37,523 bases of DNA, taken from IMG/VR virus record IMGVR_UViG_3300029813_000077, positions 1-37,523 of that record. One strand, written 5' to 3'. Positions 1 through 37,523 of the stretch are shown here, in pieces. Numbering within the stretch: position 1 is the stretch's first letter; the number at the start of each line of letters is the position of its first letter. A model generated the notes under the pieces. The model ran no database searches and was not told the origin of the DNA. It saw only the letters and a program-made list of their open reading frames with translations. The position numbers and the translations under genes are program-made. Source of the DNA: a virus.

Positions 1-192
1 AACGTGGTCATAGCATTTTTCATAAACTCTTTTATATAAATATTTATGTATTTACATATATTCCCTTTTACCTTACTTATCTTATACTTTATATTTTCTC
101 TTGTATTTATTTATAAATAATACTATGACTACTATGACGTAGAATATAACTACTACGGTTACAACAACTTAACGTGGACACCATATTTTCAT

Positions 193-245
193 TCTGGCAC
201 AATTGACCATATAGTAGCACTTTGTTATGACTATTTTGTGCCAGA
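193..245 (+). promoter_or_regulatory. Promoter between perfect inverted-repeat arms
   Basis: A 10-bp perfect inverted repeat (TCTGGCACAA at 193-202, TTGTGCCAGA at 236-245) brackets a sigma70-like promoter. TTGACC lies at 203-208, followed by 17 bp and TATGAC at 226-231, preceded by an extended -10 TGT. The right arm covers the expected transcription start near 238. Arm centres are 43 bp apart, about four helical turns. This reads as a promoter with a bipartite operator, so a phage or host repressor could loop it shut. The downstream leader to the first convincing gene (564) is about 325 nt. The base patterns are seen; the operator function is inferred. Confidence 0.5.
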
Positions 246-302
246 TTACGCAGTATAAATGCCAGACTACGTAAAATAGGTACTTATTTACGTAAAATGT
301 GC
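240..302 (+). repeat. Three 21-bp phased repeats (iteron-like)
   Basis: TACG recurs at 247, 268 and 289, exactly 21 bp apart. Copies 1 and 2 share GCCAGA-Y-TACG; copies 2 and 3 share TACGTAAAAT. Copy 1 overlaps the right arm of the inverted repeat, and GTGCC reappears at 299-303. A spacing of two helical turns puts all copies on the same DNA face, as in iterons or stacked operators. This could be a replication origin or a repressor array; nothing else in the window looks like an origin. Confidence 0.45.
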
Positions 303-367
303 CTGACCGCCCCATAACTCTATATTACATAATAAGTTATACGCATCAACCACTACATGTTGTGTCG

Positions 368-379
368 AGGTATATACCT
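368..379. repeat. 12-bp perfect palindrome
   Basis: AGGTATATACCT is a perfect palindrome in the noncoding leader. It suits a dimeric repressor site. It is short enough to be chance in AT-rich DNA. The rest of 303-480 shows no convincing gene. Confidence 0.3.
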
Positions 380-480
380 TTTGGTAGATGGGGACATTGC
401 CAGTACAGAGCCTATGGAGGCATTATAGACGTAAGTTGATATATAATACAGACTTATGTAATTAGCACACATAATACGGA

Positions 481-522
481 ATAAAGTGCTATAAAAACGA
501 AATAAAGTGCTACAAAAACCGA
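481..522 (+). repeat. 21-bp tandem repeat upstream of the box promoter
   Basis: Two direct copies (481-501 and 502-522) begin ATAAAGTGCTA and continue AAAAAC, matching at 18 of 21 positions. The unit length equals that of the 240-302 array although the sequence differs. It abuts the GATAATTAGTT element at 520, where upstream activator sites would be expected. Confidence 0.5.
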
Positions 523-550
523 TAATTAGTTCTAATCTAACAGGTATAGT
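520..550 (+). promoter_or_regulatory. GATAATTAGTT-box promoter, copy 1
   Basis: CGATAATTAGTT (520-531) is followed by TATAGT at 545-550 and the ATG at 564. The same 12-mer occurs at 5940-5951 before another gene, with a nearly equal distance to the ATG (44 versus 46 bp). GATAAT sits 17-18 bp upstream of the -10-like hexamer in both, where a -35 would be, yet it is unlike TTGACA. I infer a second promoter class needing another sigma or an activator. Confidence 0.45.
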
Positions 551-563
551 GGAGACATATATT

Positions 564-734
564 ATGATAATGAAGTTTTGTACAAAATGCCACAAGCAAA
601 AACCACTATCAGCATTCGCAGAATACCGGCCCGGCCACCACACAACTTGGTGCAGGCAATGCACAAGAAGCTGGGATGTACACTGTTACCCACCGAAAAA
701 TGATAGTCAACCACGTGTTGTTTTTGAAAGGTAG
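564..734 (+). CDS. Small zinc-ribbon protein, 56 aa
   Basis: First convincing gene. The start at 564 (alternative ATG at 570) follows GGAG at 551-554. The N-terminus carries CTKCHK, and a CRQC pair follows about 25 residues later, making a CxxC-x24-CxxC zinc ribbon like those in HNH or recombination endonuclease VII-type proteins. No catalytic HNH residues follow, so it may be only the metal-binding part. It is driven by the GATAATTAGTT-box promoter. Function not recognised; DNA or RNA binding is an inference. Confidence 0.6.
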   Translation: MIMKFCTKCHKQKPLSAFAEYRPGHHTTWCRQCTRSWDVHCYPPKNDSQPRVVFER

Positions 735-741
735 AGTGAAA

Positions 742-969
742 ATGACCAGACAATACAAAGATAAGCTATTCGATACACTATGGGTAAAACATTTAGCTAC
801 GTTTGACGAATTATGCCAATATAAACAACGTGCTACTCATAACATATTAGAAAAACGTAATAGACATAAATACTGGTACTGTGTATGTACGACCTGCAAT
901 AAAATCTACGTTATACGCTCTGATTATTTATCTCGCAAAGTATGCCGATGCCAAAGAAAAAAGACTTGA
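742..969 (+). CDS. Small Cys-rich basic protein, 75 aa
   Basis: Starts at ATG 742, seven bases after the previous stop. Lysine- and arginine-rich, with a CxxC (CTTC) and a closing CRC, a probable zinc-ribbon pair separated by about 17 residues. The pattern resembles small phage DNA-binding zinc ribbons, but the family is not recognised. Its stop codon overlaps the -35 of the next promoter (966-971), so the following gene forms a separate transcription unit. Confidence 0.6.
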   Translation: MTRQYKDKLFDTLWVKHLATFDELCQYKQRATHNILEKRNRHKYWYCVCTTCNKIYVIRSDYLSRKVCRCQRKKT

Positions 970-994
970 CATCAGTTTAGTAATATGTTATGAT
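966..994 (+). promoter_or_regulatory. Consensus sigma70 promoter, leaderless type, copy 1
   Basis: TTGACA (966-971), 17-bp spacer, TATGAT (989-994) with extended -10 TGT at 986-988. Seven bases separate the -10 from the ATG at 1002, so transcription would start at or one base before the start codon. The 16-mer TATGATAGTGATTATG is repeated exactly at the promoter ending at 1483. Strong by consensus; the leaderless start is inferred from geometry. Confidence 0.75.
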
Positions 995-1001
995 AGTGAT
1001 T

Positions 1002-1352
1002 ATGGACATTATGCAAACGATAAAAGATATATGCAGCCGATACTATAAAACCTATGGACTAACTGCTAAAAAAATCAATAATGGTAATTGCGATGATTTT
1101 GCAAATGATATAGAATTTAACGGTTTTGGTTGTGCTGTTTGGGGCGATGAAGATTGGTTAAACTGGTCGTTAGATATTAAGAATCATCTTGACTGGTTTA
1201 CGCATTTTGCACCTTTTCATTGTTTTATATGGTATGAAGGTAAATACTATGATAGTGAATGCCCAGAAGGTTGCGAGTATGCTGACCAATTACCATTTTA
1301 TCAACGCCAAAAATGGATTGAGAACACAAGACGCAGATTACAGGTAGTTTAG
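1002..1352 (+). CDS. Putative papain/transglutaminase-fold protein, 116 aa
   Basis: An upstream in-frame ATG at 990 lies inside the -10 box and would not be transcribed, so 1002 is chosen. Residues near 30 read NGNCDDFA and residues near 75-90 read FHCFIWYEGKYYDSE. Cys, His and Asp/Glu in that order and spacing recall papain-like folds (NlpC/P60, transglutaminase-like) seen in small phage proteins that contain a yDaE motif. A cysteine hydrolase acting in the infected cell is possible. The strong leaderless promoter suggests early expression. The family assignment is inference. Confidence 0.6.
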   Translation: MDIMQTIKDICSRYYKTYGLTAKKINNGNCDDFANDIEFNGFGCAVWGDEDWLNWSLDIKNHLDWFTHFAPFHCFIWYEGKYYDSECPEGCEYADQLPFYQRQKWIENTRRRLQVV

Positions 1353-1354
1353 TA

Positions 1355-1454
1355 CCAACCGGCCAGCGTTCGTCCAACATAGAGCACGTCCGGGCTTCGG
1401 ATTATGTCCGATAACAGTATTTATCAGGTTTCCCGGTATTTCTCGATATTTTAG
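1355..1454 (+). other. Structured spacer with alternative hairpins
   Basis: About 100 nt with no gene. TCCG, CGGA and TCCG occur in succession near 1390-1412, so the middle CGGA can pair with either neighbour; the two hairpins exclude each other. ACCGG near 1360 could pair with CCGGT near 1435. It follows the 1002 gene and precedes a new promoter, so termination or mRNA 3'-end protection is plausible. No U-tract is present. Confidence 0.3.
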
Positions 1455-1483
1455 TTGACATTACATTTCAATTATGATATGAT
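1455..1483 (+). promoter_or_regulatory. Consensus sigma70 promoter, leaderless type, copy 2
   Basis: TTGACA (1455-1460), 17-bp spacer, TATGAT (1478-1483) preceded by TGA as an extended -10. A second TATGAT overlaps at 1473-1478. The ATG is at 1491, again seven bases after the -10. The first 11 bases TTGACATTACA also occur in the promoter at 2735. Confidence 0.75.
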
Positions 1484-1490
1484 AGTGATT

Positions 1491-1658
1491 ATGAAGATAT
1501 TTATAGACAAAAAGAAAATACAAATGATATCAGTAACAGGACGATTTTACCAGATAAACTGGCAATTATTCTGTTATTTGAAAAACCATAAGATTTTATT
1601 TTCAGTTAAAAAATGGGATGGACAATTTTGGCCGAGTTTTTTATGGCGGACAACATAG
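1491..1658 (+). CDS. Hypothetical basic protein, 55 aa
   Basis: Starts at ATG 1491, the first start downstream of the expected transcription start of the preceding promoter; earlier in-frame starts overlap promoter elements. The product is rich in Lys, Phe and Trp and ends in a WxxxFWPSFLW patch. It has no cysteine pair and no clear membrane segment. Not recognised. Leaderless expression from a strong promoter suggests an early host-directed role. Confidence 0.5.
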   Translation: MKIFIDKKKIQMISVTGRFYQINWQLFCYLKNHKILFSVKKWDGQFWPSFLWRTT

Positions 1659-1671
1659 CCGATAGTGGCTA
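1656..1671 (+). promoter_or_regulatory. Hairpin with GATA-start loop before an SD
   Basis: TAGCC-GATAGT-GGCTA forms a 5-bp stem starting at the stop codon of the upstream gene. It is followed by GAAAGTGAGG, the SD of the gene at 1692. A similar hairpin (GGCC-GATA-GGCC) precedes the same SD sequence at 3616-3638. It may affect ribosome access or mark an mRNA end. Confidence 0.4.
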
Positions 1672-1691
1672 ATTGAAAGTGAGGATGTAAT

Positions 1692-1838
1692 ATGAGTAGC
1701 TCAATAGATTGGTTTGAATGTCCTAAGTGTGGCGGTGATTGTACTGCTTATCGTGAACAGGATAATAGAACGTGTGAAGTTTATTGTGGTTGTTCCCAAT
1801 GTGATTGGCACGGTGAACAACCTGTTAATGAAGACTGA
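1692..1838 (+). CDS. Zinc-ribbon protein, 48 aa
   Basis: Preceded by AGTGAGG 8-14 bases upstream of the ATG. Contains CPKCGG near residue 10 and a second pair (CSQC) near residue 35, with WHGE after it. This is a classic two-knuckle zinc ribbon resembling the Lar-like restriction alleviation family, whose members are of similar length (consensus CPFCGG ... C...GC). Lar-type function, protection from host restriction, is an inference from the motif pattern only. Confidence 0.65.
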   Translation: MSSSIDWFECPKCGGDCTAYREQDNRTCEVYCGCSQCDWHGEQPVNED

Positions 1839-1853
1839 AAGTGAGGATATAAA

Positions 1854-2381
1854 ATGAAAACAAATATTTTAGTGCAATATCAAGGTGGCGGATATTCCGG
1901 TTGTTATTGGGAGTGGAATTACTTTTACATCGACAAGCAGGGAACGTTTCACGATATTTATTCGTCCGGCAGGAAAGCCGTTACCAGCATCGAAAACGCT
2001 AAAGAGTTATTCTGGGCTGATTGTAGTGGAACATACATTTACGACCTGAACAACAAGCAGGATATTGAGACGTTCAGCAAAGAAGCACATCCTGTCCATA
2101 TCTCCGGCGTTTTACAGTGGTTTGAGGATAATCCCAATATTGGTATAGAGTTTTTCGCTGTATGTTCGGCTTGCAGGTGTGAAATAGATAGCTGCGATGG
2201 CATGATTATTGAAGACGAAAATCTGTTTTGTATTGAATGTTACTCAATCGGTGAATGCCCTTGTTGTGAATCTTATGTAGGTGAAACTAATATGATACAG
2301 GTAAACCCAGACGAACATCACGACTACAATTATATCTGCTCTGACTGTAAGGAATATCACGATATAGAACGGGGGATATGA
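1854..2381 (+). CDS. Two-part protein with C-terminal zinc knuckles, 175 aa
   Basis: SD AGTGAGG matches that of the gene before it. Residues 1-100 form an aromatic-rich segment (QGGGYSGCYWEWNYFY near the start) seen in phage hypothetical proteins. Residues 103-170 contain CSAC, CIEC, CPCC and CSDC pairs with HH and YH residues, enough for two zinc sites as in LIM/RING-like treble clefs. It could mediate protein-protein contact with host factors. Function not recognised. Confidence 0.65.
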   Translation: MKTNILVQYQGGGYSGCYWEWNYFYIDKQGTFHDIYSSGRKAVTSIENAKELFWADCSGTYIYDLNNKQDIETFSKEAHPVHISGVLQWFEDNPNIGIEFFAVCSACRCEIDSCDGMIIEDENLFCIECYSIGECPCCESYVGETNMIQVNPDEHHDYNYICSDCKEYHDIERGI

Positions 2382-2382
2382 C

Positions 2383-2490
2383 ATGATAACGAAAAAAGAC
2401 TTTAAGGCGATAGCGAAGATTATCAGTAATATAACACTAACAACGATGAGGTCAAGTAGTAAAACAATTCAAGAAACGAGTATGGCATAG
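2383..2490 (+). CDS. Short hypothetical, 35 aa, possibly a truncated gene
   Basis: ATG starts one base after the stop of the 1854 gene and reads MITKKDFKAIAKII, an N-terminus typical of short phage proteins. After about 17 residues the composition changes to a serine/threonine-rich tail. In another frame the DNA reads NNDEVK, which would fit the expected continuation. This suggests a frameshifted, shortened copy. It could also be intact and simply short. Confidence 0.35.
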   Translation: MITKKDFKAIAKIISNITLTTMRSSSKTIQETSMA

Positions 2491-2512
2491 CGAGCAGGAA
2501 AGGTGGTGTAGT

Positions 2513-2731
2513 ATGAAAGCCGGAAAAACAAATATCGAAATTGGTACTCGGATAAAAACAACAAAAACTTGGGATGCAACAATTATCACCGGCACAATTA
2601 CACACTCTTTTGGCTGTTTTGGAATGTATGATTATGGTGCGATTGCAGGAATCTATATCGATAAAGAATATCAATCTCAATTTGGTGAAACTGGAAATTT
2701 AATGAAAAATGACTTTGAATTATGCAAATAA
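2513..2731 (+). CDS. Hypothetical protein, 72 aa
   Basis: SD AAAGGTGG lies before ATG 2513. Predicted mainly beta from alternating residues (IGTRIKTTKTWDATIITGTI), possibly an SH3-like or small barrel fold. No metal motif or membrane segment. It ends four bases before the third TTGACA promoter, closing this transcription unit. Confidence 0.55.
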   Translation: MKAGKTNIEIGTRIKTTKTWDATIITGTITHSFGCFGMYDYGAIAGIYIDKEYQSQFGETGNLMKNDFELCK

Positions 2732-2734
2732 CCC

Positions 2735-2763
2735 TTGACATTACAGAACAAATATAGTATAAT
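2735..2763 (+). promoter_or_regulatory. Perfect sigma70 promoter, leaderless type, copy 3
   Basis: TTGACA (2735-2740), 17 bp, TATAAT (2758-2763), both consensus hexamers. Six bases separate the -10 from ATG 2770, so the A of the start codon is the expected +1. No SD can exist on this transcript. Confidence 0.8.
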
Positions 2764-2769
2764 ACTATT

Positions 2770-2934
2770 ATGAATCAGATACAACAAACATCCTTGTCAA
2801 TACAAGATATTACAGAACACCATACAATGTTGGAACAACAGCATTGTATTGACCTATTCCTGCCAGCAGACCGTAGGCAGGAAGTGGCTGACGAAATGTT
2901 AGAACGATTTTGCGATACTTTTATAGGGGATTGA
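2770..2934 (+). CDS. Small acidic protein, 54 aa, leaderless
   Basis: Starts at the predicted +1 of the perfect promoter. Gln/Glu-rich; a helical region after residue 20 contains LFLPADRRQEVADEMLERFCDTF. No recognised domain. The next gene follows after two bases. Leaderless translation needs the 5' ATG, which supports this start over the internal ATG. Confidence 0.55.
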   Translation: MNQIQQTSLSIQDITEHHTMLEQQHCIDLFLPADRRQEVADEMLERFCDTFIGD

Positions 2935-2936
2935 TT

Positions 2937-3089
2937 ATGTATCAAGTAGGCATGATTGTAAAATTTGAAAACGGTACAGAAGAGCAAAAGAAATTTGACT
3001 TCTGGAGCGAAGCATTGGCCTGGGTAGAATATCTTGCAAACGAGAATGAGTCTATTCCAGCAGATGTAAAAATGTGGATAATTAGATAA
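2937..3089 (+). CDS. Hypothetical protein, 50 aa
   Basis: Begins two bases after the stop of the leaderless gene; an upstream TAGGGGA can act as a weak SD within its end. Sequence MYQVGMIVKFENGTEE suggests a short beta hairpin followed by a helix with SEALAWVEYLANEN. Compact alpha/beta protein of unknown role, probably translationally coupled. Confidence 0.55.
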   Translation: MYQVGMIVKFENGTEEQKKFDFWSEALAWVEYLANENESIPADVKMWIIR

Positions 3090-3101
3090 TGGAGAATCAA
3101 A

Positions 3102-3287
3102 ATGAAATTGATTAAAGAAACAGCATGGATGTTTTGTCGAGAATGTAAAAAATTCGATAATGGTGAACATCCAGACCGACCATGTAGCGGTAAAGCATTC
3201 GATTTTGTTGTCAAGGATGATGTAAAGTTTATGGATGAGTGCGGTTATGAATTTGATGAAAGTATTATAAGTGAGGTAAAACCATGA
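3102..3287 (+). CDS. Small Cys-containing protein, 61 aa
   Basis: TGGAGA precedes ATG 3102. CRECKKF near residue 13, a Cys near 28 (RPCSGK) and one near 47 (DECGYEF) could bind zinc. This matches small phage proteins with a CxxCxxF...RPC pattern of unknown role. It overlaps the next gene by ATGA, indicating coupling. Confidence 0.6.
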   Translation: MKLIKETAWMFCRECKKFDNGEHPDRPCSGKAFDFVVKDDVKFMDECGYEFDESIISEVKP

Positions 3288-3562
3288 AACTTTATCGCGT
3301 ATATACAGAAAACAAAAACTATCCAGACATTCTGGACTATTTAGATAAGCAATTTCCAGACGGTTATACCGTACTTCATGCAGACGGAGCATGGCAGGGA
3401 CAGCGTGAGAAGTCACTGGTAGTTGAAATCATAGATGATAGGTACGATACAGACACTTATTACCACGAAGAAATTGAGTGTTTTGTCTATTGGTTGAAAA
3501 AACATAATGGCCAACAAGCAGTTATGGTACAAATTATCAATGTAGATATTCCTTCTCTTTAG
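3284..3562 (+). CDS. Hypothetical protein, 92 aa
   Basis: The first residues read MKLYRVYTENKNYPDILDYLD, then a glycine-tryptophan segment (HADGAWQGQREKSLVVEI) and a C-terminal helix plus strand (AVMVQIINVDI). The G-W-G-x-E-K-S-L-x-x-E-I pattern is one I associate with conserved small phage proteins, but I cannot name a characterised member. An alpha/beta ferredoxin-like fold is plausible. Coupled by ATGA to the gene before it. Confidence 0.6.
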   Translation: MKLYRVYTENKNYPDILDYLDKQFPDGYTVLHADGAWQGQREKSLVVEIIDDRYDTDTYYHEEIECFVYWLKKHNGQQAVMVQIINVDIPSL

Positions 3563-3566
3563 CGTG

Positions 3567-3628
3567 TAGCATGACACGGTTGACCGCCGTGTTGTGCTAT
3601 GGATTATGGTTTTATGGCCGATAGGCCG
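3567..3628 (+). ncRNA. Two adjacent RNA hairpins in a spacer
   Basis: The first is a 13-bp stem (3567-3579 with 3587-3599) with a 7-nt loop TTGACCG; two of its pairs are G-U, which would be broken in the opposite strand, so the fold belongs to plus-strand RNA. The second is GGCC-GATA-GGCC (3616-3627) just before SD GAAAGTGAGG. No U-tract follows either. Possible mRNA processing or stability element, attenuator or small RNA. The start TAGCATGAC recurs at 4213-4221. Confidence 0.45.
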
Positions 3629-3644
3629 GAAAGTGAGGTATTAA

Positions 3645-3848
3645 ATGAGAATATTGGAAAACAAAGAAAAGAATCTGGTGGATTTTACGGATTTAAGTGT
3701 AGGGGATTGTTTTAGATATGACGGTCAATTATATATTAAATCTGATTGTGACCAGGAAGCAGTCGGTTTGGTCGATGGTAACGCACTTAGTGAGCTGTGT
3801 AATACACGAGTAACACCGGTCAATGCCGAAGTGCATATCATTGACTAA
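3645..3848 (+). CDS. Small conserved phage protein, 67 aa
   Basis: SD AAGTGAGG is at 3631-3638. The sequence shows FTDLSVGDCFRYDGQLYIKSD, then GLVDGNALSEL and a final EVHIID strand. This GDxFxxxGxLYxK...NA pattern is common in small, mainly beta phage proteins near early or structural genes. Biochemical role unknown. It is preceded by the double hairpin. Confidence 0.65.
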   Translation: MRILENKEKNLVDFTDLSVGDCFRYDGQLYIKSDCDQEAVGLVDGNALSELCNTRVTPVNAEVHIID

Positions 3849-3945
3849 ACCTGTACAAGCGAAAGTTGTCCGTTCATGGAGCATGGGGCCAGACAGCTTG
3901 AGCTTGTTGAATTTAGCTAAAATGAATTAAGAAGTGAGGATTGAT
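3849..3945 (+). other. Spacer, weakly structured
   Basis: Ninety-seven bases without a gene. ACAAGC (3855-3860) can pair with GCTTGT (3902-3907), and a small ACAA/TTGT hairpin with loop GCGAAAG lies at 3855-3869. It ends in SD GAAGTGAGGA for the gene at 3946. No promoter consensus was seen. Confidence 0.25.
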
Positions 3946-4095
3946 ATGAAACAGCTAACAGACACAGAACGATTAGAAATTGCAGTAGATTTATTATCAG
4001 AACGTGATTTGGATGAATATGCAGAACAATGTGCAGAGCTTGAACGGGAAGGAATCCCGCTTGGTATGAAACCATTACCTAAACAAGAAAATTAA
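3946..4095 (+). CDS. Small acidic helical protein, 49 aa
   Basis: SD GTGAGGA is 6-12 bases upstream. Almost wholly helical and acidic (LTDTERLEIAVDLLSERDLD), with one Cys. Not recognised. Small acidic early phage proteins often bind host enzymes or mimic DNA, but nothing here shows the target. Confidence 0.55.
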   Translation: MKQLTDTERLEIAVDLLSERDLDEYAEQCAELEREGIPLGMKPLPKQEN

Positions 4096-4110
4096 TTGAA
4101 AGGTGACAAC

Positions 4111-4212
4111 ATGGCTTACACAGCAGGTGTAATAGTGTGTGCAGCGATAGTATTGCTTAGTATTGGTTGTTTAATAAGTGTTGTAGCGTGGTGTTTGGCT
4201 ATTAGAAAGTAG
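4111..4212 (+). CDS. Single-helix membrane protein, 33 aa
   Basis: AAAGGTG precedes ATG 4111. Residues 5-29 form one hydrophobic stretch (AGVIVCAAIVLLSIGCLISV), followed by WCLAIRK with positive charges at the end. That predicts one transmembrane helix with the C-terminus in the cytoplasm. Location in the early block argues against a canonical holin; superinfection or host membrane functions are possible. Confidence 0.55.
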   Translation: MAYTAGVIVCAAIVLLSIGCLISVVAWCLAIRK

Positions 4213-4220
4213 TAGCATGA

Positions 4221-4271
4221 CCTGTATACGTAAATGCAGAGCAGGTCAAGATAAGGATTGAAAGGGTTTGA
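4221..4271 (+). pseudogene. Relic of a duplicated gene 3' end
   Basis: In frame this reads PVYVNAEQVKIRIERV then stop. The end of the intact gene at 4613-4951 reads NAEQVKIRIEKV then stop, and the DNA matches at 30 of 32 positions (4232-4263 against 4912-4943). A TGA at 4218 interrupts the frame upstream. This is the tail of a second copy left by duplication or recombination. TGACCTG/CAGGTCA (4218-4224, 4242-4248) can form a stem within it. Confidence 0.6.
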
Positions 4272-4272
4272 T

Positions 4273-4434
4273 ATGAAAAAACTAATGAAAGAGGGATGGT
4301 GTTTTGAGATGTATGCAAATGCACTCGGTTCATTCACGGCTGTTGCTTATAATGGAGTTACAGAAATTGTAACTGACCATTTTACTTGGCGAGAACTTAT
4401 TAAAGCTATTATTGCTAAAGTAAAAGAAGCATGA
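4273..4434 (+). CDS. Small protein with TWREL tail, 53 aa
   Basis: Starts just after the relic, with SD AAGG about 20 bases away or coupled to the relic frame. C-terminal TWRELIKAIIAKVKEA recalls TWRELLEQILDAYENA near the end of the 4613 product, suggesting gene shuffling in this block. Overlaps the next gene by ATGA. Unknown function. Confidence 0.5.
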   Translation: MKKLMKEGWCFEMYANALGSFTAVAYNGVTEIVTDHFTWRELIKAIIAKVKEA

Positions 4435-4616
4435 CCCGTACACGCATTCGCAAACGCAGCAACAAACTTGAAAAACCGCTACCAGAGATAGCTCAGACAT
4501 TCGCAGACCGGTTTATCGCTGGTTACGGCATTAAGGATGCTGAGCGAATAGCAAAACTATGTTATGAGAAAGTAGTGGCTTCACGTAAATCTCTTGAAAG
4601 GAAGTATGGAAAATGA
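4431..4616 (+). CDS. Basic helical protein, 61 aa
   Basis: The N-terminus is very basic (TRTRIRKRSNKLEK), followed by a helix pair containing IAQTFADRFIAGYGIKDAER and KLCYEKVVASRKSLERKYG. Nucleic-acid contact is plausible. ATGA overlaps on both sides show it is coupled in a run of three genes (4273, 4431, 4613). Confidence 0.6.
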   Translation: MTRTRIRKRSNKLEKPLPEIAQTFADRFIAGYGIKDAERIAKLCYEKVVASRKSLERKYGK

Positions 4617-4951
4617 AAGAGCAAGAACAAAATTTATTAGATGCAGCACGAGAAATTGTATATGACTTTAATCATTATGGAGAAGTATTACAAACTGGTG
4701 ATAACGGGGAATATGGTACAGAAAGCTCTATCGGTATGTTAAGTACTGCGATACATCAGTATAAAAACAGCATACCAGCTAAATCCCAACACGGCCGTGA
4801 GTCGGACGAGGTGAAACCGCTGGCTCAGTATTTAAGTGAACATATTAACGATGAACTCGACTATGACGTTACATGGCGTGAATTGCTCGAACAAATACTC
4901 GATGCGTATGAAAATGCAGAGCAGGTTAAAATAAGGATTGAAAAAGTATGA
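4613..4951 (+). CDS. Acidic helical protein, 112 aa
   Basis: Two helical regions, residues 1-25 and 60-110, flank a glycine-rich loop (TGDNGEYGTESSIG). The end carries TWRELLEQILDAYENAEQ, part of which is duplicated as a relic at 4221-4271. Overlaps the HTH gene at 4948 by ATGA, so the two are translated together. Not recognised. Confidence 0.6.
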   Translation: MKEQEQNLLDAAREIVYDFNHYGEVLQTGDNGEYGTESSIGMLSTAIHQYKNSIPAKSQHGRESDEVKPLAQYLSEHINDELDYDVTWRELLEQILDAYENAEQVKIRIEKV

Positions 4952-5325
4952 CTCGCCATATAACGCATCGTCAGGAACAGATATATCGAATGAGACACCA
5001 TAACTTCGGTGGTATGACTACAAAACAAGTAGCAGTTAAGCTCAAAATCACAACACATAGTGTTGCCCGGCATTTGAAAAAAATAGAAAGAAAATTTCCA
5101 CAGCTATTTCCGATTCTCACCAAACAGCAAGCAGATGTGTATCACATGTTTGTGCATGTAGGATTGGAACAAAAGGTTATTGCAGAAATATTAGGCATAA
5201 GTAGTAATCATGTTGCTATTCAAATTTATCGCCTTAAAAATAAAGGTATGTATGTGCCGTGCAGATTACACCAAGTGCTCTATATGCCAAGAGCACACGA
5301 CCATCAAATAAAGCAAAAATTTTAA
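4948..5325 (+). CDS. Tandem helix-turn-helix regulator A, 125 aa
   Basis: Residues 20-45 (MTTKQVAVKLKITTHSVARH) and 75-100 (QKVIAEILGISSNHVAIQIY) each form a helix-turn-helix of the sigma-region-4/LuxR type, joined by a shared segment FPILTKQQADVYHMF. It aligns end to end with the product at 5986, including the ends LTK, KGM and KF. It probably binds DNA to redirect transcription, as sigma-like phage regulators do. It has no core-binding sigma region 2, so it is not a complete sigma factor. Confidence 0.7.
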   Translation: MTRHITHRQEQIYRMRHHNFGGMTTKQVAVKLKITTHSVARHLKKIERKFPQLFPILTKQQADVYHMFVHVGLEQKVIAEILGISSNHVAIQIYRLKNKGMYVPCRLHQVLYMPRAHDHQIKQKF

Positions 5326-5344
5326 CAGAAAGAGAGGTAAACAG

Positions 5345-5560
5345 ATGAAAGCAGAACGCGTAAAATCGAAACAAAAGTTTGTACCAGTAATAGTCACGCT
5401 GGAAAGTCAGGAAGAAGTGGATTCTCTTTATACGATAGGGAATCACTGTAAAATTGGCCATATACTCCCTGCATTGAAAAGTTGGTATGGCCCCCTTACA
5501 CCTTTTGTTTCTCATCAGTATCATGAATTATTTAGTAAACTCGATGCTGTAATACGATAA
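5345..5560 (+). CDS. Hypothetical protein, 71 aa
   Basis: AGAGAGG lies 8-14 bases before ATG 5345. The middle reads PVIVTLESQEEVDSLYTIGN and the end HQYHELFSKLDAVI. This resembles small phage proteins built on an 'itLes.eE...L..il' pattern whose function is unknown. Alpha/beta fold likely. It follows the HTH gene by 19 bases. Confidence 0.6.
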   Translation: MKAERVKSKQKFVPVIVTLESQEEVDSLYTIGNHCKIGHILPALKSWYGPLTPFVSHQYHELFSKLDAVIR

Positions 5561-5579
5561 ACAAACGAATCTATTAAGT

Positions 5580-5596
5580 CCCTGTCAACCACAGGG
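5580..5596 (+). terminator. Hairpin CCCTGT-CAACC-ACAGGG
   Basis: A 6-bp GC-rich stem with a 5-nt loop, 20 bases after the stop of the 5345 gene, followed by CATTTATGG. The U-tract is weak, so termination would be partial at best. Confidence 0.35.
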
Positions 5597-5644
5597 CATT
5601 TATGGAGCGTTGTCAAATTTAACTATTTGGGTAACTCGAAATCA

Positions 5645-5703
5645 GAGCAACAACCAGTTGCAATATCCGACATAGATTCGGCATTACCGGCTGGTTGTTG
5701 TTC
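5645..5703 (+). ncRNA. Long stem-loop before an SD
   Basis: GAGCAACAACCAG (5645-5657) pairs with CTGGTTGTTGTTC (5691-5703), 13 bp with one G-U. The 33-nt interior contains a second hairpin CCGA-CATAGAT-TCGG. It ends seven bases before the AAGGAG SD of the gene at 5722, so it could control that gene's translation or mark a processed 5' end. No match to a known riboswitch was recognised. Confidence 0.45.
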
Positions 5704-5721
5704 ATATTTAAGGAGCATTAA

Positions 5722-5898
5722 ATGAAAAAACATTATGTAACAAGGTGGATATATCACAATAGTGTTTATGCTGATGCTATATGTGGAGAATATGTATGCA
5801 CGTTACCGAGTCGAAAAGAATCTACTTATCGTAAAAATCATGTAACTTGTGGAAACTGTCAACGGGTTTTGAAGTCCAGAGAAATTAAAGCCCGATAA
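5722..5898 (+). CDS. Small zinc-binding protein, 58 aa
   Basis: AAGGAG is 6-11 bases upstream. Cysteines at CGEYVC (about 22-27) and CGNC (about 46-49) with nearby His make a probable zinc site. The layout (H near the N-terminus, C...C, then V-T-C-x-x-C) matches small phage proteins that describe themselves only as zinc-finger-like. Placed directly after the long hairpin. Confidence 0.6.
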   Translation: MKKHYVTRWIYHNSVYADAICGEYVCTLPSRKESTYRKNHVTCGNCQRVLKSREIKAR

Positions 5899-5939
5899 AA
5901 CTATTTTCAAAAAAAAATTAAGATTTCACCGCGTAAAAT

Positions 5940-5969
5940 CGATAATTAGTTCCAATTTTCCGGTATTAT
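5940..5969 (+). promoter_or_regulatory. GATAATTAGTT-box promoter, copy 2
   Basis: CGATAATTAGTTCC starts at 5940, with GATAAT at 5941-5946, a 17-bp gap, and TATTAT at 5964-5969. ATG is at 5986. It shares its box and its ATG distance with the element at 520. An A-tract (5910-5919) lies upstream and could serve as an UP element. Confidence 0.5.
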
Positions 5970-5985
5970 AGAAAGATACAATTTT

Positions 5986-6366
5986 ATGGATAAGCGACTA
6001 ATAACAGAAAAACAGGAACGAATACTTCGAGCATGTCATTGTGATTTCGATGGGCTTACTCAAGCAGAAGCGGCTGATAAATTAGGTATTAACCAATCGA
6101 CAGTATCAAACGCATTAAAATGTATTGAAAAAATAATACCAGATTTTTTTCCAATATTGACTAAACTGGAAGCAAAGTGTTATCATTTATATATGATCGA
6201 AGGTTGGGATGTGGATGATATTGCCGAACATTTTGGAGTAACCCCTGATTCAATATATAAAACGTTAAAACGAGCAAAAGATAAAGGAATGTTTTTTTCA
6301 AATGCTAAAGGTTGTATATTAGCATATAGTCCAAACATGGATGGAAATGTAAAAAATAAATTTTAA
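5986..6366 (+). CDS. Tandem helix-turn-helix regulator B, 126 aa
   Basis: Paralogue of the 4948 product. HTH1 is residues 23-48 (LTQAEAADKLGINQSTVSNA), HTH2 about 76-100 (VDDIAEHFGVTPDSIYKTLK). HTH1 is closer to consensus sigma region 4 than in the paralogue. It has its own promoter of the unusual box type, so it may act on that box or be activated by the 4948 product. No strong SD precedes it (GAAAG only), consistent with a short leader. Confidence 0.7.
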   Translation: MDKRLITEKQERILRACHCDFDGLTQAEAADKLGINQSTVSNALKCIEKIIPDFFPILTKLEAKCYHLYMIEGWDVDDIAEHFGVTPDSIYKTLKRAKDKGMFFSNAKGCILAYSPNMDGNVKNKF

Positions 6367-6370
6367 TCTT

Positions 6371-6442
6371 TGACCAGTCCGTGCTTCGCCGATAAAACAA
6401 TGTAATTTATAAAGCAGCGGGACTGAAAAGGCGGGCTGGTCA
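6371..6442 (+). ncRNA. Switch-like RNA structure before the Nmad1-like gene
   Basis: TGACCAGTCCG (6371-6381) pairs with CGGGCTGGTCA (6432-6442), 11 bp with one G-U. Inside, TGCTT (6382-6386) pairs with AAGCA (6412-6416). AGTCC (6376-6380) could instead pair with GGACT (6420-6424), so two folds exclude each other. SD TAGGAG follows at 6451. A cis-acting regulator of the downstream gene is possible; no known riboswitch class was recognised. Confidence 0.45.
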
Positions 6443-6463
6443 CTATTTCGTAGGAGAATGAAT

Positions 6464-6811
6464 ATGACAGAACAAAAGAAATGGGGACATCCTGAATTTT
6501 ATAAACTTCTTGAACAAATGGCTGATTTACACTCTCGTAAAAATCACGATTATGCAGGAGAAAGCGACCCTCTTAAAAACCTTCGAGCTTGTGAACGATT
6601 GAACCTTAAACCATTTTTAGGTGTGTTAGTACGGTTACAAGATAAATGGTCACGACTTGAAGAATTTGTCAATAGTGGACAGTTAATGGTTAAAAACGAA
6701 TCAGTAATTGATACATTAATGGATAATGCTGTATACTCATTACTCGCAATTATCCTTTATCAAGAGCAACAAAAAGATGAAAAACAACATGGATGCAACA
6801 TCATAAAATAG
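6464..6811 (+). CDS. Nucleotide modification associated domain 1-like (DUF1599)
   Basis: The start at 6464 gives an 8-base gap from AGGAG; the in-frame ATG at 6458 would be too close. The motifs KNHDYAGESDPLKNL (about 27-41), a GVLVRLQDKWSRL helix, and NESVIDTLMDNAVYSLLAI match the DUF1599/Nmad1 family of phage and bacterial proteins that co-occur with DNA base modification or thymidylate synthesis genes. Its fold is like MazG-type all-alpha enzymes, so nucleotide handling is expected. No partner modification enzyme is visible here. Confidence 0.65.
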   Translation: MTEQKKWGHPEFYKLLEQMADLHSRKNHDYAGESDPLKNLRACERLNLKPFLGVLVRLQDKWSRLEEFVNSGQLMVKNESVIDTLMDNAVYSLLAIILYQEQQKDEKQHGCNIIK

Positions 6812-6888
6812 GCGAAGCCCCCGGCTATTGGTCGACAAAAGAAGAAGCAGAAGCAGCCCTGGCCGCGTATTTGGAGAAAACGAAATGA
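6793..6888 (+). CDS. Hypothetical peptide, 31 aa
   Basis: Overlaps the end of the Nmad1-like gene by 19 bases and the next gene by ATGA. It reads IGEAPGYWSTKEEAEAALAA, an amphipathic helix. Phage proteins commonly contain such a W-s-T-k-e-E-A motif. No SD is obvious, so coupling to upstream translation is likely. Confidence 0.45.
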   Translation: MQHHKIGEAPGYWSTKEEAEAALAAYLEKTK

Positions 6889-6989
6889 TATTAATTAATG
6901 AATTTATTGCTGCCGGATTAGTGGGTGCAATCATGGGATTTATCGGGGGCATATTTTTCATGGGTGTAATCTTATTAAGAAAAAAGTAA
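6885..6989 (+). CDS. Small membrane protein, 34 aa
   Basis: One hydrophobic segment (FIAAGLVGAIMGFIGGIFFM, residues 7-26 of the product) followed by RKK, giving an N-out, C-in helix. Glycine spacing suggests helix packing. TTGGAG is upstream. It joins the next membrane protein by a TAATG overlap. Confidence 0.55.
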   Translation: MILINEFIAAGLVGAIMGFIGGIFFMGVILLRKK

Positions 6990-7138
6990 TGAGAACCATT
7001 ATGATTATAGGATTGATTCTGATGTACGTTATGCTTGGGATTGTCGACATTAGAAACCACAATATATCAACAGGCATATCAGCATTTTTGTTAGCTGTGG
7101 TGAATGGGTTATTATTTTTTGCGAGGAGTTTGAAATGA
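6989..7138 (+). CDS. Two-helix membrane protein, 49 aa
   Basis: Hydrophobic residues 4-19 (IMIIGLILMYVMLGIV) and 31-44 (SAFLLAVVNGLLFF) predict two transmembrane helices with a short polar turn (DIRNHNIST). Start overlaps the previous stop (TAATG) and its end overlaps the nucleotidase gene. Pairing with the 34-aa membrane protein suggests a two-component membrane unit; holin-like topology, but no endolysin is adjacent. Confidence 0.55.
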   Translation: MRTIMIIGLILMYVMLGIVDIRNHNISTGISAFLLAVVNGLLFFARSLK

Positions 7139-7674
7139 TAAATACAGTATTTCTTGATATAGACGGTGTGCTTGCCAACTTCCGCAAAGGCATCCATAAT
7201 ATTTTCGACAAACCTTATGACTATTCTACATTATCTCCAAAATGGAAATTCTGGGATGATTGGCCTGATGTGACATTCGAGATGGTAAACGCTGCTTGTA
7301 CTACTTCTTTTTGGGCAGGATTAGAATGGATGCACGATGGACATGACATATTGCGAGCAGTTCTCAACAAATTCAATGAGTATCAAATTTATTTATTAAC
7401 CACACCTATGCCAAATCTTGAATCGACATCTGGTAAAATGATGTGGGTTAATGATAGATTACCGGTTTATCTTAAACATACTATCATCACCCAGGCTTCT
7501 AAAAGTTTGTTAGCTCGACCTGATGCTTTGCTTATTGATGACAAAGATAAAAACATAGAAGAATTTTGTAAAGCTGGCGGGCAAGGTATTCTTATACCGA
7601 GAGCATGGAATGAACTACACGGTTGGGCTAATGAATCGTCACAAATTGCCAAGAATAGTTTGGAGATGTTATAG
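7135..7674 (+). CDS. 5'(3')-deoxyribonucleotidase-like HAD hydrolase, 179 aa
   Basis: HAD motif I is FLDIDGVLANF (Asp8 and Asp10), motif II LLTTP (near 88), a lysine region KSLLARPDALLI, and motif III LIDDKDKNIEEF (near 133-143). The layout fits the NT5C family of pyrimidine 5'-nucleotidases, which dephosphorylate dNMPs. In a phage this would adjust nucleotide pools or remove unwanted nucleotides. GAGGAG lies before the ATG, and it overlaps the phosphoesterase gene by one base. Confidence 0.75.
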   Translation: MINTVFLDIDGVLANFRKGIHNIFDKPYDYSTLSPKWKFWDDWPDVTFEMVNAACTTSFWAGLEWMHDGHDILRAVLNKFNEYQIYLLTTPMPNLESTSGKMMWVNDRLPVYLKHTIITQASKSLLARPDALLIDDKDKNIEEFCKAGGQGILIPRAWNELHGWANESSQIAKNSLEML

Positions 7675-8366
7675 TGAGAATTTTAGTAATAGGCGATCTT
7701 CACATCCCCTGGGAGCGTAAGGGTTATTTTAATTTTTGTTGTGATCTTCATAAAGCCTGGGACTGTGATACTGTAGTTTTTATAGGTGACGTGGTTGATT
7801 CTCATGCTGTTTCGTTTCATCCAAAACGCCCTGATATGCCGAGTGCCCTGCAAGAATACAAGCTCGCTAAAGAAGGGGTAAAACGGTGGTACAAGCAGTT
7901 CCCAAACGCTGTAGTGACTATTGGAAACCACGATGAACGAATTATCCGCGTGGCTAATGATAGTGGTATTCCTGATGTTTATCTTAAAAGCTACGAAGAA
8001 AACTGGGGAACGCCTAATTGGGAATGGAAATATGATCATGTTATAGATGACATCTATTTTTATCATGGTACTGGACAGGGTGGTGAATACCCTGCGTCCA
8101 ATGCAGTACGAAAAATGTTGATGTCAAGTATTCTTGGACATAACCACACAGCATCCGGTGTGAAATACTATGCAAACCCGCAACGTAGAATTTTTGCTTG
8201 CGATGTTGGGTGCGGGATTGATGATACTAAAATGGCATTTGCATACGGGCGGCATAATAAACGGCGTAGTATACTTAGTGCTGCTGTTGTTATTGATGGT
8301 GTCCCTTATGTCGAGCCTATGAAGATCGGCAAAGGTGAACCATATCACGATTCGAGATTCAAATGA
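7674..8366 (+). CDS. Calcineurin-like metallophosphoesterase, 230 aa
   Basis: Starts with GTG that overlaps the previous stop. Motifs in order: GDLHIP (about 7-12), GDVVDSH (38-44), GNHDER (83-88), HGTG and GHNHT. These supply the Asp/His/Asn ligands of a dinuclear metal centre. Phosphodiester or phosphomonoester hydrolysis is expected; substrate unknown. In phages such enzymes occur near DNA polymerase genes and may act in DNA or nucleotide turnover. It follows a nucleotidase, supporting a nucleotide role. Confidence 0.75.
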   Translation: MRILVIGDLHIPWERKGYFNFCCDLHKAWDCDTVVFIGDVVDSHAVSFHPKRPDMPSALQEYKLAKEGVKRWYKQFPNAVVTIGNHDERIIRVANDSGIPDVYLKSYEENWGTPNWEWKYDHVIDDIYFYHGTGQGGEYPASNAVRKMLMSSILGHNHTASGVKYYANPQRRIFACDVGCGIDDTKMAFAYGRHNKRRSILSAAVVIDGVPYVEPMKIGKGEPYHDSRFK

Positions 8367-8437
8367 AAATTGAATACATAATCATACTATTAATACTCTG
8401 GATGTTGGTCCATACCACGTGGACTCATAGGAGATAG
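8363..8437 (+). CDS. Tiny membrane peptide, 24 aa
   Basis: ATGA overlap with the phosphoesterase stop. Residues 3-16 (IEYIIILLILWMLV) are hydrophobic, then a polar HTTWTHRR tail. It may be a coupled small membrane protein or a translation bridge to the next gene two bases on. Confidence 0.4.
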   Translation: MKIEYIIILLILWMLVHTTWTHRR

Positions 8438-8439
8438 TG

Positions 8440-8604
8440 ATGGGCAAGGGCGATAAGCGAAGACCATATAGTACAACTCCTGAAGAGCGTGACCTACGGC
8501 GTAAGTATGCTACAACTAAAATGACATTCAATCAATATGAACGAGCATATCGTAAACTAATAAAACAAGGACTTATCAAAAGAAACGGAAGGATATTGAA
8601 ATGA
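8440..8604 (+). CDS. Basic small protein, 54 aa
   Basis: TAGGAGA precedes ATG 8440. It reads GKGDKRRPYSTTPEERDLRR with 18 basic residues overall and TFNQYERAYRKLIKQGLI, a helix pair resembling phage proteins that bind DNA. Overlaps the next gene by ATGA. Confidence 0.55.
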   Translation: MGKGDKRRPYSTTPEERDLRRKYATTKMTFNQYERAYRKLIKQGLIKRNGRILK

Positions 8605-8987
8605 AAAAGGGTGATAGAGTAGTAATTGATGATGGTAGTTTTTCAAAACAAGTAAAAGATAATAAATTAAGTCATGGTCCCGGCGGTGATCGATATAAAA
8701 ACTTGCAGGATGATGACCGCAAACAATATGTAATTATCGAAACCGGTTGTAGTTTTCCAAAAACTGGTAGCCAACATACATGCAACAACACGGTAATCCA
8801 GATTATTAAGTCCGACAAAGTGATATTCATCGAAGAACGTTTCCTGAAACTGGTGTCGTCAAAGCATAAGTCGCCAAAGCATAAAATTATGATTAATCTG
8901 ATTCACCATTTTGGTTATGGTATGGGTGGAGATATAATCGAAATCTCTGACAAACTCTATAAGGAGATCAAACGCGAAGCACAATGA
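8601..8987 (+). CDS. Hypothetical GDRVxxxDGSxS protein, 128 aa
   Basis: The N-terminus MKKGDRVVIDDGSFSKQV and a central QYVIIETGCSFP segment suggest a beta-barrel like KOW/SH3 folds. The same N-terminal pattern occurs in many phage hypotheticals. The C-terminal third (IINLIHHFG-like helix, then EISDKLYKEIKREAQ) looks separate. Lies just upstream of and coupled to the DNA polymerase gene. Confidence 0.55.
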   Translation: MKKGDRVVIDDGSFSKQVKDNKLSHGPGGDRYKNLQDDDRKQYVIIETGCSFPKTGSQHTCNNTVIQIIKSDKVIFIEERFLKLVSSKHKSPKHKIMINLIHHFGYGMGGDIIEISDKLYKEIKREAQ

Positions 8988-10990
8988 TAACCCAAATCCT
9001 CGACAAAATTAACTGGCCAACTGATGTCCTGCTTCTGGATTTTGAGACTTTCTTCAGTGTCGATTACTGCATGGGTAAAGGCAAGAAAGCTCTATCTATT
9101 ATAGAATATGTTACTGATCCCCGGTTCGCATTTACCGGTCTTGGGGTACAAGTCAATGATAAACCACGAAGATTTATCCCTGGTCCTTATGTACCTTATA
9201 TGGTCGGACGGTTAAAAGAACGATTTGGAAAAGCATTACATAACTGTACTGTAATTGCCAAAAACAACAAATTTGACTGTTTGATTTTGGTTGAGAAATT
9301 TGGCATTTATCCGCCATATACTATTGATGTTGAAGATCTTAGCCGATATTTTGATAGTCGCATGAGTCAGGCATTAAAAGATTTATGTAAGTTATTCAAA
9401 CTGCCAGCAAAAGGCGACACCAAGCAATTCAAAGGACTGTATTGGGAAACAATGTCACCAGAGCAACGTCAGGCTATGAAAGAATATTGTTTAGGAGATA
9501 TTAAGAATGAAAAATCGCTTTTGGAAATTCTGTTACCGATGCTTAATAATGCAAGTACGGAGCTTAATCTCGCGCGCCATACGCTTAACCTTTATCTTAA
9601 ACCGATACTTAAACTTGATACGCAACAAGCTACGAAAATCACGGTCGAAATGGGCCGAGCGTTATCTGAGGACTTATGTAAAGTAGTTTGGATTCTTAAA
9701 TACAGGACCAAAGCCAAACCAAATATCCCGAAAATAATGCGTGCTAAGAAAATCTTTCCATCTATTCTTTTAGATGTTCTACCTAAAGGTGAAACAGTGC
9801 CGATGAAACAGGGTAAGAACCAAATGATCCCGGCCACTGCTCAGAACGATGTAGCGTTTCAATATCTCCTGGCACACAAAGATGAGAAAGTGAGGCTATT
9901 ATGTCGAGCGAAAGCTGCCTGCTCAAGCTGGCCTTTACATCAGAGTAAAGTTCATCGTATGGTCACACAGGCTAATTGTTGTGATGGATTGATCCGAATG
10001 CCGCTAAAATATTATGCTGCTCATACGGGTCGATGGGGCGGAACAGGCGGCTGGAACCCGATGAATCTGGGTGGTAAAGGTCGTGGTCGTCCAATTCATC
10101 CGTTGATAGCACAGGTACGTGGAACACTAATGGCACCAGATGGTTACACACTAATAATTGTTGACAGTGCACAAATAGAAGCTCGTGAATTAGCCTGGGC
10201 AGCACACCAGAATGATCTTGTGAAAGGGTTTGCAGATGGTAAAGATATTTATTCTGAGTTCGCTTCGGATTTATTTCAAGCGAAAGTTTGGAAGCCAAGC
10301 GAGGAAGAAAAGAAAACTTCTGAAGGCCAAACGGCTGATATTAGAAGAGGCTTTGGCAAAGATGCCATTCTCGGATGCGGATACGGAATGGGTACTAATA
10401 CTTTTTTCGACCGTTGCCGACAAAACGATACTTTGCGTCCCCTCTTCGATGCTGGAGAATACAACTGGAATTTTATTGACAAACTCATCAAAACTTACCG
10501 CACTAAATATACCAATATTCCTGCCTTCTGGGCCGAAATTGCAAAGTGTTTTCGATGGCCTACCAAATACCCGAAAGAACGAACTGTCTATGAAATATCT
10601 GAGACGGCTAAACTCATATTCACGCGTTCTGGCAGCACAACAAAAATGCAACTCCCATCAGGACGAATAATGAACTATCGTCATGCTATAGTATCACCTA
10701 AAGATAATGGTATCAAGTATCTACACGGACATCTCTGGGGTGGATCAATCACGGAGAATCTAATTCAAGCGATGTGTCGTGATTTGTTAGGTTTCTGGTT
10801 ACTCTGCTGCGAAAGATGCGGCATTAAGATAGTATTACATTCATATGATGAACTTGTAGGATGTGTGCCGATAAAAGAGGCTGAATATAGTTTAGCTACG
10901 ATGATAAACATAATGACACAAGGTCCAGCCTGGGCTGATGGGTTGCCGTTGGCTGCTGAAGGTATGGTTAGTGAGAGGTATTGTAAATAA
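8984..10990 (+). CDS. polA-like: Family A DNA polymerase with 3'-5' exonuclease, 668 aa
   Basis: Replicative polymerase. Exonuclease: LLLDFETFF (D19, E21), NNKFD (near 103) and YCLGD (near 170). Polymerase motif A is VDSAQIEARELAW (near 392), motif B RRGFGKDAILGCGYGMG (455-475), motif C LHSYDELVG (near 617). All catalytic acids are present, so both activities should work. At the position equal to Phe762 of E. coli Pol I it has Leu (R-x3-K-x3-L). It has no 5'-3' nuclease domain, as usual in phages. Coupled to the genes on both sides. Confidence 0.9.
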   Translation: MITQILDKINWPTDVLLLDFETFFSVDYCMGKGKKALSIIEYVTDPRFAFTGLGVQVNDKPRRFIPGPYVPYMVGRLKERFGKALHNCTVIAKNNKFDCLILVEKFGIYPPYTIDVEDLSRYFDSRMSQALKDLCKLFKLPAKGDTKQFKGLYWETMSPEQRQAMKEYCLGDIKNEKSLLEILLPMLNNASTELNLARHTLNLYLKPILKLDTQQATKITVEMGRALSEDLCKVVWILKYRTKAKPNIPKIMRAKKIFPSILLDVLPKGETVPMKQGKNQMIPATAQNDVAFQYLLAHKDEKVRLLCRAKAACSSWPLHQSKVHRMVTQANCCDGLIRMPLKYYAAHTGRWGGTGGWNPMNLGGKGRGRPIHPLIAQVRGTLMAPDGYTLIIVDSAQIEARELAWAAHQNDLVKGFADGKDIYSEFASDLFQAKVWKPSEEEKKTSEGQTADIRRGFGKDAILGCGYGMGTNTFFDRCRQNDTLRPLFDAGEYNWNFIDKLIKTYRTKYTNIPAFWAEIAKCFRWPTKYPKERTVYEISETAKLIFTRSGSTTKMQLPSGRIMNYRHAIVSPKDNGIKYLHGHLWGGSITENLIQAMCRDLLGFWLLCCERCGIKIVLHSYDELVGCVPIKEAEYSLATMINIMTQGPAWADGLPLAAEGMVSERYCK

Positions 10991-11157
10991 TGAAACGATT
11001 CAAACGACACATAGACCTAATCCGTTACGCGGTCAGGCGTGCGATTCACCGGATTGACATTTTGGAACCTGAGAAACATGCCGAAGAGCTTGCAGCTTAT
11101 CTGAAGAAAGCTGATTGGCTGCAACGAACTGGACAAAAGTTGAGGAAGATGAGATGA
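10990..11157 (+). CDS. Small basic helical protein, 55 aa
   Basis: Shares one base with the polymerase stop (TAATG). Very basic (KRFKRHIDLIRYAVRRAIHR), then an acidic helix and a basic end. A DNA-binding or polymerase-associated helper is possible. Overlaps the next gene by ATGA. Not recognised. Confidence 0.55.
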   Translation: MKRFKRHIDLIRYAVRRAIHRIDILEPEKHAEELAAYLKKADWLQRTGQKLRKMR

Positions 11158-11369
11158 AAAGAATAATATGTTGGTTAATCGGCCATAATTGGTTTGTTTT
11201 TTGGCCAGATGAAATTCGTTTCCGAGAGGGAATAGAAACATTCAGATATAAATGTTGCATCAGGTGCTCGAAGATAATAAAATTTGATATTCAAAAAGCA
11301 GAAAAACCTTTATCCCCTATTGATTGCAATCAAAAAACTAAATGGGTAAATTATTGTGAAATCATTTAG
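11154..11369 (+). CDS. DUF1660-like zinc ribbon, copy 1, 71 aa
   Basis: Start 11154 fits the ATGA overlap. MKRIICWLIGHNW and a CCIRCSK pair near 41-46 match the (C...GHxW ... RCxxC) pattern of small prophage zinc-ribbon proteins of the DUF1660 type. A paralogue lies at 12291. Role unknown. Confidence 0.55.
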   Translation: MKRIICWLIGHNWFVFWPDEIRFREGIETFRYKCCIRCSKIIKFDIQKAEKPLSPIDCNQKTKWVNYCEII

Positions 11370-11398
11370 TAACCAAACTGATAAAAGTAACGACTAAC

Positions 11399-11857
11399 AT
11401 GAAACGCCAAACAAAGCTCCAAAAATTCAATGACCTCGCTAACGCCTATCACCAGATTCGTAGAGGAGAAAAGGTGAAACGAATTGGGAGTAAAGACGGG
11501 AGCATAGCCACACACCCGGTAGTGTCAGTTGATCCTAAGAAACTTGAGTGTGAGGTTCTCGCTAATTGTTTATCTTGGTTAAAGAGACATCACGTGTTCT
11601 GTAACCGACATGATGCCGGCACATTTCAGAATAATCGGGGGCAGTGGGCATCTTATGGCATAATAGGATCAGGTGATATTCATGGTATGCTTAAATATGA
11701 CGGTCAGCATTTTGAAATTGAGTGTAAGCGTGGTACAGGTGGTCGGCTTAGTATAGAACAGCAAAAAAGAATGAGAGACGTTCGTGAAAATGGGGGTATT
11801 TACTTAGTTATTCATGGAATTTCTGAATTAGAATATTATTTTAGGGATTTAATATGA
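11399..11857 (+). CDS. VRR-NUC-type nuclease, 152 aa
   Basis: PD-(D/E)XK nuclease of the virus-type replication-repair family. Seen: a helix with Glu (LECEVLANCLSWL, near 50), GSGDIHGM (Asp near 93), FEIECKRGTGGRLS (E-x-K near 107-109) and IEQQKRM...ENGGIYLVI. Stand-alone VRR-NUC enzymes cut Holliday junctions or flaps. It lies among replication genes; it overlaps the homing endonuclease gene by ATGA. Confidence 0.8.
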   Translation: MKRQTKLQKFNDLANAYHQIRRGEKVKRIGSKDGSIATHPVVSVDPKKLECEVLANCLSWLKRHHVFCNRHDAGTFQNNRGQWASYGIIGSGDIHGMLKYDGQHFEIECKRGTGGRLSIEQQKRMRDVRENGGIYLVIHGISELEYYFRDLI

Positions 11858-12294
11858 AAATTTGTAGTAGATGTGGTAAAAAATATCCTGCAACCATAGA
11901 GTATTTTCGTAGGCATAATCAAAAAAGAGACGGTCTTAGGCCGGAGTGTAAATTTTGTTGGTCAGATGATAGTAAAAACAGATATTATAAGAGAAAATAT
12001 GCCAGTAAATATTATAAAACTGTTATTGGTCATCTAAATGGTGTTTATCAAGGAATGAAAAATCGTTGCGAAAATCCAGAAGCACATAATTATAATTGCT
12101 ATGGTGGCCGCGGAATCGAATGTAAATTTAATTCAAGAGTAGAATTTATTGATTATGTCTTAAAAGAAATTTTTAATATTGATTTAGACGGCTTACAAAT
12201 AGATAGAACTAACAATAATGGAAATTATGAACCCGGGAATATTCGATTTGTAACCCGTAAAGAAAATCTTGCGAATAGGAGAAATTCAAAATGA
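11854..12294 (+). CDS. Homing endonuclease-like protein 1, 146 aa
   Basis: N-terminal zinc ribbon (CSRCGKKYPATIEYF...CKFC, residues 4-37). C-terminal part carries YQGMKNRCENP, YGGRGIE, DGLQIDRTNNNGNYEPGNIR and KENLANRRN. This combination is typical of a phage-borne His-Me-finger homing endonuclease group with R-x-D/N-x-NxGxYxPxNxR. It would spread by cutting related genomes that lack it. Lower GC than its neighbours and ATGA junctions fit insertion into an operon. Confidence 0.7.
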   Translation: MKICSRCGKKYPATIEYFRRHNQKRDGLRPECKFCWSDDSKNRYYKRKYASKYYKTVIGHLNGVYQGMKNRCENPEAHNYNCYGGRGIECKFNSRVEFIDYVLKEIFNIDLDGLQIDRTNNNGNYEPGNIRFVTRKENLANRRNSK

Positions 12295-12440
12295 TCGGAA
12301 AATTAATCTGTTGGTGGACCAAAGAACATAACTGGTCTAAATGGACTGGGTTAAGATATACAGATGATCGAACATGGTATTGGACACGACATTGCCATAG
12401 ATGTTCAAAAATAGAGAGCACATTGGAGAAACCAGAATGA
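12291..12440 (+). CDS. DUF1660-like zinc ribbon, copy 2, 49 aa
   Basis: MIGKLICWWTKEHNW and HCHRCSKIE align with the product of 11154. The two copies flank the VRR-NUC gene and homing endonuclease 1. Cys/His residues can form one zinc site. ATGA overlap on both sides. Confidence 0.55.
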   Translation: MIGKLICWWTKEHNWSKWTGLRYTDDRTWYWTRHCHRCSKIESTLEKPE

Positions 12441-12631
12441 TATTTCAATGGAGTAAGAATCCAGAATATACTATTACAACTTGGTATGATTTTACTAACT
12501 GGAAATTACCATTTGGTATTAATTGGAGATGGTTTGCAGATGCAGTAGAAAGTAAATGTTTCACTTTTGAATTTATGTTTCTATGTTTCGGGATTGAAAT
12601 AGAAATATGGTGGTGGGAGAAAAAAATATGA
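12437..12631 (+). CDS. Tryptophan-rich protein, 64 aa
   Basis: Start 12437 overlaps the preceding stop. Contains at least eight Trp (TTWYDFTNWKLPFGINWRWF and a final EIWWWEKK) and hydrophobic LCFGIEIEI. It may be an interface or membrane-surface peptide. Not recognised. Coupled to the nuclease gene by ATGA. Confidence 0.5.
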   Translation: MIFQWSKNPEYTITTWYDFTNWKLPFGINWRWFADAVESKCFTFEFMFLCFGIEIEIWWWEKKI

Positions 12632-13794
12632 AAAAATTAATACTTTCAGCAAGTTCAATCGGTGCATTCAAAAGTTGCCCCGTCAGATTCCGCAACGCAT
12701 ATGTATATGGTATCCGAAAAATAGAAGACAGTGAATCACAACGAGTGGGAACATTCTGGCATTTGCTTCTTGAAACCGCTGCACTGGTACCGGGGAGTGA
12801 ATGTCCCAGTGCACCATGTCACGAAGATCCAGAACCTTGTGTGATTTGCGAAGGTACTAATATTGTTCCTGGCGACATCATGGAAGCCGTAACTCGTGTA
12901 TTGAACAAGGCTTATGAAGGCATTGAGTTCAACGATCCTACTGCGAAAGAAGTTGAGCGAGTGACATTGCTTCATGCACTTGCCGGGTATCGTTGGTACT
13001 ATGGTAACACGCTTGAACCAGTTGTTGCTACTGAACAATATTTCAGTTTACCATTACTCAATCCTCAAACTGGACATCCTATACCTGACGTGTTTATCAA
13101 AGGCCGAATAGATAAATTAATTGAACTTGTTAACGGTATTGCTGTTAAAGAGCATAAATCAACCAGCAAGTCTATCGATCCTGATTCAACTTATTGGGGT
13201 CATTTGAATCTCGATGTCCAGACCACTATGTATGTTTATGCCGCCAGAAGGATGCAGATCGATAAGGTGCTTGCGGGTGCAAATTCACTTATTAACACAG
13301 TCAAGTACGATGTGTACCACAAGCCAACAATCAGACCAAAGAAACTCACTCAGGGTGATAGTAAGAAGTTTGTGAAGGATGGAATGTATATGGAGCAGAA
13401 GTTTAGAGTGGTACAGGGCGATGACGGTTATTATAGTTATCGTGTTAATGGGGCTAATGCTGTAGCTGAACTCGGCTCAAAATCCGGTACTTTCGCCATC
13501 CGCGAGACACCTGATATGTTCGGTGCCCGGTTGTTCAAAGACATTACTGAACGCCCTGAGTTTTATTTCCGATGTATCGAGCTTACCAGAACTGATGCTG
13601 AATTGAAGGCATTTGAACAAGAGCTTTATGACATTTGTAAGAACATGCAATTTATGATTAGGTCAGGTAGGTTCTATACTAATGAACACGCCTGCGAAGC
13701 TACATTTCGGTGTGATTATATCGAACAATGTTATAACCGCGTACAGGTTGATCCAGATCACATTCCTGATGGATTCAAAAGGATCTTCAAATGA
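12628..13794 (+). CDS. RecB/Cas4-like PD-(D/E)XK nuclease, 388 aa
   Basis: Start 12628 is chosen for the ATGA overlap. Motifs: SASSIGAFKSCPVRF (near 3-18), GTFWHLLLETA (His near 43), FIKGRIDKLIEL (Asp near 160) and AVKEHKST (E-x-K near 173). A C-terminal cysteine trio (ACEATFRCDYIEQC) with the Cys near residue 14 resembles the Fe-S cluster ligands of Cas4/AddB nucleases. Expected 5'-3' DNA end resection for recombination. It lies near a Sak4-like ATPase, a common phage pairing. Confidence 0.8.
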   Translation: MKKLILSASSIGAFKSCPVRFRNAYVYGIRKIEDSESQRVGTFWHLLLETAALVPGSECPSAPCHEDPEPCVICEGTNIVPGDIMEAVTRVLNKAYEGIEFNDPTAKEVERVTLLHALAGYRWYYGNTLEPVVATEQYFSLPLLNPQTGHPIPDVFIKGRIDKLIELVNGIAVKEHKSTSKSIDPDSTYWGHLNLDVQTTMYVYAARRMQIDKVLAGANSLINTVKYDVYHKPTIRPKKLTQGDSKKFVKDGMYMEQKFRVVQGDDGYYSYRVNGANAVAELGSKSGTFAIRETPDMFGARLFKDITERPEFYFRCIELTRTDAELKAFEQELYDICKNMQFMIRSGRFYTNEHACEATFRCDYIEQCYNRVQVDPDHIPDGFKRIFK

Positions 13795-14231
13795 AAAAGA
13801 TAAAATTAACACAAGGCAAATATGCGATTGTGGATAATGCTGATTACGAATTGGTATCTAAATATACATGGTGTGCCAGTAAACAACGTAATGGCCGCCA
13901 TTATGCTATAACAAATTTACCATCAAAAAGTGGTAAGCATGTTATGATTTATATGCACCGATTGATTTTAGGCTTAAAAACTGGTGATGGCAAAATAACT
14001 GATCACATCAACAGAAATAGTCTTAACAACCGTAGGCGTAATTTAAGAATTGTTTCAGCGAGTGATAGTAATAGAAATAGAAAAGGATACGGTAAAAGTA
14101 AACAACGTGGTGTAAGTTGGAGTGAAAGGAAAAAGAGATGGAAAGTCAGAGTTACTATTGGTTCATTCAGTACTGAAGTTGAAGCTGTACAAGCTTTTAA
14201 GACAGCACGTAGAATGTTAGGATTAATTTAA
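13791..14231 (+). CDS. HNH-AP2 homing endonuclease 2, 146 aa
   Basis: The HNH core is YMHRLILGL (near 55) ... DHINRNSLNNRRRNLRI (near 70-87). A C-terminal AP2 DNA-binding domain follows (QRGVSWSERKKRWKVRV, near 107-123). The N-terminus (LTQGKYAIVDNADYELVSKY) is also typical. Free-standing HNH-AP2 proteins are mobile endonucleases in phages. ATGA overlap with the nuclease gene; inserted between recombination genes. Confidence 0.8.
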   Translation: MKKIKLTQGKYAIVDNADYELVSKYTWCASKQRNGRHYAITNLPSKSGKHVMIYMHRLILGLKTGDGKITDHINRNSLNNRRRNLRIVSASDSNRNRKGYGKSKQRGVSWSERKKRWKVRVTIGSFSTEVEAVQAFKTARRMLGLI

Positions 14232-14243
14232 GGAGAATGGCTA

Positions 14244-14999
14244 ATGACAAAAACTGAAATCATATTCCAAAAAGAATTAAATCTAATCCACGATCAAAAA
14301 ATCAGACAGTTTGTTATCGAATGTTTCGACAAACTTTGTCCCAATTACTTCTGGACTTGTCCTTGTAGCACATCAGGTAAGTACCACCCACAGGTAGCAC
14401 TTGGTGTAGGTGGTCTGGTTCGACATACTAAACTCGCTGTATGGTGGGGGCTTGAACTAATAAATGCCCTGAGAAAATCACCTGGGATAAAAAATATTCC
14501 CTCTGATAAACTAATTGATGAAACCGTTGCAACACTTTTATTACACGATATGGTTAAGAATGGTAAGGGTCTGAACGCTCAAGGTTATCCACTTGAATCT
14601 GGTGTTACAGGAACACATGGAGTGGCATTGGCAAATAAGATATTCAGAAATCACGATATTCCTGCATTGGATTCTGATCCATTCGATAGAATCTATAAAG
14701 GAATCGCTGGCCACATGGGAATTTGGACCACTGATAAAAGATATAGACCAAATAATATGGTACGCCCTATGATACAAGCCTTCGCACAACTAATCCATTT
14801 AGCTGATTACTGTGCCAGTCGTAAAGTTGATGAAATATATCATAAATTAGAACAGGAGAGAACTAATGACCTTAACTGCGAAACCGCCACACAAATTGCC
14901 GAGAAGAGCAAAAATAGAATTACCCAAAGCCCCCCCTGCCCCAGTATCCGCAAAAACTTCAATGTCACAGACCGGGCACAAGACAAAGAAAGTCAATAA
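14244..14999 (+). CDS. HD-domain phosphohydrolase, 251 aa
   Basis: Metal-binding residues: VRHTKLAVWW (His near 59), LLLHDMVKNG (HD near 99-100), GTHGVAL and GHMG, and HLADYCASR (Asp near 190). Likely hydrolyses phosphate esters such as nucleotides. After residue 207 the frame runs 134 nt into the next gene. At 14864 the DNA reads TAATG out of frame, the usual junction here, so a one-base indel probably removed the original stop. The last 44 residues are then overprinted sequence without family support. Confidence 0.75.
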   Translation: MTKTEIIFQKELNLIHDQKIRQFVIECFDKLCPNYFWTCPCSTSGKYHPQVALGVGGLVRHTKLAVWWGLELINALRKSPGIKNIPSDKLIDETVATLLLHDMVKNGKGLNAQGYPLESGVTGTHGVALANKIFRNHDIPALDSDPFDRIYKGIAGHMGIWTTDKRYRPNNMVRPMIQAFAQLIHLADYCASRKVDEIYHKLEQERTNDLNCETATQIAEKSKNRITQSPPCPSIRKNFNVTDRAQDKESQ

Positions 15000-15834
15000 A
15001 ACATTCCAAGTAGCTGTATGGGGTGGTGACAATGAGGGCGAGAAAATCATCATGTACGCTGATTCGGGTATGGGGAAAACCACACTTGCTTCAATGTTGC
15101 CTACACCTACTTTCGCTGGTTTAGACGATGGTGGTCGTAAGATCAGACATCCTATCACTGGTGAACCACTAAAAAATATTCCGGGTATAGAAACATTTGT
15201 TGATTTCCGAGTAGCCACACAACAACAAGATCTTTTCAATAATTATGAGACATATGTTGTTGATACTGGTAACATACTTGAAGGTTGGGCACTTGATTGG
15301 ATGTTACAGAATGTTATGGGTGACAAGGGTACTTTAATGAAAAACATCGAACAATATGGATGGGGTAAAGGTTATCGTCACTTATATGACACTATGCGTT
15401 TACCGCTTGCAGACTTTGATGCCCTAATCAGACGTGGCAAAAACGTTTGTATTCTTTGCCAGATGAATCAGATCTCTATAGCCAATGCTGGTGGTGAAGA
15501 CTATCTTTGTGATGTACCCAAACTTCAACCTAAGCATGGTGCTACTCCTGCGATCTGGGGCCTGTGGAATGAATGGGCTGATCATGTGTTCAAGATCAGC
15601 AATGAAGGCGTTATTGCTGCTAAGGATAGCGAGAAATCTAAGGTTGCCAAAGCTACGTCAACTGGTAATAGAGTCATTCATGTTCATGCACCAGAAGTTC
15701 ATTACAAAGCTAAGTCCAGGACTATACCATATAGGTTTCCTATAGTATCATTTGATAATCCTACGGATGATTCGATTTGGAAGTTCCTGTTTGGGGAGTG
15801 TTGGCGTGATATTCCAGAGGAAGGAAGTGAATGA
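14866..15834 (+). CDS. Sak4-like / AAA_24 phage recombination ATPase, 322 aa
   Basis: AGGAG is 8-12 bases upstream. Walker A is YADSGMGKTTLA (near 65-74) and the presumed Walker B is TYVVDTGN (near 127). Later motifs VCILCQMNQ and a QPKHGATPAIWGLW region fit RecA-like Sak4 single-strand annealing ATPases (PF13479). It would help ssDNA annealing or exchange with the nearby RecB-like nuclease and putative SSB. The first 40 residues are basic and Pro/Ala-rich. Confidence 0.75.
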   Translation: MTLTAKPPHKLPRRAKIELPKAPPAPVSAKTSMSQTGHKTKKVNKTFQVAVWGGDNEGEKIIMYADSGMGKTTLASMLPTPTFAGLDDGGRKIRHPITGEPLKNIPGIETFVDFRVATQQQDLFNNYETYVVDTGNILEGWALDWMLQNVMGDKGTLMKNIEQYGWGKGYRHLYDTMRLPLADFDALIRRGKNVCILCQMNQISIANAGGEDYLCDVPKLQPKHGATPAIWGLWNEWADHVFKISNEGVIAAKDSEKSKVAKATSTGNRVIHVHAPEVHYKAKSRTIPYRFPIVSFDNPTDDSIWKFLFGECWRDIPEEGSE

Positions 15835-16019
15835 TGGAACAGTTTGAGAAATGGTTACGACACGCTAAACATGCTAATTTTACGTGGGAAGAAGATGCCA
15901 AAGATGCTTGGCGAGCAGCTTTGAAAGAAGTGTTAAAACAACTAAATGATATTTATAGTAGTGATTTTGAAAATTCTGAAATAGTAAAATGGATTGAACA
16001 AGAACTGGGAGACACATAA
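15831..16019 (+). CDS. Small Trp-containing acidic protein, 62 aa
   Basis: ATGA overlap with the ATPase gene. It reads FEKWLRHAKHANFTWEEDAKDAWRAALKE: an amphipathic helix with a 'W...A...W..AL' pattern found in short phage proteins of unknown role. The stop overlaps the next start (TAATG). Confidence 0.55.
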   Translation: MMEQFEKWLRHAKHANFTWEEDAKDAWRAALKEVLKQLNDIYSSDFENSEIVKWIEQELGDT

Positions 16020-16372
16020 TGGGCATAAAACTAAGAGGACCAGCACCCGGTAGGAATGACCCATGTCCCTGCAAGTCCGGGCTTAAATTTAAGTGGTGTC
16101 ACGGAGATAGCGGTAAAGCAGCAGCATGTGACCGTGTAGCCTTTGAGCATATGTCATTGCTGATAATAAAAGAACAACATAAACGTAAAATTATATCAGA
16201 TGAACAATATAAAACATTCATGGAAAAATACAAATCTGATTTCATACCGAAACCAGTTACAGATAAAGACGTAGAAGAATTAATAGCCAGTACCGGACTA
16301 ACACGGTGTGCATGTGGTGCGGTGATACCGGATGATTGTGAGAAGTGTGTTAAGTGTAAGAAAAAATCTTAA
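16019..16372 (+). CDS. SEC-C motif zinc protein, 117 aa
   Basis: Near residue 11, GRNDPCPCKSGLKFKWCHGD is a clear SEC-C zinc motif (C-x-C-x8-CH), as in SecA tails and many stand-alone adaptor proteins. A second metal site may be at the end (CACGAVIPDDCEKCVKC). SEC-C domains usually contact protein partners. It lies between the ATPase and the putative SSB, suggesting recruitment in the recombination or replication complex. Confidence 0.75.
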   Translation: MGIKLRGPAPGRNDPCPCKSGLKFKWCHGDSGKAAACDRVAFEHMSLLIIKEQHKRKIISDEQYKTFMEKYKSDFIPKPVTDKDVEELIASTGLTRCACGAVIPDDCEKCVKCKKKS

Positions 16373-16388
16373 TTAGAAAGGGTAAAAC

Positions 16389-17297
16389 ATGGGACTTGAC
16401 AGAATTGGAACGTTTAGATGTAAGGCACTCGAATGGGGTGTCGATGGTAAAAAGAAAAAAGGTACTAACACAGAACTACCCTGGTTCAACGTAAGGGTTT
16501 TGCTTACGGAAATCTACGATCAAAAAGAGGGTAAATGGTTCAATTACACTGAATATGAAGCTGAGATTACTGCATTCTTGTGTCTCTATGGTGCCATTAA
16601 AGCTAAAGATGGAGAAATTGGACCCACACTTAGTATGGATCAGGTCAAGAAAGTATTCAAGTGGGATGGCAGATCACTGGTTCAGCTTGCTGGTGGTGAT
16701 TATAGTGAGCTTGAGTTTCAAGTTAGAATTGGCGAGAATACTTATGAAGAGGCTACATATCCATATCAAGTTAATTGGATTAATGAATATGATGCTGATC
16801 CTGTAGCTCAACTCCGCAAACTCGATGCTAAGGAGCTTAAAGATTTGGACAAACAATTTGCTGCTATGGGTGCTAAAAATGCAACACCAAAACCAGTAGC
16901 TACTGCTGCCAAAGCTCCGGCTAAAGTACACCCAGCACGAGTACCTGCTGATGATAAACCACCAACATCAGCAGAAAAGAAAGCTAAGATGGCTGAAAAA
17001 TCAGCTAAGAATTTGGCAGCAGCGAAAACTAAAAAAGCTGTTACATCACCACCGCCAGCACAAACCGCTTCGACAGCACCACCGCCGAAACCAGTTAAAA
17101 CTACATGTACTGTAGAAGAGGCTTGGGAAGCAGTATTGCAATTACGCGATCCTACTATTAGTGATGATGTAATTACTGAAGTATGGCAAGATAGTATTGC
17201 TGAAATCGCTGGTCCAGAAGTAGTATCAGAAGATGTTACTAATGAACAATGGTATCAGATTAAAGACAAGACATTGGAGAGTGTAGCTAAGTTTTAA
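16389..17297 (+). CDS. Putative ssDNA-binding protein, 302 aa
   Basis: An N-terminal beta-rich domain (residues 1-135, MGLDRIGTFRCKALEWGV, then WFNVRVLLTEIYD) is followed by a Pro/Ala/Lys linker (about 160-235) and an acidic C-terminal helix bundle (236-302). Sak4-type ATPases are commonly followed by an SSB-like protein with this layout, so SSB is the best guess. The function is inferred from context and architecture, not from a visible OB-fold signature. AAAGGG is the SD. Confidence 0.5.
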   Translation: MGLDRIGTFRCKALEWGVDGKKKKGTNTELPWFNVRVLLTEIYDQKEGKWFNYTEYEAEITAFLCLYGAIKAKDGEIGPTLSMDQVKKVFKWDGRSLVQLAGGDYSELEFQVRIGENTYEEATYPYQVNWINEYDADPVAQLRKLDAKELKDLDKQFAAMGAKNATPKPVATAAKAPAKVHPARVPADDKPPTSAEKKAKMAEKSAKNLAAAKTKKAVTSPPPAQTASTAPPPKPVKTTCTVEEAWEAVLQLRDPTISDDVITEVWQDSIAEIAGPEVVSEDVTNEQWYQIKDKTLESVAKF

Positions 17298-17310
17298 CGA
17301 ACGTATGTAT

Positions 17311-17397
17311 GATGCTGGCGGTACGATTCAGCGAGACACTGAAACGCAATTTATGTTGCACGAATAGGGCAGGTTAGAATCCTGCTCCGCCAGCATC
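17311..17397 (+). ncRNA. Cloverleaf-like RNA, possible degenerate tRNA
   Basis: An 11-bp perfect closing stem (GATGCTGGCGG 17311-17321, CCGCCAGCATC 17387-17397) encloses three hairpins. They are TTCAG/CTGAA with a 7-nt loop (17327-17343), GCAA/TTGC (17346-17359) and GCAGG-TTAGAAT-CCTGC (17369-17385). The last resembles a tRNA T-arm with one loop change (TTAGAAT for TTCGAAT). The D- and anticodon-arms do not fit a standard tRNA. It lies 13 bases after the SSB-like gene. It could be a tRNA relic, a tRNA-like element or a new RNA. Confidence 0.5.
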
Positions 17398-17417
17398 TAT
17401 TTTTGAGGTAACATAAA

Positions 17418-17570
17418 ATGGCATATGAAAATGAAGGATTACCTGGTCTTTATAAAAAAGAGAGAGAGCGAAGAGCAATTGCAGCCTCACCTTATGGTGT
17501 CGAGATAAATAGTAATAAAATCAGGGAATTGGAAAAGCGAATTATAGAACTTGAAAAGAAAATAAAATGA
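17418..17570 (+). CDS. Small coiled-coil protein, 50 aa
   Basis: TGAGG lies 9-13 bases before ATG 17418. The C-terminal half (KIRELEKRIIELEKKIK) is a short heptad coiled coil. It overlaps the primase-helicase start by ATGA, so it may be translated with and bind that enzyme. Not recognised. Confidence 0.6.
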   Translation: MAYENEGLPGLYKKERERRAIAASPYGVEINSNKIRELEKRIIELEKKIK

Positions 17571-19855
17571 CCCTAACTTTCGCTGAACAATTTGAAGTCT
17601 ACAAGAATAATGTCACTAAAGGCATGTTAGAACATTTAGCTGAGGAACTCGGTGTCACTATAGAATCTTTAGAAACACTCGGCGTAGGATATTGTCCCGG
17701 CGAATATGTTTGGATATTCGCTGAGCGTGATGCCAGGGGTGACATTATTGGTTTACTTAAACGATACCATAATGATAAGAAGTTTATGGAACCGGGATCT
17801 AAACGTGGGTTGATTTATGCCTACAATTCAAATCACGCAATAGGAGATAAAAAATATGAAGCAGGAAAATATCGCTGGATTAACATCCAAGACCAGGCAG
17901 ATCTCATATGCCCAATCTGTGCGAGTACAAGGTGGTGCATGGTATCGGCTGACAACCCAGAGGATCCATCTGCCGTTATATGTAATCGTATACATGATGG
18001 CTCAGTACGAGAACTACCAGGTGGTGGCTATCTTCATATTCTTAAAAAAGAACGGCAACAAAGTATGGGAACATTTGGAGTTCTCTCAGATACCGATCTC
18101 CCGATCATCATCGTGGAAGGTGCATCTGACGTGCTTGCGGCTATGGCTCTGGGCTTCGTGGCAGTTGGTCGGCCTTCTGCTGAAGGGGATATGGAAATCC
18201 TTAAAAAGATGCCTCTCGCGGGTAAAGAAGTTTGGGTCATAGGCGACAATGACGCTGGTGCTGGTAAGGCAGGGATGCAAAAAACTTATCTCAATATCAA
18301 AGGCATGACTGAGAATATCAAGTGTATACTTCCGTCAAAAGGAATCAAAGACTTACGACAGTGGGTACAGCGTGGGCTAACTCAGGCTTCACTGTTTGAA
18401 TATGTTGGTGAACACGGTGATGATAATAAGGAAGTAGATCCCAATTTGTTTACAAGTGATATAGCTTACCTCATTGCTGAACGATTTATGACCGAGCACC
18501 ACATGTTAAATGGTGTGCCGATACTTCGTAATTATCATGGTCAATGGGCACAGTGGGCCGAAGATCATTATAAAGATTTATCAATGCCAGCATTCAAAGG
18601 TGGGTTGTATAGATTTCTTAAAGGTAAACAGTGTGAAAAAGTTAATACACAGGGTGTAGTAAGTATAGTGCCATATAAACCTACCAGAGCAAAAGTGAAT
18701 GATATTATTGATGCTCTAAATATATGGTGCCCGGTAGAACGAGATCCACCATGTTGGCTCGATCACGAAGATCATTTACATCCGAGTAATCTTATTATTT
18801 TCAAAAACGGTATGCTTGATGTGAATGAATATATAAAAGGTAATATTGTTTTACATCCTTTAGATCCGCGATTATTTACTTATAATATTTTTCCTTATGA
18901 CTACAACGAAAATACTGAATCAAATTTACATAGAGATACTTGTAATCAAATATTTAATGGAGATGTTGAGTGTGTCAGAACATTAGCTCAGTGGTTTGGT
19001 TATAATCTCGTACCTGATATGACTCAAGAAAAATTAATGCTCTTTATCGGTGACACAAGATCAGGCAAAAGTACATTGCTTGAAACATTGCATAGTATGC
19101 TTGGTAGAGATCAATATAGTGCTACCAGTTTTCAAGCATTAGCTAATACTCATGGTTTATATTCACTAATAGGTAAACTTGCTGCTACACTTGGTGATGC
19201 AAGAACTCCAAGAAAAGGAGAGGCTGATGCTGCGCTACAAACTATATTACAAATCAGTGGCGGTGATCCTGTTACAGTAAACCCTAAATATATACAACCA
19301 TTCGATGTTCATTTGACCTGTCGATTTACTATAGCCATGAATAACCTTCCTGGTTTTTCAGATCCGGCTAAGGCATTTGTAGCAAGATCCATTATTCTTA
19401 ATTTTCCAAATTCATATGTTGGTAAAGAAGATTTTACTTTGAAAGAACGTTTGAAAAAAGAAGCCAAAGAAGGCAAGTTGATTAATTTTGCTTTACGGGG
19501 CTTAAAAGATCTTAGAGAACAAGATAAATTTATCATGCCCGCATCTTCCAAACCTCTTTTGCTACAATTAGAAGAGATAACTGCACCAGTTACAGCATTT
19601 GTTAGTGAATGTTGTACTAAACATCCAGAAGCTACTATAGTTATAGATCAATTATACGAAGCCTGGGTATATTGGTGTCATAAATCGGGACATAAATTTG
19701 GCAATAAAAATTATTTTGGTCGTTGGTTCAGACAAGCCTGTCCTACTATTGTTGCTTTTCGTTCTTCGTTAGATGGTAAGCGGCAACGCGCATATCGTGG
19801 GATTACACTTGCTGATTGGGTGTACTCTGCTTATTTAGGTCGTCCTAAGAATTAG
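17567..19855 (+). CDS. TOPRIM primase / SF3 helicase (D5-like), 762 aa
   Basis: Makes primers and unwinds DNA at the phage fork. In order: a zinc segment (CPIC...C...C, near 114-143), TOPRIM motifs IIIVEGASD (near 178) and VIGDNDAGAG (near 222-232), and an SF3 Walker A FIGDTRSGKSTLLETL (near 490). A sensor-like TIAMNNLPGF (near 590) and a C-terminal winged-helix region (700-760) follow. Similar in plan to D5-type primase-helicases. It is the only helicase in the window, so it probably acts with the family A polymerase. Confidence 0.85.
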   Translation: MTLTFAEQFEVYKNNVTKGMLEHLAEELGVTIESLETLGVGYCPGEYVWIFAERDARGDIIGLLKRYHNDKKFMEPGSKRGLIYAYNSNHAIGDKKYEAGKYRWINIQDQADLICPICASTRWCMVSADNPEDPSAVICNRIHDGSVRELPGGGYLHILKKERQQSMGTFGVLSDTDLPIIIVEGASDVLAAMALGFVAVGRPSAEGDMEILKKMPLAGKEVWVIGDNDAGAGKAGMQKTYLNIKGMTENIKCILPSKGIKDLRQWVQRGLTQASLFEYVGEHGDDNKEVDPNLFTSDIAYLIAERFMTEHHMLNGVPILRNYHGQWAQWAEDHYKDLSMPAFKGGLYRFLKGKQCEKVNTQGVVSIVPYKPTRAKVNDIIDALNIWCPVERDPPCWLDHEDHLHPSNLIIFKNGMLDVNEYIKGNIVLHPLDPRLFTYNIFPYDYNENTESNLHRDTCNQIFNGDVECVRTLAQWFGYNLVPDMTQEKLMLFIGDTRSGKSTLLETLHSMLGRDQYSATSFQALANTHGLYSLIGKLAATLGDARTPRKGEADAALQTILQISGGDPVTVNPKYIQPFDVHLTCRFTIAMNNLPGFSDPAKAFVARSIILNFPNSYVGKEDFTLKERLKKEAKEGKLINFALRGLKDLREQDKFIMPASSKPLLLQLEEITAPVTAFVSECCTKHPEATIVIDQLYEAWVYWCHKSGHKFGNKNYFGRWFRQACPTIVAFRSSLDGKRQRAYRGITLADWVYSAYLGRPKN

Positions 19856-19865
19856 GAGATATGAA

Positions 19866-20144
19866 ATGAAAATATTCAAACGAATAAAAAGATGGTTATG
19901 TCCACCAAAACCACCAACGCTCGAACAAATGAAAGATTTAGTTGAAGTTACTATAATGAATCTTATCACTGAAGATTTTCATCTTGTGCTTGGCACCAAA
20001 CAACAATATTTTTTAGCATGGATTAGTAATAGATATTGTCCAATATCTTTTAACATTATTACTCTTTTTGAATGTCGATATAATGCACGAAATTTTGTAA
20101 ATTATGTTAGATCTCAATTAAGAAAGGCAGGTATTAAATTATGA
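19866..20144 (+). CDS. Hypothetical basic protein, 92 aa
   Basis: TAGGAG precedes the start. The basic N-terminus (MKIFKRIKRWLCPPKPP) is followed by an aromatic-rich segment (QQYFLAWISNRYCPISFNII). One Cys-Pro-Pro turn. No family recognised. Overlaps the lipoprotein gene by ATGA. Confidence 0.5.
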   Translation: MKIFKRIKRWLCPPKPPTLEQMKDLVEVTIMNLITEDFHLVLGTKQQYFLAWISNRYCPISFNIITLFECRYNARNFVNYVRSQLRKAGIKL

Positions 20145-20641
20145 AAGACCAAAAAAACATTCTATTAGTAACAGCATGTGTTATCTGCTTAGCCATCATC
20201 AGTTGCAGATCGACGATGGACCGAGTGACACCATGCACGCAAACGGAACAGTCCTACGAATATGTGCACGAATCACTTGATGGTTTCAAGGAGATCGATT
20301 CGCTGCACAACGTGAAGAAACTCCGTAACGAGATCATTATCAAGCATCGAACAGAACAGATTGGCTATCTGCGTGCAGCAGAAGATGATGATAATGCTAA
20401 CAGTGATGCCATCGGTTTTATAACCGGCAACATCAAAGAAGCTGAGTATCTTCAGGGTATTGTTGTAGGGAGCAAAAACCAGCCATTTAGTTTATTAGGA
20501 ATACTCGCAGGTATAAGCGGGGGGACCGTTATCGGCAAAATGTTAAAACGCAAACAAGATTTTGACCCAGCAGAAATGGAGATTGAAAGAATACATGCTT
20601 ACGAACAGGGTAAAACAGATGGGAAAAATGGTATCTCCTGA
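20141..20641 (+). CDS. Probable phage lipoprotein, 166 aa
   Basis: A signal peptide with a lipobox: KNILLVTACVICLAIISC, Cys22 being the probable lipid-attached residue. Residues 25-115 are polar and probably helical. A second hydrophobic stretch (FSLLGILAGISGGTVIGKM, about 119-137) may cross the membrane, with a charged tail. Phage lipoproteins act in lysis (spanins) or block superinfection; the position among early genes favours a membrane or exclusion role. Implies a host with a lipoprotein-sorting envelope. Confidence 0.55.
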   Translation: MKDQKNILLVTACVICLAIISCRSTMDRVTPCTQTEQSYEYVHESLDGFKEIDSLHNVKKLRNEIIIKHRTEQIGYLRAAEDDDNANSDAIGFITGNIKEAEYLQGIVVGSKNQPFSLLGILAGISGGTVIGKMLKRKQDFDPAEMEIERIHAYEQGKTDGKNGIS

Positions 20642-21128
20642 AGGATTTTTCAAAATTCCCAACACTATAGGTTATTGGGTAAATAAAAATGGGAAGATAT
20701 GGTCTGGATACAAACGAGAATTAATGAAATTTCAAACTTCAAAGAGTGGTCATTTGTATATAGATGTTCGTAGACCTAAAAGACGAAAAGGTTTTATCCA
20801 CAAACTTGTGCTTGAAACTTTTATTGGTTCTTGCCCAGATAATATGGAGTGCAGACATTTAGACGGGAATCCTAAAAACAACAATATTAAAAATTTATGT
20901 TGGGATACCAGAATAAAAAATTCTCAAGATAGAATATTACATGGGCGGGCTAAGAAAAAACTAATTAAAGAAAAAGTTAAAAGAATATTTTATTTAAGAA
21001 ATGTGAAATTGTTTACCCATCAAAAGATTGCAGATATTTTTAGAGTTTGTAGACAAACTGTAACAGATATTTTGAATAGAAAATATTGGAGACACACATG
21101 TCAAACATTAAAATTACAGCAGAAGTAG
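20619..21128 (+). CDS. HNH homing endonuclease 3 with C-terminal HTH, 169 aa
   Basis: Start 20619 (or 20628) overlaps the end of the lipoprotein gene. N-terminal NUMOD4-like segment (PEGFFKIPNTIGYWVNKNG) is followed by an HNH core: HKLVLETFIG (near 67), CRHLDGNPKNNNIKNLCW. A C-terminal HTH (KIADIFRVCRQTVTDILNRK, near 138-157) gives target recognition. Different type from the HNH at 13791. Its last 31 bases overlap the next gene, as expected for an inserted mobile gene. Confidence 0.75.
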   Translation: MGKMVSPEGFFKIPNTIGYWVNKNGKIWSGYKRELMKFQTSKSGHLYIDVRRPKRRKGFIHKLVLETFIGSCPDNMECRHLDGNPKNNNIKNLCWDTRIKNSQDRILHGRAKKKLIKEKVKRIFYLRNVKLFTHQKIADIFRVCRQTVTDILNRKYWRHTCQTLKLQQK

Positions 21129-21424
21129 ACGGCAAACAAGTGCCGTTAGAAAACATCAGTACAGAAACATTTGAAGCGATCAAAGCGTTGGAGAAGCCGA
21201 AAAAGATTCCGGTGGCGAGGGTTGGGAATTATATAGGTAATCTGAATGATAAACGATTATTTTTGAAAATAACCGACAGCATCAGAAATAACATCGCTTG
21301 TGGTGATTACTTTCATACGATCGCTATAAATTTAGATAGTGGTTTCGTTCAAAATTCTTGGTCGAAATCCGATAAACACCTTAAAAACCTTAACGGCCTT
21401 TATGAGAATATCAAACCCCTATGA
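21098..21424 (+). CDS. Hypothetical phage protein, 108 aa
   Basis: Start 21098 with SD GGAGA six bases away; the upstream ATG at 21086 would leave no SD. MSNIKITAEVDGKQVPLENIS and ETFEAIKALEK give a beta-hairpin/helix pattern common in phage hypotheticals. The second half (IRNNIACGDYFHTIAINLDSG) is beta-rich. Unknown role. Confidence 0.6.
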   Translation: MSNIKITAEVDGKQVPLENISTETFEAIKALEKPKKIPVARVGNYIGNLNDKRLFLKITDSIRNNIACGDYFHTIAINLDSGFVQNSWSKSDKHLKNLNGLYENIKPL

Positions 21425-21795
21425 CCCACTTCCAATCTAAAACACACATAATCCTGTGGCTTGAGAATAATTGTTCCCGGCAAACCATAGTCCGGGCATT
21501 AAGTGAAGGCCAGGTTGAGTTCTTCGGTGGTTTTAATCCTATACCGCCAACGACTCATCCTGGTTGGATCATGCGTATCACATCTGTACACGGTCGGATT
21601 TGGTATGTTGCAGTGATCTGTTATGATCATCGATATGGAATCAGGATTCTCAGAGACGTGCCCTGGGGAAGTTGGGTTGGTACATTTACGTGGGGTGGAT
21701 TTAGAGCACAGTTGCATAGTGGTGATCATCCTGAAGAGTATTTAGAATTTAGGAGAATTTGGAATGAAAACAAAATATTTTACAACCACACATAG
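21421..21795 (+). CDS. Hypothetical aromatic-rich protein, 124 aa
   Basis: ATGA overlap with the preceding gene. A helix (HIILWLENNCSRQTIVRAL) precedes a beta-rich core with many Trp (GRIWYVAVICYD, VPWGSWVGTFTWGG). It may be a compact enzyme-like fold, but no catalytic motif is visible. Not recognised. Confidence 0.55.
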   Translation: MTHFQSKTHIILWLENNCSRQTIVRALSEGQVEFFGGFNPIPPTTHPGWIMRITSVHGRIWYVAVICYDHRYGIRILRDVPWGSWVGTFTWGGFRAQLHSGDHPEEYLEFRRIWNENKIFYNHT

Positions 21796-22039
21796 CCGCG
21801 AATCATTTCTGTTTTTTAACGTGCGTGATATAAACAGAGAAGGACTTGTATCACCTATACTTTGGTGTAGAGATGGTGAGTTTAAGTTAATACAAAAAGA
21901 AGTGGTGTTGAATCTGATAGACCTGGCTGAAGCATTTGCCAAGGTGCAGGGTAATACTACTAACCCACAACTTCAAATCATGTGGTCCCAAGGCATTCCG
22001 ATTAGTAATCTGGCAGGTAGAGCTTTGATGGGAGAATGA
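21764..22039 (+). CDS. Hypothetical protein, 91 aa
   Basis: SD TTAGGAG lies inside the previous gene, and the two overlap by 32 bases. It starts MKTKYFTTTHSRESFLFFNV and ends with LQIMWSQGIPISNLAGRALM. A mixed alpha/beta small protein of unknown role. Confidence 0.55.
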   Translation: MKTKYFTTTHSRESFLFFNVRDINREGLVSPILWCRDGEFKLIQKEVVLNLIDLAEAFAKVQGNTTNPQLQIMWSQGIPISNLAGRALMGE

Positions 22040-22042
22040 AAG

Positions 22043-22201
22043 ATGAATGAAATAACAGATAATAGAAAATACCCATGCCCTAAGTGCGATATTGGTGAAC
22101 TATATGATAGTGGAACAATGTTTGTGTATATAATATTGTGTAGTAATCCAGATTGTGATTATGAAGATATTGATTATTATAATTGCGGAAGTATTGAATG
22201 A
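22043..22201 (+). CDS. Zinc-ribbon protein, 52 aa, last plus-strand gene
   Basis: Paired cysteines: CPKCDIGEL (near 11-14) and CSNPDCDYE (near 33-38) make a zinc ribbon like the CPxCgxGxL...CxnxxCxy topoisomerase-type finger. GGGAGAATGAAAG precedes it. It ends two bases before the stop of the convergent minus-strand gene. Confidence 0.6.
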   Translation: MNEITDNRKYPCPKCDIGELYDSGTMFVYIILCSNPDCDYEDIDYYNCGSIE

Positions 22202-22203
22202 GA

Positions 22204-22362
22204 TTATTTAGTCAACAAAGCAATCAACAATCCTAATGCTATCACGAGCACAGGAATAGTTACCATCCAATGATGACGTATGTGATTACTGAACTGTGTA
22301 GTTAATCCATCAACTCGTTCATCCACTCGAATTAGAAGTTCATCGCGTTCTTCGCCTGTCAT
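22204..22362 (-). CDS. Holin/XhlA-like membrane protein, 52 aa
   Basis: Polar helical N-terminus (GEERDELLIRVDERVDGLTT) followed by one transmembrane helix (WMVTIPVLVIALGLLIALLT) to the end. This topology matches XhlA-type haemolysins and small accessory holins, which act in the cytoplasmic membrane during lysis. Its position at the end of the virion operon fits lysis. The start overlaps the upstream gene's stop by ATGA. No endolysin is seen beside it. Confidence 0.5.
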   Translation of the reverse strand: MTGEERDELLIRVDERVDGLTTQFSNHIRHHWMVTIPVLVIALGLLIALLTK

Positions 22363-25300
22363 TTCGGTTTCCTTTTCGCCGGTGCAGCACGTCTGACTGG
22401 ACCACGCCTACCCACTGGTTCTTCCTCTTCTTTCGGCAGCACACGTTTTATTTCAGGTACAGGTACACCATATAACATCCCAACGTTTTCAGCTAATCTA
22501 CCGATACCGCGCATAAAAGCCTCTTCAGCTTCTTTGTTTTCACCTTTAAGAAGATGGGCTGTTGCTTCTGCCATATCCGGTGGAGCTTTTAATATCATAT
22601 TAACTACTCTAACAGGAAATGCTTCCAATGCTTCGCCAACATAACTTGTTTTTTCTTCCATTAAAGTATCTATAAATTTGTTGACTGTTATTTTGAGAGC
22701 TTTGCCAAATACAGGAAACATATCCATCCAGGAAGTTAAAAACTCTTCACCAATTTTAACAAGACTTTTACGTTCTCTATATAAAAGTGCCGCCATAGCA
22801 AGACGTAGAAATTTATTAACGGCATAACCTGTAAGAACAGATCCGGCTTTTTGGGCGAATATTGCTTTATTGTCAAGACTTTTTGGGCTATGATCATAAT
22901 CTAATTTGGCTTCATTGAATATCGTAAGTGATTTTTCGTGGAAAGAACGAAAAAGCAAATATATCCGCCTTAAACCTTTTTGGGATGTAAGATATGATCT
23001 ATTCCATTTATCCCATGATGGTTGTGTTCTTTGCCAAAGATATTCAGCACGTTTTGTAATAAGTTGTTTCCATTGTTCGGCTGTTTGTCTTTCTTCGGGG
23101 GTTGCATTTTCTTCTTTAGCTTGAATTTCTTCCCACATTTCGATATTCATTTCGGGCATATTATTTACATCTTTGTTGGCCCACCATTTAGTAGATAATC
23201 CTTCTATTGTATCATTTCGTGCATCCTGATATTCATCCCAAGCCATTACCATACCATCTGCTAAGGCGCTACCATCAGCCATTTTTATTGCCCATCCCAT
23301 TTTATTTATATCAGAACTTTTACCACCAGTCCACATTCGTAATACTGAATCAGATTGAGCCATTTCTCCCAATTCAAGGCTACTATGAGCCATATGAAAC
23401 CGATCCCAGGCAATATTCGATAATCTTAATGTCCTTTGTATATTTTTCCAACCTAAACCAGCTACTATATTTTTCATATATTTTGGTGAAACACAAGCAC
23501 CATAATTAAAAGTTGATGTCTTCTGGCTGGCTACAAGCCTTGGATTGAAGTGTAAAACTGCACGATATAATGCTGGTAAATGTTTTGCAAAAAACGCAGA
23601 AAAATTACCTTCTGACACCGGAAGACTTTGAGCTTGTTTATGAATCGCAAGAATATGATGACGTACTCGACCATATCCTTTTTGATCAAGTATTGTAGCT
23701 ATATCAGGATTATTAAGTAAAGTTCTCGATGTCCGAGAAGCCTCAGCCATACCAACATAATCAGCCGTAGCATTTTCAAAAGAACTAAACTCGCTGAAAA
23801 CATCACCTACAATTAGTGGTAATGTGCTTTTGGTTCTATCTTTGAACATACCTTTATCTTCAATAAAATTAACACCGAACTGGCCCATTTTTCCTATTCT
23901 GATTTTACCAGCTATTTTTGGCGGCATATAAACTCTAAGGCCAAACCAATTTGGTTCAGTAGCTATTTCTTTTCCTTCAATTCGCTGCGAAACCATATTT
24001 ATTGATGGCTTCCAAATTAATTCCCCGATTTCTAATATTGTATCTACAACTGCTTTAGCTTTTGGGTTTTTTTCTACTTTTCGTTGTATGTCATTTATAC
24101 GTTCTTTCGATATTTTGTCTGTCATGTTTCCATGTATTACTAAACCACCACCTAATAAATGTTGCATTCCGGCTTCTTGGTTAGCATATAAATAAATGTG
24201 TATCAAATTAGCCCAAGTCATTTTATAATCTTGGCCATTTATCGTTTCAACAAAAGTTTCCGTTGCCGCGCCTTCACTAATCATTTGGTGAGTTCGTAAT
24301 CTTGGATTTACAGATCTTCCCATCTTAGCTAAATCATTATCAGTTACGCCTAATTCTTGTAATCTATTAAGAAGAGCTTCAGTAACTTGTCGCCCATGCC
24401 CATTTGCGGTTTCCACACCATATTGGATACCTTTATCAAGCACTTCTGAAAAAATTCCTTCTATGCCACTATCAAGTTTTCTTGCAAGATGGTAAACTGG
24501 TGTATTGTCAATACCAACAGCAAAGTTTTTTGCTCGCTGCCGCATACTTTCCGTGCCAAAACCTATTTCAATAACGGCTGGTATTTTGCGTCTGGGTATG
24601 AGCGTTTCTAAAGTTTTAATAACTTCACCATAAATTTCACGCATTGAAGTTGCTCTACCGGCGACATTGATGGGCATATCATAATCTTCAGGTAGCAGTT
24701 CTTTCGGTACACCATAAGACTCTTCAAGGGCTGATACAAACTCGTTTCGTTCTGTCTTAGACATATCTTTCATAGAACGTTTGCCTGTTACTATTTCAGC
24801 AAGGTCACGATACTCTTCATCAGTAAGTTCAGCCTGGCGTGCTATCTTATGACCTAATGCCAAAAGATTCTTTTGGGTTCTCTTTATTGGTGGCGGAGTT
24901 ACTGGTTGTGTCTCTCGTTCTAATATCGCTTCGATGTTAGAACGATTTCTGCTAAGAAAGGAGAGTTCATCTGATTCTTCTGGGGTTCGTATATCTTTAG
25001 GGCGACCGATTAACCAATTAGTATCTTCGAGATATTTATCAACATATTCTTTATTAGAAACTTGTTTAGATTCACCAGTTATTTTATTTTTAATCCAGAA
25101 TAATTCCTCTTTTACTGAAACAGGTGTAGCTTTCAGCTTTAACTCACGATACCTGAGTTCTGCCTCATTCAACTTATTATCCACTTGTTCATTAGTAAGA
25201 CCATACTGATGTCCTATAACGTGATCTGGTGTCTGAGGTTCTATCTCTTCGATTGGTTTTTTGGTGAGTTCTTCTATAGTAGGGGGAGTTGTAATTGGTC

Positions 25301-26540
25301 CAGTTTGTTTCAATACAAGAACACCATCAGGCATTTCTGTTATAATTTCACCACCTTGAACAACATCACTTACATCTTCAACTTCTTCACCATACCATCT
25401 TGCTGTTTCTTTGTTCCTTGCTACCCAAACAATATCTCTTGAAGATCGTTTATTTAATTCAATAATTTTTTCTGGGGTTATCCCTAAATCATTAGCAAGT
25501 TCCTCTTGTTCAAAACGAATTACATCGCCAGCAGTTTCACCTGATGGTTTTGGCGAACCAGTTTCAACTCGATATGCTTTTCCTTTATAGATTCCTTCAC
25601 CGGGACGCACTCCCGGACGAAGAGCTAAATGTGTTAATCCACCAGCACCAATACCACCTACTAAAGCATCCTGCCAATCATCCATTATATGATCAAATGC
25701 TGCTTTAACAGCAGTCGGAATATCTTCTGGTTTGCGATAATCATATCCGAAATATTCCAGAAGATTATGACCCATTGTTTCAACTACTTCTTGAAGTCCT
25801 TCCCACCCACCTTTACGTAGCACAGCCATAATAGTTTTAGCACCAGGTTTTAACAACCTATCAAAACCTATTTTCTCTGTTGCATATGTCCATGCACCAG
25901 CCATCTGTGCAAGTTTAGATGCTATGTCAGGTGGAACATCTTTGTCTCGGAGACGGTTATACATACCACCAGTTTCAGAAGCAGCCAATGTTGCGAGTCC
26001 TACTTGTGGACTTTTCGTAAGATAAGTAGTTCCAAGAACTACACCTATGGATGTTAATCCAGAACTCACAGCACTAACAGTTTTGCTAACAGGTCTATCA
26101 CGCCATCTTGCTTCAACCATATCTGGGTTAGGGGCTTCCCAACCTTTGTTTGCTTGTTCGGCCCAAAAATCAGAAATCTTCTTACCGGAGTCGGCATGTT
26201 TCTTCATTTTCCTATCATAGAACGATAATGCCTTATCGGGTCCATATTTGCGAATAAGGTGTTCAGCTACAACACCAACACCGGGCATATCGATATGCTT
26301 AGTTATCACACTACCTATCGGAGCCTCTGCCCCCATACGCGCTATACCACCAAGTAAACCACCTGCCATAGATTCGATAGTTCTAACAGGAGCAGCAGCG
26401 ACTTCTTTAATAGCTTGACCAGCTTTCTGGATCGTGGTTAGTTCTGTCCAGGTTCCGGTAGCACCAGCACCCCTGAATCCAGTTTCAGGAATAGTTTCCC
26501 ATTCATCTTCTTCTGTGATTGTTACCCAATCGTTTGCCAT
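22359..26540 (-). CDS. Large internal virion / ejection protein candidate, 1393 aa
   Basis: The largest gene here, late in the virion operon. Two glycine/alanine-rich hydrophobic stretches near residues 60-75 and 140-185 (SSGLTSIGVVLGTTYLTKSP) and another near 1265-1290 are membrane-active helices. The middle is helical and charged; the C-terminal third contains WNRSYLTSQKGLRRIYLLFRS, seen in giant phage proteins with 'polyvalent' architecture. No transglycosylase motif was recognised. Such proteins are packed in the head and ejected with DNA. The role is inferred from size, order and composition. Confidence 0.55.
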   Translation of the reverse strand: MANDWVTITEEDEWETIPETGFRGAGATGTWTELTTIQKAGQAIKEVAAAPVRTIESMAGGLLGGIARMGAEAPIGSVITKHIDMPGVGVVAEHLIRKYGPDKALSFYDRKMKKHADSGKKISDFWAEQANKGWEAPNPDMVEARWRDRPVSKTVSAVSSGLTSIGVVLGTTYLTKSPQVGLATLAASETGGMYNRLRDKDVPPDIASKLAQMAGAWTYATEKIGFDRLLKPGAKTIMAVLRKGGWEGLQEVVETMGHNLLEYFGYDYRKPEDIPTAVKAAFDHIMDDWQDALVGGIGAGGLTHLALRPGVRPGEGIYKGKAYRVETGSPKPSGETAGDVIRFEQEELANDLGITPEKIIELNKRSSRDIVWVARNKETARWYGEEVEDVSDVVQGGEIITEMPDGVLVLKQTGPITTPPTIEELTKKPIEEIEPQTPDHVIGHQYGLTNEQVDNKLNEAELRYRELKLKATPVSVKEELFWIKNKITGESKQVSNKEYVDKYLEDTNWLIGRPKDIRTPEESDELSFLSRNRSNIEAILERETQPVTPPPIKRTQKNLLALGHKIARQAELTDEEYRDLAEIVTGKRSMKDMSKTERNEFVSALEESYGVPKELLPEDYDMPINVAGRATSMREIYGEVIKTLETLIPRRKIPAVIEIGFGTESMRQRAKNFAVGIDNTPVYHLARKLDSGIEGIFSEVLDKGIQYGVETANGHGRQVTEALLNRLQELGVTDNDLAKMGRSVNPRLRTHQMISEGAATETFVETINGQDYKMTWANLIHIYLYANQEAGMQHLLGGGLVIHGNMTDKISKERINDIQRKVEKNPKAKAVVDTILEIGELIWKPSINMVSQRIEGKEIATEPNWFGLRVYMPPKIAGKIRIGKMGQFGVNFIEDKGMFKDRTKSTLPLIVGDVFSEFSSFENATADYVGMAEASRTSRTLLNNPDIATILDQKGYGRVRHHILAIHKQAQSLPVSEGNFSAFFAKHLPALYRAVLHFNPRLVASQKTSTFNYGACVSPKYMKNIVAGLGWKNIQRTLRLSNIAWDRFHMAHSSLELGEMAQSDSVLRMWTGGKSSDINKMGWAIKMADGSALADGMVMAWDEYQDARNDTIEGLSTKWWANKDVNNMPEMNIEMWEEIQAKEENATPEERQTAEQWKQLITKRAEYLWQRTQPSWDKWNRSYLTSQKGLRRIYLLFRSFHEKSLTIFNEAKLDYDHSPKSLDNKAIFAQKAGSVLTGYAVNKFLRLAMAALLYRERKSLVKIGEEFLTSWMDMFPVFGKALKITVNKFIDTLMEEKTSYVGEALEAFPVRVVNMILKAPPDMAEATAHLLKGENKEAEEAFMRGIGRLAENVGMLYGVPVPEIKRVLPKEEEEPVGRRGPVRRAAPAKRKPK

Positions 26541-27457
26541 GTTTTCCCACCATCATATGAGATTCTTTCTTTTCCGGTACGCCTGTTTCGTTGCCTAATT
26601 ACTTTCGGTTTTGTTACTGTTGGTACTCGTTGTGGCTTTATAGATTCAGTTACTTTATCACTGAATGTACCACCTTTAGTACCCGGTTGTACTATTCTGC
26701 GAGCAATATCAGGCATTCCAAGAAGTTCTCTTTTACGTTTGGCAATATCTTTTTCTTCTTGCAACCATGCTCCGTATATTCCAATTTCTTCTGGTTCAGC
26801 TTTTCGCCAATTACCCATTATATCTTCATCAGTTTTCGGATCTTTTGCAGGAATAGTTGGATCCCAGATTTGCAATTCTTGTCTTTCTTTTTCTTTAGGT
26901 AATGGCCAGCCAAGTTTACCCCTTCTCTCAAATAATTTTGGTATTCGTTTTCCAACCAGTCTAAAATTCTCAAGCTCTTGAGATATTCTATGGCTATATA
27001 CATCAAGTTCACCAAACTGTTGTGGTACCGGTCGTTCCTTTTTTTGTGTAGGATACATTGATCTTGCTACATCAGCCCCGAATGTCACACGTGCTTTAAT
27101 TTCTTCTGGGTTTGTTATTGCACCCTGTTGTGCGAGTCGATCTATGTTCTGTAACTGCGCCAGTTGTTGTTGCGCTTGTTGATTGAACTGAAGCATTTCT
27201 TGCTTAGCCTTCATATCAATCTGGCGTAACATTTGTTGGGCTTTAACAGCACCAATAAATCGTTTACTTCTATTTATTTCCTGCCATTGAAGAGCATATT
27301 TATCTTGTATCCGTTGTCTGCCAGTTTGAATCTGTTCGTTGAGCATCGATTCAGGTGTCAGATCACGCTGGGTAGCAGCAGGAAGTTGTTGGAATGGCAG
27401 ACCCCATCCTGGTCTTGCACTACCAGTTGTTAAATTGCTTGTTCCTGGTCCGTTCAT
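26522..27457 (-). CDS. Virion-associated helical protein, 311 aa
   Basis: Start at 27457, preceded by AGGAGATAAA; an upstream start would enter the previous gene. A Gln-rich coiled coil (AQQMLRQIDMKAKQEMLQFN and on, near 75-115) and a C-terminal basic tail ending in RTGKERISYDGGKTWQTIG. Probably another internal or injected virion protein; it overlaps the large protein by 19 bases. The family is not recognised. Confidence 0.5.
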   Translation of the reverse strand: MNGPGTSNLTTGSARPGWGLPFQQLPAATQRDLTPESMLNEQIQTGRQRIQDKYALQWQEINRSKRFIGAVKAQQMLRQIDMKAKQEMLQFNQQAQQQLAQLQNIDRLAQQGAITNPEEIKARVTFGADVARSMYPTQKKERPVPQQFGELDVYSHRISQELENFRLVGKRIPKLFERRGKLGWPLPKEKERQELQIWDPTIPAKDPKTDEDIMGNWRKAEPEEIGIYGAWLQEEKDIAKRKRELLGMPDIARRIVQPGTKGGTFSDKVTESIKPQRVPTVTKPKVIRQRNRRTGKERISYDGGKTWQTIG

Positions 27458-27465
27458 TTTATCTC

Positions 27466-30435
27466 CTATGCCACGTGCTTTGCGTGACCACAATCATACC
27501 AATTATTTCCATCACAAATTAATACCCAACCACCGGAATCAGATAAAGTTTCATCACTATCATCACACAAATATAATTGCTGTGTGCTCAAGCCTTCAAT
27601 GTGTTGTAGTGTTACACTTTTTGTATGGTCTATGATTGTCACATGCAATACTTGTCCCGCCACACCACCGGTAAACCCACTTATAAGTGCAGGATTATCT
27701 CCGTCCAAATCAAGAAGCAAAATGTTGATTCCCGCAACATTAGTATTGTTTGTTTGTCCTGATGGGTGGATTATCAATGTTTTGGGTGATATTCCATGAT
27801 CTACACCAGTATCATCGGTAAACATTAAAATATTTGGTGCAGCAGTTTTGACCCATATCTGCCCATAAGCTACTGAATGTGCACTTGCTGCTGCTTGTTC
27901 TTTTAAGAAAAGACCGCCAGTTACTTTAAGTATTAATACATCACTTGTTAAGTCAGTATTATAAATTGCAAAATCATCTGAATTCATAGCCCTTCTTAAT
28001 TGCCAATCTTCAGCTCCAAGAGTTTCAAAAGCAATATAAGCTACTTCATCGGCAGGAGCATTTATAAAAATACAAGCATTATGCGTAGTCGATTCAATTT
28101 CAAGTTTAGCATTGCCACCTACTTTTTTAAGATGTAAAAGTTCATTAACAACACCATCTGCTGTCCCAATACCGACGTTACCACCAAAAGGGTTTAGGAG
28201 AAGTGTACTAAGACCTACGGTTGGTACTTTAGACTGTATTCCAGAAACATTATTAGTATTATCAGTAAACAATACTAAACTCTGTGTAACTTGGTCAGTA
28301 ATTGAATGTAATGAAATAGCGGCTTCCCCATCTACAACCTGACCAGCTATATTAGAATCTTTTACAACAGTAAGTTTCCCTCTTGAAGCCGTTGTTCCAA
28401 TAACGACATCGCAACCTGTAATTTCAAGAAAATCATTAGTATCATCAAAGGCTAATTGGACTCCATTTCCTACCGTTCCACCATCAGGTATAATAAGATT
28501 ACCAGTAAGTGTTGTAGTGCCATCAGTACCGTTAAGCGTAAGTCTTGCTGTAGCGAAGCCTATATAAGAATCGTCTGTATTGAATATAATGTGACCAGGT
28601 ATAGTTAAATTCGTACCCCCACTCATTGTAATTGAATTACTAAATGTCACTATACCAGCAGTAGTAAATGAAAATGCACCGGCACTACTATTCACACCAT
28701 CATGTTCGAGAGTATCGCCATCATGTAAATGTGCACCTGGGGGAGCAGTAGCCGTCCAACCTAAATTACCACCACCATCAGTTTTCAAAAGTTCATTAGC
28801 ACCACCATCGATATTAGGCAATGCCCATATTTGATTTGCCGTTAATGCAGGAGCTTCAAACCCCACATAATTAGCACCGTCATCATAAAATCGTAATTCA
28901 TTGAAATTAGCTAAACCAAAATAAGCACCATCAAGAACTAATGACGTAGCGGCTGTTAAAATTAAATTAGCAGTGCTGTTTTGAATTCTTATATCACCAT
29001 ATGTGCCGCCATAAGCAGTAACAAAGATATAGAAATCAGTATCGGTAATAGCATTTATTACTACTCTATTTGCTTGAGCATGACCTGAACCATAAGCATC
29101 AAAAGCTAATTCTGATTGAGATGTTCTTGCGATGAATCCAGCGCGTGCTGCATTGCCAGCATTTGTGTTTTCTATATCTACTCTTCGGATAAGATTACTG
29201 GTATTATATGTTATTTGAATTTCCCCAGCTACACCAGCTTCACCTATGCCTAAGCCTGCAAACTGAGGGATTGCGTCACTTGAATAATCTTGACTAACAA
29301 TAGCATCATCTTCCACTGTCAATGTCTTGCCAGCAGCACTAAAGTTTAATGCTCCTGCATTGGTAGCACATGCCGTTAATAAATTTGCCGCTGTATAATT
29401 AGATGCTGTGATAGTACCAATAGTAATTAAATTTTCATTATCAAAATCAATAATCCCTGTAGAACTCGTTATTAGTGGATTATCACCAGCAACATTTATT
29501 CTCAAATATCTGGCATATAGACTTTCCATAAAAGAAAAGTCATTATCACCACACTTAAAATAAAGTTGTTCTACAGAATATATATCACTTGTGCCAGCAT
29601 CATTAGAACTCAGAACAAGATAATTTGCCGAATCTTCTGCAAATATATAAAGGATACCATCTGATGAAACTCCTAATGCCTCTGGCCATACTTGTATTTC
29701 TGATGCTCTTAAAACATCCTGTATATAAGCATCATCTGTTGAAGTCAATTGTTCCGCTTGAATAGTTCCGGTTGCAGTTACATCTACAAATGTAGGACTT
29801 GCAATAGTTCTCAAATCTTGATTTACATAACTATCTCCAGTTATATGTCCACCAAGAGAAAGACTAATATCATAAGTATAATTAAAACTATCCCGATAAA
29901 TCTGTATAGCATAAGAATTTGTTGCTTTATCTGCTTGGAGATTATTAGCTATTCTCAAACCTACCGCTTCAGTAATCACACCACCTAAAGAACCATCAAG
30001 AATAAATTCAGCGGCACGCATGATAGTTACACCATGACCTTTAGAGTCAGCACTTATTGATAATCCTTCAAGTATTGCTACGTCATTGCCTGTATCTCCT
30101 GGTGCTTCCGTGCGCGCTTTTAACTCCATTCCCCGTATTGTACCAGTAGCATCGAGAGCACCATTACTGACATCGATATACGCACCACGTAAAGTACCGG
30201 TTAATGCAGTTGCGTCTGTTTGCAAACCAGTAACTCGTAATACATTCAGACCGGTAGCAACTGTACAAGTTTTGGAAAATACTGAAGTGGCAGCCGTTAT
30301 TGTATTTGTCACATATGTATTAGCAAACGTAGGGCTACCATCACGGCCTAATCTCATTTTGATCTTATTAACAATGAGATCAAGGCGTTTCCAGTCTTCA
30401 GGTATGACTCTCGGTATAGCTAATGATTGTCCCAT
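27466..30435 (-). CDS. Tail fibre / receptor-binding protein candidate, 989 aa
   Basis: Rich in Gly, Ala, Thr, Asn and Asp, with long stretches of short beta strands (VTNTITAATSVFSKTCTVAT; GTIRGMELKARTEAPGDTGN) as in triple-stranded fibre shafts and head regions. The N-terminus includes RLGRDGSPTFANTYVTN, like fibre proteins that repeat '.. dGs PtFa.v ..'. The end (WVLICDGNNWYDCG) is compact, possibly a receptor-binding tip. Location after the tail propeller genes supports host attachment. Confidence 0.7.
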   Translation of the reverse strand: MGQSLAIPRVIPEDWKRLDLIVNKIKMRLGRDGSPTFANTYVTNTITAATSVFSKTCTVATGLNVLRVTGLQTDATALTGTLRGAYIDVSNGALDATGTIRGMELKARTEAPGDTGNDVAILEGLSISADSKGHGVTIMRAAEFILDGSLGGVITEAVGLRIANNLQADKATNSYAIQIYRDSFNYTYDISLSLGGHITGDSYVNQDLRTIASPTFVDVTATGTIQAEQLTSTDDAYIQDVLRASEIQVWPEALGVSSDGILYIFAEDSANYLVLSSNDAGTSDIYSVEQLYFKCGDNDFSFMESLYARYLRINVAGDNPLITSSTGIIDFDNENLITIGTITASNYTAANLLTACATNAGALNFSAAGKTLTVEDDAIVSQDYSSDAIPQFAGLGIGEAGVAGEIQITYNTSNLIRRVDIENTNAGNAARAGFIARTSQSELAFDAYGSGHAQANRVVINAITDTDFYIFVTAYGGTYGDIRIQNSTANLILTAATSLVLDGAYFGLANFNELRFYDDGANYVGFEAPALTANQIWALPNIDGGANELLKTDGGGNLGWTATAPPGAHLHDGDTLEHDGVNSSAGAFSFTTAGIVTFSNSITMSGGTNLTIPGHIIFNTDDSYIGFATARLTLNGTDGTTTLTGNLIIPDGGTVGNGVQLAFDDTNDFLEITGCDVVIGTTASRGKLTVVKDSNIAGQVVDGEAAISLHSITDQVTQSLVLFTDNTNNVSGIQSKVPTVGLSTLLLNPFGGNVGIGTADGVVNELLHLKKVGGNAKLEIESTTHNACIFINAPADEVAYIAFETLGAEDWQLRRAMNSDDFAIYNTDLTSDVLILKVTGGLFLKEQAAASAHSVAYGQIWVKTAAPNILMFTDDTGVDHGISPKTLIIHPSGQTNNTNVAGINILLLDLDGDNPALISGFTGGVAGQVLHVTIIDHTKSVTLQHIEGLSTQQLYLCDDSDETLSDSGGWVLICDGNNWYDCGHAKHVA

Positions 30436-31122
30436 TTATCCAGTTACCCATTCAGGTTGTTCAGATCTCCATCGTTCAGATGCTCCCCACATTGGTTCTC
30501 CGAAACTAACATCTGGGCGTTCATGCGTAGTACCCATCCAATCTGGCACTCGTTGTTCTGCTGTATCATATATCGATGGAAATTGTCGTGCGTATCCACC
30601 ACCAGTTGGTGTAGTTGCAGTTGGACGATCACGCCGTGCCATTCCCTGCATAGCAAGGTCACGTTGCATCTGTGCTAAATATAATTGCAAACTTCTTTGC
30701 ATTCCTGTCTGACCTGCTTGAAATCCCATACCAGCTTGTGTCATTTCTATACCAGAAATCGCCTGTGCTCTTCGCTCTTCTACACCTAATCGTGTTGGTG
30801 CTCCAACTTCTTCTTCATATTTCTTACCAAGTGTACCAGCCATAGTAGTACCAGCAAGACCAGCACCCACAAGATGCTGCATTCCTGCCGAAACAGCTTT
30901 CACTCTTCCGCGTTCTAATCCTGCTTCGACACCTTTGCCAAAACCGCCACCAGGTTGATAATATGCTTTAGCTCTTTGTATGGCTTCAAGTGCTGATGGA
31001 TCAATACCAGATGATGTAGTTGCTGGTGCTGCTGCTCTTATTGGTGCCCGTCTCGCCATAGGGGAAGGAAGTAAATGTTCTTGTCCTCTTGGTACTGTTA
31101 TTGTATAATCTTGTAACGCCAT
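30436..31122 (-). CDS. Gly/Ala/Gln-rich virion protein, 228 aa
   Basis: Coupled to the propeller gene by TAATG and to the fibre gene with one codon between. Sequence is low complexity: Met, Gln, Gly and Ala-rich helices (GMQRSLQLYLAQMQRDLAMQ; GAGLAGTTMAGTLG). Such proteins often sit inside the tail or capsid and are ejected. Role inferred from position. Confidence 0.45.
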   Translation of the reverse strand: MALQDYTITVPRGQEHLLPSPMARRAPIRAAAPATTSSGIDPSALEAIQRAKAYYQPGGGFGKGVEAGLERGRVKAVSAGMQHLVGAGLAGTTMAGTLGKKYEEEVGAPTRLGVEERRAQAISGIEMTQAGMGFQAGQTGMQRSLQLYLAQMQRDLAMQGMARRDRPTATTPTGGGYARQFPSIYDTAEQRVPDWMGTTHERPDVSFGEPMWGASERWRSEQPEWVTG

Positions 31123-32786
31123 TATAACACCCTTCCGATCTGTTTAACATCCAGGGTTAATTTTTCAAAACCCCAGGTTTCTTCTACTGTATTATTACCA
31201 ATTTTAACCGCACCGAATCTACCTCGTGCTTTTTTGCGATCCTTATTACCTTTCTGATAACCAGGACTATTGAATGTGCCGGAATATTTGGCTGTTGCCG
31301 CTGTAATATCTTTAGTTATATGTTCAGATGTTCTTGCAGAAAAAACTGAAAAGTCAATATCATTTGAGTCATCTTCATCACCTGATATACCACCAGCAGA
31401 TACGATATTTATATTACCTAACGTACCGTCATTGATACCATTAGATAATTGTAATGGTCCAAGGACTGCATAACTATCTATAAGTTGATTTGTATCATCT
31501 GATTTAATATCACTCTTGGCACTTTTATCAAACTTTCTAATGTATCCATCTTTACAACCTATAAGTAAATCTCTATAAGTTGGATCATTAGCAGCATAAT
31601 AAAACAAAGAATATGATCCGCATTGATCTGACGCATAATTTTCAGGAAAAAACCCTTCAGTCTTCAGATCATACCAATAATTAGAATTAGAACCATCAGA
31701 TAATTTAGTGATACATATAAGTATACCATAATCTCTTCTATCATACGCCATAGTAATACGGTACGTTGATGGATCTGCGGCTTCATCTTTAACTAAATCA
31801 GGCAATGCTATCGCTGATAGACATATTGGAACCCCAGGAACAGTGGTTTTATAAAACCCATTCGTACCCCAAAAATATAAATTCCCTGCACCGTCCCAAC
31901 AATAACTATTAGCTCCAAAAATACCGGTAGTTAAATCGAGTGCGAGCAATTCTCCACCGTAGGCTGGATCACCGGCCATAAAATGAATAGAAGTAGCACC
32001 ACCAAAAATAAGATAATCATCTTTATATGGTATGAGGCAACGTACAATATCACCAAGTTCACCAGCATCAGCAGCTTGACCTTTCACGGGTGTTCCTGCA
32101 TCACCTGCGAGATAAGCAAAATCCCAAAGTACATTTTGGCGTGTCATATACCATTGATTCGGATGTTCTGGATTACCAGATATAATTCCTCTACCGCAAT
32201 ATAGACAACCGAGATATGCTTTATTTGGCATGGAACCGTAAGTAGCCGTATCACCATTATAAATAGTCCAGTCATACCAGTGCGGTGAAGCATCAGCAGC
32301 GACAGATAAACTCCCAGCCGTTATTACATCAACATCATCAGCATCTTTAATAGCATGTGTAGTTGTGAACGCTTCTGCATCTCCATCATAATAAGCATAT
32401 CCATAAATAAGATGTTTCAATGCTGTTGTAGTATTGTATTCCGATATAAAATCTACAACCATATGTGCATATCTACCAGCTACCTCTTGATACTGAGATA
32501 AAATATCACCATGCTTGGGAAGATTAGTAATTGCAATATCAGATGTCAACTTAGTATTAACAAAATCTGCTACTCCAAGATTAGCACCATTCACTACGAA
32601 TACTTTCTGATATGCCTCGAATATATTAAGCTGATCAGCAGTGTTAATATCACCAGCAGTAAAATCATTATCAGCATCTAACGGTGTCATTGTTCCTGCC
32701 GCCATAATATCCTCATAATAAACAGTATTATTTCCTGCGGCTACAAGTCTTTTGATAGTTGCTTTTTCAATAGTAACCGCTACCAT
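31122..32786 (-). CDS. Tail propeller-like protein, main part, 554 aa
   Basis: Start ATG 32786 overlaps the previous stop (TGATG), with GAGGA upstream. N-terminus VAVTIEKATIKRLVAAGNNTVYYED and repeats such as DDYLIFGGATSIHFMAGDP and YCWDGAGNLYFWGTNGFYKT are blades of a beta-propeller, as in phage tail stabilisation and tail-tube-closing proteins. The end is a separate acidic/basic segment. Likely lies at the tail tip. Confidence 0.6.
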   Translation of the reverse strand: MVAVTIEKATIKRLVAAGNNTVYYEDIMAAGTMTPLDADNDFTAGDINTADQLNIFEAYQKVFVVNGANLGVADFVNTKLTSDIAITNLPKHGDILSQYQEVAGRYAHMVVDFISEYNTTTALKHLIYGYAYYDGDAEAFTTTHAIKDADDVDVITAGSLSVAADASPHWYDWTIYNGDTATYGSMPNKAYLGCLYCGRGIISGNPEHPNQWYMTRQNVLWDFAYLAGDAGTPVKGQAADAGELGDIVRCLIPYKDDYLIFGGATSIHFMAGDPAYGGELLALDLTTGIFGANSYCWDGAGNLYFWGTNGFYKTTVPGVPICLSAIALPDLVKDEAADPSTYRITMAYDRRDYGILICITKLSDGSNSNYWYDLKTEGFFPENYASDQCGSYSLFYYAANDPTYRDLLIGCKDGYIRKFDKSAKSDIKSDDTNQLIDSYAVLGPLQLSNGINDGTLGNINIVSAGGISGDEDDSNDIDFSVFSARTSEHITKDITAATAKYSGTFNSPGYQKGNKDRKKARGRFGAVKIGNNTVEETWGFEKLTLDVKQIGRVL

Positions 32787-33742
32787 CAAACATCCTCAAT
32801 CCATATCTTATTATTTGCAACAGCTACTAATCTCCTAACTGCCATCATACCACTTTCTCCTGTCGGAGTTCCTGTTGGTTCTCCTTCTGCATCGAGTGTT
32901 ACACCTGTTGGTAATGGTGGGTCAAATATAATACTTGAAAATGACCATTCATCACCATCGGCAGTTTCTTCTGTCGAAGGCCAATATGTGTCTACTCTCC
33001 AATAATAAGTTTCATTATACAATCCTGCTCCGATAGTTGCAATAAGAAAAGCAGCAGCTATAGAAGTAGCCGAACCTTCTTCTATAATTAAACTCAACTC
33101 ACCTGATACTGTTCCCCAGTACACATTATATACTTCTTCATCCGGCGGAGTTTCACTACCACTCACCCAAGTGAACTCTTGATAATCAAGAGTCATTCCA
33201 GTAGCTCCAATGGTAGGAGCAGGTGTTTTAGCTTTAATTGGCCCCCCAGTACCCCAAGTTTCAAATAAATAATCACTATTTGTAGATGGTGTTCCCCAAG
33301 TAGAACCAGCATCAACAGAATAAGTATGTTTTCCATCAGAATATGGATCACCTGTTGTATCATCTCTCCAATATGTATCACCTGTTCCAACAGCAGGTCC
33401 AACAACTATTGCATATTGTGTGGCAGGAGCTAAAGAATAAGCAGCACCAAATGTAATTACTTTCCATTCTCCCGCTGTATTAGTAGTTAAAGTATCTCTG
33501 TTAAAAGTTGCAGAAGCCTTATCAACACCAGTAGGTTTTCCAGTTTCAACATCAACTTCTCTAATACTTACAGTTATAACTCCATCTGAACCAGCAACCA
33601 TTCTATATAAAAATAACTTAACACTTTCAATCGAATAGGGCAATGAAGTGGTAAATGTTTGTGCCCTCCAATTAGTCGGGCGTACAACACCACCAAAGCC
33701 ATCTTCCCCAGTATTGTAATAATCCTGTAATTCTGCTGCCAT
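32786..33742 (-). CDS. Ig/FN3-like tail domain protein, 318 aa
   Basis: Beta-rich module with TFTTSLPYSIESVKLFLYRM (carbohydrate-binding-like) in the first half and an FN3-like segment (VYNVYWGTVSGELSLIIEE ... YYWRVDTYW) in the second. The end, RRLVAVANNKIWIEDV, matches KRLVAAGNNTVYYEDI at the start of the next protein. No SD precedes ATG 33742. It looks like an insert plus duplicated blade start within what is one protein elsewhere. Confidence 0.55.
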   Translation of the reverse strand: MAAELQDYYNTGEDGFGGVVRPTNWRAQTFTTSLPYSIESVKLFLYRMVAGSDGVITVSIREVDVETGKPTGVDKASATFNRDTLTTNTAGEWKVITFGAAYSLAPATQYAIVVGPAVGTGDTYWRDDTTGDPYSDGKHTYSVDAGSTWGTPSTNSDYLFETWGTGGPIKAKTPAPTIGATGMTLDYQEFTWVSGSETPPDEEVYNVYWGTVSGELSLIIEEGSATSIAAAFLIATIGAGLYNETYYWRVDTYWPSTEETADGDEWSFSSIIFDPPLPTGVTLDAEGEPTGTPTGESGMMAVRRLVAVANNKIWIEDV

Positions 33743-33743
33743 A

Positions 33744-33968
33744 TCACGCTACCGAACTTACAGTGCACATTGCAACCACAGGTTGTTCTGCCGCACCTAT
33801 TTGTGTACCTGCACCCCATTTAGCCAATCCCGGTCTTTGTCCACCACGCAATCGATTAGATAGGGTATCATATGGCCTAACATTTAACATACTGAATGAT
33901 GTTAATGGGGGTTGTTTTTCGGTTACAAAACCCTTGTGCAAACCCTTGATGGGAAAGAAAATTTCCAT
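33744..33968 (-). CDS. Propeller N-terminal fragment, 74 aa
   Basis: Reads MEIFFPIKGLHKGF, TSFSMLNVRPYDTLSNRLRGGQRPGLAKWG and ends VVAMCTVSSVA. The pattern (PxxG...QP..TS..xxNVRPxD...RxRGGxRPGLxK) is the N-terminal signature I know from long phage beta-propeller tail proteins. A longer start at 34001 is possible, but residues before MEIFF do not fit the family. Only 1 bp separates its stop from the next start, so it seems a split N-terminus. Confidence 0.5.
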   Translation of the reverse strand: MEIFFPIKGLHKGFVTEKQPPLTSFSMLNVRPYDTLSNRLRGGQRPGLAKWGAGTQIGAAEQPVVAMCTVSSVA

Positions 33969-34069
33969 TTTATAATTCCAAAAATGGGAACCAGATTCCA
34001 TTCAAACGTTCACTGACTCCCGTTATGATATTCTGTATATCACTACATCCTGAGACAGTAGTAGTCGTA

Positions 34070-34339
34070 TTAAATCGCTGATATTAAAACAAAATTAGGT
34101 ACTGCTTTAGTTCCTTGATTAAGATATACGAGAGACCCACCACCAGTTAAAGCCCTAAGATAAACACACCCACCTGCATAAACATCTGCAGTAGCTTCTA
34201 AATCCGTATGTCCGGGAGTACCATAACATAACATAACGCCGTCTTCAGTTTTGAAGATTGTACGTATTGTCGTACTTGATGCTGGTGCAGCGATCATGTT
34301 ATCTAAAGCCCAGCCCAAAAATGCTCGATTTACTGACAT
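34070..34339 (-). CDS. Small virion-region protein, 89 aa
   Basis: SD AAAGGAAAT is upstream. Beta-rich (TTIRTIFKTEDGVMLCYGTPG; GGSLVYLNQGTKAVPNFVLI). Not recognised; a tail or head-completion component by position. The 69 bases after its stop hold a small inverted repeat TGATAT/ATATCA but no gene. Confidence 0.5.
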   Translation of the reverse strand: MSVNRAFLGWALDNMIAAPASSTTIRTIFKTEDGVMLCYGTPGHTDLEATADVYAGGCVYLRALTGGGSLVYLNQGTKAVPNFVLISAI

Positions 34340-34390
34340 TTTAATTTCCTTTCATTAACTGGGATTATATTCACCCAATCTTGTTTAATT

Positions 34391-35464
34391 TTATGGTCGA
34401 ACCATATCTACGCCATCGCAATCTAAATAAGTAAAACCACCACTCAATCGTCCACCTCTGATTAAAGAACCATTCAACATCGGTCCTAATGTTCTTGGAG
34501 CACTTCGTTGATCAACTTTGAAAGCGTTCAATAGTGCTTTCTTGTGATAGTAGTCTGTCCAGAACGTATCCATATGTTCGTCCTGGGATTCCATTTCTGT
34601 TCTGGCCAAACATGCTGCCTCAATAGCATCATCGAATTGATGACCTACCGGGCATAGATTATCGGCTGGTTCAACTATGTATTTGCTTGTAGTATCAGGT
34701 GTAGTTCCACCTGACAGACCAGCATTGAATAGAAATGTACCAGTGTTTCTTATGAAGTCATCTATCGTAGCATATTCACCGATACCAGCACCAGCGACAA
34801 TACGAATTATCCAAGTATTAAAATAATCATTCGCTTCATTGTCTTTTCTATCTGTAGCATCAACTAAAGTAGTTGCACCACCACCTGTAGCAGTACCACC
34901 TTCCATATCCATCTGATCAAAATGAAGCGTATAGGGAAATTTTACTACATAAGCTGATCCGGGTTGCGGATCAACTATCATTTCCCACTGTCTTGTAGAC
35001 ATTAATGCTTCACTTATAGGTTGATATGGTCGTATCGCTGCCTTATTCGGAATACCAGTATTCACACTAAGAGATCTTCGTGCTCGTATGACTGATTCGT
35101 CGCACCACTCAATTCTGGTCCCTACACTGGTATCAGCATCATATTCAATCGGACCATCCACAGTACCGCCGAAGTTTGCAGCGAGTTTATATCTGGCAGC
35201 ATCAAGATCGATGTTATCAACTCCATCACCTTCAGCATCGAATGTCACGGTCATCAGTCTACGCATCCACCGCCAACCTTTAAGCGGTGCATCGGCCATG
35301 AACATTCTAATACCGTTTTGAATGTATCGCTTACACAGTTTGAGATTATATTGATCAACTGGAATATGTATCACACCAGTTGAAGTATACTCAGCTATAC
35401 CGAGTTTCTCAGCCACACGCAACATTAGATCTCTCATCGTAGTTGTACCACTGGGTTCTGCCAT
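34391..35464 (-). CDS. Neck/tail adaptor protein candidate, 357 aa
   Basis: The N-terminal helical part (MRDLMLRVAEKLGIAEYT; YNLKLCKRYIQNGIRMFMAD) is typical of phage head-to-tail adaptors of the gp4/gp11 or tail-tube A kind. It then has LKGWRWMRRLMTVTFDAEG and a beta-rich middle. A C-terminal ACLARTEMESQDEHMDTFW helix closes the fold. Order after the decoration gene fits the neck. TAATG junction with the preceding gene. Confidence 0.5.
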   Translation of the reverse strand: MAEPSGTTTMRDLMLRVAEKLGIAEYTSTGVIHIPVDQYNLKLCKRYIQNGIRMFMADAPLKGWRWMRRLMTVTFDAEGDGVDNIDLDAARYKLAANFGGTVDGPIEYDADTSVGTRIEWCDESVIRARRSLSVNTGIPNKAAIRPYQPISEALMSTRQWEMIVDPQPGSAYVVKFPYTLHFDQMDMEGGTATGGGATTLVDATDRKDNEANDYFNTWIIRIVAGAGIGEYATIDDFIRNTGTFLFNAGLSGGTTPDTTSKYIVEPADNLCPVGHQFDDAIEAACLARTEMESQDEHMDTFWTDYYHKKALLNAFKVDQRSAPRTLGPMLNGSLIRGGRLSGGFTYLDCDGVDMVRP

Positions 35465-35841
35465 TACTTTACCTCTTCTGCTTTCACGATTCTACAGATC
35501 GCTTCCTCATCTATCTCACCACCGAGATTAGCCTTACCCTCAGCCGTTAACTCAACCAACCTATTCAGTGCTTGCTTCAGCACACCGATCTCACGCTCGT
35601 CCAGTTCGAGCGAGTCTTCTGTACACTCGCGTACTTGTCTGGCCACACCAACAGCTTCAGCAATATCTTCGGCTGATTTGAAAATACCTACACTACGAAG
35701 CCACACGCTGATATTAGTTTTGAGTGGATACACTTCAGTTTTGTCCTCAAGTTGTCGAACTTCTTTGCCATCTACTGTTTTGGTGATAGGCACTTGTGCT
35801 GTCACTTCATACTCTGATAAATCAATTTTGAACTTCTTCAT
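35464..35841 (-). CDS. Hypothetical structural-operon protein, 125 aa
   Basis: Start 35841 with GGGAA upstream; starts in the spacer hairpin are rejected. MKKFKIDLSEYEVTAQVPIT then a helical acidic half (SLELDEREIGVLKQALNRLV). It resembles short phage proteins located between capsid and neck genes, possibly a tail assembly helper. Not recognised with certainty. Confidence 0.5.
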   Translation of the reverse strand: MKKFKIDLSEYEVTAQVPITKTVDGKEVRQLEDKTEVYPLKTNISVWLRSVGIFKSAEDIAEAVGVARQVRECTEDSLELDEREIGVLKQALNRLVELTAEGKANLGGEIDEEAICRIVKAEEVK

Positions 35842-35881
35842 TTTTGTTTCCCTTCCAAACGTGGGTTTCATTAAGACCCGG

Positions 35882-35912
35882 CCCGGTGCCCCACGTTTTC
35901 AAGGGCACCGGG
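35882..35912 (-). terminator. Strong hairpin after the decoration gene
   Basis: CCCGGTGCCC (35882-35891) pairs with GGGCACCGGG (35903-35912), 10 perfect GC-rich pairs with an 11-nt loop. On the minus strand it follows the decoration gene, and no U-run follows. It probably slows transcription or protects the upstream capsid mRNA, lowering expression of downstream genes. Confidence 0.5.
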
Positions 35913-35933
35913 TTACGAGTCAGTTAAAGACTG

Positions 35934-37067
35934 TTACTGTGCTGTTTTATAAGCACGAAGATGATAAACATTAGCAGGACTATCTGGACCTATCATCACT
36001 GGAATATATTTATCAGTTGCAGCTTCCTGCGTAGTAGCATTAGCTACAGTAGCATCACCACAATCACCAGCATTATAAATATGGAGCAGATAATCAAAAT
36101 TGTAAGTACCAGCATGAACAGTTATTACAGAAACCATACTGGGTACTCCCCCGACACTTGCGCTTTCATCTATAAAATATTCAGCTAAAAGTGCTGAAAT
36201 ATATAAGGTAGTTAAATCAGGTGTGCCAGAACTTCCAATAGCAGCATGAACCGCAGCATTAAAAGTTGCACCTTCAACAAAACCAGTTGCAAGTGTAAGT
36301 CCTACACTAATGCCTTTAATATTACCACTTAATGCAGCACTGGCTTTTGCCCTTACTTTAATCAAACCACTACCAATATCACCAGCACCTTTAAGTTCGC
36401 CTTGAAAATCTAACATACAAAGCGAACCAGCAGTTTGATAGGATTCAACATACGCATGATGTAACATCCCACAAGAACCTTCATCAGTTCCAATAAGGAG
36501 AGCTAAATCATCTGATCCTGAATACATAAACATGTTTGGATCAATTTTGGCCCAAACTAAACCATTATCGGTTGAACGATCAATGGTTTCCATTGCAATA
36601 CCGATTGGACGGCCCCAACCGGCTGTTGTAGGCATATAGGTAGCATCTTTTAGGGCTAAAAGAGTTTGGTTAAATGTACAATCAGCATCTGTGTAAACCG
36701 GAACTACGGCACCATTTGGTACGAAAATCTCAATCATATCACCATCAGCACCGGCTTTAGGGCCAAGACACTTAACGATACCAGCAAAAAACATAAAATT
36801 TGCCGCTTTTGGTTGTTCAACAATAAACAAACGACCAGTATAAGTCTGTACACCTTCAGCATAAGCAGTACCAGCACCACCAATATGATCACTTGGTGGA
36901 TTACTACCTACACCACGTTCCTTATGATCACCCGCGATGTCACTATTATAACAAACAGCGTCACCTACTCTAATTGTATTGCTTTCTGTAGTTGGACGAA
37001 AAAACACTCTTTTACTCTGAGCTATCGGGTCGATTGCTCCCGTACTCATACTTACTACTTTACTCAT
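35934..37067 (-). CDS. Capsid decoration/stabilising protein candidate, 377 aa
   Basis: AGGAGATAAACT precedes ATG 37067. The N-terminus (SKRVFFRPTTESNTIRVGDA) is typical of a head protein, and the protein contains AKIDPNMFMYSGSDD and a long Gly/Ala-rich beta domain (AGDIGSGLIKVRAKASAALS). It lies next to the capsid gene with a hairpin between, as head decoration genes do. It could alternatively be a second capsid subunit. Confidence 0.5.
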   Translation of the reverse strand: MSKVVSMSTGAIDPIAQSKRVFFRPTTESNTIRVGDAVCYNSDIAGDHKERGVGSNPPSDHIGGAGTAYAEGVQTYTGRLFIVEQPKAANFMFFAGIVKCLGPKAGADGDMIEIFVPNGAVVPVYTDADCTFNQTLLALKDATYMPTTAGWGRPIGIAMETIDRSTDNGLVWAKIDPNMFMYSGSDDLALLIGTDEGSCGMLHHAYVESYQTAGSLCMLDFQGELKGAGDIGSGLIKVRAKASAALSGNIKGISVGLTLATGFVEGATFNAAVHAAIGSSGTPDLTTLYISALLAEYFIDESASVGGVPSMVSVITVHAGTYNFDYLLHIYNAGDCGDATVANATTQEAATDKYIPVMIGPDSPANVYHLRAYKTAQ

Positions 37068-37087
37068 AGTTTATCTCCTGTTGTGAA

Positions 37088-37107
37088 CTGAGACGATCAG
37101 GTCTCAG
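37088..37107 (-). promoter_or_regulatory. Hairpin between capsid and decoration genes
   Basis: CTGAGAC-GATCAG-GTCTCAG has a 7-bp perfect stem. On the minus strand it lies 16 bases after the capsid stop and just upstream of the decoration SD. No U-tract. Likely an mRNA processing or attenuation element that sets capsid to decoration ratios. Confidence 0.45.
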
Positions 37108-37123
37108 CCAGGGGTTAATATTA

Positions 37124-37523
37124 TCAATTAGCAACGATGGGTTTGTGCATTACAAAACCAGCTTGCCTACGATTGACGCACAGATTATTGTGAGAACCAT
37201 CCAGGAAGACGGTGAAGGTCGTATGCTGAGTTCTATCAGTCATCGGTTCACTCTCTTCCATCCAGTAACCATCCTGTACATAAGGGATGAATTTCTCAAA
37301 GTCAACACAATAAATCGGATCTACTTCGACTTCATCGTAATCGGCTTCTTTGTTAGTAACGCCATCCAAATTGGTAATGTAAATAACCGGCAAACGATTC
37401 AGGTACACAGTGGCACCGTCATCGATACGGATATTACCGAGTACATCTTTACCACGATGAAAATCATCTCTGGCATCAGCTAACACTTGTAACTCCACGA
37501 TAGTATTAGCATTACAATAAACT
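37124..37523 (-). CDS. Major capsid protein C-terminus (partial)
   Basis: The frame is open past the right edge (VYCNANTIVELQVLADARDD), so the 5' end is outside the window; the GTG at 37498 is internal. The last part, IPYVQDGYWMEESEPMTDRT and a final beta segment ending VMHKPI, looks like the end of an HK97-fold capsid protein. The next gene being a decoration-like protein supports this. About 132 residues are visible. Confidence 0.55.
   Translation of the reverse strand, partial: VYCNANTIVELQVLADARDDFHRGKDVLGNIRIDDGATVYLNRLPVIYITNLDGVTNKEADYDEVEVDPIYCVDFEKFIPYVQDGYWMEESEPMTDRTQHTTFTVFLDGSHNNLCVNRRQAGFVMHKPIVAN

Follow-up and report, generated by a model that had tools for sequence, protein, structure and literature searches.

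The early region of the phage analysed here carries three near-consensus promoters, each followed so closely by an ATG that the predicted transcript would begin with the start codon itself. We consider it likely that the mRNAs of the three first cistrons are leaderless and begin with a 5'-AUG, and that the cistrons further along the same transcripts are led by Shine-Dalgarno (SD) sites. The layout is real, recurs among relatives and is conserved, and it is well explained as a set of leaderless early genes. What appears to be new is that a promoter family is repeated in the early region and that orthologous genes behind it switch between modes of translation start.

Genomic context

The window, i.e., the whole stretch of DNA analysed, corresponds to a single IMG/VR virus record with a length of 37,523 bases. 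A rightward block from ~560 to 22,200 comprises small genes together with those for replication (DNA polymerase, exonuclease, Sak4-like annealing protein, primase and HNH endonuclease); from ~22,200 on, the genes are large, leftward and mostly without a family match. The phage is lytic-looking, and the position of the three genes next to the replication genes suggests that they are expressed early. No DNA match to positions 900-3600 was found by blastn among 50,697 phage records, and the relatives of the DNA polymerase and primase in annotated phages are remote (<30% identity). A profile search of bacterial genomes with the polymerase found no relative. The 989-aa late protein yielded a single weak local match, in a Candidatus Zixiibacteriota MAG, which is insufficient for a host call.

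Positions 1-560 form an AT-rich, non-coding left end in which AATAAAGTGCTA is repeated, with two copies at 473-514 and an inverted copy near 215; these repeats could be operators or an origin. Within the early block, a 45-nt direct repeat (4227-4271 and 4907-4951, 84% identical) ends, in both copies, in gene-start regions.

Promoters and start codons

The features discussed below are as follows.

742..969, + strand: small ORF with an SD, 75 aa, ending in a TGA (967-969) that falls within the -35 of promoter 1
966..994, + strand: promoter 1, TTGACA (966-971)-N17-TATGAT (989-994), extended -10 TG
1002..1352, + strand: putative leaderless gene 1, 116 aa; predicted +1 at A1002; no SD; orthologues present
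1455..1483, + strand: promoter 2, TTGACA (1455-1460)-N17-TATGAT (1478-1483), extended -10 TG
1491..1658, + strand: putative leaderless ORF 2, 55 aa; no SD; between promoter 2 and the leader
1653..1691, + strand: leader element AACATAGCCGATAGTGGCTAATTGAAAGTGAGGATGTAAT, with a short hairpin (AGCC/GGCT) and an SD (-8.1); the next gene, at 1692, is SD-led
2735..2763, + strand: promoter 3, TTGACA (2735-2740)-N17-TATAAT (2758-2763)
2770..2934, + strand: putative leaderless gene 3, 54 aa; predicted +1 at A2770; no SD; orthologues present

The sequence-only reading had described three TTGACA-N17-TATRAT promoters with an ATG 6-7 nt past the -10, and both direct inspection of the sites and a pattern search bear this out. 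The -10 is separated from the ATG by AGTGATT (7 nt) at promoters 1 and 2 (ATG at 1002 and 1491) and by ACTATT (6 nt) at promoter 3 (ATG at 2770). A search of either strand of the window for TTGACA-N16-18-TATRAT returned these three matches and no others; shuffled versions of the window gave 0.12 matches on average, and none reached three. From base composition, the probability of an ATG 6 or 7 nt past all three -10s is ~7.5e-5. Promoters 1 and 2 share a 16-mer, TATGATAGTGATTATG, which occurs exactly twice in the window, as had been claimed. Since the -10 and the ATG account for nine of its bases, the 7-nt discriminator alone carries extra information; the probability that two unrelated 7-mers are identical is ~9e-5.

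Bacterial RNA polymerase starts most often 7 bp past the -10, on a purine preceded by a pyrimidine (PMC5730371). At 966 and 1455, a T occupies position 7 past the -10 and the A of the ATG position 8, while at 2735 the corresponding positions are 6 and 7; all three therefore predict a transcript that starts with AUG. The promoter geometry thus places the predicted +1 on the A of each ATG (1002, 1491 and 2770). The distances from the upstream stop codon to the ATG are 32 nt (1002), 138 nt (1491) and 38 nt (2770). Promoter 3 begins 4 nt past the TAA stop of the upstream gene, and at 966 the -35 itself contains the upstream TGA, as is also the case in a related locus, L004.

Shine-Dalgarno sites

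SD strength was measured as the duplex energy between the 20 nt before the ATG and the anti-SD. The values for 1002, 1491 and 2770, at all of which the start codon is ATG, are -0.2, -0.2 and +0.7 kcal/mol, i.e., no SD site, compared with a median of -2.3 for random 20-mers of the region. Inspection of the sequence before the nearest internal in-frame ATGs of the three genes revealed no convincing SD either. For 45 other + strand starts, hand-picked from the ORF list (three were entered 1 nt off, with no effect on the median), the median is -6.9, and 38 of them stand at -3 or lower, in agreement with the earlier statement that other genes have strong SD sites. The accompanying proposal, that the phage runs two translation modes, is supported in part, at the sequence level, by the leaderless layout, the conservation in orthologues and the SD-led neighbours; within the window, it is better read as a leaderless first cistron with SD-led cistrons downstream.

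Conservation of genes 1002 and 2770

Relatives were collected through the DNA polymerase (~15 close loci with 65-84% identity, plus a more distant set of 14) and through the protein of gene 1002, which added L019 and L020. The L019 orthologue of gene 1002 (67% amino-acid identity) has the leaderless layout with an identical 7-nt spacing. L011 has the same promoter, but with the ATG 14 nt further away and behind an AAGGA SD (-5.6 kcal/mol). The leaderless layout of gene 2770 is found in the window, L018 and L004, with spacing and frame preserved; in L007 the gene stands behind a strong SD (-10.6), and its L011 copy is promoterless and forms an ATGA overlap with the upstream gene. Judged from these alignments, the same gene changes its predicted start mode across relatives. 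A scan with gene 2770 added one locus, L270, where that gene is arranged as in L018; a profile scan with gene 1002 gave nothing beyond the known loci.

Gene 1002 is under purifying selection (window-L019: dN 0.20, dS 0.68, dN/dS ~0.3). The same is true of gene 2770, in which dN is well below dS (window-L018: dN 0.28, dS saturated; window-L011: dN 0.15). The frames set by these two ATGs are therefore real genes.

The gene 1002 protein has no Pfam match and no PDB sequence match; its AlphaFold model is of low confidence (mean pLDDT 63), and a PDB search with that model gave no significant fold. The family keeps the motifs N-G-x-C-x-x-F-A, H-C-F-I and Y-D-S-E, whose C, H and D residues, by the way they are ordered and spaced, hint at a papain-like enzyme. 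The non-coding stretch 3' of the gene (AACCGGCCAGCGTTCGTCCAACATAGAGCACGTCCGGGCTTCGGAT..., window 1340-1454) is partly conserved (L011 1408-1525 and L018 505-560), and in L011 the part just before the promoter is likewise conserved with it. This stretch, which has no match in an Rfam search, is possibly an RNA element or terminator.

The promoter family in related phages

A matrix built from the extended -10 promoters detected 21 sites in the close set, scoring 23-38; the few other sites above 11 all fall below 16. All 21 belong to the early region and point the same way as the polymerase gene. The discriminator among relatives tends roughly towards WGTRATT. For counting, we considered sites in close and distant relatives with the TG, a 17-bp spacer and a match at 11 or more of the 12 hexamer positions. 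An ATG lies exactly 6 or 7 nt past the -10 in 18 of these 33 extended -10 sites, and almost none is found at neighbouring offsets. As background, we used 150 unselected viral promoters from a promoter-only scan of IMG/VR for TTGACA-N12-TATGNTATAAT sites, in which 15 have an ATG at 6 or 7, against 6.75 expected from the mean elsewhere. The difference (18/33 vs 15/150) gives a Fisher p of 7.5e-8, an optimistic value because some sites are orthologous and the effective number is smaller. Another 120 loci, from a scan requiring an ATG at 5-6 nt, were chosen for their leaderless-like layout and were not used as background.

The core family comprises about five orthologous groups of genes with a clear leaderless layout. 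Six of the 18 ATG-spaced sites open only mini-ORFs (1-6 codons long in five cases, 7 codons in the sixth), and an SD-led gene then follows several of these. At L006 4276, L011 3118 and L015 3678, the same promoters precede a 5'-terminal ATG that opens a mini-ORF of 4-6 codons; these run over the SD of the next gene and are candidate 5'-uAUG leaders.

Two further sites were rejected as clean leaderless cases: L151 2036, where the in-frame ATG at codon 13 has an SD-like AAGGGA before it, and L150 2745, where GAGGG precedes two close ATGs. In a distant relative, L152, a leaderless-looking gene (625-1067, 136 aa) matches the putative metallopeptidase family DUF6782, and is the sole leaderless-looking gene in this collection with a hint of function.

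ORF 1491 and the adjoining leader

ORF 1491 is the weaker member of the three. No relatives were found among the 31 family loci, and the ORF has no Pfam match and no convincing PHROG match. The equivalent promoter of L004 and L018 leads straight into a leader, (A)ACATAGCCGATAGTGGCTRATTGAAAGTGAGG, with a small hairpin and an SD; in the window, the same leader stands 3' of ORF 1491 (1653-1691). The simplest reading is that the ORF was gained, or lost elsewhere, exactly between the promoter and its leader; the alignment covers the shared leader only, and the distance from promoter to leader was read from the promoter-site scan of the relatives. Behind the corresponding promoter of L011 stand ATG TAG and another leader.

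The leader (window 1653-1691, L004 2168-2205, L018 1042-1085) consists of a hairpin, AGCC-GATAGT-GGCT, and an SD, GAAAGTGAGG. The pairing of the hairpin is preserved through G-T changes in L004 and L010, and a similar hairpin with GAAAGTGAGG occurs at window 3612-3644.

Proposed mechanism and alternative explanations

The arrangement can be pictured as follows. Near-consensus promoters of the host type (sigma-70/A) are arrayed across the phage early region, and the host sigma-70-type polymerase would start at the A of the AUG, as the promoter geometry predicts. The first cistron would then be translated at the 5' AUG of a leaderless mRNA; we infer translation from this codon because there is no SD, no SD-led internal start was seen and the reading frames are conserved. 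From the general biology of leaderless mRNA, the 5' AUG would be bound by 70S ribosomes, and the downstream cistrons on the same transcripts would be translated through their strong SD sites. The start mode of a given gene is evolutionarily exchangeable, i.e., leaderless, SD-led or coupled to the upstream gene. Compactness is a plain reason for the layout, since at 966 and 2735 promoter and ATG fit within 32-39 nt of the upstream stop. Escape of leaderless translation from initiation-factor control, raised in the sequence-only reading, would depend on conditions according to the literature: IF1 and IF2 usually stimulate, and IF3 enhances, inhibits or is required (PMC9031893). A broader proposal, which we regard as doubtful, is that the early promoter family serves as an exchangeable cassette. 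Small changes in the interval from -10 to ATG would tune the start mode of each first gene (leaderless, SD-led or coupled), and the leaderless genes would make up a distinct early translation class that responds to the state of the ribosome during infection.

The ATG at +1 might instead reflect the initiation preference of the polymerase only, the promoters serving downstream SD-led genes and the 5' ORFs being incidental 5'-uAUG mini-cistrons. Unselected viral promoters do show such a preference, with A at position 7 in 81 of 150 and T at position 8 in 66 of 150, as well as the mild ATG excess noted above (15 vs 6.75 expected), and a polymerase preference for A then T at the start can account for part of the ATG enrichment. 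The mini-ORFs before SD sites at L006 4276, L011 3118 and L015 3678 fit this explanation, as does ORF 1491, which adjoins a leader that elsewhere directly follows the promoter; 5'-uAUGs are, moreover, known in E. coli (PMC4965119). Genes 1002 and 2770, however, extend over 116 and 54 codons, are conserved and under purifying selection in the frame of the ATG, and have no other SD-led start, and the family rate (18/33) is far above the rate given by base preference. We therefore consider this explanation improbable.

Translation mainly from longer upstream transcripts by coupling or re-initiation, with the leaderless transcripts of little importance, seems more improbable still. The ATGA overlap of the promoterless gene 2770 in L011 makes coupling possible for this gene, and the upstream genes end 32-38 nt before the ATGs at 1002 and 2770, yet ATGs that lack an SD and lie 32, 138 and 38 nt past the upstream stop are poorly placed for coupling, and the gap is filled by a promoter in the window, L018 and L004. 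That the three promoters adjoin ATGs by chance we find scarcely credible: the sequence is AT-rich and has frequent small ORFs, but the probability of ~7.5e-5 applies within the window alone, and the orthologue alignments, in which the same spacing is preserved, disfavour it. Leaderless first cistrons with SD-led cistrons downstream remain our preferred reading.

Significance and comparison with known systems

Phage genes outside a few host groups are mostly assumed to need an SD leader, and annotation pipelines that seek an SD would miss or misplace starts such as these. The family amounts to a natural experiment that sets two routes to translation initiation side by side: the same gene and promoter, leaderless in one phage and SD-led in another, provide matched pairs for testing the viral role of leaderless initiation.

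Leaderless phage genes as such are already known, from lambda cI, phiYS40 and the Cluster O mycobacteriophages. In the open-access literature, we found no description of a repeated early promoter family, in SD-using phages, with orthologous first genes that are variously leaderless, SD-led and coupled. Among the closest systems are the Cluster O mycobacteriophages (Corndog and others), with predicted promoters PL1, PR2 and PL2 at which the +1 coincides with the start codon's first base (PMC4351075). Their hosts are actinobacterial, among which leaderless genes are common, and no switching of orthologues between start modes was found described for them (PMC4351075); the window shows no nucleotide relatedness to them (blastn of 900-3600, 50,697 phage records). 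Gene 90 of mycobacteriophage Adephagia is also predicted to be leaderless (PMC11373665).

In the Thermus phage phiYS40, most middle and late transcripts are leaderless, and after infection IF2 rises and IF3 falls (PMC3594737); phage genes have leaderless mRNAs in both systems, those of phiYS40 being middle and late, whereas those of the window would belong to the early block. Lambda cI is likewise translated from a leaderless mRNA (PMC9031893, PMC4965119), but is a single repressor gene in a lysogeny circuit, unlike the several small genes with near-consensus promoters described here. A -10 directly upstream of the ORF, giving a leaderless mRNA, is common in Deinococcus-Thermus (PMC12340547); that pattern is cellular, genome-wide and often without a -35, in contrast to the full -35/-10 promoters of a phage that otherwise uses strong SDs. 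Finally, in the 5'-uAUG mRNAs of E. coli, a 5'-terminal AUG is followed by an SD-led cistron (PMC4965119). The mini-ORF sites of L006, L011 and L015 resemble these mRNAs, whereas in the window the predicted 5' AUG goes beyond upstream mini-ORFs and opens real genes.
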